From contig JAIERK010000143.1 in NCBI GenBank assembly GCA_019746975.1, positions 1 through 64,000 on the forward strand: DNA of 64,000 bases, read 5' to 3'. Shown here one piece after another: positions 1 through 64,000 of this stretch (position 1 is its first letter; every line of letters starts with the position of its first letter). A program made the position numbers and the translations under genes. This DNA is from Candidatus Obscuribacterales bacterium (lineage in GTDB: Bacteria > Cyanobacteriota > Vampirovibrionia > Obscuribacterales > Obscuribacteraceae). Below the pieces are notes generated by a model that worked only from the letters and a program-made list of their open reading frames with translations, did no database searches and was not told where the DNA came from.

Positions 1-81
1 AAGCTTTTAAAAAAAAGGCGAGGTTCGCCAAGTAGGCGAAAGTGTTTCGCTCGCGTAGTGTTTCGCGGGATTGCCCTATGC

Positions 82-110
82 GTCAAAAGGTACATCGACA
101 TCGATGTGAG
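82..110 (+). repeat. Diverged copy of the dispersed TCGATATCGA palindrome
   Basis: The string GTCAAAAGG at 82-90 followed by ACATCGACATCGATGT (92-107) matches the left flank and core of the palindromes at 19.7 kb and 48.8 kb, with a few substitutions. It lies just past the 3' end of the signal peptidase gene. The rest of positions 1-118 holds no gene I can support. Confidence 0.55.
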
Positions 111-118
111 CATTTCTT

Positions 119-766
119 TTACTGTGTACGGCACCAAAAAGCCGCCCAGCAGGATTCTTTGATGGGCGAAAAAATGTACCAAGCTCGACCGGTAATGCGG
201 TCGAACGCGAGATATCCCCACGCATGACTGTCTTCGCTATTGTTGCGATTGTCGCCGAGAACGAAGACCATACCGGGAGGAACTTTGATTGGCTTATTGC
301 TAGCCTTGTACGGTTGAATTGACTCTCCCAGCACCGATCGTCCGCCGATATCGCTTTCTACGAACAAGTCATAGTTGGGTGCTTCTTTGGCATAGGGCTC
401 GACCAGCAGCTTATTGTTTACGTAAACGCCAACACCGTTGCGAATCTCAATTACGTCTCCAGCGACCCCGATAACCCTCTTCACGAAGGTCACGTCACTG
501 GGAAAAAAAGGTAGTCCTGTGACCCTTCCGAGGATGCTCAACGGATCCATCGAGAGATCACTGCCCATCTCGATTGCCGGTGGGTTGAAGAAGATGATCG
601 CTCCGCGCTCATTGTTGTGTGTGACCCTTTCAATCGCAATTCTATCGCCAATTTGCAACGTGGGTTCCATCGAGGAGCTCGGGATGTAGCGTGCCTGAAC
701 AAAAAAGCGCAGGCACATCAGCGCAACCAGTAGTACCAGTGCTCTACCCAACCAGATCTTTAGCAT
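119..766 (-). CDS. lepB: Signal peptidase I
   Basis: Membrane-bound serine peptidase that removes signal peptides from exported preproteins. One N-terminal membrane segment (about residues 4-24) is followed by the catalytic Ser box SSSMEPT, the general-base Lys box in FVKRVIG, and the C-terminal GDNRNNSEDS box, in the order expected for family S26. At 215 residues it is a normal bacterial length. The ATG at 766 is preceded on the minus strand by a GAGAGG ribosome-binding site. It stands alone, reading away from the CorA gene. The many signal peptides encoded in this window would be substrates. Confidence 0.95.
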   Translation of the reverse strand: MLKIWLGRALVLLVALMCLRFFVQARYIPSSSMEPTLQIGDRIAIERVTHNNERGAIIFFNPPAIEMGSDLSMDPLSILGRVTGLPFFPSDVTFVKRVIGVAGDVIEIRNGVGVYVNNKLLVEPYAKEAPNYDLFVESDIGGRSVLGESIQPYKASNKPIKVPPGMVFVLGDNRNNSEDSHAWGYLAFDRITGRAWYIFSPIKESCWAAFWCRTQ

Positions 767-836
767 GCAAACCTCTCTGATGACGATATTGTGACATAAA
801 ACCGGCTACTCGTATTTTCCGAATTGTCACGTCCGG

Positions 837-2012
837 ATGGTCGTACTACAGTCTACGAAGCTGATCACGATCGTAAATCAGGTAAGGATGATGCTTCAAC
901 TTAAAGAAAAGCCCCTGACTGCTATTCGAAAGCCTCTTACGCATTGCTGCAAACCTGTTGATCTCATGCGCAAGGACCGGGCCGAAGCCACTGTCATCAG
1001 CATCGTCTCTTTTAGCGCCCAGTGTTTAACGGATAAGACTGTCGAAAATGCGCAGGAAGTCGAACCTATGGTCAGGCAGTGTCCCCACGTCTGGATAGAC
1101 GTAGAGGGGTTGTCCGACAAGGAATCTGTCTATGAACTGTTGAAAATTGTCGATGTAAGCGAAGCGATTCAGCGCAATATTTTTCAGGTTCATCAGAAGC
1201 CCTTTTGCCAGCAGATCAAACACGAGCTGTTGTTGGTTGTCCCGATTCTCAGGCTCAACGGACAGTTGGAATTGCAACAATTGTCCGTCTACCAGAATGG
1301 AAACACCGTCATTACGTTCCATGAGCACCCGATTCCGACCGTCCAGCAAGTCAAGGAAGATGTCCGAAATCAGCATAGCTTGCTCGAAAAGGATGGTCGA
1401 CTTTATTTGCTACAGCGCTTCGTCGAATCATCGATTGACTGCTTTCAACCGATTCTAGAGCAGTATAGTAGAGAGTTGGAGTGCATAGAGGATGATATTC
1501 TTGCCGAGGCGCAGTTGAATGCTATGCAAGAAATTCATAGAACGAGAAAAGAACTCTTGATATTGAAACGAATAATGTTGCCCTTGCACAACACGCTCCG
1601 GCAATACGCCAGGGACTCAGAATATTACTCCGGTGAAGGAGACAAGCGAGTTGCCAGAGAGTTATTGCAGCACGGAACCCACATGTTCGATATGGTCGAG
1701 TATTATCTCAATGTGACATCAGAGCTCATGAGCCTTCACATGTCCACGGTCAGCAATAAAATGAATCAGTGCATGACACTGCTGGCGATTGTCGCTGCTA
1801 TTTTCTTGCCACCGAGTTTGGTGGCAAGTATCTATGGAATGAATTTCTATGAGCATAACTCACCATGGAACATGCCTGAGTTGGCATGGGACCTGGGCTA
1901 TCCGTTCGCGCTGTTCCTTATGGTGGCAATCTCGGTGCTTTTCTTGATTTATTTTTGGAAAAACGGATGGTTGCGCGTGTTCTATGCAAATCAGCAAGGT
2001 CGAGACAGATAG
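837..2012 (+). CDS. corA: CorA-family divalent cation transporter
   Basis: Predicted inner-membrane Mg2+/Co2+ (or other divalent cation) channel of the CorA/MIT family. The protein has a soluble alpha/beta N-terminal half, a long helical stretch, then two C-terminal membrane segments. The YGMNF signature ends the first segment, which is the family's pore-mouth motif. The start is uncertain. The ATG at 837 has no clear ribosome-binding site, an AGGTAAGG lies just before ATGs at 888/891, and the ATG at 966 would give a 348-residue protein closer to the usual CorA length. Substrate cannot be told from sequence. Confidence 0.9.
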   Translation: MVVLQSTKLITIVNQVRMMLQLKEKPLTAIRKPLTHCCKPVDLMRKDRAEATVISIVSFSAQCLTDKTVENAQEVEPMVRQCPHVWIDVEGLSDKESVYELLKIVDVSEAIQRNIFQVHQKPFCQQIKHELLLVVPILRLNGQLELQQLSVYQNGNTVITFHEHPIPTVQQVKEDVRNQHSLLEKDGRLYLLQRFVESSIDCFQPILEQYSRELECIEDDILAEAQLNAMQEIHRTRKELLILKRIMLPLHNTLRQYARDSEYYSGEGDKRVARELLQHGTHMFDMVEYYLNVTSELMSLHMSTVSNKMNQCMTLLAIVAAIFLPPSLVASIYGMNFYEHNSPWNMPELAWDLGYPFALFLMVAISVLFLIYFWKNGWLRVFYANQQGRDR

Positions 2013-2022
2013 CACAGCCAGA

Positions 2023-2778
2023 CTACTGACTGCTCAAACGATTGGTCATATTATTGGAGGTCAGGAATTGGGTAAGCGATTCCACGAGGTTGATGCCGTT
2101 TAGCTCATTGACCGGGACAAAGTCCGCCAGTTTGCTTCTTCCCGCATTGGAGTTGGATTGTATTATGGCGTGTCCATTTTCGTCAAAAGTGCGAGTGCTA
2201 CTTGTGCTGGCGATTACTCCGTCTTTGTCGGGACGGAAAGTGACTATCTCTTCTTGTTGTGTTGTAGTTTCGATTTCGCCGTCTTCCGGATCTACCTGGA
2301 AGACATTGCTATGAAAACGAAGTGATACCATATCTGGTTGCGATTTCAGGCATGACATGTCCATGACGTATCTGCGATCGGTCGAGGGTCCTCGGTTACC
2401 GTCCGCTCGAAACGGCAGGACTTCCGCGTGCCAGACCGTACCCAGGCAGTCCCTTTGGTGTCCGAAAGCCAATCTTACTTTGTTGTCCAGCCAAATTGGT
2501 TTTGTTGTTTCTTGGCCCGTTCGAAAGTCTCTTACGTATGTCTCCATGTCTCCCGGTTTGAGCCAGGCACCGGCCAGCCAATCTGGCACGGGGAACCAGG
2601 CCACTCGTGCAACCTGAGCGGGAGCGCTAAAGCGAGCTCCCGCTTTATAGCTTTGCGCCACTGGCGGTAAGTATTCCTTGTGTTCGATGCCTGCCTGGAT
2701 AACTTCGGCGCGAGTGCCTGCAGCTAAACCAATCGCCATGAGCAAGGCAACCATCAAAGAGAGTTCGGATTTTTTCAT
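2023..2778 (-). CDS. Exported protein of unknown function
   Basis: A 251-residue protein with a clear Sec signal peptide (KK, hydrophobic core, then GTRA before EVIQA). The mature part is soluble, with many Trp residues and charged residues and no motif I recognise. The ATG at 2778 is preceded by AGGAAA with good spacing. It starts 23 bases after the stop of the zinc-finger/roadblock gene, so the two are probably co-transcribed. Function unknown; a periplasmic or surface protein is the most that can be said. Confidence 0.8.
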   Translation of the reverse strand: MKKSELSLMVALLMAIGLAAGTRAEVIQAGIEHKEYLPPVAQSYKAGARFSAPAQVARVAWFPVPDWLAGAWLKPGDMETYVRDFRTGQETTKPIWLDNKVRLAFGHQRDCLGTVWHAEVLPFRADGNRGPSTDRRYVMDMSCLKSQPDMVSLRFHSNVFQVDPEDGEIETTTQQEEIVTFRPDKDGVIASTSSTRTFDENGHAIIQSNSNAGRSKLADFVPVNELNGINLVESLTQFLTSNNMTNRLSSQ

Positions 2779-2801
2779 GTATGGGTTTCCTGATTTTCAG
2801 T

Positions 2802-3545
2802 CTAGGACACGTCTCGAATTTTCTTCAGTGTTCGAACCACCTTCTCTGGTTGGGTGGCGCTGGAAATTGTGATGAATATCCCTTCCCCGAAGTTGGCGAC
2901 AAATACTGATCCAATTTCGGACCACAAAATGATCTGTTGAAGCTTGTCAGTGCCGATTCGTTCGAGCATGTCTTCGGTGCCCATGTAGACTGAGAGTGCT
3001 CGAACTGCAAGGTTTTCCGCATTGATCTCTTCCGGCAATACGCCCGCCACCATGAGTCCATCGCTTCCCAGAATTGCCCAGCCTATTACATCTTCGTGCC
3101 GTGTGATGTCGTTGAGAATGCCGCGTAAATCTTCTAGCGCTTTGATGGTTAAGACTCGAAGACCAAGTTCAGAAGGCTCTTCTGTCGTCATTCCTCTCAA
3201 CATCTCCAGTTCGCGATCGTCGAGGATAAATCTGCCGATGTTGCAGATCAGACCTGGACTTGCTGGATCTATCTCGGGTTGATTGCTGAGTCGGGCTAAT
3301 GATCTTTGCAACTCCTGCGGAAACTGCGGAATTTCGAGAGGCGCCGATTGTTGAGTAGTGGGCTGGGGCGGAGGCGACTCCTTCGAGTAGGTCATTGCAT
3401 GAAGCCTTCGCTGCTCAAGGTAATTGAGCGTTAGCTGATTAAGACCCCGAAAGAACTCAGCGCAAGAGTCGCACTTCGAAATGTGCGTATCCATCACATC
3501 TTCGAACCACTGGCGGATAATGGTCTGATAGTCAGTACAACTCAT
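2802..3545 (-). CDS. Zinc-finger plus roadblock/LC7 protein
   Basis: A 247-residue protein starting MSCTDYQ. The N-terminus carries HISKCDSC (residues 21-28), the HxxxCxxC pattern of anti-sigma-type zinc fingers, with Cys3 as a possible fourth ligand. A linker rich in Pro and Gln follows. The last ~110 residues look like a roadblock/LC7 domain, the fold that in bacteria partners with small Ras-like GTPases such as MglA (EDLRGILNDI, then IGWAILGSDGLMVAG). The open frame extends upstream to 3806, but that part looks non-coding. The ATG at 3545 follows GGAAAT. A regulator linking a redox or zinc sensor to GTPase signalling is an inference. No GTPase gene is seen here. Confidence 0.75.
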   Translation of the reverse strand: MSCTDYQTIIRQWFEDVMDTHISKCDSCAEFFRGLNQLTLNYLEQRRLHAMTYSKESPPPQPTTQQSAPLEIPQFPQELQRSLARLSNQPEIDPASPGLICNIGRFILDDRELEMLRGMTTEEPSELGLRVLTIKALEDLRGILNDITRHEDVIGWAILGSDGLMVAGVLPEEINAENLAVRALSVYMGTEDMLERIGTDKLQQIILWSEIGSVFVANFGEGIFITISSATQPEKVVRTLKKIRDVS

Positions 3546-3839
3546 AGAAATTTCCGGCGACTTTATCTTGGCGACCTGGGACATTCGACGAAGAAAAATG
3601 ACCAGCACCATATCCCACGTCGGTCCATATTCTACCTGAAGGGCGTCAGAACGTCTCGACCGGACTGCGCTATGAGGTAGAATACTCGATGCGATGCTCA
3701 AGAGCGAGCAGTTCCGTTTGTTAAGGACGAGTCCGGAAAATGACGCCGTCGATGTAATCGATGAGGTGACGAAAACCGCTGCTTTATTGCACATTACGGA
3801 CAACAAGGGTCCCTATGTTTTCATGTTGCCATCGCAACG

Positions 3840-4605
3840 TCAAGCATTTGCCCTTGCAGAACTGTCATTGGCGTCCGATCGCTTCTCCATAGGCAAAACG
3901 TTGTTAGAGAGCACTCTGCGCATTGTCCTTTGCGCTCGGACCGAGACATACGGATTCTCATCATGCGTCAGTTTTTCCAAAATGCTAAAACTCAATCGGT
4001 GATTTTCTGCGAGTGCATATCGCACTTCCGGCGACTCATCCTCGCTAAGACATACAAGTATCGTTTCGGTACATCTAAAATGGTCTGAAATAGCTTCACG
4101 TACTTCAGTGAAATGACTGTGCACTAACTCCATCAAGATTTCAGGAGTTGCATCTGGGGATTCGGCAATCATCAATTGCCTGCGTTTAATGGCATCTGTT
4201 TCTGATGGATCTCCAGTGCCTGCGATCATGATAGTTTTGACCTCGTCTAAACTCAATGGTGGTGGACCCGCCTTTGCCAGCGGCTGATTGACAGCCGTAA
4301 GTAAAACTCGCAATCTCCTTCAGTGTGTCGTTGTAATGTTCGACCAGTTGCATGAGCGCTTTGATTGTTCTGGCACTCAGATCGAGGGGACTTCGCCACT
4401 CTGGATCTCTAGCTTCGCCTTCAGAATCGCTGGACTCCTTTGTATGCGAAATTGTATGCGGAGCGATTTCTTTCTCGAGGCCGTTATCAGAGTTATGCCC
4501 ACACCAACTTAGCTCATATCTTTGAGCTTGTTCAATGTCATCGCTATTTTTACGTTGTTTTTCTGCGCTGATAGGCAGTCTGACAGTGATTTTCATGGCA
4601 TTCAC
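3840..4605 (-). pseudogene. LRV-repeat protein, frameshifted
   Basis: Two overlapping minus-strand frames make one sensible protein. The first (from 4605) ends sensibly near VEHYNDTLKEIA and then turns to nonsense. The second (from a TTG at 4313) starts RVLLTAVNQPL and continues into leucine-rich-variant repeats such as SPDATPEILMELV and ESPEVRYALAENH, down to 3840. The join needs one extra base to be skipped near 4313-4330. The C-terminal repeats resemble those of the receiver protein at 53.4-54.2 kb. It could be a decayed gene, a sequencing indel, or less likely two coupled genes. Function unknown; such repeats usually bind proteins. Confidence 0.6.
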
Positions 4606-4874
4606 CAGTCTCTCGTCCTGCTCGCACCAAGGCCCCTGCTCACTCTACAGTGTGATTTTCCAACAGCGCAATTGGAAAAGCGGTGAATAGAAAGATAGCT
4701 GAAAGTTCGTCTCTATGCCGCTTTTCGTTGAAAACACTACTTGAGAAATTTTAATCAGCGAATATAGGAAAACCCTCATTTTGCTATTGGTAGCAAGGTA
4801 TGGGAGCGAACTGAAATTGCGTATAGGTAGTAAGGGGAAGTGCTATTAGTTGATCGGCACGGAATAAGAGAAAA

Positions 4875-5003
4875 ATGCGAATATTCCTAATGACCATATT
4901 TGCCTGGTGTATCCTTTCGGCCGGTTCTGTGATGGACAATCCATCAGTGTCGGCCGCTGAAGCAAGTTGTGGTCGTCTCACTGAGGTTAAGGGCACTGTC
5001 TAG
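4875..5003 (+). CDS. 42-residue secreted peptide or truncated exported protein
   Basis: An ATG at 4875 opens a 42-residue frame ending in TAG at 5001-5003. It begins MRIFLMTIFAWCILSAG and has SVSAAEA, a good signal peptide with cleavage site, followed by only SCGRLTEVKGTV. The tail looks like the opening of a FecR-type domain, so this may be the N-terminal stump of a lost exported protein cut off at the 3' end of the converging gene at 5005. The ribosome-binding site is weak (AAGAGA). The 269 bases before it (4606-4874) hold nothing else I can identify. Confidence 0.35.
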   Translation: MRIFLMTIFAWCILSAGSVMDNPSVSAAEASCGRLTEVKGTV

Positions 5004-5004
5004 G

Positions 5005-7599
5005 TCACTCGATTTCTCGGACAGTGCCGCGAGTTCCGTCAACTTCTACTATGGTGCCATCCTTCCAAATCGTGGTGGCTCCGGTGATACCACCGACACA
5101 GGGCAAACCGTATTCTCTCGCGACGAGAGCTCCGTGTTGCAATAGACCACCGACCTCGAGAATCACGGCGGATGCGTTTACAAACAGAGGTGTCCAGCCG
5201 GGGTCCGTGGCTCTTGCTACAAGGATGTCGCCATAATTCAGCGGCTTTTCGTCCGGAGTGTTGAGAACCTTTATTGGGCCTCGCGCAATACCTGAGGATA
5301 TGGGTGTGCCTGCGACTTGTCCATCGTGAGCAGCGATCGTTTTCGGACGAACTATACGTCCCCTTGAATCGATTAATGGCGGTAATTGTGGAACTTTTGC
5401 GAGCTTATCGGCATAGACTCGATTTTGCTGTCCGAGTTCTACCAGATCGATTTTCTTGTTGGAGACCCGTTTTTCGAAGTCTTCGATAGTCAAGTCAAAA
5501 ATTTGGTTTGAACTATCTAAACGTCCCTCGCTTACGAGCTTATTAGCCTCGTCGATGAGTCTGGTCCTTAATGCATCGATTGCATAGATGATGCAGAATT
5601 TGTGCGTCTCGCGATAGCCACCAAAAGTCAACCAGGCGCGATAGAGGAATTTGAATCGTCTTAAGCGCTTCGCATCTGTTTTTCCAAGGTAATCGCAGAT
5701 ATCCGAAAACGCCTTCTCTCTCAATTCTCTGTTTTTTTTGTAACGTAGACTCGGATTGTTCGATTCGGTGGAAGCCTTGTTCAAGGTAACAACCTGATCA
5801 AACAACAGAGATGCGGCGTCACGGTAGCGAGGCGCCTGAATATCCAATTCTCGTGGGCCTCGGTGTCCATTGGCGTCGAGAAACTCCTGCCACTCGGCCA
5901 TGAATTCGGGCGAGAGGGTCTGATCTTGCACGTCACCACCGGAATTTGGCGGTAACTGCTGAGCCAACTGATAAAGTGACAAACCCATTTCAATCGTTAT
6001 GTTGTGGGGCATAGCTAATTCGAGGTTGCGGATGGTCTCTTCACTGACACCACGAGCGGTGTGTTTGATGCGCTCGAGCGCAACGCGAGAGGCTAAAAAG
6101 CCAGGCATGGTATGGTTTGAGACAACGTCGACTGCGAGGTTGATAATCCTCTCGGCGACTTGACTGATATTGCCTGTCGACTTCGCCTCCTTTCGAACTG
6201 CCTCCTTGTATCGTTCTAGTTCCTTCACGCTCCTGGCGTGAACTCTTTCGGGAAAAGCTCTGGCGTTGATCAGTTTCGGAAGAATGCGCACCAGACCTGG
6301 TGCCGCCTTCAGGGGAATCAAATTCACCCATAGATGAAAATTGTCGTAACTATCGTCGTCTAGCTCTTTTATCGCCTGGGCCGAGAGTGGATCGATAATC
6401 GTGAGCGCGTTCTCCACGCGTTCTTTTCCTAAGAGCTGGAATACGTGACTGAGTACCGCATAAATGCGCCCGTCTGTAGGATATACAAGCGAGTGATCGA
6501 GATCACCGATAAACTCGACGCCGAAAGCTCGATTGGGAAAGATGCTAAGCAATTTTCTAATGACCGATGTACCCATTATGGACATCGGCTTTTCCAGTGC
6601 CTGAACGGTGAGGCTTACGTCGAGATAGAGCTTGCGCGTTTGTCCGGGTGGACTGATTAAGGACGGCGGTAGCGGCACGAACGATGTCACCGGTCTGGCC
6701 TGCAGAATGAACTCCTGATCGCCTTCCAGTGCCCACTCTACATCGACTGGTTTTCGAAATACTTCTTCAAGAGTTTTTATGAATCGCGTAAGGGACAGCA
6801 CGTGACCGTCGGAAATTGCGAAATCATTGTCTTCGCCATTGCCCGACACGCTTGTCGTGCCGCCTTGTTCATTAAGGAAAATGCGCTCCTCCTTGGCTCC
6901 GAGGACCTTTTCTCGAACGCGCATCGACACTTTGTCGACAACGATGGTGTCTGGTGTGCACACCCCCGATACAACGGATTCACCCAGGCCGAAGTTGGCA
7001 TTAAAAACAGCTTCGTCGTAGTCGTTGTTAATCGGATTAATCGAAAATGCAACACCGGATGCGGTGCTGTTGAGCTGCTTCTGAACTACAACTGCAATTC
7101 TGGGATCGTGGATGTCGAAGCCGTGTTGGGATTTATAGGAGAGAACCCGATAGTCCATGCTGGATGAAAAGGCTGTTCTTACCGCGGAAAGCATATCTTT
7201 TCGTTTGACACCAAGGACGGTTTCGTAACCGCCAGCGAATGAGGATCCCTCCAGGTCTTCTGCCGGAGACGAGGACCTGACGGCGAATAGCTCGTTTTCA
7301 TCTAAGCTCGATAAGGCCTGGTCGAGTGCACCCTTCTGATCCTTGGAAAACTTCAATTTCTGCGCGCGAGATTTCAATGCATCACAACAGGATTTGCGGT
7401 TATCGGCGCTTGAATTGACAAAACTGGTCCATTCCTCGCTGAGCTTGAGCTCGTCCATCCATTCCTGGAAGAAATCGACTGTCAACACGAAGCCGGGTGG
7501 AACTGGCAGACCAAGCTGAGTCATACGAATGAGTGACTGGCCTTTGCCGCCTACCTTGTTAAGTTGCGCAGTAATAGCGCCGGGAAATGAAATGATCAC
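5005..7599 (-). CDS. PEP-utilising phosphotransferase (PEP synthase / rifampin phosphotransferase type)
   Basis: An 864-residue protein with the architecture of rifampin-phosphotransferase-like enzymes. An N-terminal ATP-grasp-like nucleotide-binding domain shows GGKGQSLIRM near the start and AVRSSSPAEDLEGSSFAG. A helical middle part follows, then a C-terminal swivelling phosphohistidine domain with GGLLQHGALVAREYGLP. The C-terminal PEP-binding barrel of true PEP synthase is absent, and the length matches the ~865 residues of rifampin phosphotransferases. The middle domain sets the substrate and I cannot read it. The start codon is GTG (7599) with a weak ribosome-binding site. Phosphorylation of a small molecule is the likely role; rifamycin as substrate is only one option. 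Confidence 0.85.
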   Translation of the reverse strand: MIISFPGAITAQLNKVGGKGQSLIRMTQLGLPVPPGFVLTVDFFQEWMDELKLSEEWTSFVNSSADNRKSCCDALKSRAQKLKFSKDQKGALDQALSSLDENELFAVRSSSPAEDLEGSSFAGGYETVLGVKRKDMLSAVRTAFSSSMDYRVLSYKSQHGFDIHDPRIAVVVQKQLNSTASGVAFSINPINNDYDEAVFNANFGLGESVVSGVCTPDTIVVDKVSMRVREKVLGAKEERIFLNEQGGTTSVSGNGEDNDFAISDGHVLSLTRFIKTLEEVFRKPVDVEWALEGDQEFILQARPVTSFVPLPPSLISPPGQTRKLYLDVSLTVQALEKPMSIMGTSVIRKLLSIFPNRAFGVEFIGDLDHSLVYPTDGRIYAVLSHVFQLLGKERVENALTIIDPLSAQAIKELDDDSYDNFHLWVNLIPLKAAPGLVRILPKLINARAFPERVHARSVKELERYKEAVRKEAKSTGNISQVAERIINLAVDVVSNHTMPGFLASRVALERIKHTARGVSEETIRNLELAMPHNITIEMGLSLYQLAQQLPPNSGGDVQDQTLSPEFMAEWQEFLDANGHRGPRELDIQAPRYRDAASLLFDQVVTLNKASTESNNPSLRYKKNRELREKAFSDICDYLGKTDAKRLRRFKFLYRAWLTFGGYRETHKFCIIYAIDALRTRLIDEANKLVSEGRLDSSNQIFDLTIEDFEKRVSNKKIDLVELGQQNRVYADKLAKVPQLPPLIDSRGRIVRPKTIAAHDGQVAGTPISSGIARGPIKVLNTPDEKPLNYGDILVARATDPGWTPLFVNASAVILEVGGLLQHGALVAREYGLPCVGGITGATTIWKDGTIVEVDGTRGTVREIE

Positions 7600-7953
7600 C
7601 TTGAGAATAATCGCTCACTAGTTGTTTCTGCCTCGTTCCCTCTGGTTTTCAGTAGACGAGGTGGAGAGAGAGGTTGGACAAGTGTAGCCTATCTAAGGTG
7701 GATAAAAGAGTAGCCGTCTTCCTTAAATGCGCACCTTGGACAGGGAAGATGCTGGTATTCTTCTGGTAACCGCAATATCTACAGTTTATCTGTCAGCTCT
7801 AGAAAAACATTTACCGAATTTTTGTCGTAGATTCTCACTGTCGCTGCGTTTGACTGATTCAGACCCCGGCTACTTTGGCTCTTGGCGCCTGACAACCGGC
7901 TAAATCGGAGTTCATGCCGGTGATAGTTGTGTGGGCGAGAGAGGATGTAAGCA

Positions 7954-8376
7954 ATGTATTCGAACCAGACGAGATTGCCATATCGCGAGATTGAAATTAC
8001 GGAATTCACGACCAGCCATTTCTCTGATGCCCGAGGGCACAGCTTCGAGGTCACTTACGATGCGTTGACCGGCAATGTTGTTGAGTTGTCATGCATCGAT
8101 CCGTCCGGTCACGTTTTAACCCAAGTTCGGAAACAGGACGATTCTTGCGGATGTTCGTGGCGAGCGTCGAAAGTGGAGCTCTTGGAGCATGTGGATAACT
8201 CTGATAACGACAGTATTCCTGGCATAACAAAATTTCTGGCTGATGCACGCTTTGACTGCTCGACCGGTGAACTGACACTTGCGAGCCAGCGACTCAATAA
8301 GCGCTGGACCTTCCGCACCAATGGCAGCATTGAGTTTTTCAATCCGCTTGGACACAAGAGAATTCCACATTCGTAG
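7954..8376 (+). CDS. Conserved-looking hypothetical cytoplasmic protein
   Basis: A 140-residue protein starting MYSNQTRLPY, preceded by GAGAGAGG with suitable spacing. No signal peptide or membrane segment. It alternates short beta-like stretches (for example LTQVRKQDDSCGCSW and FDCSTGELTLASQ), which suggests a small beta-rich fold. I do not recognise a family. The 354-base gap before it (7600-7953) must hold the promoters of this gene and of the diverging phosphotransferase; I see no other feature there. Confidence 0.65.
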   Translation: MYSNQTRLPYREIEITEFTTSHFSDARGHSFEVTYDALTGNVVELSCIDPSGHVLTQVRKQDDSCGCSWRASKVELLEHVDNSDNDSIPGITKFLADARFDCSTGELTLASQRLNKRWTFRTNGSIEFFNPLGHKRIPHS

Positions 8377-8436
8377 ACTAATCCTGAAGGTGAGATGAGC
8401 TTTGAGTTTCCAGGGAGAGCGCGGTGACCTAAGCTC

Positions 8437-8640
8437 GAGCGTAAATCGATTTCGATTTACGCTCTATATAAAGATCTTTGGCTCTCGTCAAGGTTTCGTT
8501 GCTTGAGTGGAAGTTGATTTCGATTTAAGAAACTCGCACCAGTCAGGTTTCGGCGCGAGTGCTAATCGATATCGATTTGCCGTTGTGCGCGAAGTTCGAA
8601 CTCTCGTCAAGACTCCTAGTTGCTCAGGTCGATTTACAAA
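8437..8640. repeat. Cluster of three ATCGAT-type palindromes with CTCTCGTCAAG boxes
   Basis: Between the genes at 8376 and 8735 lie a strong inverted repeat at 8437-8464 (arms GAGCGTAAATCGA), a partial copy GTTGATTTCGATTTA at about 8513-8527, and a core AATCGATATCGATT at 8564-8577. A half-copy (CGATTTAC) sits near 8630. Each is followed by a box of the form CTCTCGTCAAG (near 8482, 8601 and, as CTCTCGGCAAG, 8660) and often GTTGCT. The strong first hairpin could end transcription of the upstream gene, but no T-run follows. These are members of the window-wide repeat family. Confidence 0.8.
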
Positions 8641-8734
8641 AAGTGCAAAAACTTTCGAGCTCTCGGCAAGTCGGAATTTGCGCAACTTTTTAGCCGTACG
8701 GGTGTATTGCCACTGTGCAGGCTCTGGAGATTGG

Positions 8735-10021
8735 ATGATGAACGATGCTCATGCTCGTCAACAGAAGTTGACCTCTCATTTTAGAATGGGCGCAGGGATT
8801 TGTTTTTTCCTGTCCTGTCTGTTTATTCTTTTGCTAGCCTTAATTCAAAACGCATATGCAGAGACGATTGTATTGGAAGGCAATGTCTCAACGAGAGTCG
8901 AGTCTACTGAGGCTGGTAACAGCGGTCCCTTCGAAGTCGAGGTTGCTGAAGGGCTGTCTATCAGAGACGATACGAGAAACAAACGAATCAGACTTGAGAC
9001 CTGTTATCCGAAGAGCGCTGGGCACTTTCCTGTGATTGTGTTTTCTCACGGTGCAGTTGCGTCGGCACGGGACTATCGTCCACTTGCGGCATATTGGGCG
9101 AGTCACGGCTATGTGTGTGTACTACCTACTCATAGCGATGCTGCGTCACTTAACATGCAACCCGGCGAAAAAATCAGCGTTTTCAAATTGGCGAAACTAG
9201 CTGGCGTCAATGGCAGCACTGTTGAACAAAGATGCTTGGATCTGACTCAAACGCTGGACGCGCTGCCACAGCTAGAACAAAGAGTGTCCGGTCTCACCAA
9301 CAAAATGGACATGGCGGCAATCGCCATCGCCGGTCATCATGCTGGGGCCTTTGCGGCAGAAGTCGCAGGCGGAGCCGCTGTTGGACGCAAGACGAAATCT
9401 TCGGGGGCCGATCAGCGAGTTCGAGCTGTGATCGCTATTACCGGAAAGGATTGGCACCAGCCAAATCTAGATGCCGACGATTTTGTCGCAGTGCAGCTTC
9501 CGATGTTAATGGTCAGCGTCAATCCGGATGGAGGTGACTTAAAGGGATCGCGGAGTCGCCTCTTGAAGGCTATCGAAAGAGCGCCGGCCGGCAATAAGTA
9601 CATGCTCACCATCGATCCGGTCACAAAAGTGCAGCGGCCATCTTTAATGCAGGTGCGGCGCGCCATCAAAGATAGTAATGTCGAACTAGTTTCGTTTCAT
9701 CCTGTGCGCAAGCGACGATTTTCGTTTGGAAGGCATGCCATTAATAAGGCGAGCAACGGTCTATATAACGGTGACGAAATCAAGACTAGTGACATTGATT
9801 CGGCGGAAAGAGTAGGAACCGACCTTCTGAAGTCTTTGGGTCTACAATCGCTGCTTCGCAATGAATCTGGTGCCAAGGGCAAATTCAATTTTGTCATGTC
9901 GCTGACGTTGCCATTCTTAGACGCCTATCTCAGGGGTGACAAATCAAGTCTCGAGGAGCTCTCCGGACAGGAGTCTCGTTGTTTCGGAGATTCTATCGTC
10001 GCCAGAATCGAGCGCTTTTAA
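8735..10021 (+). CDS. Exported alpha/beta-hydrolase-like protein lacking the Ser nucleophile
   Basis: A 428-residue protein. The longer open frame from 8507 runs through palindromic repeats, so I start at the ATG at 8735, which follows CTGGAG. A basic N-terminus and hydrophobic core ending NAYA-ETIV form a signal peptide. The body resembles dienelactone/PAF-acetylhydrolase-type enzymes, with FPVIVFSHGAVASARDY for the oxyanion loop and a strand-turn-helix at IAIAGHHAGAFAAEV. In that turn the GxSxG nucleophile is His202 (codon CAT at 9338). The protein may be inactive or do something other than ester hydrolysis. It is related in style to the intact hydrolase at 15.2-16.3 kb. Confidence 0.8.
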   Translation: MMNDAHARQQKLTSHFRMGAGICFFLSCLFILLLALIQNAYAETIVLEGNVSTRVESTEAGNSGPFEVEVAEGLSIRDDTRNKRIRLETCYPKSAGHFPVIVFSHGAVASARDYRPLAAYWASHGYVCVLPTHSDAASLNMQPGEKISVFKLAKLAGVNGSTVEQRCLDLTQTLDALPQLEQRVSGLTNKMDMAAIAIAGHHAGAFAAEVAGGAAVGRKTKSSGADQRVRAVIAITGKDWHQPNLDADDFVAVQLPMLMVSVNPDGGDLKGSRSRLLKAIERAPAGNKYMLTIDPVTKVQRPSLMQVRRAIKDSNVELVSFHPVRKRRFSFGRHAINKASNGLYNGDEIKTSDIDSAERVGTDLLKSLGLQSLLRNESGAKGKFNFVMSLTLPFLDAYLRGDKSSLEELSGQESRCFGDSIVARIERF

Positions 10022-10305
10022 CAGAGGACCTCCCTGTTCATCATTGTACTTAGACTGCGGCAGCGGCCTTCATGTGCAAAACATTCTTTCTTGACCACCT
10101 CACCATACTCGCTGTGCACGAATAGCTTCGTTCTTGCTTCTTCGGCGAGCGCTCGGCCTTACTGCTCAGCGTCCTGGAGCAAATCAAAAACAGTTTCGTC
10201 TTGTTCTGGCATAGTAACGATCCAGATGTGATCGATATACAAAACATGTACGTCTCTTCTAGTTGGAAGCGCTTGTCGTCGTCCCCTGTCATCTAGTCCA
10301 AACAT
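10018..10305 (-). pseudogene. Small gene interrupted by an in-frame TAA
   Basis: From an ATG at 10305 the minus strand reads MFGLDDRGRRQALPTRRD and continues as a protein-like sequence to FDLLQDAEQ, where a TAA (10159-10161) interrupts it at codon 49. The same frame then continues convincingly with GRALAEEARTKLFVHSEYG and EVVKKECFAHEG to a second stop at 10018. The composition on both sides of the stop is similar, so I read it as one ~95-residue gene with a nonsense mutation. Family unknown. Its 3' end overlaps the end of the convergent hydrolase gene. Confidence 0.4.
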
Positions 10306-10438
10306 TTCGTCACCACTTGAATCACGACACTAGTATGAGTACCGAATCAGATGTAGCACAGCTTCGAGAAAGTGAAGCTGACTGCGTCGCTGTCTGGAAA
10401 CTTTCTGAAAATACGACACCGTGTACGCCGGAGACGCA

Positions 10439-10855
10439 CTAGTTTTTTCGATACTCTGCTCGAGGATGAATTGTGATGCCACCGCGAGCGGTGAATTTTC
10501 CTGTCACCACCAGGAGTTCAGGTTGCAATAGACTGACCAGGTCGTTTGCAATTCTGTTGATGCACGCCTCGTGAAATTCGCCTTGTTGGCGAAACTGACC
10601 AAGGTACAATTTCAGCGATTTGCTTTCCACGAGTCGCTCATGGGGGACATACTCGATTTCGATTATGCCGAAGTCTGGTTGCCCAGTGATTGGACACAGA
10701 CTGGTAAACTCGGATGCGCAAATGGTGATTGTACCTTTGACCTGATTCGGGTTTTCTGAGCCGCCGAATGGATTAGGTACCCACTCGAGAGTTGTTGCAT
10801 CTGGCTCTGTGTAACGGACTTCGCTCTTATTGCCAAGGTGTTTTAGATCTTGCAT
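10439..10855 (-). CDS. queF: NADPH-dependent preQ0 reductase
   Basis: Reduces 7-cyano-7-deazaguanine (preQ0) to 7-aminomethyl-7-deazaguanine, the base inserted into tRNA on the way to queuosine. Cytoplasmic, T-fold enzyme of the short (YkvM-like) type, 138 residues. The catalytic Cys lies in FTSLCPITGQPDFG, with the QueF motif ESKSLKLYLGQFRQQGEFHE downstream. The ATG at 10855 follows an AGGCAGG sequence 13 bases past the queE stop; a TTG further up at 10885 would overlap queE. Last gene of a queC-queE-queF operon. Confidence 0.95.
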   Translation of the reverse strand: MQDLKHLGNKSEVRYTEPDATTLEWVPNPFGGSENPNQVKGTITICASEFTSLCPITGQPDFGIIEIEYVPHERLVESKSLKLYLGQFRQQGEFHEACINRIANDLVSLLQPELLVVTGKFTARGGITIHPRAEYRKN

Positions 10856-10868
10856 TCCAACCTGCCTG

Positions 10869-11558
10869 TTAACGGATACCGACAACTTTGTGTAACTGTA
10901 GTGTAAGCGTGTGTCCGTGGCTCCTAGCGCTTGCTACGGCCGCTTGCATGCTTTCTTGGGTTTCTTGTTCAGAATCTGTCTCGATTGGCATTACATAGAC
11001 AGGTGCCTCTGTCGTTGGTCGCGCCAAAAATGCGAAATTACCTATGATTTGAGTGGACGAGATTGGCAAGCCATCTTTGGAGGGGCCATCCCTGTGAGAA
11101 ATCGCATACTTGTATGCTGTCGCGCGTCTCACAAGCTCCTGATTGAGCTTTTCGGTTTTTGGACTAACGACAATGAAAAGTCTGTCGCTTTCGGGGAGCT
11201 CGACCCATAAGGTGCCGTTGGTCTCTATTTGCACTTTGTAGTTTAGGCTGAGCAATTGATTCACCAGCGGTGCGATATTCTGCCGAAATGGCTCACCCCC
11301 AGTGACAACAACTAATTTCGTTGATCCTGCGATTGTTTCCACTTGTTCCACAATCTCGGTAAGCGTCGGTTGCCATTCTGACGATTCGAAATCTGTATCA
11401 CACCAAAAACAGCGTAGATTGCATCCTGCCAATCTTATGAAGACAGCACGCTGTCCAGAAAATGGTCCTTCTCCCTGAAGAGTGTGAAAGATCTCTTGTA
11501 CCCATAGGCTGGTACCGTCACCGGTGTCTTGTTGTCTAACTGGATTAGTCCCGCGCAT
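10869..11558 (-). CDS. queE: 7-carboxy-7-deazaguanine synthase (radical SAM)
   Basis: Converts 6-carboxytetrahydropterin to 7-carboxy-7-deazaguanine. The radical-SAM cluster motif is seen as AGCNLRCFWCDTDF (CxxxCxxC), preceded by FHTLQGEGPFSGQ, which is typical of QueE, and followed by VVTGGEP. Length 229 residues, ATG at 11558, overlapping the end of queC by 14 bases, which indicates translational coupling. The preceding pathway enzyme QueD is not encoded in this window. Confidence 0.95.
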   Translation of the reverse strand: MRGTNPVRQQDTGDGTSLWVQEIFHTLQGEGPFSGQRAVFIRLAGCNLRCFWCDTDFESSEWQPTLTEIVEQVETIAGSTKLVVVTGGEPFRQNIAPLVNQLLSLNYKVQIETNGTLWVELPESDRLFIVVSPKTEKLNQELVRRATAYKYAISHRDGPSKDGLPISSTQIIGNFAFLARPTTEAPVYVMPIETDSEQETQESMQAAVASARSHGHTLTLQLHKVVGIR

Positions 11559-12267
11559 GAACCACCTCAGTTAGCATCGCAGTTCGGGCAATAAGCGGAT
11601 CGTCGACGGCGGCTTGTCGGAATCCCCGTGCTCGTAGCTCGCATGCGTTGCAATTTTGACATGGTGGCAAACTGCCGTTGTAGCATGTAGTGCTCAACGC
11701 AAGCGCTTCCAGGCAACCGGGCATTTGTACTGCGAGCTCGACTGTATCCTTTTTAGTCAGATGAAGAAGCGGTGCCTCTATTTTGATGGGACGATCCAAC
11801 CCGCGTGTAATGGATTTTTCCATGCTGTCTATGAAATCTTCGCGGCAATCAGGATATCCAGCGTAATCTTCTTGCGACACACCAATAATTATAGAATCGC
11901 AATTCAGAACGTAGGCACGACTTGCTGCCAGTGACAAAAATAGAATATTTCTTCCCGGGACAAATGTGCTCGGAAGCGTTTCAGCGTGCTCTGCATTGGC
12001 AAGCGGAATCTCCAGATTGGTATTCGTCAGTGAGCTCACATGCTGAAAAACGGCTCCCAGATCGACGATCTCATGCTTGATGTTTGCCTTATGGCAAATC
12101 TGCTTTGCGCTCTCGAGTTCGATGATGTGTCTCTGACCGTAGGCGAAGGATAGAGCCAATACCTTTTGAAATCTCGATTTTGCCCAATACAAGCACGTTG
12201 TGCTGTCTTGCCCTCCGGACAAGATTACAAGCGCGGTCTTCTTTGTAAGAGTGTCAGCGACTGTCAT
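11545..12267 (-). CDS. queC: 7-cyano-7-deazaguanine synthase
   Basis: ATP-dependent conversion of 7-carboxy-7-deazaguanine to preQ0. The PP-loop is ILSGGQDSTTCLYW near the N-terminus, and the C-terminal zinc site is CQNCNACELRARGF. About 240 residues. The ATG at 12267 is preceded by AAAGAG; a GTG at 12294 is an alternative. First gene of the que operon. I examined the 165 bases between it and bpt for a preQ1 riboswitch and could not support one. Confidence 0.95.
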   Translation of the reverse strand: MTVADTLTKKTALVILSGGQDSTTCLYWAKSRFQKVLALSFAYGQRHIIELESAKQICHKANIKHEIVDLGAVFQHVSSLTNTNLEIPLANAEHAETLPSTFVPGRNILFLSLAASRAYVLNCDSIIIGVSQEDYAGYPDCREDFIDSMEKSITRGLDRPIKIEAPLLHLTKKDTVELAVQMPGCLEALALSTTCYNGSLPPCQNCNACELRARGFRQAAVDDPLIARTAMLTEVVHARD

Positions 12268-12432
12268 AGGCAACTCTTTGCGCAATCGAATCACAAAGTA
12301 TATCCCTAGACTCCGTCATATTCAATGTTTTCAGGCTGCCTCTGGGGCGCTGACCAAGCAAGAGCCTTTGCAAGGGCTGGTTTTGATGGAATGGTAGTGT
12401 TACAGATGCTTTACGGAGTTGAAGTACGGAGC

Positions 12433-13149
12433 CTAGCTCTCTCTGGAAATCTCGCGCCAGACCCCATCGAGACCCCTAATTTCGTGAGGAAGAAATTTCG
12501 ATTTGTATTTCATTGAGCGGCAATCTTCCACGTAGTATCCGAGATACACATATGGGAGACCTAACTGTCTAGCGCGTTCGATAATGGCAAGAATCATCCA
12601 GGTGCCCAGAGATCGTTTTTGATAGTCAGGTGTGTAGAAAGAATAAACAGCGGAGAATCCATCCGGAAGTGGATCGACATAAACAACACCGATCAGTTCT
12701 TCGTCCAGATAGTGGCACCACTCCTCGATTGGAAATGGATTGTCAGACAATGAGTTGAGATGGGAAATAGAAGTTCGTATGTCCGGTGTAGGCCATCCAA
12801 CCGACTCGACATGGTGATCGTGATGGCGCATATACAGGTCGAATTTGACACGATCGAGATCGGCGTGACCAATAGTGACAATCACATCCTGATTAGACTT
12901 AATCGAGCGCTTCTGGCTGCGGTTGGGCTCGAACTTGTCGACGACTATTCTTATAGGCTGACACTCATTGCAATTCTTGCATACCGGGCGAAAGAGTGCA
13001 TGCCCATATTTACGCCAACCTTGCCGGATCTTCTCCATGTACTCCAACGGCGTCAATTCGCTGACGTACTCATACTCGAGTCGCCAATCTCTATCGGGAA
13101 GATACCCGCATTGATCTGGAGTAGATAGAAATCTGCCTACGACTTTCAT
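12433..13149 (-). CDS. bpt: Aspartate/glutamate leucyltransferase (bacterial N-end rule)
   Basis: Transfers Leu (or Arg) from aminoacyl-tRNA to N-terminal Asp or Glu, marking proteins for ClpS/ClpAP. The N-terminal part has CGYLPDR and the FRPVCKNCNECQPIR cluster; the C-terminal GNAT-like half has VYSFYTPDYQKRSLGTW and LPYVYLGYYVEDC, all typical of the ATE/Bpt family. 238 residues, a usual length. ATG at 13149. It lies head-to-tail upstream of the que operon with 165 bases between. Confidence 0.92.
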   Translation of the reverse strand: MKVVGRFLSTPDQCGYLPDRDWRLEYEYVSELTPLEYMEKIRQGWRKYGHALFRPVCKNCNECQPIRIVVDKFEPNRSQKRSIKSNQDVIVTIGHADLDRVKFDLYMRHHDHHVESVGWPTPDIRTSISHLNSLSDNPFPIEEWCHYLDEELIGVVYVDPLPDGFSAVYSFYTPDYQKRSLGTWMILAIIERARQLGLPYVYLGYYVEDCRSMKYKSKFLPHEIRGLDGVWREISRES

Positions 13150-13207
13150 TGAGGTCCATTATCACTCTTTTGGCGATGGAATGGCAACCCGCGGACAGAC
13201 CAAGGGC

Positions 13208-15065
13208 TCACGTAGTCGGGCCCGCGTTAAGGCGAGGGGGTGGAGGTACTTTCTCTAAATACTTCACGATTTTGGCGAATTCAGTTTTTTGTTTCAGAGT
13301 CGGAAACTTGTTATAGAGCGCAATACCGTTAGAGCAGTACAGTCTGGAGTCTTCGTAGCTGCCCTCTTGAAACGAAATAGTAGCCATTTCAAGTAATCCG
13401 GTACAGATCACGAGTGCTGCATTGAATGACTTCACCTCAAGTGGATTGAGTAGAAACCGCAGATGCTTCTTAGCGGTTTTATAGTCCTTGGCAGCATAAT
13501 AAACTGAGCCCGATCGAGCTTTCGCGACAAGTGTCATGATTCCCCTGAGTCCATAGAGCTCCACTGCTGCCGCATTCGCAGGCACGATCCGGTAACTCAG
13601 AAGATAGGTTTGTTGCTCGTATTCAGCCGCTCTCCCAAATTGATTTTTGTCATGTACGCTGTTGCTATCATGTCGTAATTTCTAGCAATGACTTCGTTTG
13701 AATCGGACCGATACTTACTCCTGATCTCTTTGTCCTCGTCGACCACCTTGATCAATCTTTCTAATTCGTTGGCGTGCGCCAAGTGCTGGATCTCGCTGTC
13801 GTTGGCCAACAGCCGATCTAAAGTAGTTCCCGTCTTTTTCGCGAAAAGCTTTTGTCTTTCGATGTATTGAAGCGATTCATCGAACTTGCCAACGAAACTG
13901 CATGAAGTGGCTGCCAACGTAAGCCCTTTCATAATGTGTGGCGAATCATATTTGTTCATCGAGGCGACTTGTGCCTTGGCAAGAGAATAGCACTTTTCGA
14001 AATTTTCCTGTGCGCTATAAATCGCAATCTCTTCCGCCAGAGTGAGTTCCTTCGGCTGCACCAGGCATAGTGGCATCTCTTTCTGTAGGAAATCCAATTC
14101 TTTGGGACCAATCTTTGGGCACGACTTTACCGAGACTTTGTTCACTGCGTGATTCTTTGCCAGCAGCGCGACGTCCTGTGCTGTTACGTTAGTACTATCG
14201 AGAACTACAAGCTTCAGACTACTGAGATTTTGCAGATTCTCGAGCGCACCACTATCGAGCTTACAGTTCATAAGATCGAGATCCTCAAGGTTGCTGATGC
14301 CCTTGACGTATTTGAGGGAGTGCACCTGAGTACTACTGAGGTCTAACGTGCGAAGGCTTTTCTGGGTGGTCAGATACTTAAGTCCATCGTCCGTGACCTT
14401 GGAATTCGCTAAAGGCAGAGTGAATAGTTCGTCGCTTGTCTTGGTGTACTTCTTCAGGGACGCGTCGTGTGGACTGCCTAGAATGGTTCCTGGATCTGTC
14501 AAAAACCCGATCTGTTCTTCTTTCGATACCAGCTTTGCGACACCGAAGTCGAGACCTTTCACAATGGGAGGATTGTCTAGACCCGTGATAATCATAATGT
14601 TGCCAGGTGTGATATCCCGATGAATCACACCTTTTTCATGAGCATGTGCCAGTGCGTCGGCCGTTTGGATGAACACGCTGAGAAGTCATCTAAGTTGAGC
14701 TTCCCTTCGAGCGAAAGCCATCTCTGCAGGGTCATTCCTTCAATCAGTTCCATAGCCATATATGGCTCGCCTTCTTTGGAGACTCCGAAGTCTAGTATCC
14801 ACGCTATGTTTTGATGGACAACTTTGCTTGTGGTTTTTGCTTCATTTTGAAACCGCATGATGGCACGCGGATCGATTATCGAAGAATAAAGGACTTTCAA
14901 GGCGACATCGCGATTGAGGTCGATCTGCTCGGCCTTGTACACCCTTGCCATTCCGCCGGCACCAATCTTTTCAATAATCTTGAACTTGTTGAAGACGACC
15001 TTACCAGGCTGATAGTCGACAGTCTGTTCTTGTGCCGTGCGAAGATCATCTTGGCTGTCAATCAT
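13208..15065 (-). pseudogene. Ser/Thr kinase-LRR-TPR gene, decayed
   Basis: Three minus-strand frames are pieces of one gene. The first (from 15065) is a kinase N-lobe with IGAGGMARVYKAEQ and VALKVL. It leaves frame near 14682, where adding one base restores the sequence into the second frame with [14 protein letters not shown] and LDFGVAK. At GTILGSPH the kinase C-lobe is missing, and leucine-rich repeats follow directly, then helical TPR-like sequence. A further one-base loss near 13648 moves the frame to the last piece, which ends at 13208. Two frameshifts plus loss of the activation segment and C-lobe make an active kinase impossible. The original was a cytoplasmic Hanks-type kinase. Confidence 0.85.
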
Positions 15066-15188
15066 CTGTCGATAATTGCTGTGTCGATCTGATAACCAAC
15101 AAGCTCAAACCGCGTTTCGACCATAAGTTAATCCAGAGAAGGCTCAGCTACTATATTCCCGATCCACCAGCCGTATTTAGATTAATCT

Positions 15189-16343
15189 CTAAAGTTCCGT
15201 CAAGAGAGAGGCAATTCCGTCCTTTTGGGACCTAAGCTGCGACAATTTACTCCGGTCGTTTTTTACAAAAACATCCAGAAACGTTTGAGTAGTTTCGGCT
15301 ATAGTCCTTCTGACCGGGTCTTTCTCGACGTAGTCGGTCGCTTTCTGGAACTCGCCTCTAACCCCTCCGGAAAATGACAGGTGATCGGCATTCTTAATGC
15401 AGATAAGCATTTTTGGGCGATTCGCTTTTGCGAATAGAAATGTCTCGTCATTCTGCCGTCCGAGGCCGGGTTCGAGTTCGCCATACTCGAATAGAACAGG
15501 AATATGTACTGACGCCAAGTCGTTTTGGGTGTCGACAGAGTAAACAGACTCGTTGACTGGACTAGAGAGGGCTACGACTGCTTTCACTCTCTTATCGACG
15601 AAGTTGCGCTCAATGCCGGCGACCAGCAAGCTCGTCCATGCACCAAAGGAGTGTCCGAACAAAGCCAATTTCTCTTTGTCGATATGCCCGAAAAGAATAC
15701 TATCTTCCTTTTCGTTCATTGATAGTACCTTTTCAATGACTTGTGTCAACTGCTCAGGTCGGTAGCTATAAATGGAACGACCTTCTTTTGCTGCTTTGTT
15801 GAGACCGACTTGGCGGAGCCACTGAATGTAGCGATTCGTCTTCAGATGAAGATAGCCGTCGAACGGAATGGTTTCATCAATTCTTGCCACGCAAACTGTG
15901 TCTAAAAAGTCCGGTGCGGCGACAATGTAACCGTTGCGAGCCAGCTGTTCGCAAATGAAAAACGAGCTGGTACCGGCTCCGGTGGCACCATGAGAATAGA
16001 ACACGATAGGAAATCTTCCGTCAAGAGCCTTGGCACCGAGGGAGATTTCGGCCTGGATCTTTGAAGGTCCGATTTTATATGAATATGTGCCGTGGGCGTT
16101 GGTTACTGCCGGATACCAGATAGCGACTTTGTAAGGGATTTGGTGTTCTTTATATGTATATGTCGTTGAAAAAACAGAGAACCCAACCGGATGATTCGAA
16201 CCGCTTTCTTCGACCTTTTTCAGAACCTTAGATGCGGTCGAATCAACGCCATGTGCTGAAACTGCTGCAGGAACGACACTGAACAGCAGGGCGCTAATCG
16301 CTAATATTGCAACTTGGATAAACGATTTCGGTTGCTCTTGCAC
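15189..16343 (-). CDS. Exported alpha/beta hydrolase (dienelactone hydrolase / PAF-acetylhydrolase type)
   Basis: A 384-residue secreted or periplasmic hydrolase. The signal peptide ends VPAAVSAHG. The oxyanion region reads FPIVFYSHGATGAGTSSF and the nucleophile elbow is intact as ALFGHSFGAWTSLLV. An acid residue is likely in FEYGELEPG and a His in KNADHLSF. Substrate unknown; esters or short-chain lipids are usual for the family. The ATG at 16343 lies 2 bases past the stop of the beta-glucosidase gene, so the two form an operon. Confidence 0.88.
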   Translation of the reverse strand: MQEQPKSFIQVAILAISALLFSVVPAAVSAHGVDSTASKVLKKVEESGSNHPVGFSVFSTTYTYKEHQIPYKVAIWYPAVTNAHGTYSYKIGPSKIQAEISLGAKALDGRFPIVFYSHGATGAGTSSFFICEQLARNGYIVAAPDFLDTVCVARIDETIPFDGYLHLKTNRYIQWLRQVGLNKAAKEGRSIYSYRPEQLTQVIEKVLSMNEKEDSILFGHIDKEKLALFGHSFGAWTSLLVAGIERNFVDKRVKAVVALSSPVNESVYSVDTQNDLASVHIPVLFEYGELEPGLGRQNDETFLFAKANRPKMLICIKNADHLSFSGGVRGEFQKATDYVEKDPVRRTIAETTQTFLDVFVKNDRSKLSQLRSQKDGIASLLTEL

Positions 16344-16345
16344 TT

Positions 16346-17821
<1,476 letters not shown>

Positions 17822-17902
17822 TTACTTGAAGCGTTGCTAGGTCGACAGCTCAGGTTTGGTACCTGTTTGGCTCTCGACTTCGTAATTCGTCAGATTGTGT
17901 TG

Positions 17903-18103
17903 TCAATAAGGACTGGCGTTAAACTCCGTTGCCGGACTAATACAACCGTTAAAAGCTGCGGCTTTGGACTCGATGGTCCTCAGGTACAGCTCGTCGACCA
18001 ACTCGATCAGATATCCGAAGTCATCAGATTGTGATTCGTCCCACAATCTTTCTTCCAGGACATCTAGGAGTTGTTGATATGAAGCGGTGTCAGGTGTTTT
18101 CAT
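17903..18103 (-). CDS. Small acidic hypothetical protein
   Basis: A short protein beginning MKTPDTASYQQLLDVLEE, strongly helical and acidic in its middle part (LIELVDELYLRTIESKAAA). No membrane segment. The ATG at 18103 gives the most natural N-terminus; in-frame ATGs at 18118 and 18130 are alternatives, and none has a clear ribosome-binding site. Not recognised. Confidence 0.5.
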   Translation of the reverse strand: MKTPDTASYQQLLDVLEERLWDESQSDDFGYLIELVDELYLRTIESKAAAFNGCISPATEFNASPY

Positions 18104-18168
18104 TTTTCGTCTTTGCATTCTAGAGACCATTCGGGTCTGATCAATCTACGAAGTCTGTGATTTATTTA

Positions 18169-18377
18169 GGCGGTATTACCGGCAGTGAGCAACCATATTT
18201 AGTATTAGTACCGCCGGCGGGGCAATATGCAATTGTTTGCTATTGTATATTGTTGCTACCAAACCACATGGTGGTAGATTGCGATTCGATTGCATTTGTT
18301 CCGTCTGTAATGCAAGTTCACTTTTGTTGTTACACCGGCCAAAAAGGAAGACGGCTAACCAATCGGTCAGCCGTCTT
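18169..18377. ncRNA. Chain of five hairpins, candidate structured RNA
   Basis: In a 520-base gene-free gap five inverted repeats follow one another. They are GGCGGTATTA 18169-18178 with TAGTACCGCC 18206-18215; CAATATGCAAT 18223-18233 with ATTGTATATTG 18242-18252; CTACCA 18256-18261 with TGGTAG 18272-18277; TTGCATT 18290-18296 with AATGCAA 18309-18315; and AAGACGGCT 18348-18356 with AGCCGTCTT 18369-18377. On the minus strand the last hairpin is followed by CCTTTTT. The first two stems contain a G-U pair and would fold as RNA. No open reading frame covers them. It may be an RNA gene, a leader, or a repeat remnant. The remaining bases up to 18653 show nothing clear. Confidence 0.3.
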
Positions 18378-18653
18378 TAGTACTGTACGAGTTGTATGAG
18401 CTGAACTTTTACCCGTTTGTAAGCTCTTACTGTCAGGGTACAGCGGTCTTCGTTTCTCAATATAGCTAAGTGAGGCTCGGTTGGTAAGAGAGGTCACTGA
18501 AGTGCATCTGCACAGTTTTCAATACAGAGAAAACCAGCACGATGCTATCTGGATGTCACTTTTGTAATTGTACCTAATCTCCAGTGAGGAAAATTTGGAA
18601 TTCAGTAACAAAATTCGAGTGGACGATGTTCTATTTGCGTTATCATTGCCCAA

Positions 18654-19580
18654 ATGAAAGTATTGATTGCACTTGATGAATCGAAATTTGCCGACGTCGC
18701 ACTGGACGCGGTAAGTACGAGATCCTGGCCCGCCGGCACGGAATTTCGACTGCTGAGCGTGGTGGAGCTTGGCCGGCATGAATACGAGGGTCTGGACGCC
18801 AGCAGCGTGCCTCAATTGAAGCCAGTTCAGGAAAAGCTAATCCGGGAAGTAAAGGGCTCTTTGGAGTCCAGGGCTGGTAGTCTGCAATCCAAATTCGATG
18901 GTTGTACCGTGGATGTAAAGGTGCTGCAGGGTCAAGCAAGGGATGTCATTGTTAACGAAGCGCGTGATTGGTGTTCCGATTGTCTGATTCTTGGCTCCCA
19001 CGGTAGGAAGGGCATTCAAAAGTTCCTCTTGGGCAGTGTTGCAGAATCGATGCTCGGTCATGCCCCGTGCACTGTAGAGGTAGTGAAGTCAGCTACAGGA
19101 GTCTCCGGCGGTGCTGTAGGCGATTTGATAGTCTTGATCGCCATCCAGGACATGACATGTGTCGCGCTCCTTGGCGCGTACGTAGCAGCCTATCCTTGGC
19201 CCAAACTTACAAGATTCAAAGTTGCGCACGTCGTGCACCCTGTTCTCGTCAATAGTTACATGAGTCTACTTCCATCGGCGCTCACGGAGAATATTGCTGA
19301 AGCGCGAAGAAAAGAAGGTGCCGAGTTCGTTCGCCGGTGCGCGGAGCATTTGAAGGAAGTGTTCGGCGCAGAAGCGGTGGAAGAGGTTTTGATCGAAGGT
19401 GACGCTAAATCCGAGATTGTCGAGCTTGAAAAAGAGTGGCATGCCAGTGTGGTTGTCCTGGGCTCGCATGGAAAGACCGGAGTGGGCAGCGTATCCCGTG
19501 CGATCGTTTCACACAGTCAGTGCTCCGCGATGGTTGTTCCTATCGAGCGCGATAAAAAGAAGATTCATATAATCGTATAA
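18654..19580 (+). CDS. Tandem universal stress protein
   Basis: Cytoplasmic stress protein made of two UspA domains (about residues 1-145 and 155-305). Each starts with a beta strand (KVLIALDES; DLIVLIAIQ). Each half ends in a Usp motif: GSHGRKGIQKFLLGSVAE in the first half matches the ATP-binding G2xG9xGS pattern, and GSHGKTGVGSVSRAIV is a looser copy in the second. The first domain probably binds ATP. It opens a block with two more Usp genes and a two-component system, which suggests a role in stress or energy limitation. Confidence 0.9.
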   Translation: MKVLIALDESKFADVALDAVSTRSWPAGTEFRLLSVVELGRHEYEGLDASSVPQLKPVQEKLIREVKGSLESRAGSLQSKFDGCTVDVKVLQGQARDVIVNEARDWCSDCLILGSHGRKGIQKFLLGSVAESMLGHAPCTVEVVKSATGVSGGAVGDLIVLIAIQDMTCVALLGAYVAAYPWPKLTRFKVAHVVHPVLVNSYMSLLPSALTENIAEARRKEGAEFVRRCAEHLKEVFGAEAVEEVLIEGDAKSEIVELEKEWHASVVVLGSHGKTGVGSVSRAIVSHSQCSAMVVPIERDKKKIHIIV

Positions 19581-19607
19581 AGCTGAAGTCCAACTTCCAT
19601 GACAAAA

Positions 19608-19840
19608 GTAAATCGATGTCGATTTACTCAAAAGGCGCCTTGCATTTTGGCAAGTTGGCAGAACGCGGTCGCAGGAGAATAATGCTATGGATCTAACCTT
19701 TAGTCAAAACGGTTAGTCGATATCGATTTAGTCGTGTCGAGAAAAGTTGGAGTTCTGACAAGATTGTCCGAGTTGCTATGGGGCGCTACTTGTTCAAGTG
19801 GAGCATCCTTTTTTCAAACCGTTATTCGATATCGATTTAG
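19608..19840. repeat. Three dispersed palindromes in an intergenic region
   Basis: Three copies of the palindrome family lie between the tandem Usp gene and the converging single Usp gene: one at 19608-19627 (arms GTAAATCGA), one centred on TCGATATCGA at 19717-19726, and one at 19826-19835. The last two share the left flank TCAAAACGGTTA / TCAAACCGTTA and a right flank GTG-GARAAA. Each is followed by a box such as TTTTGGCAAGTTGGCAG, TTCTGACAAG or TTCAGGCAAG. The 337-base gap holds no other feature. Confidence 0.85.
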
Positions 19841-19917
19841 GCTTGTGGAAAAATGAACCAGTTCAGGCAAGAGCCGCGTCATCGAGTCGGCGGAGATTGT
19901 GATCGGAATCAGTGATA

Positions 19918-20346
19918 TTACCGCACTAGGAGTACGGAGCATTTGCACGAACGTGCCAGCTGCGCTGAACGCCTCGGCAACAGGCGACCTATAAAACTGT
20001 TGGGCGTCAGGTCGCTCAGGATCACCAGATCGGTGGTTTTTTCTGAAATCAATTTTTCTACTTCGACCTGCTCGCGCATTCCGCAGTCGAGAATCTCGAT
20101 GATCAGCCTGACGTCACTGTCCTTACAGGATTGAGTGGCGGCGTGCCGGAGCTTGCGGAAGAAGTGGGCAAAATCATCTTTTGTATGGTCTTTTATAAAA
20201 GTCTGGCAGACCACCAGGCGCAAACTAGCTTTTCGGGAGCTAGCTTGCTCAACTGCCTCCGCCAAAAGGCGCCAGGCGTTATCAACTTCAGTTATGCATG
20301 CAAGGACTTGATGCTCTGAAACTACCGTGGACTGTTTACAAAACAT
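19918..20346 (-). CDS. Divergent single-domain universal stress protein
   Basis: A 142-residue protein with the alternating beta/alpha pattern of UspA: HQVLACITEVDNAWRLLAEA at the start, DLVILSDLTPN and CKCSVLLVR at the end. The ATP-binding glycine loop of typical Usp proteins is replaced by SDLTPNSFIGRLLPRRSAQ, so nucleotide binding is doubtful. ATG at 20346. It lies downstream of the sensor kinase, with 86 bases between, on the same strand. Confidence 0.7.
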   Translation of the reverse strand: MFCKQSTVVSEHQVLACITEVDNAWRLLAEAVEQASSRKASLRLVVCQTFIKDHTKDDFAHFFRKLRHAATQSCKDSDVRLIIEILDCGMREQVEVEKLISEKTTDLVILSDLTPNSFIGRLLPRRSAQLARSCKCSVLLVR

Positions 20347-20432
20347 GATGGATACCGATTTCGCTGACAGAGATACACTTCGAGCTTTTCCAGCATAAAC
20401 AACAAATGTTATGAACTTGTGACGGACTCGAT

Positions 20433-21668
20433 TTATGCTTGCGATTTCGATACAGGCAAAATGACCCTGAATGTGGTGCCTTTTCCGACTTCGCTTTCCA
20501 CAGCTACGGATCCGCCGTGCCGCTCTACGGCTGCCTTTACGATTGATAAGCCTAGCCCGGATCCGCCCACATCTCTCGATCTCGATTTGTCCACTCTGTA
20601 AAAACGATCGAAAACACTGTGCAGGCTATCGGGGGGGATTCCCACACCCTGATCGGTCACGGTGATGGTTAAGTGACTATCCTTTTGCTCGATCGACACC
20701 TGGACCTTCCCGTCTTCGTCGCTGTATTTGACGGCATTGTCGATCAGGTTATTGAAGATCTCCAGGATCGACTCTGCATGAGCGCTTATTGTGATATCAG
20801 GAAACGGATTAACAAAAATCTCGATGTTCCGCTCTCTAGCGACGGGAATCAATTCCATTACGACGGTGTCGCAGAAGTCTCTGATTCGGACTTGTGTTCG
20901 CATCATCTCTGCTTCTGGATCTTCGATTCGTGCCAGCACGATCAGATCTTTTGAAAGATGCCGCAATCTCTCGCTAGCTCGTTCCATCATCCTAAAAACA
21001 TCATCTGACATGTTGCCGAGTTTGCCCGGATCCTTCAAGGTCTCGAGACAGGCCTCGATGGTGGCAACAGGCGTATTAAGTTCATGACCTGCGTCGGCTA
21101 CGAATCGTCTCAACATGAGCAAAGTGCGTTCGATCGGTTTGACTGCCTGTCCGGAAAACAGGTAGGCGCAAATGCCTACACCGGCAGCGATGAAAGGTGC
21201 CACCACCATTACAACCAGAAAAAACTGTTCAACTGCGTCGTCTTGCGGTTTTGTCGAAACTTGCAGCTGAATGAAGCCCTCGTGCTTGCCCTTATGGTCA
21301 ACCTTGACGTACATCGACCGCAAGTTTTTGTCGTCGGTTCGTAGCCGGAGAGTTCCGTTGAAGAGCTGTTCGACACCGTCCGGTCCATATTGTTCCAGAG
21401 CATTGCCCTTGGCGTCGAACAGCTGAACCGTCGCCAGTATTGGATCGTTATCTTTGGCTTCCACATACCAGTTTTTCAAGCTCGGGTGTCCGTCTACTAT
21501 TTTCACGGACGGTCTGAGTTCTGCAATCAAGTCTTCCAGGCCGACGTCGACGCTGCGCATCAGGTTCGTTTTAAAAACCATCACCGAAGCAATGCTGTCT
21601 ATAGAATAGAGCAGCATAACCATACAAACGAACCAGAGCGCAAGTTTGATCCTTATACTATCAACCAT
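20433..21668 (-). CDS. Membrane sensor histidine kinase
   Basis: Inner-membrane two-component kinase of about 411 residues. Two membrane segments flank a ~140-residue periplasmic sensor. The phosphoacceptor box is DAGHELNTPVATIEA, followed by the N box NNLIDNAVKYS, the G1 box DQGVGIPPDS and the G2 box GGSGLGLSIVKAAVERHGG. The ATG at 21668 overlaps the stop of the response regulator gene, so the pair is translationally coupled. The signal sensed cannot be read; neighbouring Usp genes point to stress. Confidence 0.93.
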   Translation of the reverse strand: MVDSIRIKLALWFVCMVMLLYSIDSIASVMVFKTNLMRSVDVGLEDLIAELRPSVKIVDGHPSLKNWYVEAKDNDPILATVQLFDAKGNALEQYGPDGVEQLFNGTLRLRTDDKNLRSMYVKVDHKGKHEGFIQLQVSTKPQDDAVEQFFLVVMVVAPFIAAGVGICAYLFSGQAVKPIERTLLMLRRFVADAGHELNTPVATIEACLETLKDPGKLGNMSDDVFRMMERASERLRHLSKDLIVLARIEDPEAEMMRTQVRIRDFCDTVVMELIPVARERNIEIFVNPFPDITISAHAESILEIFNNLIDNAVKYSDEDGKVQVSIEQKDSHLTITVTDQGVGIPPDSLHSVFDRFYRVDKSRSRDVGGSGLGLSIVKAAVERHGGSVAVESEVGKGTTFRVILPVSKSQA

Positions 21669-22341
21669 CGTCGCTCTGTAGCTTGTATCCAACTCCGTAA
21701 ACCGTAGCGATAATAGATGGCTGCCCCGGCGTGTCAAGTTTTTTCCTTAGTCTGGTGATGTGACCTCTAACACTATCGTTATGTGCAGAAGTCTCTGACT
21801 CCCAAACGTTTTCAAGCAGCTCTTCTGGACTAAAAACTCGTTGCGGGTGACGGACGAAAAATTCAAGCAGTCTGAACTCTTTTGGCAGAAGATGAACCTC
21901 CACACCGTCTTTGAGTACTTTATGTTGATCAGAATCGACAAGTACGTCGCCAATTTGAAATGTGTTCGACCCCGCTACGCTTCCTCGTCTGAGTAAAGCC
22001 TTTACACGATACTCGAGCTCTTTTAAATGAAACGGTTTTGTTAGATAGTCATCTGCTCCTGCAAGAAATCCCAACTCCTTATCTTGAAGCGAACTTTTGG
22101 CAGTCAGAAAAAGAATTGGAGTCGCTCCTCTCGATTGTCTGTATTGTCGGCAGACTTCAAAACCATTCATGCCGGGAAGCATAACATCGAGAATGATCAC
22201 ATCGTACTTCGCTACCTTGAGCTTGTGAAGCGCTGTGGCGCCGTCGTGAGCAACCTCTACCAGGTGATGTTCTCGTGCAAGCCAGTTGTTGATCAGTGAA
22301 GCTAGATCCAGTTCGTCCTCGACCAAAAGGACTTTTGCCAT
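21661..22341 (-). CDS. OmpR/PhoB-family response regulator
   Basis: A 226-residue DNA-binding regulator. The receiver domain (residues 1-120) has the acidic pocket VEDELD, the phosphoacceptor Asp in VIILDVMLPGMNGFEV and the Lys in DDYLTKPF. A winged-helix domain follows (LLPKEFRLLEFFVRHPQ, then the C-terminal hairpin ending VYGVGYKL). ATG at 22341 after GGGGA. It sits directly upstream of and overlaps its sensor kinase. Targets are probably the Usp genes and the former ATPase, an inference from order only. Confidence 0.95.
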   Translation of the reverse strand: MAKVLLVEDELDLASLINNWLAREHHLVEVAHDGATALHKLKVAKYDVIILDVMLPGMNGFEVCRQYRQSRGATPILFLTAKSSLQDKELGFLAGADDYLTKPFHLKELEYRVKALLRRGSVAGSNTFQIGDVLVDSDQHKVLKDGVEVHLLPKEFRLLEFFVRHPQRVFSPEELLENVWESETSAHNDSVRGHITRLRKKLDTPGQPSIIATVYGVGYKLQSDDG

Positions 22342-22414
22342 TTCCGTGTCCCCTAATATCCAATAATAAGACTAGCAGAGGATGGTGGTTAGCGCAGCCC
22401 GTCCGATCACACTT

Positions 22415-23561
22415 TCATAACAAGGACGGTTTTTTTTCATTGCTGGAAAGCCAACCAGATAAATTAGTGACAAGCAACGACATCGTAGATGCCGTTATCG
22501 CTATTCCGACGTCAGGCATCGAAAGTGGCACAGTCCCCAGCCCTCTTGCAAGACCTGGTACATATATGGCTATCGCTACAAGCGTATAAAAGATTGCCAG
22601 CATCAGATACATGAAACTATTGATCGGTGCCGACTGTCTGGATTGATCGTCGGAACCACTGACGGACAGCCAGTTCTAGGCTTGGAAAAGAAGTCCGAGT
22701 GAGATTGTCGCGAACGCTATTGTCAGGGTGGTGTCATCGCTAATACCGCATCGATTGCACCAGAGAATTGCGCCAATCACTGATGCTGTAACCAGAATCG
22801 CTCGAATTAGTATCTGTCGGCACTCAAATCCGCCCAGAAGCTTTCCGAAGGATCTCTGGGTGGACGTTGCATCATCCCTGGTGCAGCGCCCTGTAGGACG
22901 ATGCCCAACTCTGAAAACACATGCATAATCAAGTTCAGCCACAGAAGCTGCAGTGGGTTCAACGCCAGTGTTCCCATGAAGATCATGGCTGTCGCGATTG
23001 TCACCACGGATGCCACCGTTGCTGTGAGAAGGTAACAGATTGAACGCCTGATATTGTCGTAGATTATTCGACCTGGCTCGATGGCGATAACGATTGTTGT
23101 GAAATTATCATCGCGAGGGAAATCTGCGCTTTCCACTCTGTGGCGAAACCGACGATTGCGTTGATGATTACTGCCAGAAGAATTGCTATTGCTTGTAAGA
23201 CTTACTGCGTAAAAAATGAGATGGCGCTGGCGACCAGCAGTAGAACGACTACGCTCGATTGAACTTGCCGGATGAAAAGGTCGAACAAGCTCGAGCTCTG
23301 CCTGCCCTTCACTTCATTGCGACCAATCTGGGTCAATCGTCCCAAGGCAACTTCTTCAGTCAGGCCGCTTCGAGCATCGGATTTGAGGCGACGTATTATT
23401 TCTGCAATGTCGGCTGAGCGAAAATCCAATGGCGGCGATGCCTTGTTGGATTCGACCTTGCTGAAGTTGGTTTCGTTATCTGATTGACCATCGATCGATT
23501 TAGACCTTATAAGAATTCCCTTCCATGACCAGCTCTGGGATTGGCAGGAACGCGATGTCAA
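22415..23561 (-). pseudogene. P-type cation-transporting ATPase remnant
   Basis: The minus strand holds the two ends of a Ca2+-type P-ATPase without its core. From 23561 the N-terminal cation-ATPase domain reads GLTEEVALGRLTQIGRNEVK and reaches the first membrane helix at ISFFTQ. An in-frame TAA (23202-23204) interrupts it, and the frame continues with AIVGFATEWKAQ of the second helix. Near 23120 it jumps to the C-terminal part, DDNFTTIV, then PLQLLWLNL and PGMMQRPPRD. Further frameshifts lead to the last helices down to 22415. About 500 residues, including the DKTGT phosphorylation site, are gone. It cannot be functional. Confidence 0.9.
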
Positions 23562-24013
23562 TGACCCTGAGATTCGATCTTCGCTTTAATGATTTCGACG
23601 GAGCAGGGTGATTGTTTTAGGACTTCTTCGGCGACGCTTCCCAGAAAGAAGTGCGACAGACCGCGTCGTCCGTGCGAGCCGACAATAATGAGATCGGCTT
23701 TCCAGCTCTCGGCGTAGCGGCAAATTGTGTTGGCGACCGGACCTGTCTCCACATGGTTTTCCACGGTCAGTCCAGGTAGGGCGAGCTCAATCTTCTGCTT
23801 GGCTCGCTTAGTGATATCGTCGCACTCTTGGTACAGTTGCTCGTCGATGCTAGTCGCTGTGGGCGGGACATAGCCCAAACCGACTTCTGCCGGTATGAGC
23901 TCCACCACGGATAACACCATGAAACTATCGTCGTGATTCCATGGGCGGTGGGCGATGAATTCGAGGGACTTCATTGAACAGTCCGATCCATCAATTGCAA
24001 CTAAAGTTCTCAT
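23558..24013 (-). CDS. Universal stress protein, single domain
   Basis: A 151-residue UspA protein starting MRTLVAIDGSDCSMKSLEF and ending with GSHGRRGLSHFFLGSVAEEVLKQ-type G2xG9xGS motif, so ATP binding is likely. The open frame extends upstream to 24187, but the ATG at 24013 follows a strong GAGGAAAG ribosome-binding site and gives the family's usual length. It lies just upstream of the decayed ATPase, with which it was probably co-transcribed. Confidence 0.9.
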   Translation of the reverse strand: MRTLVAIDGSDCSMKSLEFIAHRPWNHDDSFMVLSVVELIPAEVGLGYVPPTATSIDEQLYQECDDITKRAKQKIELALPGLTVENHVETGPVANTICRYAESWKADLIIVGSHGRRGLSHFFLGSVAEEVLKQSPCSVEIIKAKIESQGH

Positions 24014-24228
24014 CACACTTTCCTCGGTTAACCGGCGAATCATCGGAGTACGATTCTGCCCTGGATTACATAGCATTTTTCTAATCAGGCAAAGCGTCTG
24101 AGCGAGGAGAAGGTCATAAATTCCACTTTGGACGGCACAATAGTGACGCAGCTCTGATGAGCCAGCGAACATCCAAATCCCTCTCAATTAGTCTTTCGAG
24201 GAGCGTGATCTCGATGATGCGATTTTTG

Positions 24229-24438
24229 TCAGTCCCCTGCCCTAAGATCGGCTTGCGTCAACATTTCATGATAGTCGGGATCGTCATCTGCATAAATAAT
24301 CACCATGCGATTGAGGTCAGTCGATGCGCAATTCGGACAGCTTACATGTCTGCTTAACAAGCAGAATTCGGTGAAACACTCCTGGCATTGATATTCGATT
24401 TTTCTTTCCGTGGCTGGGGTTTTCTTTAGTGCAAACAT
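24229..24438 (-). CDS. Small zinc-ribbon protein
   Basis: A 69-residue protein with two Cys pairs, YQCQECFTEF and SCPNCAST, spaced as in a zinc ribbon of the FmdB/rubredoxin-like kind, and an acidic C-terminus (ADDDPDYHE). ATG at 24438 after GGAGAGG. Cytoplasmic; may bind nucleic acid or protein. Upstream of the Usp gene on the same strand but 215 bases away. Family not certain. Confidence 0.75.
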   Translation of the reverse strand: MFALKKTPATERKIEYQCQECFTEFCLLSRHVSCPNCASTDLNRMVIIYADDDPDYHEMLTQADLRAGD

Positions 24439-24654
24439 ATTCAGACCTCTCCAGCTCGTCCTTGTGATATTTGGGCTCCACTTAAGTTATGCCTTATTTT
24501 TTCGGACCCGTACCACCGGAACCGCCAGTCTCATACGGTTTTATTGCAATATTTTCTCCGTGTGCGAACTTCAAGATATGACGGATAGCTACATCACAAA
24601 ATGTCTACCTAACTTTGTAATAAGTAGACAGCCTCTAGCCTCACGCGTATTCTT

Positions 24655-26214
24655 TTGCGTACGGATCTCTATGTCGACAATCGGGTTTCCAACTTGAGAC
24701 ATTGGTTTAGCTACCTATCAATCCTCATTTTCGGCTGGCTATCTATTGGCGTTCACCCGTGCCTCATCGAAGCTGCCTCGGCTCAGATGCCACCTGCCAG
24801 GCTGAAGCTTCCTTCTGGTGTGAGGAGACAGGTCAAGGCTCGAAAGTCTACTCAGATGGTGCCGAACACGCTCGTCATCATGCCGGATATTGAGATCATG
24901 GCGCAGCAGCAGGAATCAATGAAGCGAAATGCTGAAGCCAAGAAGCCTGATACTAAGCTAGCGAAGACAGTCAAGACACCGCCGCAATCTCTGCGAGCAA
25001 TGACGCTCAAGAACTACGGACCAAATGGCCAAATCATAGGTGGGGGCAGAAGCGTATCTTCGAATACAAGTCCGGCTTCTGAGACCGGCAAGCCAATTGG
25101 TGTAAAACCTGGCAACAAGAAGGTGGAGGTCGAAGAGGACCTCCCTACCGCCATAAAGAACATGGGTGGCAAAGTTGTAGAGACGATCGGCGAAGGATCG
25201 CTTTTGACCTGGGTTGTGCAATTCGAGAACACTGAAAAGTTCCTGGAGGCCGAGCGCAAGCTCACCTTCGACAAACGCATTGCGTCACTACAACGTGACT
25301 TTCTGTTTCACAACAATGGGGCAATCGACCCTAGTTCGCTCAACGACCCCTATATCGCTTCCCAATGGTATATGACCGCGCTGAATGTGTACGGCGCTTG
25401 GGGGTTGAGTAGGGGTAGTCGTAACGCGATCGGAGTGTTGGATTCAGGAACGAATGGCAGGCTCAAAGAGCTCGAAAACAAGTGTTATCCTGGATACGAT
25501 GCTGTTGATAAGAATTTGCTTCAAGCGGACGTGGATGGGCATGGCACCATGGTCGCCACTACTGCCGCTGCCACCGCCGACAACGGTGTAGGCACGGCTG
25601 GTCCGGCTACTAACTCCGTAATCTACCCAGTCAGAGTAGGTTATGCCGATGGGACCGTTTCTGTTGCTGCGATTCTCAGAGGCATTCTCAAGTGCGGCGA
25701 GTTCGGAGTAAAAATTATCAACATCAGTTCTAACGGCGATCCTCCTTTCACGTTTGCCCGCAAAGAATACAATCGTGTTCTTCACAAGTATTTGAAGTGG
25801 TACCACGATGAGAAGGGGGGGTTGGTCTTCAATTCGGCAGGCAACTCCGGAACTCGCGATCCAAGCAACTTGCAGCCGTACTTGATCGTCGTATCCGCTC
25901 TGGATGAAGATTACTCCTTGGCCTACTTTTCCACTTACGGGGGAAGTATTTGGTTCACCGCTCCTGGTACCAACATATACTGTTCTGACCGAGACGGCTC
26001 TATTGTATCGGTGGCGGGTACATCATTCAGCTCTCCGCTTGCGGCATCGATTGCCGCTCTGCTCTGGGGGGCCAATCCGGGAATGTCTAACTTGGATATC
26101 GAACGGGTGATGATTGCGTCCTGTCGGAATGCTGGTGCCCGACCCTGGAATCGTTACTTCGGATTTGGACTTCCTGATGCGGAAAAGGCAATGAAGGCGG
26201 TGCTTGGAAAGTAA
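24655..26214 (+). CDS. Exported subtilisin-like serine peptidase (S8)
   Basis: A 519-residue exported protease. A hydrophobic segment near residues 18-38 acts as signal peptide or anchor. A ~190-residue propeptide-like region precedes the catalytic domain. The Asp is in GVLDSGTNG, the His in DGHGTMVATTAAA and the Ser in VAGTSFSSPLAASIAAL, with the oxyanion Asn in FNSAGNSG. All triad residues are present. The start is weak: the frame opens with TTG at 24655 and has no in-frame ATG before the signal sequence. The next gene overlaps its stop. Confidence 0.88.
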   Translation: MRTDLYVDNRVSNLRHWFSYLSILIFGWLSIGVHPCLIEAASAQMPPARLKLPSGVRRQVKARKSTQMVPNTLVIMPDIEIMAQQQESMKRNAEAKKPDTKLAKTVKTPPQSLRAMTLKNYGPNGQIIGGGRSVSSNTSPASETGKPIGVKPGNKKVEVEEDLPTAIKNMGGKVVETIGEGSLLTWVVQFENTEKFLEAERKLTFDKRIASLQRDFLFHNNGAIDPSSLNDPYIASQWYMTALNVYGAWGLSRGSRNAIGVLDSGTNGRLKELENKCYPGYDAVDKNLLQADVDGHGTMVATTAAATADNGVGTAGPATNSVIYPVRVGYADGTVSVAAILRGILKCGEFGVKIINISSNGDPPFTFARKEYNRVLHKYLKWYHDEKGGLVFNSAGNSGTRDPSNLQPYLIVVSALDEDYSLAYFSTYGGSIWFTAPGTNIYCSDRDGSIVSVAGTSFSSPLAASIAALLWGANPGMSNLDIERVMIASCRNAGARPWNRYFGFGLPDAEKAMKAVLGK

Positions 26215-26396
26215 TGGAACAGATCAAGCGGGCCGTTATTCAAATACTAATCCGCTTTCTCGAGTGGTTAACGTCGACCCGGGCAAAACCTCGTGGTAGC
26301 GACATACCGCTCTCGGATCTCGTCGATGCGAACGAAAATGGTAAAGAGCGTTCAAAAGAAGAGACTAATAATCAAAGCGAACATCGGCATGATTAG
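26214..26396 (+). CDS. Small coupled protein after the subtilase
   Basis: A 60-residue frame whose ATG overlaps the stop of the protease gene (TAATGG), a typical coupling arrangement. An amphipathic or weakly membrane-seeking helix (IKRAVIQILIRFLEWLTS) is followed by a highly charged tail rich in Glu, Lys and Asn. It could be a partner or inhibitor of the protease; this is inferred from the overlap alone. Not recognised. Confidence 0.5.
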   Translation: MEQIKRAVIQILIRFLEWLTSTRAKPRGSDIPLSDLVDANENGKERSKEETNNQSEHRHD

Positions 26397-26584
26397 CTCG
26401 TCTTCCTGACTGCTGCCGGTAGTTCAAAGAGATCTAATTCACAATATCAAAGGTGCTTCGACTGGAAACGCTCTTCTGGCACGGGGACTCGGCATTGTTT
26501 GCTGATTTGTCGCGCTCTTGACGTCTCTGATGTATCGGTGCTTAAACTATTCATCTGGGCGTGTAGTGCTGGATTTGATGAGAT

Positions 26585-27919
26585 ATGTCTAACTCGTCTT
26601 CTTTGAGTGATTTTTTCAACGTTCAAAAAGGTGAACGCATGAAGACCTTCTTGCTCTTCATGTGGCTCTTTTTGTTCATTTGTGTCTACTATGTTTTGCG
26701 TCCTATCCGGCGCGGAATGGTGCTTGACGGACTCGGTAACGAGTATATGCCGTTCGTATATATGGGCACTGCTCTTGTGACAGGGCTTGTAGTCTGGGTT
26801 TATTCCAAATTCGCCTACTTGCCTCGGAAAAAACTGATAGGCTCGATCTACGGTATTTTCTTCGTCAATCTTCTCTTGTGGTGGCAAGCATTCCAGTTTG
26901 AATCCAAAATTACCTCCGGGCTGTTCTGGATCTGGTTGGATGTCTTCTCGATTATGGGAGTCACCCTGTTCTGGATGTATGCCAACGATCTGTTTAACAG
27001 CTCGAGCGCCAAGCGTCTGTTCGGAATCGTGGCAGCCGGAGGCGGCCTGGGCGCCGTGCTTGGAAGCTCGCTGACCGCCTCGTTAGTTCAAGTCATCGGT
27101 GCGACCAATATGCTATTGGTCGCGGCTGGATTCGTCGCTGCAACATTAGCCATCTTTCTCTACATTGAGAAAATCAACGAAGGCAAGGCGCTCACCCAAC
27201 GAGCAGTGGCGTCCGACTCCAAAGTCGAGGATAAGTCTTCCGGGTTGGGGAAGGCCTTCTCCCTGCTCGCGAGTAACAAGCTCCTTCTGCTATTGACCCT
27301 TGTCGTCTGTTTGGAGCGTATAACTCCTGACTTGGTCCAGTTTGTTTATCACGAAGTTCTGCATTCGATGGCCACCGGTCGTGACGCTATCGCCGCTCTC
27401 GACGCAAATTTGGAGAGATGGCGTGCCATGTGCGAATTCGTCATCGAGTTATTCCTTGTAGCGGCCGTCCTCAAGCGTGTCGGTTCGGCTCCTTGCCTTG
27501 CTTCATCTGGTGTGGCTATCGTGGCAAGTTTGCTTACCTTCGCGATATTTGCCAATCCACTGATCATCGTTGCGATTTTCCACGTTGACGAAGCCCTTCG
27601 ACATTCCTGGTTCAAAGCAGCGAAAGAGTTGACCTACACGGTGACGAGTCGCGATGTGCTGTATTCGGTCAAACCGGTCATAGAAATGTTTTTCTATCGG
27701 TTTTCTCGAGGTTTCGCCGGGGTCTTGATTCTTCTTGCTAACTCGGTGCTCGGGTTGGGAACAACCGGAGTACTCACGCTCGGAGTATTGTGTGCAACGG
27801 CCTGGGTGGTAGTTGCGCTGAAGCTGAACACAGAGTTTCGCCGCCTCGAGCTGGAAGCGCTCTACAATCGCGAAGATGATGTCACTGCCGACAAAAAACG
27901 TAAGCCGGTTGCTGTCTAG
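26585..27919 (+). CDS. NTP/NDP exchange transporter-like membrane protein (Tlc family)
   Basis: A 444-residue polytopic membrane protein of about 12 segments. The opening, FFNVQKGER then YYVLRPIRRGMVLDG, is characteristic of the ATP/ADP translocase (Tlc/Npt) superfamily and its free-living relatives within the MFS. The ATG at 26585 keeps the conserved N-terminal helix; the ATG at 26639 has a better ribosome-binding site (AAGGTGA) but would remove it. In Chlamydia and Rickettsia the family imports host ATP; in other bacteria the substrate is unknown. No lifestyle can be concluded from this gene alone. Confidence 0.82.
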   Translation: MSNSSSLSDFFNVQKGERMKTFLLFMWLFLFICVYYVLRPIRRGMVLDGLGNEYMPFVYMGTALVTGLVVWVYSKFAYLPRKKLIGSIYGIFFVNLLLWWQAFQFESKITSGLFWIWLDVFSIMGVTLFWMYANDLFNSSSAKRLFGIVAAGGGLGAVLGSSLTASLVQVIGATNMLLVAAGFVAATLAIFLYIEKINEGKALTQRAVASDSKVEDKSSGLGKAFSLLASNKLLLLLTLVVCLERITPDLVQFVYHEVLHSMATGRDAIAALDANLERWRAMCEFVIELFLVAAVLKRVGSAPCLASSGVAIVASLLTFAIFANPLIIVAIFHVDEALRHSWFKAAKELTYTVTSRDVLYSVKPVIEMFFYRFSRGFAGVLILLANSVLGLGTTGVLTLGVLCATAWVVVALKLNTEFRRLELEALYNREDDVTADKKRKPVAV

Positions 27920-27921
27920 AA

Positions 27922-28191
27922 TTGGACTCGAGCGTTGCACTTGTCTCCGGTTTCGACGGACGAACCAGTAAAATCGGACCAGATACATTACCAGGCAGTC
28001 TTCTGTCGTCGGGACTGATTCTTGGCATACTTGCATTTGTGTTCTGTCTTGGCATTCGAGCTCGCAAAGAGGCACCGAAATTGGTGCCTGCCTATTCCAG
28101 TTCAAGTTGCAATGGAGTGAGAAGTGAGATCCTTAATTCACCACAGCCTTCCTTCATAGCGAGGCATTTTGTCTGCAATCGTTTCAAGTAG
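27922..28191 (+). CDS. Possible small membrane protein
   Basis: An 89-residue frame beginning with TTG 2 bases after the transporter stop. It has one convincing membrane segment (LLSSGLILGILAFVFCLG) followed by RARKE, and a nondescript tail that runs into the 3' end of the convergent receiver gene. No ribosome-binding site. It may be a real short membrane protein whose tail has been altered, or chance. Confidence 0.3.
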   Translation: MDSSVALVSGFDGRTSKIGPDTLPGSLLSSGLILGILAFVFCLGIRARKEAPKLVPAYSSSSCNGVRSEILNSPQPSFIARHFVCNRFK

Positions 28192-28554
28192 TTCGTCCCG
28201 GAGTTCCATGTAGTTGAACGTCTCCATTGTGACGTACTTATCTGCTCCTATCGCTCTAGCGGCAATTTGCAATCCGTCACGTACAGAACGAGCGAACCTT
28301 GATGATTGTGAGCAGTAAAAAACAAACGGAATATGACTCGTCTCCGGATTTTCCTTAGCGAGCTTTAGAAAGTCGAATACGCTGCCGTCGTGCTCAAGGT
28401 GAACCGCAGAGACAATTAGATCTACCTCGGAATTTAGGCGATCGAGTGCTTCGTCGACCGTGCCGACGTGCGCGAGATCACAGTCCGGGAGACTTAACTC
28501 AATGTTTGCAATATTTTCTGGTTTTTCTTGCAGCACAAGAACGCGGATGGTCAT
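28138..28554 (-). CDS. Atypical receiver-domain protein
   Basis: A 138-residue stand-alone receiver fold: MTIRVLVLQEKPENIANIE, beta-alpha repeats, and IPFVFYC in the fourth strand. Where the phosphoacceptor Asp normally ends the third strand it has DLIVSAVHLEHDGSVF, so phosphorylation at the usual place is unlikely. The usual Lys is present only loosely (ADKYVT). It may act as a phosphorylation-independent adaptor. No kinase next to it. Confidence 0.75.
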   Translation of the reverse strand: MTIRVLVLQEKPENIANIELSLPDCDLAHVGTVDEALDRLNSEVDLIVSAVHLEHDGSVFDFLKLAKENPETSHIPFVFYCSQSSRFARSVRDGLQIAARAIGADKYVTMETFNYMELRDELLETIADKMPRYEGRLW

Positions 28555-28668
28555 TAGCTGTGGTTGAGACTAGTGGCTGTTTTATAGCTCAGGTTTCTTT
28601 AGCTGATGCGAGAAATGCAAAAGGTCTGATTGGTACAACGATAACCCTCTCGTCGTTGATTAGTCGAT

Positions 28669-28833
28669 CTAATACGGACTGCAATCCACGCTCTTATCGT
28701 TTTTGATCTGGTGCCAGGTCACGACACAAGCAATAAAGAGGATCGCGAGTCCGATGAATCCCAAGATGTGTGTACCGGTGACTTCGTCCCAGTGGACGAA
28801 GTAGCAGAGCATCGGCAAGTTGGTAAGGTTCAC
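28669..28833 (-). CDS. 54-residue single-pass membrane protein
   Basis: A GTG at 28833 preceded by AAAGGAAATAAT opens a 54-codon frame ending in TAG at 28669. The product starts M(V)NLTNLPMLCYFVHWD and has one membrane helix, HILGFIGLAILFIACVVTW, then a short charged tail. The strong ribosome-binding site and the clean helix argue that it is real. Function unknown. Confidence 0.6.
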   Translation of the reverse strand: MNLTNLPMLCYFVHWDEVTGTHILGFIGLAILFIACVVTWHQIKNDKSVDCSPY

Positions 28834-29020
28834 ATTATTTCCTTTTGACTAGTGTGTTTTTTTTTTCTTGCCGCTAATCCATTCTTCTCTCGTAAATGAT
28901 AGTTGCCTATGGTGAAATCACGCCTCATGTCGCGGACTTTCGTTAAACCGTTGAGCTTCTTTCGCCGTTCGCCTGGGAATTTGGCAAGCTTCCGGGCCTC
29001 AATTAGAATAGATAGACGTG

Positions 29021-29677
29021 ATGGAGGATAAGAAGAAAAGTTCGATGGGTAATATGATGCGTTGCTTGTTTGTCGCAATACTGTTCGTGTTGCTGGCATG
29101 CTCGTCCGTGCCAACTCAGGCGCGCGGTTTGGAAGGACGTGCTAGCATGGACCTGGTCGATACCGGGGCGGCCACGGAAGCCGTTAATGACGAAGACAAG
29201 CGCGAGGAGCCAGTCCTGCATTCACTGACGGGTCGATTAGAAGAGACTTCGCATCCGCCGACATGGATCAAAGGAAAGGTTTTCTCCAACGAAGAGATGT
29301 ACATGTATTCCTTCTATCAGATTCACCCACTCAAGAAAGAGTTTCGATGGCATATCCCTTCGTTCAAACGAACAATAATTCGAATGAGACCCGGTGTGGT
29401 GCGCTTCTGGAAAGGCTGGAAGCCAGACGGACCTTGCGAGGTGATTTGTGAGCCGATGGGTCAAAAGGGTCAGTTCAAATTTCATCATGCCCGTCCAGAT
29501 GGACCACATGGTTACCTCGAGCGCGTGGGCGAGACGAACTCTGGCTTTCCTCGGTATAGATTCTGGTTCGACGACGAAGATGGTGCTATCGGAAATCAGG
29601 ACGAAAGCAGTGATGCTTCGAACGCTGATTCAAGTAAGCCAACTACTCTGACGCCGGATCTGGACGGGTCTCCGTAG
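29021..29677 (+). CDS. Exported or lipid-anchored hypothetical protein
   Basis: About 218 residues. A basic N-terminus and hydrophobic stretch (CLFVAILFVLLACSS) form a signal sequence; LLAC could be a lipobox, or cleavage may follow TQARG. The mature part contains a Pro/Trp/Lys-rich middle (RFWKGWKPDGPC) and an acidic, Ser-rich C-terminus. Several starts are possible (GTG 29018, ATG 29021, ATG 29045). Family not recognised. Confidence 0.65.
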   Translation: MEDKKKSSMGNMMRCLFVAILFVLLACSSVPTQARGLEGRASMDLVDTGAATEAVNDEDKREEPVLHSLTGRLEETSHPPTWIKGKVFSNEEMYMYSFYQIHPLKKEFRWHIPSFKRTIIRMRPGVVRFWKGWKPDGPCEVICEPMGQKGQFKFHHARPDGPHGYLERVGETNSGFPRYRFWFDDEDGAIGNQDESSDASNADSSKPTTLTPDLDGSP

Positions 29678-29900
29678 TTTCGCAGTACAGTTTGCTTTCG
29701 CCAGTGAATAGAATCTGGACCGAGAATCGAACAGGTTGCGCTACCGGTATCTGGGTACTTGCCTGAATCCGATTAATTTGCATCGTTGACTGCAATCAAA
29801 GATTTCTACAAGACTTGTCGACAGGATCGAAATCCAGCAATCTCTGGAAATAAGTTGTATGTCCGGCTTTTCAGGGATGTTGTTGCGCTCGTGGTTGGGA

Positions 29901-29928
29901 AGTGCAAATCGATATCGATTTGCACTTC
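29901..29928. repeat. Perfect 28-bp member of the dispersed palindrome family
   Basis: Arms AAGTGCAAATCGAT on each side of the centre form a perfect 28-base palindrome in the gap 29678-30058. It is followed by GCGAAAACTCCGACTGGCAG, resembling the 3' box of other copies. It lies 130 bases upstream of the zinc-ribbon gene start. Apart from it I see nothing in this 381-base gap. Confidence 0.9.
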
Positions 29929-30058
29929 ATCCCGAAAATGCGCGAAAACTCCGACTGGCAGAGTCTATACGAACATTCAGTTGCTATTGAACTTTTTTGC
30001 TTCGGCCTACGTTTTAAAGAATACGGACTGCGTGTTGAAGAAAACGGAGGCACTAAAT

Positions 30059-31105
30059 ATGATGACTAGAGCAGAATATAGACTAGTGAAAAAAGCTCGA
30101 GCCCAGCAGATACAATGTTTAGTCGAAGAATTTAAGCAGCTTAATAGGACAGAAGAGGACGTTATTAAAAGTATCGTTGCGCTGCATCAGGATCTTGGCG
30201 ATTTATTTCATTGCAAATGCGGCAATACTCAATTACCCAGTGAGACCCGCCAACGCCTTTCTAAATGCAGCGTATGTAATCGAGATTGGTGGATCACTGC
30301 CGGTACACTATTTCATGGTGTCAAGAATCTACAACCGTATGTCATCGCGATTTATCTTAAGATGCGAGGCCTGGATGCACTTCCCTGTGAGATAGCTTCT
30401 GTGACTGGGGTTTCTTCGTCGACGGCCTCTTTGATTCATAAAAAAGTATTGATGGTTGTTGCGGACGAAATTGGCGATCAGGGCGAATCGTTCAGCTCTT
30501 TGTTATTCATGGAGTTGTATCAGAAGCGTTCTACCGCGACCCCGAGTTTCGCACACCCTCGAGCCGAGGAAGAACCATTTCAGGTACAACGCGAGAATAC
30601 ACCAAACGACGATTCTCATGACGAGCCATCTAATGCGGCCCCGAATTTATCTCAGAATGATCGACTTGTATTCAACGAGATTTCTGCTGATTCGATTTCA
30701 TTTGACACGCTGTTGGCACGAACTAAATTGACTATTCCTGAACTAAGCGAGTCTGTTTTGACACTCGACGTGTTCGAAAAACTGATTGAACTCGACGGGA
30801 CCAGGTACAGAAGGCGTGCTGGGATCGAAAACGTGCTGCCCTCGAAGAAGCCCAGTAATCTGGAGAAGGTTGCAGTATTTATCAACTATATTACTTATCG
30901 GTATCAAGGGATGGCTCGAAAGTATGTTCAGCTTTATGTTGCAAATTATTGGTGCATTATGGACCAACAACGTTGGGGTAACGATGCTTTGCTGATCGCC
31001 TGCCTTCGATCAAAACGGAAAACCCGCCGTGACATAGCAGTTTATGTTTCACCGGGTACAATCAAGATGCCGGCTATAACGCGCACCTACGCTTCCGTTG
31101 CTTAG
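30059..31105 (+). CDS. Transposase-derived zinc-ribbon protein with winged helix
   Basis: A 348-residue protein; the longer frame from 29786 crosses a palindrome, and the ATG at 30059 follows GGAGG. Residues 50-75 form a zinc ribbon (HCKCG, then KCSVC; Cys52, 54, 70, 73). ITAGTLFHGVKNLQPYVIAI and a helix-turn-helix (SVTGVSSSTASLIHKKV) follow. This order matches the N-terminus of IS1595/ISXO2-type transposases, but the DDE nuclease core is absent. After an acidic linker, residues ~198-252 resemble the DprA C-terminal winged helix, ending GTRYRRR. The last ~70 residues (RKYVQLYVANYWCIMDQQRW) are unrecognised. No terminal repeats. Probably a domesticated DNA-binding protein. Confidence 0.7.
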   Translation: MMTRAEYRLVKKARAQQIQCLVEEFKQLNRTEEDVIKSIVALHQDLGDLFHCKCGNTQLPSETRQRLSKCSVCNRDWWITAGTLFHGVKNLQPYVIAIYLKMRGLDALPCEIASVTGVSSSTASLIHKKVLMVVADEIGDQGESFSSLLFMELYQKRSTATPSFAHPRAEEEPFQVQRENTPNDDSHDEPSNAAPNLSQNDRLVFNEISADSISFDTLLARTKLTIPELSESVLTLDVFEKLIELDGTRYRRRAGIENVLPSKKPSNLEKVAVFINYITYRYQGMARKYVQLYVANYWCIMDQQRWGNDALLIACLRSKRKTRRDIAVYVSPGTIKMPAITRTYASVA

Positions 31106-31263
31106 ATAGTTGAAAGACTGACAAGTCGGAGTTGTATCTGTGCAAAGCTGGTTTTAGAAACCGTTCGAATTGTTCCTTGTTATCAACGCGCCTGAAAAGA
31201 CGCCAGCTCGATCTGGAGATTTAGGTGTGTGATCAAGTTAGACCTATTGAGCGCCTAACTCAC

Positions 31264-32400
31264 TTATACGGATGCGACTTCTTTCCTGTGATTAGCCGAA
31301 CGGCAATCTACAAGCGTTTCTTCGATAAGATGGTCGACGACTTTTTTAAAGTCGTTCGACTCTCGATAAACCTGAATTTGCCTATCTGCACTCGTCCCAC
31401 GCTCGAGGATGTCGAAGACGCGATTGAGTTCTTCGCGGCTGCCGAGATCGTCGATAACATCGTCTACAAATTCAACTAGCTCACGTATGAGGTCTTTGAC
31501 CGGTACCTCTTCCTGTTTGCCGAAGTCGATGAGTTTGCCGTCGATGCCGTAACGTAGTGCGCGCCATTTGTTTTCTTGCAGAAGAGCGCGACGATACAAA
31601 CGAAAACCGAGATTTTGCTTAATCAGCTTGTAGAGTTTTGCCACAACGGCTTGAATCAATGCCGCGATCGCTATGCTGTCTTGCGCCCTTGTTGGAATAT
31701 CACAGATACGAAATTCCAGCGTGGGATAAACAGGATGCAGTCTCAAATCCCACCAAATTTTCTTGCCATCGTCGATGCAATTTGTTTTTATCAAAAGCTT
31801 GAGGAAATTTTCGTACTCGCTGTAAGAACTAAAGTAATCCGGCAATTCGGTGCGAGGATACTTTTTGAAAATCTCGCAGCGGTAAGATTTGAGACCGGTG
31901 TCGATTCCGCGCCAGAATGGCGAACTGGTGGACAGTGTGAGAATATGCGGCAGGAAGTAGCGAGCCGCGTTGGCGATATGTATTGCCATGTCACGATCTT
32001 CCATCGCTACGTGGACATGCATGCCGAAAATAAGCAAACTTCTAGATAGGACTTGCATGTCTTCGACGAGCTTCACATATCTTTCGTGTTCGGAAATCTT
32101 CTGGTCTGCCCAGTGTCCGAAGGGATGAGTCGAAGCCGCGACTATAGCCAGACCCTTTTCTTTAGCGATATCACCCATGGTGCCGCGCAGATTGTATAAA
32201 TCTTTCTTGGCCTCATGGACGTCGTTGCAAATGTTGGTGCCAATCTCGATCATGCATTGGTGCATCTCGGGCTTGACCTGCTCGCCCAGCTCGTGGCGGG
32301 CTTTGTCGTAAATCTCTGGCGCTCGCGATACCAGATCACGGGTTTCCGGATCGATAATTTGGTACTCTTCTTCGATCCCAATGGTGAACTTCTGCTCCAT
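31264..32400 (-). CDS. GCS2-type carboxylate-amine ligase (YbdK family)
   Basis: ATP-dependent ligase of the glutamate-cysteine ligase 2 family, joining a carboxylate to an amine. The N-terminus has GIEEEYQIIDPETRDL, followed by EMHQCMIEIGTN, THPFGHW and GMHVHVAMEDRD, the metal- and ATP-binding blocks of the family. 378 residues, the usual length. ATG at 32400 after GGAGG. Final gene of the ATP-grasp cluster, 25 bases from the preceding gene. In this setting it more likely builds a gamma- or beta-linked amide metabolite than glutathione; no glutathione synthetase is evident. Confidence 0.9.
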   Translation of the reverse strand: MEQKFTIGIEEEYQIIDPETRDLVSRAPEIYDKARHELGEQVKPEMHQCMIEIGTNICNDVHEAKKDLYNLRGTMGDIAKEKGLAIVAASTHPFGHWADQKISEHERYVKLVEDMQVLSRSLLIFGMHVHVAMEDRDMAIHIANAARYFLPHILTLSTSSPFWRGIDTGLKSYRCEIFKKYPRTELPDYFSSYSEYENFLKLLIKTNCIDDGKKIWWDLRLHPVYPTLEFRICDIPTRAQDSIAIAALIQAVVAKLYKLIKQNLGFRLYRRALLQENKWRALRYGIDGKLIDFGKQEEVPVKDLIRELVEFVDDVIDDLGSREELNRVFDILERGTSADRQIQVYRESNDFKKVVDHLIEETLVDCRSANHRKEVASV

Positions 32401-32425
32401 GGTGAAGCAACCTCCGGCTCTAAAA

Positions 32426-33826
32426 TTAATACTGCTCTTCGACTATGAAAACGGGTACCATGCCACCGCCTGCGGTGACATTTGCAAGCTCAGTTGCTGA
32501 CAGTCGTGTGAAAGCGCTGCCTACCTTGCCATCGTAAAGTAGCGGATCGAGATCGATCAGTTGTTGGATGAATTCCACGTCGCCATTATCGGTGATGTGA
32601 GGAAAGACCTGTCTGGAGGTGTTCACTCGCTCTTGCACCAGATAGTCTCCTGCTAGTGCGATCTCGATGGACTGGTCCCATTCCGACTCGCTTGCTTGCC
32701 AGCCGATGAAGATACCTTTACCTCCGTATTCGTCGTTGGGCTTGAGCACGAGCATATCGCGATTCTCTCTAGTGAACTCGAGGAGGTCGACTTTCTTACC
32801 TTTGTACTCTGTCTTTCGCTCCTCAACCCGCCGCGTCCACGGAACGTGTGCAGAAATCAGCTCATGCTCACGCTTAGTGAAGAAGTCGTGAAAGCGCTCG
32901 TCAGTCAGAAGACCAAACAACAGCTTCTTATGCACCAATTTCCCACGGAAGGAGTTGACCATGCAAACCGACTGCGATTCATAAGCTTTGAGCAGGTTGC
33001 TGCACTCTTGTTCTTTCTCCAGGAATTCGTTGACCAAGAGTCGCTTGTATACCAGATCGATTTCGAAACCGTCTTTGCTGAGACGACCGCTCTCATATTC
33101 CAACTCTCGTGGATCGGCAATGATGGTTTTGTATCCTTCTTTCTCGAAATAGGCTTGAACAAGCTCGAATTCCCTTTGAGTAGGCAGCCCTTTGTAGTCG
33201 ACGATAGCAATTTGCGGTCGTTTGCCGTTGGCGGAGAACTCCTTGTGTGCTGAAAGCAGTACCTCAAGAAGATGTTTTAATCCATCCAGTCTCGACACTC
33301 GGAATTTTTGCTGGAACTCTTTCATCACATCGAGTTGCAGAAAAATCTCTGAAGCGACATCGGCATATGCCACTCCGGCTGGTGTCTCAGCATTGAGCTC
33401 GACAAATGAAAGAGCTTCGTCGGTCAGGAATGAATCAAAACGCGATAGGCGCGAGACGCCTTTGAATTTGGGATCGGTCGCGATCAAACGACGTTCGTCG
33501 GCGGTCAAACCGAGGTAGTCTTGGAGCTCGCGGCTGGCTATTGCCAGATCACCTACTTTCAATACGGCACCCCAGATCTCTTCGCAGACCGAGGAGACGC
33601 GATTGAAGTCGCTGCGGGCTATAAAGTGAGGTCTGAGATACGGGCTCAACATGCGCCCGCCGAAGATAAACTGAACTTCGTTGAGCTTTCGCCAGACGTC
33701 GTCTTTCGTCTTTGTCAAAAGCTCCGGAGACGACTGCAACAGTTCATGGTAGTAACTGATAGCCTGTTTTTCCAGATCATGCATGGTGGAGTTTTCCGCG
33801 GCTGGCGTGGGAAGGGCGACGGACAT
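32426..33826 (-). CDS. Circularly permuted ATP-grasp protein
   Basis: A 466-residue cytoplasmic protein. The metal-binding motif usually found at the end of ATP-grasp domains appears early (FVELNAETPAGVAYAD, about residue 142), while the nucleotide-binding loop comes late (LKPNDEYGGKGIFIG, then YLVQERV). This order marks the circularly permuted type. Such proteins are predicted amide-bond ligases. It lies between the GCS2-type ligase and the RimK-like ATP-grasp, on the same strand with short gaps. The reaction is unknown. Confidence 0.85.
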   Translation of the reverse strand: MSVALPTPAAENSTMHDLEKQAISYYHELLQSSPELLTKTKDDVWRKLNEVQFIFGGRMLSPYLRPHFIARSDFNRVSSVCEEIWGAVLKVGDLAIASRELQDYLGLTADERRLIATDPKFKGVSRLSRFDSFLTDEALSFVELNAETPAGVAYADVASEIFLQLDVMKEFQQKFRVSRLDGLKHLLEVLLSAHKEFSANGKRPQIAIVDYKGLPTQREFELVQAYFEKEGYKTIIADPRELEYESGRLSKDGFEIDLVYKRLLVNEFLEKEQECSNLLKAYESQSVCMVNSFRGKLVHKKLLFGLLTDERFHDFFTKREHELISAHVPWTRRVEERKTEYKGKKVDLLEFTRENRDMLVLKPNDEYGGKGIFIGWQASESEWDQSIEIALAGDYLVQERVNTSRQVFPHITDNGDVEFIQQLIDLDPLLYDGKVGSAFTRLSATELANVTAGGGMVPVFIVEEQY

Positions 33827-33916
33827 GTTTGATTTACCAATTGTTGTGGGAGGGGCAAACTTATAAAACGAAAAACGCCCAAGCAGCGGACGACCGCCTG
33901 CGCGCCTTCCTTCAAT

Positions 33917-34864
33917 CTATCTTGCGGCGACCATCTTTGGGTTGAGGAATTCCGACCACCTCAGCTCTGTATGCGCTTTGGGAGGCTTCTTCGCGTATTC
34001 GGCTGCCAGTTCTGCGAGATTCTGGATCAACCAGCGTTGGTTTTCCTCACCCACAGAATGCTTATCGGCATCGGGCGCGGGATTGGTGAAGTCAATCGCG
34101 TATGGTATTCCGTCGCGAATTGCGAATTCCGCTGTGTTCATATCATAGCCCAGGGCTTCATTGAGCTTGATGCAATCAGCAATGATGCGCTTTTCGAGGA
34201 CCGGTTCGAGGTAATTCTTATCGAGGAAGTACTGCCCCTGCAGATATGGCTTTGACGGATCGTACGGCATGATCAAGACATTCTTGCGTCCGATTGTATA
34301 GCAGCGTACATAACGATCGAAATTGATGAACTCCTGCAGCATCATACAGATTGTGTCGGTCTGATCGTAGTAGTGGAGCAATTCCTCTATCGAATGAATT
34401 TTGTACACATGCTTCCAACCACCACCATCGTAAGGTTTCATGATGGCGGGTAAACCGGTGTACTCGAGGATGCCTTTCCAATCTAGCGGATGTTCTAGAT
34501 TGCGGAGCGATTCGCTCGAGATGTCCTTGATGTAGCCTTTTTGCGGAAGCAAAACGCTTTTCGGTATAGCGATTCCCAGTCTCTCTAACAGAGCAGTCCC
34601 GAAGAATTTGTCGTCGGCCGACCACCAGAATGGGTTGTTGATTACCACAGTACCGGACAATGCAGCTGTTTTTAGAAAACAGCGATAGAAAGGAATCTCG
34701 TGCGAGATGCGATCAATGATTACTTTGTATTTGCATAACTCGTCGGCTTTGAATCCGCCGACTCTAACCATTTCAGCTTCGATGCCAAGATTGGAGTTGT
34801 TAACGTATTTGATGAATTCTTCGGGGAACGAAACTTCACGCCCCACCAAAAGCCCTACTTTCAT
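33917..34864 (-). CDS. RimK-like ATP-grasp ligase
   Basis: A 315-residue ATP-grasp enzyme. The ATP loop is PAIMKPYDGGGWKHVYKI, the hinge MLQEFINFDRYVRCY, and the metal site AEFAIRDGIPYAIDFTNP. The N-terminal Rossmann-like part starts KVGLLVGREVSFPEEFI. Expected to activate a carboxylate as acyl phosphate and couple it to an amine. ATG at 34864; the ribosome-binding site is weak. It begins the three ligase genes; a palindrome separates it from the esterase upstream. Confidence 0.88.
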   Translation of the reverse strand: MKVGLLVGREVSFPEEFIKYVNNSNLGIEAEMVRVGGFKADELCKYKVIIDRISHEIPFYRCFLKTAALSGTVVINNPFWWSADDKFFGTALLERLGIAIPKSVLLPQKGYIKDISSESLRNLEHPLDWKGILEYTGLPAIMKPYDGGGWKHVYKIHSIEELLHYYDQTDTICMMLQEFINFDRYVRCYTIGRKNVLIMPYDPSKPYLQGQYFLDKNYLEPVLEKRIIADCIKLNEALGYDMNTAEFAIRDGIPYAIDFTNPAPDADKHSVGEENQRWLIQNLAELAAEYAKKPPKAHTELRWSEFLNPKMVAAR

Positions 34865-35069
34865 GCTCGTGGAACCCGTTATGTAAGTGTGAACACAAGA
34901 TGCCTAGAAAATCTTACTATCAATTAAGTTTGAAAGATCGCATGGCCTCAAACTGACGAGCAAAACTACTAAATTTTTAGAATAGAGCGGGATCTTATTG
35001 TTTCTCTGGACCGACCAAGAGAATGGTTGTCGAGTGGGGACTGCTTGTCGAGGGCCCCTGCGTTATAAA

Positions 35070-35089
35070 GTAAATCGATATCGATTTAC
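35070..35089. repeat. Perfect 20-bp member of the dispersed palindrome family
   Basis: GTAAATCGATATCGATTTAC is a perfect palindrome, followed by CGGCATGGCAAGAACTC, which contains the GGCAAG box seen after other copies. It lies in the 241-base gap between the ATP-grasp and esterase genes. It could affect read-through between them. Confidence 0.9.
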
Positions 35090-35105
35090 CGGCATGGCAA
35101 GAACT

Positions 35106-35837
35106 CTAGCCTCGGGTCTCCGGTCCGCCGATGTAGTGGAGAATCATTTCTTGCCAGAAGGGCCAGTCATGAGCATTGCCGTCCCACTCGCGGAATGCGT
35201 GCCATACACCACGGTCCCATAGAACTTGCGAAAAGTTGGCATTCACCCGATAGGCTGGATCATCTCTACCGATTGGGAAAATGATGTCGAGGTTTTTGAC
35301 TTTAGCAAGGTGCTGTGGACAGTCGTTCATACAGCGAACCAGTTCAATTGGATTGCTCTGGTGAATAGCATCGTCATACTGGCCATCGGTCCATTTACTA
35401 ATGTCGTATATTCCGCTCATTCCAAGTGCGCGATTGAACAATTCCGGGTAGCGCAGTGCAATGTTGACGGCATGATAGGCACCGAAACTGGCGCCTGTCG
35501 CGATGACGAAAGGATTGTCATTTTTCTGCTTGGAGAATGGAAGGACTTCGTCGACTATGTAGCTGTGGTACTGCAAATGTCGGTGTGCTCTATACTTGGG
35601 ACTGGCGTCGTAGTTGTACCAGCTCTCTGTGTCAACGCTGTCTACGCAATAGACCTGCAGCCAGCCGCTTTCAATATGTTTGTTCAGCACATTGAGCATC
35701 TCGCGATTTTCCCAGTCGTAGAACCGTCCCATCGACGTCGGAAAAACAAATACTCTTGCACCATTATGACCGAAGACAAGCAGTTCCATGTCCCGACCGA
35801 GGGAGTCGCTGTGCCACTTATGATACTCTCTATGCAT
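35106..35837 (-). CDS. Esterase-family alpha/beta hydrolase of the ligase cluster
   Basis: A 243-residue cytoplasmic hydrolase of the esterase D / Fes-like kind. The nucleophile elbow is IATGASFGAYHAVNIAL (GxSxG), with probable Asp in PIGRDDPAY and His in DGNAHDWPFW near the C-terminus. ATG at 35837 after GGAAG. It is the first gene of the minus-strand cluster with three amide ligases. It could release, cyclise or trim the product; this role is inferred from position. Confidence 0.88.
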   Translation of the reverse strand: MHREYHKWHSDSLGRDMELLVFGHNGARVFVFPTSMGRFYDWENREMLNVLNKHIESGWLQVYCVDSVDTESWYNYDASPKYRAHRHLQYHSYIVDEVLPFSKQKNDNPFVIATGASFGAYHAVNIALRYPELFNRALGMSGIYDISKWTDGQYDDAIHQSNPIELVRCMNDCPQHLAKVKNLDIIFPIGRDDPAYRVNANFSQVLWDRGVWHAFREWDGNAHDWPFWQEMILHYIGGPETRG

Positions 35838-35945
35838 TCCTTTACTTCCAATGTACTGGGGTTTCCAGGCTATTTAATCGGCAGATTGTAGCATGCAGCG
35901 ATTTACTATATTGTCTGCAATGCTCTATCTGGAAGGTTTGTATAG

Positions 35946-38618
35946 ATGCGCCAGCCAAATTTATCGATAGCCGTCATTCTGCTTGTTGTTTTGTTGCTCG
36001 GCGTGTATCCCGCCGATGCTGAAGACAGCCTGTTTTCCTCGATGTTTGATGCGGGAAGCACGGCGCTCAGGGAAGGGCGCTTTGCGGAAGCGATCAAGAA
36101 GCTGAAGTCAGCGTTAAAAGAGGCTGAGTTCTTGCCGCTCGGCGACTCTCGTCTTCGCAACACGCTTAAGGCGTTGGCTCAAGGCTACGAAGCAGAAAAG
36201 AAGTACGACCTTGCAGAACCACTTCTTCGGCGCGTAATTGAAATTGATACGAAAAGCGGAGACAGATCATCTGACGTTGTCAGTAGTGCGAGCGCTCTGG
36301 CTCTCAATCTCAGGAATCAGAGCAGATTCAAAGAATCGATAGCGACTTATTTGAGCGTACTCGGCTCGGAAGAAAAACCTGACGCGGCTCTCGGCGAGGA
36401 CGCAAGAATCACGCTGTTGATCAACCTAGCTGGAGTCTACAGCGACATGAGTGACTACAAACAGGGCGAGCGAAATTTACGCAATGCACTGAATCTAGCC
36501 GAGAAGAGCCGGACAGATACTGTCCTGCTTGCTCGCGCGCTGGAAGCCTTGGCGCTGCTCTACGATCGACTCGGCCGTTATGATGAGGCTTCTTCGTTGC
36601 TGGCTCGAGCTCTTAAGGTCGACCAGCGTGTTGAGCCCGATGGCGGAATCGAGACGTCAGGCGCTTTGCTTAGCATGGGCCGCTTTTTGCGAGAACAGGG
36701 GAAAACTGACGAGGCTCTCGATTATATTAACCGTTCCGTAAAAATGCGCAAAAAAATTCTGGGTGATCAGCACGCCAATGTCATCGAATCGGCGCTAGAG
36801 CTGGCCAGGCTGTATGAGGATGTCAACGCTTACAAAGACGCGGCTTCAGAGTTGGAAGGGTTGCGTCCCATTCTGGAGCAGACCGTTGGCGATGAAAGTC
36901 CTCGATATGCAGAGTTCTTACGACAGCTTGCCTCGGACTACATGAATTGCAGCCAGTACGGTCGGGCGGAACCGCTTTTACGCAGGTCACTGTCCATTGA
37001 CGAAGCTTCATTTGGAAAAGATGGAGCGGAATTGGCTCTGGATCTCAACGCTTTGGGAATGTTTTATGTCTTTCAAGGGCAGTATGCAGATGCCGAACCA
37101 TTGTACCGCCGAGCGCTAAGTATCACCGAACGCAAGTCCGGCCTGGAACATCCCGATGTAGCCGCTTGTTTGAACAACCTCGCTTGGCTATACGATAACC
37201 AGCGCAAGTTTTCCGAAGCTCGCCCGCTTATTGAAAAAGGTTTGGCAATTCGCGAAAAAGCACTGGGCAAGGACCATCCTGTGGTGGCGCGCAATTTGCA
37301 CAATCTGGCCAAGGTCTGTATAGAAGAGGACAAGCTAGATGAAGCTCAACGACTGCTCGAACAGGCTTTGAAGATTCAGAAGGATGCGCTTGGTGCTAAT
37401 CATCCGGATACGATAGCGACGATGAGCGACCTGGCTGATCTTATGCAAAAATCCAAGCGATTTGCTGAAGCCGAGGAGCTCTACAAGAAACTTCTCGCGT
37501 TCGATGAAGTTGCCGAAGGGAAGGGCAGTGCGACCGTAGCGGCCGACCTGGAACTCATCGCTCATGCCTTGGTCGAACAAGATCGTGCGGATGAAGCCAA
37601 GACTTTCATCGCGAGAGCTAAGACAATCAAAGCGACTCTGCCGGGAAGTGTTCGAGACGACCATCAAAGTCACGGATTGGCAATCGCCTCGCTGCAGACA
37701 ATTAAGGTGCCACCGAGAATAGTGGCGGATAAATGGGCCCTGGTGGTCGGTATTAGCAACTTCAAAGATTCCACCATTAACCTTCAGTATGCTGCTAAAG
37801 ATGCGATGGACTTTCGTAACTATCTTATTTTCGAGGCCAACTTTCGACCTGACCACGTCAAGCTGCTTCTCGATCAAAATGCCACCAGAGACAATATCGT
37901 TGGCCATCTGGGTGAAAAATGGCTGAAGAAGGTAGCACGCAACGAAGATCTCGTGGTTATCTATGTTTCATCGCACGGTACCTCAGCGCGAAAGGAAATT
38001 GGCGATGCCAATTTCATCGTTGCGTATGAGACTAACTTATCAAACGCGGTGCTGAGCGGCATACCGATGCAGTGGTTTACCACCGGCATCAAAGATATGA
38101 TCAATTGCCAACGCGTCGTTATCATTATGGATGTCTGTCATGGTGGCGCCCTCCGATCGCCTTCGACCAAGCTTTCGGAGACTCATACTCAGGCTGCCGC
38201 CGGTCCCGGAAGCAAGACATTAATCAGGCATCCTGACTTGAGTCCTCGATCCGGGCTCAACATCGGATCAGGACAAATAGTACTGGCGTCTAGCGAGTCC
38301 GATCAGGTTTCTTGGGAATCGAAGAGTTATCCGAACGGAGTATTTACAAGGCAGCTGATTGAGGCTTTGCGCACCAAGGGAGAAGCCACTCCTCTCATGT
38401 CGGCGTTCAAGCAAATGCGCAACAAGGTGGAACAGGAGGTGCTCCGTTCGCGCTCGGAAATTCAGACACCAATAATGGTAGCTACTGACTGGCATGGCGG
38501 CGATATTATGCTTGGCGTCAAGCCGCAGGCCCCTCGTTTAGTCGAAACCAAAGGCGGACCATCATCCGTGTTGCCGACAAAGAAGCCGCCTGCTGTGAAG
38601 AAAACAACACGGAAGTAA
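35946..38618 (+). CDS. Exported TPR protein with C-terminal caspase-like protease domain
   Basis: An 890-residue protein. A signal peptide ends YPADAEDS. Residues ~35-570 are about 12 tetratricopeptide repeats of the kinesin-light-chain type (YAEAEPLYRRAL-like units, for example YADAEPLYRRALSI). From ~residue 595 a caspase-fold (C14) domain begins KWALVVGISNF. The catalytic His is His677 in YVSSHGTSA and Cys is Cys731 in IMDVCHGGA; both are intact. Such bacterial orthocaspases usually cut after Arg or Lys. Export to the periplasm is unusual for this family. ATG at 35946 after GGAAGG; divergent from the esterase with a 108-base shared promoter region. Confidence 0.92.
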   Translation: MRQPNLSIAVILLVVLLLGVYPADAEDSLFSSMFDAGSTALREGRFAEAIKKLKSALKEAEFLPLGDSRLRNTLKALAQGYEAEKKYDLAEPLLRRVIEIDTKSGDRSSDVVSSASALALNLRNQSRFKESIATYLSVLGSEEKPDAALGEDARITLLINLAGVYSDMSDYKQGERNLRNALNLAEKSRTDTVLLARALEALALLYDRLGRYDEASSLLARALKVDQRVEPDGGIETSGALLSMGRFLREQGKTDEALDYINRSVKMRKKILGDQHANVIESALELARLYEDVNAYKDAASELEGLRPILEQTVGDESPRYAEFLRQLASDYMNCSQYGRAEPLLRRSLSIDEASFGKDGAELALDLNALGMFYVFQGQYADAEPLYRRALSITERKSGLEHPDVAACLNNLAWLYDNQRKFSEARPLIEKGLAIREKALGKDHPVVARNLHNLAKVCIEEDKLDEAQRLLEQALKIQKDALGANHPDTIATMSDLADLMQKSKRFAEAEELYKKLLAFDEVAEGKGSATVAADLELIAHALVEQDRADEAKTFIARAKTIKATLPGSVRDDHQSHGLAIASLQTIKVPPRIVADKWALVVGISNFKDSTINLQYAAKDAMDFRNYLIFEANFRPDHVKLLLDQNATRDNIVGHLGEKWLKKVARNEDLVVIYVSSHGTSARKEIGDANFIVAYETNLSNAVLSGIPMQWFTTGIKDMINCQRVVIIMDVCHGGALRSPSTKLSETHTQAAAGPGSKTLIRHPDLSPRSGLNIGSGQIVLASSESDQVSWESKSYPNGVFTRQLIEALRTKGEATPLMSAFKQMRNKVEQEVLRSRSEIQTPIMVATDWHGGDIMLGVKPQAPRLVETKGGPSSVLPTKKPPAVKKTTRK

Positions 38619-38732
38619 GTCGCTTTTTAACCTGCCTCTCTTCGTCACACCAGAACGCTAAGACAATATAATATGGACGTCGGAGCAATTTGTACGACGA
38701 CGGTAACCAAATTCTAGCCGCAGGAGTAACCT

Positions 38733-39725
38733 ATGTCTTCGAAGGGAAAAGTGAATAGCAGCTGGATTCAGCGATTGGTATTTTGCCTTCTTGTTATCGT
38801 CGTGGCAGCCCCTCCGATTTCAGTTTCAGCGAAATCTAAGAAGAGTGAAGACACGTCTTCCGTAATACGGGAAAAACGCACCACCACTGCCACTACAGTA
38901 GATCTGGTTCAAGGCATGCCGCCGTTCCTCTATTGGGAGGGCCGCGGCGACTCCAAAGGCGTCGTCCTGTGCCTCCATGAGCTTGGCATGTACAGCGGAA
39001 TATTCGAGGACCTCGGCAATAAGCTCAAGGACAACGGATACTCGGTTTATTCAATGGACCTCCGTGGTTTTGGTGGATGGACCGACAAAGGCGCTGAAGG
39101 CAAAATGGATTTGAAAAACACCCTTGCCGACATCAAGAGCGCCGCAGAAGCAATTCGCAAAAAACAATCCGACAAAAAGGTGTTCTTGCTGGGCGAGGCG
39201 ATGGGGGGGGCTCTGGCACTTGAGGCTGCCTCCAAGTTTCCAGACCTGATATCCGGTGCTATCTCATCGGCGCCAGGCGGCGAGCATTTTCATACACTGG
39301 ATAACTTCCTCAGTGTCGGAGGTCGATTTGCTTTAGGAAACAAGCGCTTCGGTAAAGGTGAGGAGTTACTTGCTATTGCGACTCCGAAGAAAGAGTTGCA
39401 GGATGCTTTGAAAAATGACTCTAGCGTTCGTTTGGATCTCGCACCGAAAGAGTTGATGGACTGTCAGTTTTATATGTACAAGACTCGCCGGTTCGCCCGG
39501 CAGATCAGAGACCTTCCAATCATGATTGTTCAGGGGCAGAAAGACGGCGAGTCGCGACCAGAAGGGGCCAAGAAGGTCTTCGACAATCTTGCTACGAAAG
39601 CAAAAGAGTATTTGCCGGTAGAGAATGGCGATCACTACGTCTATGAAGACATTAATGTGGACAAGAATGCGATGAATGCAACCATCGCCTGGCTCGATAA
39701 GCACTCTGAGCGCACTGCACCTTGA
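38733..39725 (+). CDS. Exported alpha/beta-hydrolase-fold protein with Ser-to-Ala nucleophile
   Basis: A 330-residue protein with a signal peptide ending ISVSAKSKK. The body is a monoacylglycerol-lipase/serine-aminopeptidase-type hydrolase: VVLCLHELGMYSG, then YSMDLRGFGGW. In the nucleophile elbow, LLGEAMGGALAL, the Ser is Ala156 (codon GCG at 39198, one base from TCG). The acid (GQKDGE) and His (NGDHYVYED) positions are present. It is therefore probably inactive as an esterase, possibly a binding protein, unless the base is an error. Same strand as the caspase gene, 114 bases downstream. Confidence 0.85.
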   Translation: MSSKGKVNSSWIQRLVFCLLVIVVAAPPISVSAKSKKSEDTSSVIREKRTTTATTVDLVQGMPPFLYWEGRGDSKGVVLCLHELGMYSGIFEDLGNKLKDNGYSVYSMDLRGFGGWTDKGAEGKMDLKNTLADIKSAAEAIRKKQSDKKVFLLGEAMGGALALEAASKFPDLISGAISSAPGGEHFHTLDNFLSVGGRFALGNKRFGKGEELLAIATPKKELQDALKNDSSVRLDLAPKELMDCQFYMYKTRRFARQIRDLPIMIVQGQKDGESRPEGAKKVFDNLATKAKEYLPVENGDHYVYEDINVDKNAMNATIAWLDKHSERTAP

Positions 39726-39755
39726 CGTAAGGGCGGGCTTTTTGCACAGAATTTT

Positions 39756-39769
39756 AATCGATATCGATT
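39756..39769. repeat. Member of the dispersed palindrome family
   Basis: Core AATCGATATCGATT between the convergent genes ending at 39725 and 39931, followed by ATTTGCACC and, 25 bases on, AACTTGACGAG. Left flank differs from the other copies. Confidence 0.8.
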
Positions 39770-39930
39770 TGCACCCGACGCAGAACTTGACGAGTGCGTG
39801 CGTTTTTCTAACAGCGGTTCATTCTATAAGATTGTACCGGGCACCAACATCTCGAAGTCCGAGGCGATACTGAGTTCATCGACTTGTTGCCGATCATTTT
39901 TGTCCAGGCTGGGCGCTCCGACGACTTGTG

Positions 39931-41787
39931 CTACTTGGCGCCCTTCGGCTGCTTGGGCAATGCAGCAGAGAAGAACGAGTTCTTGAGAATCATCGGCATG
40001 TCGTTCTGGTGTGATTCTCGTTCGAGGTCTACTTCAGAAACTAAGACCGATGGTGTCACAACGCTATTACCCGTGGTGCCGTACGCACCGGAAAAACGGA
40101 CTGTATAAGCGGCGCTGTCATCACCTGTGGTGACAATGTCGCGGAATAACCGGTGAGACAATCTTGTGAAGTTACCCCCTCTGACTAGCTCCTCTTTGCC
40201 ATCCTTTACGTAAACCTTGTAGAGCAACGTCGGCTCGGATATGTGTACTTCGCGCCCGCTGTCCATGAAGAAGGCACTTCTTCCCGGGGTAATCGTACTC
40301 AGGACTCCTGACGAGATGTGACGGACGATGACCACATAGTCCAGTCCTTCTTCCTTACCCAATTCGATTAACCGTTCCTTGAGTTTGGAAAGCGATTCTT
40401 CTTTTGACGATTCAATAAATAACTGACTCGTCGACGCGTTACCATCAATCCAGTGTCCGTTGCTTTCTTTGACATCGCGACTTGGCGATCTTCCTGAACA
40501 AAATGTTTTCAGATATCCATTGTCTACAAGGGTCACTCGCTGCGCTTTTACTCCTTCGTCGTCGACCGCGTATCCACCCTTGAGCTGCTGCCCTTTGTAG
40601 TCGAGAGCTGTCGGATCGTCGATCACCGAGATGAAGTTCGGTAAGATTCTTCTGCCGATTTTATCGTTTTCGGGTCCCCACTTCGCAGTAAGAGCTGCTA
40701 CCGAGTCGGATTTGTTAGTCAGTCGCGGTGCCAGAGCTTGGGCGAACAACTCCGCAGCGGCCTGCTTCTCGAACAAAATAGGACCTCGGTAGTCGTCAAT
40801 CGGTTTTGCGTCAGTCAACGCTTTTACTCTTTTAGCCAGGTCTCGAGCCTTTGCATCGATCTCCGTTTTTGTTGGAATTGCGTCCGGATCTCTTGCGGCG
40901 AACAGTTCGAAATCCGTAACACGCATGCCGTCTTCGGCTTGACCATTGGCGCTGATGCCTAGCAGGATTCCGTGATTTCCTTCTCTGTTGATCGAGCCTT
41001 CAGAATTAGCAAACCATCGAGTTCTTACGCGACCAATCATGGCGACTGTAGAGTCAACCACCGCTGGATAATCTCTGAACACCCCTGATATATCTCGAAC
41101 GGTTTTCTTCCAGCGTTCTTTGTCGAGTTCGAGATTGCTTGCCGGTTTCATTGACACAACCGGCTCTGTTCTGCACATTGAGTCCGGCAGATCTTCGACC
41201 TTTTTTTGCTGCAGGATAGCTTTTTTACTTTCCAGTCCTTCGATTGCGCGTTTATATTTGTAATCGCTGTCCAACCATAATGCATGACGAATCGCATCGT
41301 AGTTGTCGTCAATGCAGCACATGCCGCTGCCGCCACGCAAGCCGAAAATAGCCATCAATCCTCGTCGGTTCGAGCTGTCGAGTTTGTAGTCGCCTACCCT
41401 GACGTCGCTACTGATGGTTCGATAGCGCGAATCGTTGACCTGATCGAGCGCTCCAAAACTTCCGTAGACGGAAAACTGTTGTGAATCGGTAGCCAGATAC
41501 GAGACAAAATAGGGGTTGTCATTGCCCTTGATTTTTAACTCGGTTATGCTGCGGAGCAGTTCATCCTCCATAGCTTTGCTTATGGTGTCGTCAGCAAACT
41601 TAGAGGCGTTTTTTATCGAAACCGTTGGTGCGAGCTTCGGTGGCGTAGCCGTGGTGTCTTTCTTCTCCGATTTGACTGCTGTTGGTTTCGGTTGCTCATT
41701 CTTGGCTGGTGGTGCGCCCTTTGCCGCGGCTCCGGCGCACAGGAGAAGCATCATCGAGATTGTTGCGAGCTGTTTTGCTTTTCTCAT
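39931..41787 (-). CDS. Exported TldE/PmbA-like protein
   Basis: A 618-residue exported member of the TldD/PmbA family; the signal peptide ends CAGAAAKG. The family's second half is recognisable (LPNFISVIDDPTALDYKG, then GVKAQRVTLVDNGYLKTF and SNGHWIDGNAS). At the place of the zinc motif it has KQAAAELFAQALAPRL, without HExxxH, as in TldE, the non-catalytic subunit of TldD/TldE. The ATG at 41787 lies 2 bases after the stop of the TldD-like gene and its ribosome-binding site overlaps that stop. It most likely pairs with that protein. Confidence 0.88.
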   Translation of the reverse strand: MRKAKQLATISMMLLLCAGAAAKGAPPAKNEQPKPTAVKSEKKDTTATPPKLAPTVSIKNASKFADDTISKAMEDELLRSITELKIKGNDNPYFVSYLATDSQQFSVYGSFGALDQVNDSRYRTISSDVRVGDYKLDSSNRRGLMAIFGLRGGSGMCCIDDNYDAIRHALWLDSDYKYKRAIEGLESKKAILQQKKVEDLPDSMCRTEPVVSMKPASNLELDKERWKKTVRDISGVFRDYPAVVDSTVAMIGRVRTRWFANSEGSINREGNHGILLGISANGQAEDGMRVTDFELFAARDPDAIPTKTEIDAKARDLAKRVKALTDAKPIDDYRGPILFEKQAAAELFAQALAPRLTNKSDSVAALTAKWGPENDKIGRRILPNFISVIDDPTALDYKGQQLKGGYAVDDEGVKAQRVTLVDNGYLKTFCSGRSPSRDVKESNGHWIDGNASTSQLFIESSKEESLSKLKERLIELGKEEGLDYVVIVRHISSGVLSTITPGRSAFFMDSGREVHISEPTLLYKVYVKDGKEELVRGGNFTRLSHRLFRDIVTTGDDSAAYTVRFSGAYGTTGNSVVTPSVLVSEVDLERESHQNDMPMILKNSFFSAALPKQPKGAK

Positions 41788-41789
41788 TC

Positions 41790-43658
41790 TTACTTCCCTT
41801 TAAATGGATTGATGCCGTTTGCAGTGGGTGGAGGCAGGATTGGCGGCTTGTCTTGCTCTTTCCACTCTCGCGCCACTTCCACGGTCTTGACCAACAGACT
41901 TGGTGATGTCGCTGATACGGGTACCCATCCCGACTCTGCACCACATACGCCACTAAACGTGTCGACATCGTCAGCGGAACACATAATCGTTTCTAGTGAT
42001 GCCAGCGGTGTTCCGACCAGGTTGACGCCCCTCAGGAGTTCATCAGGCTTTCCGTCAGCCCAAACGCGGGTGACTCGAAGTGGAAGCAATTGAAATGATT
42101 GGGGCATAAATGCTTGGGTCAGAGCAAAACCGCCGGCGATTTCGTCAAAGATAAGTCCATAAGGCTTGCCTTGTTTCTTTGCCTCGTCTACTAGTTGCTT
42201 CTTGAGCGTTTCGTAATCAACCTTTTTGCTGGAGTCGACGATCAGGTTGCCCTGCCGCGCGACCGGTTTATTGCCAGGCTCGCATCGACAGTGCCCGTTG
42301 GAGTGATTGAAGGCGTTAATGGGACTTCTGCCCATGAGGAAGTTCTTCAGCACCCCACTCTCGACTATGGTCACCCTTTGAGCCGGGACGCCTTCATTGT
42401 CGAATTTGTAATAACCAACAAGTGGACGATCAGAGATTTTGGAGAGCGTTGGATCGTCATAAACACTTATGAAATCAGGCATGATCTTCTGATTTACTTT
42501 CTTCGCGAAAGTGCGACCTTCGTCTTCGTCTTTTTGTCTGTGACCTTCTACTCGATGACCCAAGACTTCATGAAAGAATACTCCCGACGCTCGCCCACGT
42601 AGAATTGCTGGACCGACATAAGGCTCTGCCACAGGCGCCTTGCGAAGGCTGATGATTGAGTCAGCTAGCTTTCTTATTTTTTTTTCGATGGTAGCATCGT
42701 CAGGAAGGTCTTTCGGATCGAATACATCGATGCTGTCATACAAAAACAAAACCATACCGTCGTTAGCAATCGTGCTTACGTTCGTGGAGATTCGAGCCTG
42801 CCGATCCTGGGTTCGCAGTTTCGTTCCTTCGCTCGTTGTGACGTAACGCTCGTCCAGATCGATGTCCAGGCTGACGTTTGACTCTGTAATTTCCGGGTAC
42901 TCTTTATAGATTGCCGATAGGCGCCGCAAGCGCTCGCGCCACGATTCCGAATCGATCGTTGGTTTTTGCGCTTTCTCCAGGCTCACCACTGATGGTGCGG
43001 CAGAAAAATCAGCCGATTGATCTTCTTCGATCACTTTGACGGTTCGATTCGCTTGAACTTGAATATAGTCGCGCTGCGCCCGTTTAAAGGCGTCATCGGT
43101 TACTAACCAAAGCGCTGTCCTGATTGCCGGCTCATCATCATCGATTGAGAACTCAACTGGCGCTCTGGAGTCTAGGAAATACCTTTCAGTCGGGAGGTCG
43201 AAATCGCCGCGCAACTTATGACTGCTGTCCACCTGCATGTCGCCGACGCGGGCTTCTACATCGAGTATGCGACGTCGGCTCTGGCTGTCGCCGTCGATAG
43301 CACCGAACGAGGCTGTGAGGTTGAGATCTTCTGTGTCGTAAACCCGATATCCGAGGAAATACAAGGGTGTAGAGCCCTTCGCCTTGAGACTCTGATAGCT
43401 TCGTTCCAGCTCCTTGCTCATTGCGTCGAGTAGAACATCGCCCGTGACACCCAGCGTCGCGGCTTCTCGTCCACGCTGCAGCGTGCCAGGCGACGTAATC
43501 GGGCTTGGCGACCCACTGTTACTCTGCCCTTGAACAGCTCCGACCGCCTGCGTGATTGCGCCTGCATCCGCCGAAGCACGACACTGGAACATCAAGGAGA
43601 GGCTGAGGCTGATCCAGCTGACAATCAGGATCTTCGACCCGTTTTCTGTTAGATGCAT
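41790..43658 (-). CDS. Exported TldD-like metallopeptidase
   Basis: A 622-residue exported TldD-family protein; the signal peptide ends FQCRASADA. The zinc-binding HExxxH is intact as FFHEVLGHRVEGHR (His363, Glu364, His368), preceded by GPAILRGRASG and followed by MPDFISVYDDPTL, GVPAQRVTIVESGVL and SNGHCRCEPG. TldD/TldE proteases of E. coli are cytoplasmic and cut unfolded peptides such as pro-microcin; here both subunits carry signal peptides, so they would act in the periplasm. ATG at 43658, weak ribosome-binding site. Confidence 0.9.
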   Translation of the reverse strand: MHLTENGSKILIVSWISLSLSLMFQCRASADAGAITQAVGAVQGQSNSGSPSPITSPGTLQRGREAATLGVTGDVLLDAMSKELERSYQSLKAKGSTPLYFLGYRVYDTEDLNLTASFGAIDGDSQSRRRILDVEARVGDMQVDSSHKLRGDFDLPTERYFLDSRAPVEFSIDDDEPAIRTALWLVTDDAFKRAQRDYIQVQANRTVKVIEEDQSADFSAAPSVVSLEKAQKPTIDSESWRERLRRLSAIYKEYPEITESNVSLDIDLDERYVTTSEGTKLRTQDRQARISTNVSTIANDGMVLFLYDSIDVFDPKDLPDDATIEKKIRKLADSIISLRKAPVAEPYVGPAILRGRASGVFFHEVLGHRVEGHRQKDEDEGRTFAKKVNQKIMPDFISVYDDPTLSKISDRPLVGYYKFDNEGVPAQRVTIVESGVLKNFLMGRSPINAFNHSNGHCRCEPGNKPVARQGNLIVDSSKKVDYETLKKQLVDEAKKQGKPYGLIFDEIAGGFALTQAFMPQSFQLLPLRVTRVWADGKPDELLRGVNLVGTPLASLETIMCSADDVDTFSGVCGAESGWVPVSATSPSLLVKTVEVAREWKEQDKPPILPPPTANGINPFKGK

Positions 43659-43820
43659 AGTGAAAACCGAAACCTAGTGTTGGTTGTTTATGGTTGGCAT
43701 ATGCTATCTAAAAATGGCCAGGCATACAAGCGACCACAGAAAGATTCGTTTTTCATCACTCTTAACATTAAGCTGGCTGCGGTTGCTTTATTGTCTCATC
43801 TGCGGTGGATTGTCGCTCTT

Positions 43821-44168
43821 TTACGATGACCAGGTTGTGCGGTGCATGAGCGGGTCGATTTCAAAGGAAGTTTGAGCACCTTTGAGCTGTTCTCCCTGTC
43901 TTATTTCCTGGCGCATATAGCGTCCAGTGTCGCCGCACCAGCGGGTAAGTCCTCGTGACACCTGTGCTCCCTCGGTTTGATGATTCAGGTGAGCATTAAT
44001 TCGTTTGTCATTTTGAAGGAAGGCTCGTGAGGATAAGGTGGGATTGCGTTTTTCGTTGAGCCGTTGAAGTCTCGATAGTTCCGTTGGTTGTTCCGATTGC
44101 TGTTGTTCCTTCGCACCAGAAAACTTGGATACCAGCGACTTCGCTAGTAGGTTTATCTTTTCGTACAT
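43821..44168 (-). CDS. Hypothetical basic protein
   Basis: About 115 residues starting MYEKINLLAKSLVSKFSGA, with a Gln/Glu-rich linker and many Arg and Asn residues (RLQRLNEKRNPTLSSRAF). Probably cytoplasmic and partly disordered. The ATG at 44168 sits in an AT-rich stretch with TAGG about 9 bases before it; the open frame continues to 44225. Not recognised. It diverges from the lipoprotein gene at 44332. Confidence 0.55.
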   Translation of the reverse strand: MYEKINLLAKSLVSKFSGAKEQQQSEQPTELSRLQRLNEKRNPTLSSRAFLQNDKRINAHLNHQTEGAQVSRGLTRWCGDTGRYMRQEIRQGEQLKGAQTSFEIDPLMHRTTWSS

Positions 44169-44273
44169 ATAGATACCTATATAATTGACAAGGAAATGCT
44201 TCTCGGTAACTTCCTCTCTTACCAAGCTAGCTGATCCATTCTCTTAGCATCTATAAGCAGCAACATATAGTTG

Positions 44274-44289
44274 TATAGGCAAACCTATA
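44274..44289. promoter_or_regulatory. Inverted repeat TATAGG-CAAA-CCTATA
   Basis: A perfect 6-bp inverted repeat in the 163-base region between two diverging genes, with further TATAG-like words around it (44265, 44173). It has the look of an operator for the lipoprotein gene 43 bases downstream, or of a short RNA hairpin. No regulator can be assigned. Confidence 0.35.
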
Positions 44290-44331
44290 AGTCGGCAATA
44301 TTAAACCGGTAAACGCCGGGAGAAGGGCACA

Positions 44332-44892
44332 ATGTATATAGATGGATTAAATCGGAATCAAAGGGGCACAACCATGTTCGGCGTGAGTAACAGGATTTAT
44401 CTGATTAAGGCTTCAGTGGTCTGTTCGATTTTGCTTGCCGGGTGTCAGGGTGCCCAGGTCGCCGATACCTATAACGAGCGCGCTCGAGCAATTTCTGCTC
44501 GGGCGAATCTGGAAGTGGTACAAAACGCTGCCGAGAAGTACGCGAAAGAACACCTGTACCTTTATCCGACCCAGATTGATGACGACTTCAAGGCTTGTTT
44601 TCCAGAGGGCGATCCGGCTACGAAGAAGCCTGGAAAGGCTCCGCTCAATCCATTTACAGGCAATCCGGAATGGCCCGTCATTGGTAAGGTGACTGACCTG
44701 GTTGCAGCTCGCACAACCACGCCTGAACAAATCGGAAAAGGGGTGATCGAGTATAGTCCTATCAATGGTGGAAAAGACTATGCCATCAGGGGTGGTGCTG
44801 ACACCGGTAAGGCAATGGATGCGGAAGACGCTTCGCATGTGGGCACTCTGGTGCTGTCGCGAGATTCTTTCAAGAAGTCGACAAGTCCGTAA
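44332..44892 (+). CDS. Lipoprotein with pseudopilin-like middle part
   Basis: A 186-residue protein with a lipobox, SILLAGC, around Cys38 after a hydrophobic segment. The mature part begins with a long helix (ARANLEVVQNAAEKYAKEH) and then a Pro/Gly-rich region (PLNPFTGNPEWPVIG, then GVIEYSPINGGKDYAIRG). This layout recalls type II secretion pseudopilins of the GspG kind, but the usual prepilin cleavage site is replaced by a lipobox. ATG at 44332 after GGGAG. Probably attached to the outer membrane; function unknown. Confidence 0.75.
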   Translation: MYIDGLNRNQRGTTMFGVSNRIYLIKASVVCSILLAGCQGAQVADTYNERARAISARANLEVVQNAAEKYAKEHLYLYPTQIDDDFKACFPEGDPATKKPGKAPLNPFTGNPEWPVIGKVTDLVAARTTTPEQIGKGVIEYSPINGGKDYAIRGGADTGKAMDAEDASHVGTLVLSRDSFKKSTSP

Positions 44893-44900
44893 TTTTTGAA

Positions 44901-44932
44901 GGGAGAAGTGCTGCTGTGGCAACACTTCTCTC
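44901..44932. terminator. Hairpin between convergent genes
   Basis: GAGAAGTG (44903-44910) pairs with CACTTCTC (44923-44930) with a 12-base loop, extended by GG/CC pairs across a bulge. It lies between the ends of the lipoprotein gene and the convergent proline-rich gene, where a two-way terminator would be expected. There is no clear T-run on either side, so the strength is uncertain. Confidence 0.5.
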
Positions 44933-44969
44933 CTGCGCTGCGAGCATGTCGGTAAAACGTTGTTGCGGC

Positions 44970-46049
44970 TTACTTGCCTCTATGATCGGGGCGTATAGGC
45001 GTCGGGTCGTGTCGCTCGTAAGGAGTTGCCATTGCGCTATACAGACTTCGGACCATATCCTTCATCGCTTTGCCCACGTCCGATTGCTCCCCGCTTTCCA
45101 AGTTCAAGGCACCAGCCCTGGAGCTAGAAATAAAGCTGGTGATCTTTTGACCTGGTCCTTTGATCGCTAGTTGCCCGTTGACCACGCCAATCGGAAGACA
45201 CACCCCGAGGCCGTCCAAATTTTTTCGAATCATTTCTGCAGATACTCTCAAGTCGTCTTCCGACATTCCGTCGATGCTCTTCTGCAGACCTTTTACATCT
45301 CCCTCGAAAATCGCCTGTTGAATCTTGGCTGTTTTTTCTGTCAGGTCAAGTACTTTTTTGACTTTTTCCATTAGAGCTTCTGGTTTGACGCCCTTTTTTG
45401 CCAGGTCAGTCAACTCTTTCGATAGTACCTCAACATATTTAGCTCTCAGGCTACTTTCAGCTTTGCTGACTGCGTCTGCCTCCGAACCCATTGGTGCTCC
45501 ATGTGGTCTATCACTTTTGTCTACGAGCGGCTCAGCTCTTGGTGTGGTTGGCCTGTGCGGGCCGATATCGCCGGGTTTTGCGTCAGCACCCGGTGTAAGG
45601 GCCGGTCCTCGGTCGCTTGGCTTCGGGTTCGGACTTGAGTTACGGTCAAGTGTTTTTGGCGATGGCTCTTGCTTGCGATCGGATGGCTTGGGGACAGAAC
45701 CAGAGTTGTGGTCCGCTGGCTTTGGAGTGGTAGTTGCCGGGGTCGTTCTGCTGCCGTGTCCGCCGTCAGAATGGCGAGATCCGAGTGGTGGCAGCGGCCC
45801 TTGGATAGCTTTGTCTCCCGATGGTTCATCGCCAGGTCCAAGAGGACTTGGAATGGGGCGGTTACAGAAATCGAAGTTCACCTGTTCAGTACCCGGAAGT
45901 ACCTTCCTGGACTCTTGTACATTGATAGGTCCTGCGATTGACCTTGCGACTGAAACTTTTTCATTGTCACTTCCCATTAGGTCAAGCAGGCACAACTGAG
46001 GTGTGGCTTGATTTGACGCGAAGTCTGAGCTGATTTCACGAGTCATCAT
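44970..46049 (-). CDS. Proline-rich, largely disordered protein
   Basis: A 359-residue protein without signal peptide. Residues ~70-190 are Pro-, Ser-, Asp- and Lys-rich and contain degenerate repeats of the form PKPSDR / SPKTLDR / PKPSDRG. A helical domain follows (VEVLSKELTDLAKKGVKPEA, then KAMKDMVRSLYSAMA). ATG at 46049 after GGAG. Family not recognised; the linker plus helical domain suggests an effector or scaffold-like protein, an inference only. Confidence 0.7.
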   Translation of the reverse strand: MMTREISSDFASNQATPQLCLLDLMGSDNEKVSVARSIAGPINVQESRKVLPGTEQVNFDFCNRPIPSPLGPGDEPSGDKAIQGPLPPLGSRHSDGGHGSRTTPATTTPKPADHNSGSVPKPSDRKQEPSPKTLDRNSSPNPKPSDRGPALTPGADAKPGDIGPHRPTTPRAEPLVDKSDRPHGAPMGSEADAVSKAESSLRAKYVEVLSKELTDLAKKGVKPEALMEKVKKVLDLTEKTAKIQQAIFEGDVKGLQKSIDGMSEDDLRVSAEMIRKNLDGLGVCLPIGVVNGQLAIKGPGQKITSFISSSRAGALNLESGEQSDVGKAMKDMVRSLYSAMATPYERHDPTPIRPDHRGK

Positions 46050-46234
46050 TTATTCTCCGTCATCGTATCTGGTATCAACCGTATTCGTGACCCCGGACGG
46101 TCTTCTGCGCGGTTATGTTCGATAATTCCTCGTCAAGGAGCTGTGCAGTGATATGTGATTTGCTGCAGCGATCAGTGCGGGATAGAGGACACCGTACGAC
46201 TAAAGTGTTGAGCAACTGTTGGTAACTTGCGAAC

Positions 46235-48214
46235 TTAGTTGCCTTCGGAGCACAGGTAGTCATACGAACAATACAGACCCACGAGATACATAATTAAAGC
46301 AATGTAGGCTGGCAGCAGGTGCATGACGTGCGTGTATCCGATTGCAAAATGAATGCCGAAGACAGCGAAAAACCCTGGCAAGCCTCCGAGAAGAAGCGCC
46401 CACCAGATCCAGCGATTTCCTTGACGGAATCCATACATCGAAGTCAATAATTCCACCGTACCCACAGCCCACAGGCACCCTCCAAACGATGCCCTATCGT
46501 GTGCTATCAGAGGTAGCATATGAGGACCTACGTTCTCCAATTGGCTCCGAGTGGTGCCCATGTATAGTAAATCTTCATTGACGAATATTGTCGAACAACC
46601 AACGCACGCGATGGTAATTCCAGCAGTTAGCAACCCTGCTCCAATCATCACGAACATCAACTGACCGATCATTCCATTCTTCCAGGCGACAGAGTTTGTC
46701 GAGTTGGGCGATTGTTCTGCCACGAATTGGGGGCGATGTGTGACGCCCCATATGAAAAATGGTAGAACCAGAACACAAACAAGTGCATGCAGCGGATCGA
46801 AATACTTGAAGCCCAGATATAGAAAAAATGCCATGAATCCGGCAGTCAGCCCTGCTACTTCTGTGGTATAGGCCCAGCGGTGGCGGTTCCTCACACCAAA
46901 GAAAGCAACTAAGAAAAATAATACTGCGCCCGACAGAGAGGTGCCGCCTAAGGTGACTCTGTCATGACTCATGAACTGAAGCAGATGCGGATTGATATCC
47001 GGTATCTTGCTCATCGTGACACCAAGATAGGCTTCATCGTAAGGCAAAAGCACTCGCGTCAATCCAACGCAGATGACACTTACTGCTGCGATTATCAATC
47101 CCGTCGCCACGACTGTGAAAGAAAGCCAACCCTCAGTTAGTGTGGTTACGGATAAGTTTAGAGTCGATGGTATTGTGCCACCAGAACGGAACGTCAAGAA
47201 CTCGTTGATGCGTTTTCCCAGTCCAGGCCCGGAAAATACCAAACCACTATGGAGTTGGAGTAAGTCGGCACCGCTTTCGATGAAATCAAGCGCATCTAGT
47301 GGCTCGATGATACCGCCTGATCCGATCACAATCTTTTCAGGAGACATGCCTTTTAATTTCTTGACGATCTCAATCGACCTGCTCTTAACCGGCTTTCCAA
47401 ATACCCGGTAAGTCTCATTCGGAGCTTGGACAGGCTGTATCTCGCCGACCATACCACCACCCACAACAAAGCCCTGAATCGAGGTCTTGGTTGCGCTCGA
47501 TACAATCTCGTCTATTTTTCTTTCTCCTTCACTCGGTGACACTAGCACGAAAAGCGAGGCGGCTGATGGACTCTGTTTTCCCTGGAGTACGCCCGATACT
47601 GCGCTAAAAATCTTAGTAAGCTCTTCTGATCCCCAGCTTTCATGAAACCAGCGAGTGTCTATCGTGATGAATGTTGCGTTCGCGGCGAACTGTTTCGCTA
47701 GTTTTTGCAACTCAACCAATGTGTTTTCTAAATCTAAAGATTGATTCGCTATTCTTACGCCAAAGTTAATTGAATGATTCTCCGTCGCGAGCTTCCTTCG
47801 TGCTTTGTCCAACTCTCGTGATACCAAATCCGCACCAGGATTTTCGGGAATATTCAAATATCTAAGTGAAGTACTAGATTGATCGCGATAAATTTCCTTG
47901 GAGGACGGTATTACAGGTGATACCGTGATTGGCCCAATCTCAATGAAGCCCAATCCGAATTGAGCGAAGGCCACTATACTACCTGAATCGAATACGAGAC
48001 CGGTACCCAGTCCCACGCGACTGACCCAGTCCACGTCCAGGAGCCGAAGCGGCGGTTGGGTCGGGCGCATGTGTCCGATCAGATTGAGGATATTTGTCCC
48101 CATCGGCAGATTAGAAAATCCGCCGGTCGCCGAGAGCGTTAAATCCCTTGCTTTGCGACCAGGCAGTCGGAAAAGCAATGGCTTGAAAACAGGTATGTAG
48201 CTCCAGTCTGGCAT
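46235..48214 (-). CDS. Dihydroorotate-dehydrogenase-like domain fused to a duplicated membrane module
   Basis: A 659-residue protein. Residues ~1-340 follow the class 2 DHODH layout: LFRLPGRKARDLTL, RVGLGTGLVFDSG, LGFIEIGPITVSP, and at the end KIVIGSGGIIEPLDALDF with GADLLQLHSGLVFSGPGL, the FMN phosphate-binding part. The usual catalytic NVSSPN is replaced by ITIDTRWFHESW and the KxxP lysine by LFVLVSPS, so the DHODH reaction is doubtful. Residues ~365-489 and ~518-648 are two copies of a four-helix membrane unit sharing CVG, PHLL/PHML and HDR-x3-GG. ATG at 48214 (TTG 48220 also in frame). Role unknown. Confidence 0.75.
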   Translation of the reverse strand: MPDWSYIPVFKPLLFRLPGRKARDLTLSATGGFSNLPMGTNILNLIGHMRPTQPPLRLLDVDWVSRVGLGTGLVFDSGSIVAFAQFGLGFIEIGPITVSPVIPSSKEIYRDQSSTSLRYLNIPENPGADLVSRELDKARRKLATENHSINFGVRIANQSLDLENTLVELQKLAKQFAANATFITIDTRWFHESWGSEELTKIFSAVSGVLQGKQSPSAASLFVLVSPSEGERKIDEIVSSATKTSIQGFVVGGGMVGEIQPVQAPNETYRVFGKPVKSRSIEIVKKLKGMSPEKIVIGSGGIIEPLDALDFIESGADLLQLHSGLVFSGPGLGKRINEFLTFRSGGTIPSTLNLSVTTLTEGWLSFTVVATGLIIAAVSVICVGLTRVLLPYDEAYLGVTMSKIPDINPHLLQFMSHDRVTLGGTSLSGAVLFFLVAFFGVRNRHRWAYTTEVAGLTAGFMAFFLYLGFKYFDPLHALVCVLVLPFFIWGVTHRPQFVAEQSPNSTNSVAWKNGMIGQLMFVMIGAGLLTAGITIACVGCSTIFVNEDLLYMGTTRSQLENVGPHMLPLIAHDRASFGGCLWAVGTVELLTSMYGFRQGNRWIWWALLLGGLPGFFAVFGIHFAIGYTHVMHLLPAYIALIMYLVGLYCSYDYLCSEGN

Positions 48215-48303
48215 AGACAATATTTTGTCATGGACCGGCGGAGCAGCGTATACTGATTGTACGTGAATTTATTCCCCCAGCGGTACGGAGATTCGGTACT
48301 GTT

Positions 48304-48744
48304 ATGACTTATTCGCATACTCAAATTGTGCCCTCTGGAGCCCTTGTCGGTGTTGGTGCACTGGCCACTGTTGGTGCACTGTTAGTGCCTGGCAAGTTGA
48401 AGTTGATTGGCGGCGCGCTCGTGGCCGGTTTGATGAGTACTTTTCGATCTCTTACTGTTTCGGTCAATGAACATGAGATTGTTGTTCGATTCGGAGAGTG
48501 GCTGGAGGCGAAACACATTCCGCTCGTCGCCATAAAGGGCTGCGCGACAGCTAGAATGAGTCCTCTCCACGGTTGGGGCATTCACTTCGTCGGCAATGGT
48601 TGGCTATACAATGTCTATGGACTCGATGCTGTCGAGGTCGAGCTCCTGGACGGAAGCAAGACCTTCATAGGTACTGACCAGCCGCGCGCCCTGTGCGAAG
48701 CGATTATGAAAGAGATGGTCATGATGAGCCCGTCGGATCAATAA
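48304..48744 (+). CDS. Small membrane protein with PH-like domain
   Basis: A 146-residue protein. Two hydrophobic segments (ALVGVGALATVGALLV, LIGGALVAGLMST) are followed by a beta-rich domain: VSVNEHEIVVRFGEW, IPLVAIKGC, GWGIHFVGNGWLYNV, and VEVELLDGSKTFIGTDQPRA. This pattern is that of bacterial PH-like membrane proteins. ATG at 48304. It diverges from the DHODH-like gene with 89 bases between, so the two may share regulation. Confidence 0.7.
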   Translation: MTYSHTQIVPSGALVGVGALATVGALLVPGKLKLIGGALVAGLMSTFRSLTVSVNEHEIVVRFGEWLEAKHIPLVAIKGCATARMSPLHGWGIHFVGNGWLYNVYGLDAVEVELLDGSKTFIGTDQPRALCEAIMKEMVMMSPSDQ

Positions 48745-48780
48745 GACCCAATTGACGCACTCTCATGCAATGAGAACGAT

Positions 48781-49050
48781 GTGAGCGGGAAGCTTTCTTG
48801 TCAAACGGTAAATCGATATCGAATAAAGTGCTGTGGAGAAATGCACAGCCTTTGCCAAGTTGGCAGACATCTCTCGGAAGTGAACGGTGTGAGCGGGAAG
48901 CTTTCCTGTCAAACGGTAAATCGATATCGAATAAAGTGCTGTGGAGAAATGCACAGCCTTTGCCTAGTTGGCAAACGTCTCTCGGAAGTGAACGGTGTGA
49001 GTGGGAAGCTTTTCTGTCAAACGGTAAATCGACATCGATATAAATTCGCG
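48781..49050. repeat. 108-bp tandem repeat, two and a half units, each with the palindrome
   Basis: Units start at 48781, 48889 and 48997 (GTGAGCGGGAAGCTTT / GTGAGTGGGAAGCTTT). The first two are nearly identical over 108 bases; the third is partial and diverges after ~50. Each contains TCAAACGGTAAATCGA and the palindrome centre (48813-48822, 48921-48930, 49029-49038), and the first two contain TTTGCCAAGTTGGCAG or its variant. The repeat shows that the dispersed palindrome is part of a longer unit. Confidence 0.95.
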
Positions 49051-49131
49051 CGCAAAATGCTGTCCACCGCAGGCAAACAGACTCTGTAAACCTCACTTGC
49101 CTCAACGACGTGAATTAGTCACGCCTAGCTC

Positions 49132-49296
49132 TTAGTATCCTCTGTCCGCAAGATAGGCGGATTTGATGGCCTTATAGGCTATGTAGCCATAGACAATAAA
49201 GAGAACGGTGAAACCAATAAAGTAAAACTTGAATCCGAACCGAAGCAGCGGTCGGACGAGCATATCGATGAATAGAATTCCTGTTCCGGCGCCCAT
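49132..49296 (-). CDS. 54-residue single-pass membrane protein
   Basis: An ATG at 49296 with GAGG 9 bases before it opens a 54-codon frame ending in TAA at 49132. The product begins MGAGTGILFIDMLVRPLLRF and has one strong helix (FYFIGFTVLFIVYGYIAY) followed by a short polar tail. No family recognised. It resembles in size and style the small membrane protein at 28.7 kb. Confidence 0.6.
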   Translation of the reverse strand: MGAGTGILFIDMLVRPLLRFGFKFYFIGFTVLFIVYGYIAYKAIKSAYLADRGY

Positions 49297-49730
49297 ATGG
49301 TTTGCCTCGACCTCTGGACCTCGTGGTCCTGAAAACTTCGGGATAATGATATCGCGACACCATATCTGGCGGCATAGTTGTAAATGTAAAATATTTGGGG
49401 CTTTGTAGAGTGTCTTGACAAGCGCCTTACCGGCTCAGTGTATGGACGGCTCCGGCATAGAGTGTTGCTTGAACCATGAGGTGGGTGGCGCGGCTGACGC
49501 ATCTTTGCAACCAGGATTCGAGGAATTGGCACCGCGTCTCTCTGGACCTTGGCGGCGATATGACGCCTGTTTAATATATTGGCAACCGGGAGGCGACATC
49601 GCGAAAATTGGCTGAGTACGGGGTATTCAGGCTGAACTTTCGTGTAGAACAAACCAAATCGCTTTTGCGATATTGTGGTACTCGTGAATGCTGGCTTTCC
49701 ACTATGGTGACAACTCGTGCGACCCCATAT
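49297..49730. other. Gene-free stretch
   Basis: 434 bases in which I see no coding sequence with protein-like composition, no palindrome copy and no clear RNA structure. A TTGACA at about 49415 could be a promoter element, but the matching -10 is poor. Confidence 0.4.
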
Positions 49731-51265
49731 ATGACACCAACTATCGTGACTAAAAAAGCATCTCGACTACTTGAATTCTCGTTGCTTTCCTTCTCTGGAC
49801 GCACCTGCTTGCAATGGATTCGATGGTAACGTGTTTGATGCCGGCGATGCCCGGCTCTTTCTTGTCGGATACAGAGCGGGTTACCTGGATAGCTGAGCAT
49901 CCCTGGCAGTGGCATTTAGGGTGGATTCCCTGGCACCTGGCCGCCCTATCCGATCTGGTTCTGGCATTCGCGCTAGTAAAAACAAGTTGGATTCCTAAGC
50001 TCCCGTCATTGTTCGTTCTGGTGATGACTGTCCTTGCTGTATGTGTGGAACAGCCGAACGAAATAATCTGGAATCTGGAAGCAGTTCGTCAGGCCTCGCT
50101 GTTCTTGGAGTCGGGCAATTTGGCTCAATTTAGGGGATTTGAGTCGAGTGTTTACCTACCGGTTTGTGTATTAGCGGCGACTTTCTATGCGATCGCGGCG
50201 ATTGGTTGGAGCTGTTGTTTTGCATTTTCGAACACCTGGTCACGCACGTTGACAGTTCTCTCCGCCGTGAACTGGCCTCTCATGGCTTTGGCAGCTCTGG
50301 CCCTTGTTTAACGTACCACTCGCTGTGGTCACTGTTGCCGCCGGAATCGGTTTCAATATTTTGGCACTGTGGATGGTGCTCGTCACGGAATGTGTTCTAA
50401 AGCGCTCGAGACCCGATGAAAAATATGGTCGCATGGTGCCGTGGAAACATCCTGACACAGGGCTACTTGGTAAATTCCTTTCCGTCATAGCTAATAGCAG
50501 GATGCTACAGTACTTGGGAGAGTATGTAAAACCAGTTGTTCTAGTCAGTGATATAGAAGATGTTGTCTAATCAATTATCTGGTTAACGCAGAAACTGTTG
50601 AACAGCTCGTGCCACCAGGACTTACTCTTCAGAAGATCGGTCCGGATCAGCGCTATGCGCTGTTTTCCGTATTGACATATTCACACGGAAATTTCGGTCC
50701 TCGTTTTTTCGGACCGCTGCGAAAATTTTGTCCTTCGCCAGTTCAAAGCAATTGGCGTATTCATGTTACAGATCCCAGTGGCGCTCAGGGCATTTACTTC
50801 GTCAGCACGGCTGTCAGTGACACGCTGCTGGCCTTGGTGGCTCGATGGCTCTCAGATGGTGTCCCTATGCATGTGTTGGGAAAAGGTGCGGTTAGCATTA
50901 ATGAGGTTCTTGATCTGCGACTCGAACCCGGACGAGGTTCCGCACCGCATCTGGAGGCAACCCTGCGTCCATCGAAGATGCCCACACTGTCTGGCATCTG
51001 GAATCAAGCATTTGTGGATTACGAACATTTCCTCGCCTATTGCGTACCAAAGGATCGAGCGATGTCTTCTCAGCGCTGGTACGAGCGAACTACGAAGCAA
51101 GAGATCAATCTGAACATTGCGCTGTCTGACTGCATGCCTCTTGAAGGGAGTGTTCACTCGCGCACGATCAACGAACTTCTTGGCGAAGCCATTGCGCCGA
51201 TTTGTCTTCGAGTACCGACAGTGAATTTTGTCTTCGACCGCGTTGAACGGAATCCATGGAACTGA
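49731..51265 (+). pseudogene. Membrane protein with C-terminal DUF2071-like domain, three frameshifts
   Basis: Four plus-strand frames join into one protein. MTPTIVTKKASRLL (ATG 49731) continues, after a one-base loss near 49765, as ILVAFLLWTHLLAMDS with four membrane segments to PLMALAALALV. A frameshift near 50303 leads to FNVPLAVVTVAAG and VKPVVLVSDIEDVV. A third near 50568 leads to INYLVNAETVEQLVPPG and a soluble domain with SHGNFGPRFFGPLRKF and SPVQSNWRIHV to 51265. That domain resembles DUF2071/acetoacetate-decarboxylase-like proteins. The joins are natural, so this was one ~510-residue gene, now broken unless the indels are sequence errors. Confidence 0.75.
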
Positions 51266-51316
51266 GCGTTGTAGTCATATTGCTTCGCGAAACAGCTCTA
51301 TTCACGAAAACCTAGG

Positions 51317-51829
51317 TCACTTTGCGGCCGGCTTTGCGGGTGCCTTTGTGGTCACTTGCTTAGCAGTAGTTTTGGCGGCTGCTGTAGCAGTTGTGACAGC
51401 TTTTGATTTTGTCGCAGTTGCGGCCTGTTTTTTCGGCTTTGGAGGATTTTTTTCGGTCGCTTTTGCCTTGTTGGCATATTTCTGGGATTGCATCCAGTAC
51501 CGCTCGCTGCGCTCTAACTTGCCATTTTTGTTGAGATCGAACTTCTTCACTCTAGCAAGTCTTCGCCCTTCTCGTGCTTTTGCCGCGGCATCATCTGCTG
51601 CTGCCTGAATTGCTGCTGTCGATCCTACAGCGGATTTCGAGTTGGTATCTGCAGCTGCTGTCGGCGCGGTCTCTTTGGCAGTTGCATCCTGGGTGGTTGT
51701 CGTCTTAGCCGTTGTCTTGGTTGTAGTCACTGCACTTTCAGATGCCGATTTCTTTTCCTCGGTCTGTGTAAAGGCAGGCGTTGCAGTAGCGAGAATTGCA
51801 GCGCACACGATCAAAAGGCTTTTCTTCAT
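51317..51829 (-). CDS. Exported Ala/Thr/Lys-rich protein with an EF-hand
   Basis: A 170-residue exported protein; signal peptide ends ATPAFTQT. Low-complexity Ala/Thr/Lys stretches at both ends flank a single EF-hand-like loop, DLNKNGKLERSE (around residue 98), with the Asp/Asn/Gly/Glu positions for Ca2+. ATG at 51829 after GGAGG. Basic C-terminus rich in Lys-Pro-Ala may bind an anionic polymer or DNA. Function unknown. Confidence 0.75.
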   Translation of the reverse strand: MKKSLLIVCAAILATATPAFTQTEEKKSASESAVTTTKTTAKTTTTQDATAKETAPTAAADTNSKSAVGSTAAIQAAADDAAAKAREGRRLARVKKFDLNKNGKLERSERYWMQSQKYANKAKATEKNPPKPKKQAATATKSKAVTTATAAAKTTAKQVTTKAPAKPAAK

Positions 51830-51949
51830 AAATTTTCCTCCTGCTTTGGAGCGAGAAATGTATAGCTTATCAGGCCAGGCAGTTGTCGATTAGCGACAAT
51901 GGTTCCCTTCATGTCATTCAGGACGGCTTGACTTATTGAATGTTCCGAG

Positions 51950-52744
51950 TTACTCGGCGCTGCGCCTCGATAGTCTGAGCATGTGATGAGCGTGTCTTAT
52001 ATCACGATATGTTACCGAGTCGACCATCAGCTCAAATTCTCTCATCGACTCATCCTCGAAGAGTCGTTCCACGTAATCATGTTGCTCGTCATGGTGCGGT
52101 CCTTTTATTGGATATATTCTGGCTTCTCCACGACAGACACGCATAAGTTCCAGAACTGCGTTCTTGTGAAAATCAAAATCGAATCGATCTTCTATCAACA
52201 TTCCTCCCGAAGCAAGTGGTGTATAAAGAAATAGAAAGTTCGCGCATAGAACCAGATCAAATGACTGATCCGCAAATGGTAACTGCGGAAGGCTAGCCCT
52301 AACGTATCGACCTGATTCCTTTCCCTCTATGTAATCGGCGAGGAATTGTCGGCGAGAACTGCTCTTTCTGTTCTTGAATTCGGAGGACAAAGCATAATCA
52401 TGGAAAAGACGTGCCGCCTTTTGCTGTCTCTGTCCAACCTTTTGGACGTCTTGATCGCAGATGGCAAGCAGTTCTTCCAGGCTGCCACCATACATAGGGT
52501 CACATGCTGTCACGTCGAAACCGGACAAATACATCTCGCAGGCGAATGACGAGGGACCGGCAGCGCAGTCTAGAATTCGTTTTCCTCTTAATTCTGCTTG
52601 ATCGAGATTGAACATGTCTCGATACTCCGCTAAATCACGACCTAGAAATAGAACCATTGCGAAGGCAAAATGCTGCGATTCATCCAGCTTTGTCATCTGG
52701 TTAACCTGGTCGACGATAGATGCACGAGAAGCTGGTGGCGTCAT
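51950..52744 (-). CDS. SAM-dependent methyltransferase-like protein
   Basis: About 264 residues with a class I methyltransferase fold: motif I ILDCAAGPSSFACEMY, an acidic end of strand 2 at VTACDPMYGG, and motif IV FADQSFDLVLCANFLFLY. The first motif has CAAGPSS in place of the usual glycine-rich loop, so SAM binding is likely but variant. The ATG at 52744 lies inside the end of the preceding gene (stop at 52701), an overlap of 44 bases. Probably an operon with it. Substrate unknown. Confidence 0.78.
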   Translation of the reverse strand: MTPPASRASIVDQVNQMTKLDESQHFAFAMVLFLGRDLAEYRDMFNLDQAELRGKRILDCAAGPSSFACEMYLSGFDVTACDPMYGGSLEELLAICDQDVQKVGQRQQKAARLFHDYALSSEFKNRKSSSRRQFLADYIEGKESGRYVRASLPQLPFADQSFDLVLCANFLFLYTPLASGGMLIEDRFDFDFHKNAVLELMRVCRGEARIYPIKGPHHDEQHDYVERLFEDESMREFELMVDSVTYRDIRHAHHMLRLSRRSAE

Positions 52745-53405
52745 GCCATTGCACTGCCGGATCAACTCGTCTCTTCCATTCCCGGTTCTGTCCGACTCTG
52801 TGCAACGCCCGCAGATCCTCGAGGCACCTCATAAGAGTACTTTCGTCAAGCGATTCGAAAAGCGTCAGATGACGAACCGGATCTCGATTGACGCTCGTGT
52901 AGCGGCGGCACGCCACCCATCCAGGTATATCTGCAATCTGCAACGGAAGGTACTGTTTTTCATACCAGTCTTGGAATTCCTCGTCAAACTCAGGCTTCAT
53001 CTCTAACGACCAGAGTAAGAATGGGCGATTGGAAAAGTGCCCATCGGCGGGCAATCGCTCATGCTCCCACCTGGGCGTATAAGTTATTCGGCTGAAATTG
53101 CGCAGGTCATTGTTTTTCCAGGTTTGAAACTCCATGACCAGATCTTTAATTCCTTCGCGTCCGAAGATCTCATCGCCTTTGTTGATGGATTCGGCATCAC
53201 GGAATTCGTAGATCGTCACGTATTGCTTGTTGTACCAGCGAAGCGAACCACTCACATTGAGCTCGCCGTAGCGGCGAATGGATATGATCTCAGGAGCCGT
53301 TGCGAGAATGCCGGGCAGAAATCGGTGGTGATAAAACTCATTGAACTCGCCTTCCTTTTCGGGAGCTACGCTCAACGTAATAAGCATGATCGGATTTACG
53401 TTCAT
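52701..53405 (-). CDS. Two-repeat dimeric alpha/beta-barrel protein
   Basis: A 234-residue cytoplasmic protein with two ferredoxin-like halves. The first starts MLITLSVAPEKEGEFNEFYH and the second FLLWSLEMKPEFDEEFQDWYE; both continue with a helix ending in a Trp/Tyr-x2-x-LP pattern (FLPGILATAP; YLPLQIADIPG). This is the layout of EthD/DABB-type proteins, which can be monooxygenases or chlorite-dismutase relatives, or small-molecule binders. ATG at 53405 after GAGGA. Overlaps the methyltransferase gene. Confidence 0.75.
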   Translation of the reverse strand: MNVNPIMLITLSVAPEKEGEFNEFYHHRFLPGILATAPEIISIRRYGELNVSGSLRWYNKQYVTIYEFRDAESINKGDEIFGREGIKDLVMEFQTWKNNDLRNFSRITYTPRWEHERLPADGHFSNRPFLLWSLEMKPEFDEEFQDWYEKQYLPLQIADIPGWVACRRYTSVNRDPVRHLTLFESLDESTLMRCLEDLRALHRVGQNREWKRRVDPAVQWHDATSFSCIYRRPG

Positions 53406-53431
53406 GTTGTCCTCGCTGTGCGCAAGCGCAT

Positions 53432-54232
53432 CTATTGAGTCGAGATTTCGGAAAGCGTTTTGGTGGCGTTGGAGGAAACATAGACATTTTCGTCGGACGC
53501 CAGCTTTTCCAAGATGTGCACCGGCAATTTTCGATTCATGGATAGACCGAGTCTTACGTCATCGTCAGGATCATCTGCTAGACTCGTGAGCAGTGCTTCG
53601 GGAATGGCAGGATTTTCTGCGGCGCTGCTTCTGACCTCGGCGCTTTTGTCGTGCACTAACGCCTTCAATATACTTGCGGGGGCATTCTCGTTCTCTGCCA
53701 CGCGACGGCGGACACGCTCGTCCTGGTCGTTAGAGAGCTGTGTCAGTACTGCTGCTGACGAGTGCGGATTTCCAGCTAGCACCATGCGAATCAAGACGTC
53801 CTCGGTTTTACTCCCGCGTTCGCCACCTAACTCATTTTCTAACTGGTAGATCGAACTCAATAGCGATGACAGCTTTGGCGATGTCACAGGTTTTGCGATG
53901 TAGTAGTTCATCTTCAATTTAAGCGCTTCCATCACGTCTTCATCCTGCTGGGAGACGGTCAGAAGCACCACGGGAATTTTGCTCAGCTCCTTGTCAGCTT
54001 TAATGTCCGCCAAGACTTCGTGACCATTTTTCTTCGGCATGTTAAGGTCGAGGAGAATTACGTCCGGATATTGTCCAGACTTCTTTGCATCCAGTAAATA
54101 TGCTGTCGCCTCCTCTCCGTCGTCGACGACTTTCAATTCGTACGACAAATCAGAGCGCTTCAGCGCCTCTTCCGTCAAACGCACATCTGAAGGTGTGTCC
54201 TCAACGAGAAGTATCTGAATCGTTTCTTTCAT
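53432..54232 (-). CDS. Response regulator with LRV-repeat output
   Basis: A 266-residue protein. Residues 1-130 are an Rcp1-type receiver: LLVEDTPSDVRLTEEAL, phosphoacceptor Asp in VILLDLNMPKKNGHEV, Thr in VVLLTVS and Lys in YYIAKPVTSPK. From ~140 there are about five ~24-residue leucine-rich-variant repeats, for example NPHSSAAVLTQLSNDQDERV and NPAIPEALLTSLADD. A receiver joined to LRV repeats suggests phosphorylation-controlled protein binding. The start ATG directly follows the stop of the kinase gene. Confidence 0.88.
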   Translation of the reverse strand: MKETIQILLVEDTPSDVRLTEEALKRSDLSYELKVVDDGEEATAYLLDAKKSGQYPDVILLDLNMPKKNGHEVLADIKADKELSKIPVVLLTVSQQDEDVMEALKLKMNYYIAKPVTSPKLSSLLSSIYQLENELGGERGSKTEDVLIRMVLAGNPHSSAAVLTQLSNDQDERVRRRVAENENAPASILKALVHDKSAEVRSSAAENPAIPEALLTSLADDPDDDVRLGLSMNRKLPVHILEKLASDENVYVSSNATKTLSEISTQ

Positions 54233-55726
54233 CTAAGCGCTCCTTGTCTTGGTTACCGCAGGCAGAGTGAACAGGAAAATTGAGCCTTCCCCAGGCTCGG
54301 ATTGTACTGAAATCGTTCCGCCATGGGAGTTGACGATTCGCTTGCAAATGGCCAGACCCATTCCAGTACCAGAGTACTCTGTTTTTCCATGAAGTCTGGC
54401 AAACATGTCGAATATCTTGTCCGTGTACCTGGGTTCGATGCCGATTCCGTTGTCACGTAGAGAGAAAAGCCAGTAGTCCCCGCTGATATCAGCTCGAATA
54501 TAGATGTGGGGAGGCTTATCTTTGCTCCGATATTTTAGCGCGTTACTGATCAAATTCTGAAATAGTTGAACAAGGTGGCTTCGTTCGACAGATACTTCCG
54601 GTAGATTGTCAATGTCAAAAACAGCCTCGGTTTCTCTGATAGTGACACTCAAGTTTCTTAATACGTCATCGATTACATCATTGCATTTTGTGACAGGGTC
54701 TGTTGCGTCGTCTCTGCGGATGCTCGAATGCGTCAAGACAGCTTGGATAAGTTTTTGCATGCGCTCGGTGCCATCTAAGATGAAACCGATGAACTCTTCA
54801 GAATCGGTATCCAATTTCCCTCGCGTATTTTCGTGAAGTAAATTGGCAAAACCCTGCACCGCTCGTAGTGGCTCCTGCAAATCGTGCGAAGCTATTTTAG
54901 CGAATTGCTTGAGCTCTTCATTGCTCTGAGTCAGTCGTTCTGTTCGCTCTGCGACCAGGCGCTCGAGCTCATCATTCAAACGCTTGCTTTCTGTGATGTC
55001 CCGAACGAACGCGCAATAGAGATAATCGAGATCTTCCTTGATTTTGAAAATTACGAATTCAATGGGAAACTGGTCGCCGTCTCGATTGATCGCCTGGAGC
55101 TCATAGGTAGCGCGAAGTACTCCGCTATCGCCTTTCTCGAACCGCTTTTCGACAAGTCTTGCGTATTGCCTTCGAAGGTGCTTGGGCACAATTGACGAGA
55201 GCGGTCGGCCCAGGGCCTCTTGTTTTGTCCAACCGAAAGTTCTCTCTGCTTGCACATTCCAGTCTGTAATCTGCCAGGACCTATCCACGGAGATAAATGC
55301 ATCGTAGGAGTTTTCGAGAATGATTCGAAGGCGTTTTTCACTTTTCTGCAAGGCTTTGGCGACTTTCGTCTCTTCGATGGCGAACTCGAGACGTCTCTGG
55401 ATTGCATCGCAACTTACAGCTTGCTTTACCACGTGCCCCTGCGCTCCTGCCTGTACGCAGGCCAGTGCCAGGTCCTCTTCATTGAGATCCGTAGAGACAA
55501 TTATAGGAATGTCCAGAGCCAGCTCTCTGATTCGATAGAATGTGGCGATACCTTCACTATCCGACAGTGAAAGATCCAGAAGAATGGCGTCGAACGAGTT
55601 TAGCGCAAGCCGCCTGAAGGCTTGCTGGAGTGTGTTCGCTGAAGTAATCTCGATACCGCGCTGCTCCAGGCCGACACTGAGCTCTTTGAGAAGCTTACGA
55701 CTTTTTTCGACTACCAACACATGCAT
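54233..55726 (-). CDS. Hybrid receiver-PAS histidine kinase
   Basis: A 497-residue soluble kinase. Receiver at residues 1-120 (phosphoacceptor Asp in AILLDLSLSDSEG), PAS domain ~140-260 (ILENSYDAFISVDRSWQI, then FVRDITESKRL), a short coiled coil, then a phytochrome-type HisKA (KIASHDLQEPLRAVQGFANL) and HATPase with NLISNALKYRS, DNGIGIEPRY and GTGMGLAICKRIV. Cytoplasmic, no membrane segment. It is directly followed by the receiver-LRV protein, surely its partner. The PAS ligand cannot be read. Confidence 0.92.
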   Translation of the reverse strand: MHVLVVEKSRKLLKELSVGLEQRGIEITSANTLQQAFRRLALNSFDAILLDLSLSDSEGIATFYRIRELALDIPIIVSTDLNEEDLALACVQAGAQGHVVKQAVSCDAIQRRLEFAIEETKVAKALQKSEKRLRIILENSYDAFISVDRSWQITDWNVQAERTFGWTKQEALGRPLSSIVPKHLRRQYARLVEKRFEKGDSGVLRATYELQAINRDGDQFPIEFVIFKIKEDLDYLYCAFVRDITESKRLNDELERLVAERTERLTQSNEELKQFAKIASHDLQEPLRAVQGFANLLHENTRGKLDTDSEEFIGFILDGTERMQKLIQAVLTHSSIRRDDATDPVTKCNDVIDDVLRNLSVTIRETEAVFDIDNLPEVSVERSHLVQLFQNLISNALKYRSKDKPPHIYIRADISGDYWLFSLRDNGIGIEPRYTDKIFDMFARLHGKTEYSGTGMGLAICKRIVNSHGGTISVQSEPGEGSIFLFTLPAVTKTRSA

Positions 55727-55912
55727 TCAATTTGCCTTTGCCATTGGCTTCACGGCGTAGTGCCGAGAATGTCTGTCGTCGATTCCCGCAGGATCCGACT
55801 TCGCCACCAATATATACCCAATTGCAAAATTAACGAAGAGGCGCGACCAGATTCTCGCTGGCTCCGAGCTTGGGTGTGCACAACTATTCTCGGATGGGCG
55901 ACGAAACCGATA

Positions 55913-56800
55913 TCAGGCGACTAGCTGTTTTTTTGTGATCATCGTACCTGATGTACCAGGCTTCAAGATTGAGTCGAGAAAGTGACCGTCTGTATCGGCG
56001 CTGCCTATGACGACAGTACCAATGCCTTTTCTTATTCCCGACGCGCAGTTACGTACCTTTGGTATCATGCCGCCACGAATTATGCCGCTGTCTATCAGTA
56101 ATCCAATCTCGTCCACCGACACGGTTGGTATTACATAGTTGGAATCCATAAGGATCCCTGGTACATCGGTAATATAGATCAATCTTTCCGCCTTACATGC
56201 CACCGCCAGCGCCATCGCTACATTATCTGCATTTACGTTTAACAGCTGTCCTTCAGCGTCGTGTGCAAGAGATGCAAAAACCGGGACAACCGTCTTTGGG
56301 TTGGCAAGAAGCGATGTGTCGACGCCGCTAATCTCTCCGACATAACCGATGTCTAGCCTGGCTCCAGAGCTGCATTGCACCAACTTCTTGCAAGCGGAAA
56401 GATGTAACTCGGATTGTGAGTTGTACCCCTTGGCCGGTACTCCGAAATCGAGAAGTTTCGATACTATTTTGATGTTGATCTCGTCAAGAACGTTTTGAAC
56501 AACTGCCAATGTGTGACCGTCCGTAACACGAAGACCGTCAATGAAGTGAGCTTCGCCGCCGCTGTTCTCCAGTGCCTTCGAGATTGATGGTCCGCCTCCG
56601 TGGACGAGCACCACATTAATACCAGAGTGGTGCAACAGCGCTACATCCTTTACGAACCCATTGAGAGCCTCATCTGTTGTGATTGAGCTGCCGCCAATTT
56701 TTACGACAATGGTTTCGCCCTTAATGCTTTTCAGTTTTGCTGCCACTTTTCCTGATACAGCAACGGTCTTTTTCATTTGATTGGCTTGATTAATACACAT
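55913..56800 (-). CDS. argB: Acetylglutamate kinase
   Basis: Second step of arginine synthesis: phosphorylates N-acetylglutamate. Amino-acid-kinase fold: VVKIGGSSITTD, VLVHGGGPSISKAL, VNADNVAMALAVACKAERLI and the C-terminal VVIGSADTDGHF-like end. 295 residues. ATG at 56800 after GGGGAT; MKKTV at 56776 is an alternative. Last gene of the arg cluster; such enzymes in the arginine-sensitive group have an N-terminal helix, and a ~25-residue N-terminal extension is present here. Confidence 0.95.
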   Translation of the reverse strand: MCINQANQMKKTVAVSGKVAAKLKSIKGETIVVKIGGSSITTDEALNGFVKDVALLHHSGINVVLVHGGGPSISKALENSGGEAHFIDGLRVTDGHTLAVVQNVLDEINIKIVSKLLDFGVPAKGYNSQSELHLSACKKLVQCSSGARLDIGYVGEISGVDTSLLANPKTVVPVFASLAHDAEGQLLNVNADNVAMALAVACKAERLIYITDVPGILMDSNYVIPTVSVDEIGLLIDSGIIRGGMIPKVRNCASGIRKGIGTVVIGSADTDGHFLDSILKPGTSGTMITKKQLVA

Positions 56801-56857
56801 TCTCTTATCCCCTGCAAAGAAACCGGTTTATTCAACTTCTGTCTCGCAACCAGCGCA

Positions 56858-58081
56858 TTATGGTCGATAGGCACCATTGATTCGGACATAGTCATAGCTG
56901 AGGTCGCATCCCCAGGCTCGAGCTGCTGAGGCTCCCGCCATTAGATCGATGTTGATGCGGATGTCTTTTTCACTGAGGACCTTTCGTGCCGCGTGCGAAT
57001 CAACCGATAATGGCGTTCCGCATTCCATCAATGCCAAGACACCCGCTTCGCTCTCGAATCCTATGGATAGACGGGCTGGATCAAAAAGCACTCCACCCTT
57101 TCCTAAGGCAGCCATGACCCTTCCCCAGTTGGCATCTTGTCCGAACAATGCAGTCTTTACAAGGCTGGATGATACAACGGACTTAGCTAGTTTTTGAGCG
57201 TCTTCAGCGCACTCTCCACCCACTATAGATACCTCTACGAACTTGGTGGCGCCTTCTCCATCCCGTGCCACAGCTTTCGCAAGGTTCTCGTTGATAGAAT
57301 GAAGGGCCTGCACGAAGAGTTGGTAACTTTCGTCGTCTCTATCTACGATGGACGTGTTGCCCGCTAATCCGTTGCACATAGCAATTGCCATGTCGTTGGT
57401 GCTCGTGTCGCCGTCGACGGAGATCATATTGTATGTGGTGGCAACACTTTCTTTGAGCGCAGCTAGAAGAAGCTCCTTCGATATGTTGATGTCGCTTGTA
57501 ATGAAGGCTAGCATTGTAGCCATGTTCGGATGCACCATACCAGATCCCTTTGCCATTCCGCCTATGGTTACGACCTTGCCGTTCAGCTCTAACTGAATGG
57601 CGGTTTCCTTTGTGAACTGGTCGGTTGTGCGAATTGCTTCGGCGGCACTTGTACCGGCGCTCAGCGAGCTATTCAACATTGAAGCGACAACTGGCAATCC
57701 CGCGACTATCTTGTCTATGGGAATAGGAACGCCGATGAATCCTGTAGAGGCGATTGCCACTTCTTCTGGTGCGATTCCAATCGCTTTCGCTGCAGACTCT
57801 GCCATCTGTACACAGTGTTGGTATCCTTGAGGTCCAGTGCATGAATTGGCGTGACCACTATTGACTACGACGGCACGTATCGGTGAATCGTTAGATGTAA
57901 CTTTCTGGGTCCAAATTACTGGTGCACCCTTTACGACGTTGGTCGTGAATACACCAGCTACGGTTGCATCGACATCGCTCAAAAGGATGGCTAGATCTTT
58001 GCGCTTTCGCTTGAGCCCAACGTGTGCTCCTGCAGCTTTAAAGCCTTTCGGCGCGGTTACACCACCAGATACGATTTTCAT
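56858..58081 (-). CDS. argJ: Bifunctional ornithine acetyltransferase / N-acetylglutamate synthase
   Basis: Recycles the acetyl group from N-acetylornithine to glutamate (steps 1 and 5). N-terminal PKGFKAAGAHVGLKRKRKDL, the autocleavage and nucleophile site in KGSGMVHPNMATMLAF (Thr of ATM), and the C-terminal half with FGQDANWGRVMAA and DLSYDYVRINGAY. 407 residues, full length. ATG at 58081 after AAGGGGG. Its presence means the acetyl cycle is used, so a separate ArgE is not needed. Confidence 0.96.
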   Translation of the reverse strand: MKIVSGGVTAPKGFKAAGAHVGLKRKRKDLAILLSDVDATVAGVFTTNVVKGAPVIWTQKVTSNDSPIRAVVVNSGHANSCTGPQGYQHCVQMAESAAKAIGIAPEEVAIASTGFIGVPIPIDKIVAGLPVVASMLNSSLSAGTSAAEAIRTTDQFTKETAIQLELNGKVVTIGGMAKGSGMVHPNMATMLAFITSDINISKELLLAALKESVATTYNMISVDGDTSTNDMAIAMCNGLAGNTSIVDRDDESYQLFVQALHSINENLAKAVARDGEGATKFVEVSIVGGECAEDAQKLAKSVVSSSLVKTALFGQDANWGRVMAALGKGGVLFDPARLSIGFESEAGVLALMECGTPLSVDSHAARKVLSEKDIRINIDLMAGASAARAWGCDLSYDYVRINGAYRP

Positions 58082-58112
58082 CTTGACCTACCCCCTTTGA
58101 TCGTCGGATTCG

Positions 58113-59192
58113 CTACAAGAATGTAGGAATTTGCGTCAGACCAGTTGTTTCATCGATGCCCATAATGATGTTCATGTTTTGTACAGCTTGGCCGGCAGCT
58201 CCCTTTCCTAGATTGTCGATGGCGCTGACGACCACTATTCGACCGGCCCGATCGTCGACTGCGAAGCCGATGTCACAGAAGTTCGAGCCTTTTACCCATC
58301 GCGTTTCTGGATAGATAGACCCAGGCATTATGCGAATGAAGGGCTCGGCTAGATAGAATTGTTCAAAAATCGTTCTCACCTCCTCCACTGAAATTTTGTG
58401 GTTCAGATTGGCGTAAGCCGTAAGTAATATGCCTCTGTTCGCCGGTACGAGATGTGCTGCGAAAGTTGTGACGACGTCGCCTTTGGAAAATTGACCAAGC
58501 GTTGCCTCAATCTCAGGCGTATGCCGATGAGTTGGAAGCTGGTAGGCCGTCATCGATTCATTGCACTCGTTGTACTGCGTCTTCAGTGATAGAGATCGTC
58601 CTGCTCCAGAGACGCCGGACTTCCCATCGATGATGATTGAGCCAGGAGCGATCACGCCTGCTTTGACCAGAGGCGCAAGACTCAGATTAGCTGCGGTGGC
58701 ATAGCAACCGGGATTGGCGACCAGGCTGCTACGACTAATTTCCGTTCTATTGAATTCGCAAAGCCCATAGACCGCCGACTCTTGAATCTCGTTGTTCCGT
58801 AGCCCGGACTTGGATTTGACTCTAAAGTCTCCGCTCAGGTCGATTACCTTCGCTTTGGATAGAGCAGATGCCGTCACTAGATTGGTCGCGATGCCGTGGG
58901 GCAGCGAAAGAAATACGATGTCGCTCACGGCAGTCAAGTAATCGAGATCTACCGGGCAGAGCACGGTGTCGACGAAGCCGCGAAACCCAGGGAAACTGCT
59001 TGCAAAATCATTACCGCTACCTGAGTTGGATGCCAATGCAACCAGCTCAACGTGTGGGTGTTGTGCGAGCAACCTTATGAGCTCTTGCCCTGTATAGCCT
59101 GAGGCTCCTGCAACACCAATCTTGGTTTTAAGCTTTTTGATGTTGTCTTTAGCCTCAACACTGTTGTCGAGTGCACATTTTAGACTCACCAT
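58113..59192 (-). CDS. argC: N-acetyl-gamma-glutamyl-phosphate reductase
   Basis: Third step of arginine synthesis, NADPH-dependent. Rossmann motif VAGASGYTGQELIRLL, catalytic Cys in VANPGCYATAANLSLAPL, and the HRHTPEIE region. The open frame runs upstream to 59441 into the neighbouring gene, but the ATG at 59192 follows GGGAGG and gives 359 residues, slightly long with an N-terminal tail of ~25. Between argF and argJ in the cluster. Confidence 0.95.
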   Translation of the reverse strand: MVSLKCALDNSVEAKDNIKKLKTKIGVAGASGYTGQELIRLLAQHPHVELVALASNSGSGNDFASSFPGFRGFVDTVLCPVDLDYLTAVSDIVFLSLPHGIATNLVTASALSKAKVIDLSGDFRVKSKSGLRNNEIQESAVYGLCEFNRTEISRSSLVANPGCYATAANLSLAPLVKAGVIAPGSIIIDGKSGVSGAGRSLSLKTQYNECNESMTAYQLPTHRHTPEIEATLGQFSKGDVVTTFAAHLVPANRGILLTAYANLNHKISVEEVRTIFEQFYLAEPFIRIMPGSIYPETRWVKGSNFCDIGFAVDDRAGRIVVVSAIDNLGKGAAGQAVQNMNIIMGIDETTGLTQIPTFL

Positions 59193-59286
59193 CGGAGCCT
59201 CCCTTTCGTTAGAACTTAGTCGAAGTGTGTTTCTTTTGAAAATATTGTGGTCGATGAGTCCTGGCTGAAAACCAACTGAATCTGGA

Positions 59287-60318
59287 TCAGAGCACCAGTG
59301 CCAGTATCGCTTTTTGAGCATGCAATCGGTTTTCCGCCTGGTCATAGACAACTGAATGTGGACCATCGATGACGGCGCCTTCCACCTCTTCTCCTCGATG
59401 TGCCGGTAGGCAGTGCATAAAAATGCAGTCTTGCTTTGCATGGTCTAGAGTCTTCGAGTTGACCTGGTAGTCTTTGAAGGCAAGGACCTTCTCGTGCTCG
59501 TCACTCTCCTGTCCCATGGAGACCCAAACGTCTGTGTAGACCACATCCGCGTTTAAAGCTGCTTCGTCGGGATCGTTGGTTATCGTCAACTTCGCACCAC
59601 TCATTTGAGCTGCATCAAGCGCCTTTTGCCAGATTGTTGGACACGGCTCAAACCCTTTTGGGCAGCCGATTGCAAAGTCTACTCCAACCTTGGCGGCCAG
59701 GAGAAGAAGTGAGTTGGCTACATTATTTCCATCGCCGATAAAAGCAAGTTGCAGTCCTTTGAGTTTGCCTTTGTGTTCGAGAATGGTCTGGAAATCTGCT
59801 AGCGCCTGGCATGGATGTTCGAGATCGCTTAGCCCATTGATGACTGGAATCTTCGCGTTAGCGGCCAGCACTTCCAACGTTTCATGTGCGAACGTCCGCG
59901 CCATTATTCCATCTACCCAGCGATCTAGATTTTTCGAGACATCACTAACCGGTTCGCGCACGCCCAGCTGACCTTCCATGTAGATTGCGTGTCCACCGAG
60001 CTGCGTCATGCCGGCCTCGAAAGTCACTCTTGTGCGAAGCGATGGTTTTTCGAAAAGCATCACCAAAGTCTGCCCTTTACCAAAGAGGGTCTGAGTCTCG
60101 TCAAATTTATTGTTCTTCAAATGCTGTGCGGTCTCAATGATGAGGAGAATCTCCTCAGGGGACAAATCGGCGATGCCGAGTATGTCTTTGCCTCTCAACA
60201 GGTTTTCTTTCAAAACATATTGCAGTGGCGATGATCCTGTCGGTTGTGTCATGCGCTGCGAAGACGCATTCGAATATTTTTCCTTGATGTGTTTTAAAAC
60301 TGGCAGTACGCTCAACAT
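59287..60318 (-). CDS. argF: Ornithine carbamoyltransferase
   Basis: Makes citrulline from ornithine and carbamoyl phosphate. Carbamoyl-phosphate site in FEKPSLRTRVTFEAGM, HPCQALADFQT and the ornithine-binding FMHCLPAHRGEEV, all expected. 343 residues, with an N-terminal extension of ~35 compared with the commonest length. ATG at 60318 after GAGGAG. 93 bases separate it from argH; a small hairpin (AATAGC/GCTATT at 60365-60379) lies in the gap. Confidence 0.95.
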   Translation of the reverse strand: MLSVLPVLKHIKEKYSNASSQRMTQPTGSSPLQYVLKENLLRGKDILGIADLSPEEILLIIETAQHLKNNKFDETQTLFGKGQTLVMLFEKPSLRTRVTFEAGMTQLGGHAIYMEGQLGVREPVSDVSKNLDRWVDGIMARTFAHETLEVLAANAKIPVINGLSDLEHPCQALADFQTILEHKGKLKGLQLAFIGDGNNVANSLLLLAAKVGVDFAIGCPKGFEPCPTIWQKALDAAQMSGAKLTITNDPDEAALNADVVYTDVWVSMGQESDEHEKVLAFKDYQVNSKTLDHAKQDCIFMHCLPAHRGEEVEGAVIDGPHSVVYDQAENRLHAQKAILALVL

Positions 60319-60411
60319 AATATTTTCTCCTCAGCCGGCCGCGCGGCTTCAAACTAGCGGAAGCAATAGCTTCGCTATTTCAGTTACTTTTTAGACACTA
60401 TATTGTCGTGT

Positions 60412-61749
60412 TTAATTCGGCTTTCGCGAGCCGGTCCCTCCTGGGGAGTTCTTTCGCGCCACCGAGGCTGCAGGGTTATACAAGTCGTAGATATCATCGC
60501 GAAACAATGGTGATATTTGCCTGTAGTGAGTTAGTGGCAAATGTTTCAAACTCTGAGACTTCTCCCGTGCCGAACTGACCAGTTCGGCAATCGTTTCATG
60601 CGCCTTCCGAAAAGGCACTCCTTTCAACACCAGATACTCGAGGAGATCAGTTGCGAACAGCTCGGGAGCGCTTGCGGCCTCGAGTGTCGCATCTCCGTTG
60701 ATTGTCATCTCGGAGAATGCCAAAACCATAACTTTCAGTGATTCAATGATGACATTGGCGGCATTGATAGCAGGTTTCTTTGTCTCCTGAAGATCTCTGT
60801 TGTATCCGATCGGTTGCGCTTTGAGCACCATCAGTATGTTGAAGAGGTCTCCGCAGACAGCACCGGACTTTGCACGAACTATCTCGATCGGATCTGGATT
60901 TTTCTTCTGAGGCATCAGACTGGATGTTGTCGTCACTGCATCCGAGAATGTAACGAAGCCAAACTCCTTTGTTGTCCAGATGATCAGGTTTTCCGCGATT
61001 TGGGAAAGGTGAATTGCAATCATTGAACAGACGAAAACAAATTCGCACGCAAAGTCTCTATCGCTTACTGCGTCTATTGAATTGTTGAATGCTTTCGAAA
61101 ACCCTAGCGCTTTGGCCGAGAGCTCAGGTTCTATCGGCAATGACGAACCCGCTAGAGCACCTGCGCCCAGCGGACTGCAGTCGGTGTGCTCGGCACAGTC
61201 CTTTAGACGCTCCAGGTCGCGCTTCAACATTTCAACAAAGGACAGGAATGAATGTGAGACCGAAACGGGCTGAGCGTGCTGAAGATGAGTGTACCCTGGC
61301 ATGATGGTATCACTATATTGGGCTGCTTTTGCAGTGATGGTTTCGATCAACTCCTGTAGCAATGAAGAGATGCCACTGATTTGTTGAAGGACGTAGAGTC
61401 TGATGTCTAGCGCTACCTGATCGTTTCTGCTGCGAGCTGTATGTAACAGCTTGGCGTCAGAACCAATCAATTGTTCAAGCTTGACTTCGATATTCATGTG
61501 GACATCTTCGAAGTCTTCGGAGAGATTGAAGGTGCCATCGGAGTATTGTTCCTTAATGATGGCCAGACCCTCTTTGATCTTTGTCGCCTGCGCGGCTTTA
61601 ATCAAACCGACCGCCTCTAGCATGGAGACGTGGGCAAGACTGCCGTCGAGATCGGCGTTGATGATATATTTGTCTTCATCAATCGAGGAAACGAATGATG
61701 TCACCACCGGATCAAGCGGTTGGCTGAAGGCTGTTCTTAAGACTTTCAT
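60412..61749 (-). CDS. argH: Argininosuccinate lyase
   Basis: Last step of arginine synthesis, cleaving argininosuccinate to arginine and fumarate. Fumarase-superfamily signature SSLMPQKKNPDPIE, with HTARSRNDQVALD and YTHLQHAQPVSVSH. 445 residues. The ATG at 61749 lies inside the end of argG (38-base overlap) after GGAG, so translation is coupled. The C-terminus has a short tail (GGTGSRKPN). Confidence 0.95.
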   Translation of the reverse strand: MKVLRTAFSQPLDPVVTSFVSSIDEDKYIINADLDGSLAHVSMLEAVGLIKAAQATKIKEGLAIIKEQYSDGTFNLSEDFEDVHMNIEVKLEQLIGSDAKLLHTARSRNDQVALDIRLYVLQQISGISSLLQELIETITAKAAQYSDTIMPGYTHLQHAQPVSVSHSFLSFVEMLKRDLERLKDCAEHTDCSPLGAGALAGSSLPIEPELSAKALGFSKAFNNSIDAVSDRDFACEFVFVCSMIAIHLSQIAENLIIWTTKEFGFVTFSDAVTTTSSLMPQKKNPDPIEIVRAKSGAVCGDLFNILMVLKAQPIGYNRDLQETKKPAINAANVIIESLKVMVLAFSEMTINGDATLEAASAPELFATDLLEYLVLKGVPFRKAHETIAELVSSAREKSQSLKHLPLTHYRQISPLFRDDIYDLYNPAASVARKNSPGGTGSRKPN

Positions 61750-62932
61750 TGCACTTACTCCAGGCTGTTAGTCTGAGTCCGTTAACGTTAATGAATCCAC
61801 CCGAGTCATGTTTGTCGAACATGCCCATCTCTTCAAAGCTGGAAAGCTTTGTATCGTAGAGACTGTTGGAGGAGTGCCGAGCCAAAACAATTGAATTGCC
61901 CTTAAAGAGCTTGAGTTTTGCCCAGCCGTTGACGTTCGATTGAGATGCGTCGATCAGTTTCTTAATCAGTGTCATCTCCGGGGCGAACCAAAAACCGTTG
62001 TAGGTAAGCTCGGCAAACTTTAGAGCGAAGCTTTGTTTGAGGTGAGCGACTTCTCTATCGAGAGTCAGCGATTCGAGAGCCATGTGCGCTTGCATGAGTA
62101 GTGTTGCACCTGGTGTCTCATATACTCCTCTGGATTTGATTCCGACAAAACGATTTTCAACGAGGTCGACGCGTCCGATTCCGTGCTTCGCTCCGATTGT
62201 ATTGACTTTGTCGAGCAATGCGGATGGATTGAGCGCTTCGCCATTAACCTTGATCGGTACGCCGGATTCAAACTCGATGGTGATCTCTTCGGATTGATCA
62301 GGTGCCGCTTCCGGGTCGGTAGTCCAGAGATAGATATCGCTGGGTGGCGCGACAGAAGGGTCTTCGAGGATGCCACCTTCATAGCTGATGTGCATGAGAT
62401 TGGCGTCCATCGAATAAGGCTTTTCCTTTGTCACTGGCACCGGAATTCCTTTGCTGTCCGCGTATGCGATCAAGTCGTTGCGTCCAGTGAAGTTCCACTC
62501 ACGCCACGGAGCGACGATTTGCAAATGAGGAGCCAGAGACTTTATGGCAAGCTCGAAACGCACTTGGTCGTTGCCTTTGCCGGTTGCACCATGGGCAATG
62601 GCATCACAGCCTTCTTTCAGGGCTGCAGTGATCATGCCCTGTGCGATGCACGGACGTGCCAACGAGGTTCCCATCAGATAAACCCCTTCATACATGGCGT
62701 TGGCTTTGATGGATTGAAACACATAGTTATTGACGAAGTCTGCTCGGAGATCATCGATAACGCACTTTTCTGCCCCAGTCTTGACTGCCTTCTCGGCGAC
62801 CAGCTTGAGGTCTTCGCCTTGTCCGACATCTGCGCAATATGCGACTACAGGAACATTGTAGGTGTCCTTGAGCCACGCAAGAATGCACGACGTATCCAGC
62901 CCACCACTGTAGGCAAGCAAAATTTTCTTCAT
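61712..62932 (-). CDS. argG: Argininosuccinate synthase
   Basis: Joins citrulline and aspartate with ATP. PP-loop ILLAYSGGLDTSCILAWL, then GATGKGNDQVRFEL and KEKPYSMDANLMHISYEGG. 406 residues, normal length. ATG at 62932 after GAGGG. Follows argR by 36 bases and overlaps argH, so it belongs to the same transcript. Confidence 0.96.
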   Translation of the reverse strand: MKKILLAYSGGLDTSCILAWLKDTYNVPVVAYCADVGQGEDLKLVAEKAVKTGAEKCVIDDLRADFVNNYVFQSIKANAMYEGVYLMGTSLARPCIAQGMITAALKEGCDAIAHGATGKGNDQVRFELAIKSLAPHLQIVAPWREWNFTGRNDLIAYADSKGIPVPVTKEKPYSMDANLMHISYEGGILEDPSVAPPSDIYLWTTDPEAAPDQSEEITIEFESGVPIKVNGEALNPSALLDKVNTIGAKHGIGRVDLVENRFVGIKSRGVYETPGATLLMQAHMALESLTLDREVAHLKQSFALKFAELTYNGFWFAPEMTLIKKLIDASQSNVNGWAKLKLFKGNSIVLARHSSNSLYDTKLSSFEEMGMFDKHDSGGFINVNGLRLTAWSKCNESLKNSLQPTA

Positions 62933-62968
62933 TTCAAAACCCTCTTTGTATATTGCTTCGGTTGTGTC

Positions 62969-63442
62969 TTAACCGAGCAGCGTCTCAAGGTGTTTCACGA
63001 CCTTTTTAGCAGCTGCATCCCGATGCACGATTAGAAGAATGGTGTTATCTCCGGCAACGGTTCCGAGCAGTTGACCCATCTCAAGGCGATCAATAGCCTC
63101 GGCCACATGAGCTGCTGCGCCGCTGTCAGTTATGATTACTACCGTATTCCCTGACCAATCGATTTTTCTTACGAAGCGTTTTACACTTGCAAGCGACGCA
63201 TGCATCGTATGCGTCGTCGTCGTCGTCGGTTGTATATTTTGACGACTTGCATATCGGTAGCCCTCTCCACTTGCAATCTTGACGAGACCTAGCTCTCGGA
63301 TGTCTCTCGAAAGGGTCGCTTGCGTAACGCGGAACCCTTCTTTTTTGAGCACTTTCTCTAAATCTGTTTGCGTACCAATATTTTGGTTGGCGACCAGATC
63401 TAGAATTTTTTTGTGCCGGTCTGTCCTTGTTTGCATAATCAT
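62969..63442 (-). CDS. argR: Arginine repressor
   Basis: Arginine-dependent DNA-binding regulator. N-terminal winged helix with VTQATLSRDIRELGLVK, C-terminal hexamerisation and arginine-binding domain with GTVAGDNTILLI. 157 residues. A Thr run (QPTTTTTHT) sits in the hinge. ATG at 63442 after AAGGA. It is the first gene of the arg cluster and is followed by argG after 36 bases, so it probably represses its own operon. Confidence 0.93.
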   Translation of the reverse strand: MIMQTRTDRHKKILDLVANQNIGTQTDLEKVLKKEGFRVTQATLSRDIRELGLVKIASGEGYRYASRQNIQPTTTTTHTMHASLASVKRFVRKIDWSGNTVVIITDSGAAAHVAEAIDRLEMGQLLGTVAGDNTILLIVHRDAAAKKVVKHLETLLG

Positions 63443-63466
63443 ACATTCCTTCTGAATAATTATGCA
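63432..63466. promoter_or_regulatory. ARG-box-like operator pair at the arg promoter
   Basis: TGAATAATTATGCA at 63453-63466 differs by one base from the ARG-box consensus TGAATWWWWATTCA. A weaker second copy, TGCATAATCATACA (63432-63445), overlaps the argR start codon. ARG boxes commonly come in pairs, and argR is the first gene, so autorepression of the whole cluster is likely. Confidence 0.65.
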
Positions 63467-64000
63467 CTAGATCAACTGGCGTGTAAACAAAAAGTTACGC
63501 AGCCTTCGGATTAGCAGTCCCCTCTTGCCAATTCTTGACGAAGGTATTCGTTTGAACACTACAGTTCAAGGGCTTTTGCGTGGATGCGGTGAACTTAGAC
63601 GTTCAAGGTCCCGAATCGTACACTTCCACAAGACAAAGTGAACTAGGTCCACCTGCAAGGGGATTAAAACGTTCCTGAGTCATGTAGCGCTGGGAGAAAA
63701 CGCCTAAGAGTAGATGCAAAAAATGCCGAGCTCCATGGGGTTTTGGGCACGGCACCTTTGCGCGGTGGAGAAACTCAGTTGTAGTTTAAACTCGCCGCTT
63801 CAAGATGCAGCCTGCGGCAGGAGAGTTCGACGTAACGTAAAAGAAAGAGGAATTGTGATTAGGAAGAATGGACTCGAACTATCGAAGAAGGTCTTTATGT
63901 AATGTTCGTACCGCCTTCGATGTGAATAGAATAGTGAATCATTATGAGAAAGTCGTGAGATCCTTGTTCAAGATTTTTTCGAAAGATTCTGTCTTTGCCC
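63467..64000. other. Gene-free end of window
   Basis: 534 bases without a convincing gene. An inverted repeat TTGAAC-ACTACA-GTTCAA lies at 63552-63569. A 62-codon frame at 63714-63902 has an implausible composition and no ribosome-binding site. The promoter of the arg operon should lie in the first ~100 bases. Confidence 0.45.

Follow-up and report, generated by a model that had tools for sequence, protein, structure and literature searches.

What is the function of a protein in which a class 2 dihydroorotate dehydrogenase (DHODH) lacking its catalytic residues is joined to a duplicated membrane module? The question is raised by a gene in a stretch of 64,000 nucleotides (the window) from the 7.5 Mb genome of a Candidatus Obscuribacterales bacterium. 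A preliminary description of this DNA had proposed a DHODH-like domain fused to such a module; the coordinates that it gave are correct, and the gene lies on the minus strand (Table 1). The start codon was taken as the ATG where the family-conserved N-terminus MPDW[ST]Y begins, an in-frame TTG being present upstream at 48220. A class 2 DHODH fold is predicted for residues 1-345, followed at residues 359-655 by two homologous four-helix membrane units; the fusion is borne out by a match to PF01180, the fold model and the alignment of the two units with each other.

Table 1. Position of the fusion gene and its parts in the window
Feature	Coordinates	Strand	Description
Whole CDS	46235..48214	-	659 aa; ATG start at 48214, stop at 46235-46237
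N-terminal segment, residues 1-50	48065..48214	-	MPDWSYxPxFKPLLF...; equivalent of the class 2 DHODH membrane-docking N-terminus
Central DHODH-like barrel, residues 56-290	47345..48049	-	Equivalents of catalytic/ligand residues all replaced; drifting
FMN-phosphate end of barrel, residues 291-343	47186..47344	-	Retained; GSGGIIEPLDAL...GADLLQLHSGLVFSGPGLGKRINE; family signature PGLPKRxNE
Membrane unit 1, residues 359-509	46688..47140	-	Four TM helices; invariant D393, H417-D418-R419, D473, H476
Membrane unit 2, residues 510-659	46238..46687	-	Four TM helices; invariant D548, H572-D573-R574, H622, Y627, H632

The PF01180 match spans residues 60-338 (E 5.8e-19), and no other credible Pfam family was found in the 659-residue protein. 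NCBIfam models of quinone-dependent DHODH cover residues 8-341 (best E 6.4e-37) with scores far under every curated cut-off, the best model giving 127 bits against a required 267. The fold itself rests on prediction: the AlphaFold model, computed from a 56-row alignment, has a pLDDT of 92.1 and a pTM of 0.91, and its top Foldseek matches are class 2 DHODHs (E. coli 7t5k, target-normalised TM 0.84, 23 % identity). Profile and model together place the soluble half in class 2, with both the barrel fold and the N-terminal docking helices present.

Class 2 DHODHs contact the substrate and the flavin ring through Lys66, Asn111, Asn172, Asn177, Lys217 and Asn246 (E. coli numbering). We aligned 82 family members (the window protein, 80 from genome contigs and one from a plasmid) alongside 18 canonical PyrD proteins from the same order, all of which have the full set of catalytic and ligand residues. 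Among the 82 family members K66, N177 and N246 are each kept once and N111, N172 and K217 never. The catalytic base is a serine in class 2 enzymes and a cysteine in class 1 (PMC8520639). The S[SC]PN motif is found in none of the 82 aligned family members, the window protein reading ITIDTRWF where the canonical N-x-S-[SC]-P-N-T stands; a Ser or Cys falls in the catalytic column of 11 of the 82, in a region that is poorly aligned there. The alignment confirms that the catalytic Ser block and Lys, first suspected to be missing from this one protein, are indeed lost throughout the family, and it rules out that the catalytic residues are present at shifted positions.

The FMN-binding end, by comparison, is retained as previously described. 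Its phosphate-binding loops (G268, GG[IV] and SGxVxxGP) are kept in most or all of the 82 members: G268 in 76, the two glycines of GG in 63 and 77, and GP in all 82, with His replacing Tyr318 and Ser replacing Thr319 within them. Mean pairwise identity is sharply uneven along the protein, with 65 % at the N-terminus, 36 % in the central barrel, 63 % at the phosphate end and 60-61 % in the membrane units, suggesting that the docking and phosphate ends are under selection and the reaction pocket is not. Judged by its residues, the DHODH half is a pseudoenzyme and the fusion protein cannot be the pyrimidine enzyme that at least one record calls it.

The carriers of the fusion gene have other candidates for that role. 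Elsewhere in the genome studied here lie genes for a canonical PyrD and for one more protein with a DHO_dh domain, and a strong DHO_dh-family enzyme is present in each of the ten other carriers tested; pyrimidine synthesis therefore does not depend on the fusion. Separately, we observed that in 18/18 canonical class-2-like PyrD proteins from this order (L109:1396-2499, minus strand, in the genome studied here, plus L005-L018 and L110-L112) a Cys stands where class 2 enzymes have their catalytic Ser (SCPNT). Fungal Cys exceptions at this position go with anaerobic function (PMC8520639).

The membrane half is an internal duplication, as had been claimed. Units 1 and 2 align over 142 residues with 26 % identity (BLASTP E 5e-22), hhalign gives a probability of 99.3 % (E 1.3e-20), and the motifs CVG, PHLL or PHML, and HDR each occur in both units. 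The AlphaFold model of this half contains eight long hydrophobic helices plus short interfacial ones, agreeing with the four helices per unit described before; within each unit, the first and second long helices are linked by two short interfacial helices. Thirteen residues (D393, H417, D418, R419, D473, H476, D548, H572, D573, R574, H622, Y627 and H632) are identical in 80/80 sequences, and the model puts the invariant H417 and H476 on TM2 and TM4, and H572 and H632 on TM6 and TM8. Lys and Arg are abundant in the linkers, in loops 2 and 6 and in the C-tail and nearly absent from loops 3 and 7, so that the side of the membrane that faces the barrel is the more positively charged. This charge bias suggests that the barrel and the inter-unit linker are cytosolic and that the D/HDR/H clusters lie at the outer face.

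A profile search with the membrane unit, proposed in the preliminary description, returned no credible match in Pfam, NCBIfam or PHROG, and no relative was found among PDB sequences; matches of the membrane profile to RNA polymerase in the PDB were discarded as chance. Foldseek searches of the membrane half gave no match under E 0.1 in the PDB and nothing significant among viral models, and a known membrane fold for the module was rejected on these grounds. The sole listed match with a high probability (0.95) is chain O of PDB 8xqw, with a TM of about 0.45 and an E of 0.23.

How widespread is this arrangement? Relatives of the fusion protein are encoded by 499 stretches in GTDB genomes. We read the best 80 of the 499, mostly from Bacillota, a selection in which the breadth of the family is unevenly sampled. 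These 80 come mainly from Paenibacillus, Cohnella, Brevibacillus, Fictibacillus and other Bacilli (Paenibacillaceae, Bacillaceae) and also include one Singulisphaera (Planctomycetota) and three Obscuribacterales. The order of Paenibacillus radicibacter yielded matches in 75 of 201 genomes, and the sample of its phylum one full match among 300; 4 of 294 sampled Planctomycetota and 1 of 386 genomes sampled from the phylum of the window also matched. Within the window's own family 5 of 50 genomes match, one of them merely through an orphan half-unit of 105 residues. This ORF (G044, L024:9137-9454, minus strand), matching the first half of membrane unit 2 only, is probably a remnant.

The preliminary description had also raised the possibility that the fusion is limited to this assembly. 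That possibility fails in view of the GTDB stretches, three relatives in the same GTDB family (Candidatus Obscuribacterales and Obscuribacter) and relatives on plasmids of Cytobacillus spongiae (WP_233811857.1, annotated as "dihydroorotate dehydrogenase") and Mycobacterium branderi (WP_083132801.1, "hypothetical protein"). In the tree the four proteins from Obscuribacterales group in a single clade (100/99) next to those of Bacillota, the deeper forks being weak. A recent local fusion in Obscuribacterales was considered and is unsupported, since the clade sits beside the Bacillota proteins and is not derived from them. The layout is not rare, only undescribed: a search of the open-access literature found no paper on such a DHODH-membrane fusion and, in line with the preliminary description, no described protein of this layout.

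Both halves are not equally durable. The barrel erodes in Mycobacterium and is absent from a planctomycete protein of 339 residues (L130) that consists of the eight-TM module alone, suggesting that the membrane module is the functional core. The evidence for a barrel-less module comprises this one clean Planctomycetota gene and a second candidate from the same phylum with an in-frame TAG between the two units. In Neobacillus novalis (L104:6001-7806) an in-frame TAG falls precisely where the barrel gives way to the membrane module and is soon followed by an ATG; the gene there is either broken or naturally divided in two.

The genomic neighbourhood gives few clues. Its neighbours differ from lineage to lineage without any recurrent partner, and the gene often stands by itself; a same-strand gap of 50 bp or less was seen upstream at 6 and downstream at 26 of 79 loci. 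A DUF2071 neighbour was rejected as a partner, being present in the window and one Paenibacillus with no further recurrence, and a TspO identity considered for one neighbour gene has no Pfam match. The divergent neighbour at 48304-48744 is common to a single relative, G001, among three compared. Two adjacent TldD/PmbA-like metallopeptidase genes (39931-43658, minus strand) likewise stand beside the fusion in G001 only, among the same number of relatives.

Two other features of the window were noted. The ORFs at 49814-50311 and 50609-51265 match consecutive parts of one 513-residue G001 protein (L021:6140-7681, its C-terminal part DUF2071), suggesting that this gene is broken in the window. Adjoining the fusion gene, positions 48719-49105 hold near-identical tandem repeat units that can be read as ORFs on both strands, with DLPFDRKASHSHRSLPRDVCQLGKGCAFLHSTLFDI repeated on the minus strand.

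We tentatively favor, as somewhat short of probable, a non-catalytic domain of DHODH origin, docking or sensing in the cytosol, attached to an unnamed membrane module in which the clusters at the outer face carry the activity. In this scenario a class 2 DHODH gene would have been joined to the duplicated 4+4-helix module and would then have lost its catalytic function. The barrel would have remained cytosolic while its substrate and flavin-ring pocket decayed, and the N-terminal segment and phosphate end would have been retained, probably as a docking platform, the latter possibly as a putative site for FMN or another phosphorylated ligand. The working part would be the membrane module, in which each unit would set a D ... 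HDR ... H cluster at the extracytoplasmic helix ends. Such clusters most likely bind a metal or heme, or a substrate from the extracytoplasmic side or the lipid phase, for redox chemistry, hydrolysis or transport, and the barrel may regulate this activity across the membrane. Against this explanation, the kept phosphate end could hold FMN for redox use by an unusual route, and the gene neighbourhood offers no conserved hint of a pathway.

An alternative that we regard as unlikely is a flavin-linked membrane oxidoreductase that would hold FMN through its phosphate, take electrons from a donor other than orotate and deliver them either to quinone by way of the N-terminal tunnel or to cofactors within the membrane units. 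An FMN-binding membrane protein passing electrons to quinone had been suggested before, and of that suggestion the retained phosphate end stands; together with the N-terminal quinone-tunnel segment it is the best conserved part of the soluble half. In each unit the paired invariant histidines of TM2 and TM4 are possible heme ligands, and redox neighbours occur in some lineages, namely a flavohemoglobin-like gene next door at nine Paenibacillus loci and a cytochrome b561/molybdopterin protein at one locus. These neighbours are, however, lineage-specific, the Lys and Asn contacts for flavin ring and substrate are gone in nearly all 82 members, and the barrel drifts and is dispensable, being mostly lost in Mycobacterium and absent from the planctomycete protein. 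Charge bias further places the HDR clusters on the outer face, across the membrane from the barrel and any flavin, making direct electron transfer from flavin to HDR unlikely.

A second possibility, to which we likewise give a low probability, is a permease built of the two parallel 4-TM repeats, with a D/HDR/H site in each and the dead barrel as its cytosolic regulator. The parallel arrangement of the duplicated units and the invariant charged residues within their helices would suit a transporter, as would a gene that is often alone without a fixed partner, and on the Cytobacillus plasmid a chromate transporter is encoded two genes downstream. Yet no known transporter fold was matched (Foldseek TM of at most 0.26, E above 0.2), the invariant residues gather at the outer end instead of running through the membrane, and the neighbours suggest no substrate. 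For the flavin-linked transporter put forward in the preliminary description we found no positive evidence.

It is also conceivable, though again improbable, that the module is a new fold of two parallel four-helix repeats with outward D/HDR/H sites controlled by the dead DHODH as a sensor of flavin or a phospho-ligand. If true, a metabolic enzyme would have taken on a signalling or gating role across the membrane in several phyla.

Still less likely is a metal-dependent hydrolase or transferase that would sit within the membrane and act on a lipid-linked substrate in the outer leaflet. The Asp/His-rich clusters (D, HDR and H, with H622/Y627 in unit 2) at the extracytoplasmic helix ends resemble metal or acid-base sites, but neither sequence nor fold relates the module to a membrane enzyme of solved structure, and the set is kept in both repeats although a single site usually suffices for hydrolases. 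A decayed gene or assembly artefact without function in this genome, as the barrel lacking catalytic residues and some broken relatives (G843, G906 and the split Neobacillus L104) might suggest, is very improbable given the full-length frame, the 57 % identity to G001 (72 % in the membrane half), the partly shared neighbourhood and the invariant residues kept in 80/80 members.

The non-catalytic docking or sensing domain on a working membrane module that we favor has consequences beyond this locus. Hundreds of bacterial genomes, above all those of soil Paenibacillaceae, carry the family, and at least one record names the protein as a pyrimidine enzyme, which by its residues it cannot be. The family offers a natural series in which an enzyme loses its active site and keeps its membrane-docking and phosphate-binding ends. 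It also brings to light an eight-helix module whose duplicated polar sites are strictly invariant and for which the profiles and solved structures in the searched libraries offer no explanation.

Compared with known systems, the membrane half resembles chain O of the Chlamydomonas Ycf2-FtsHi complex (8xqw) by Foldseek only, and with an rmsd of 9.6 and 10 % identity this likeness may be chance helical packing. The soluble half shares with class 2 DHODH PyrD (PF01180, TIGR01036) the fold over residues 1-340, the N-terminal docking segment and the FMN-phosphate end. Unlike PyrD, the fusion protein adds a membrane half of 300 residues, lacks the equivalents of the catalytic Ser/Cys, the two lysines and the four asparagines, and scores far under the NCBIfam equivalog cut-offs. 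The layout is shared by the Cytobacillus and Mycobacterium branderi proteins, which have the MPDW[ST]Y start, a DHODH-derived domain and the duplicated D/HDR/H membrane module; the Cytobacillus barrel is shortened, whereas that of M. branderi is mostly gone with the MPDW start kept. The planctomycete protein, encoded downstream of an Asparaginase_2 gene, differs in having no DHODH domain and shares both 4-TM units with their D, HDR and H residues.
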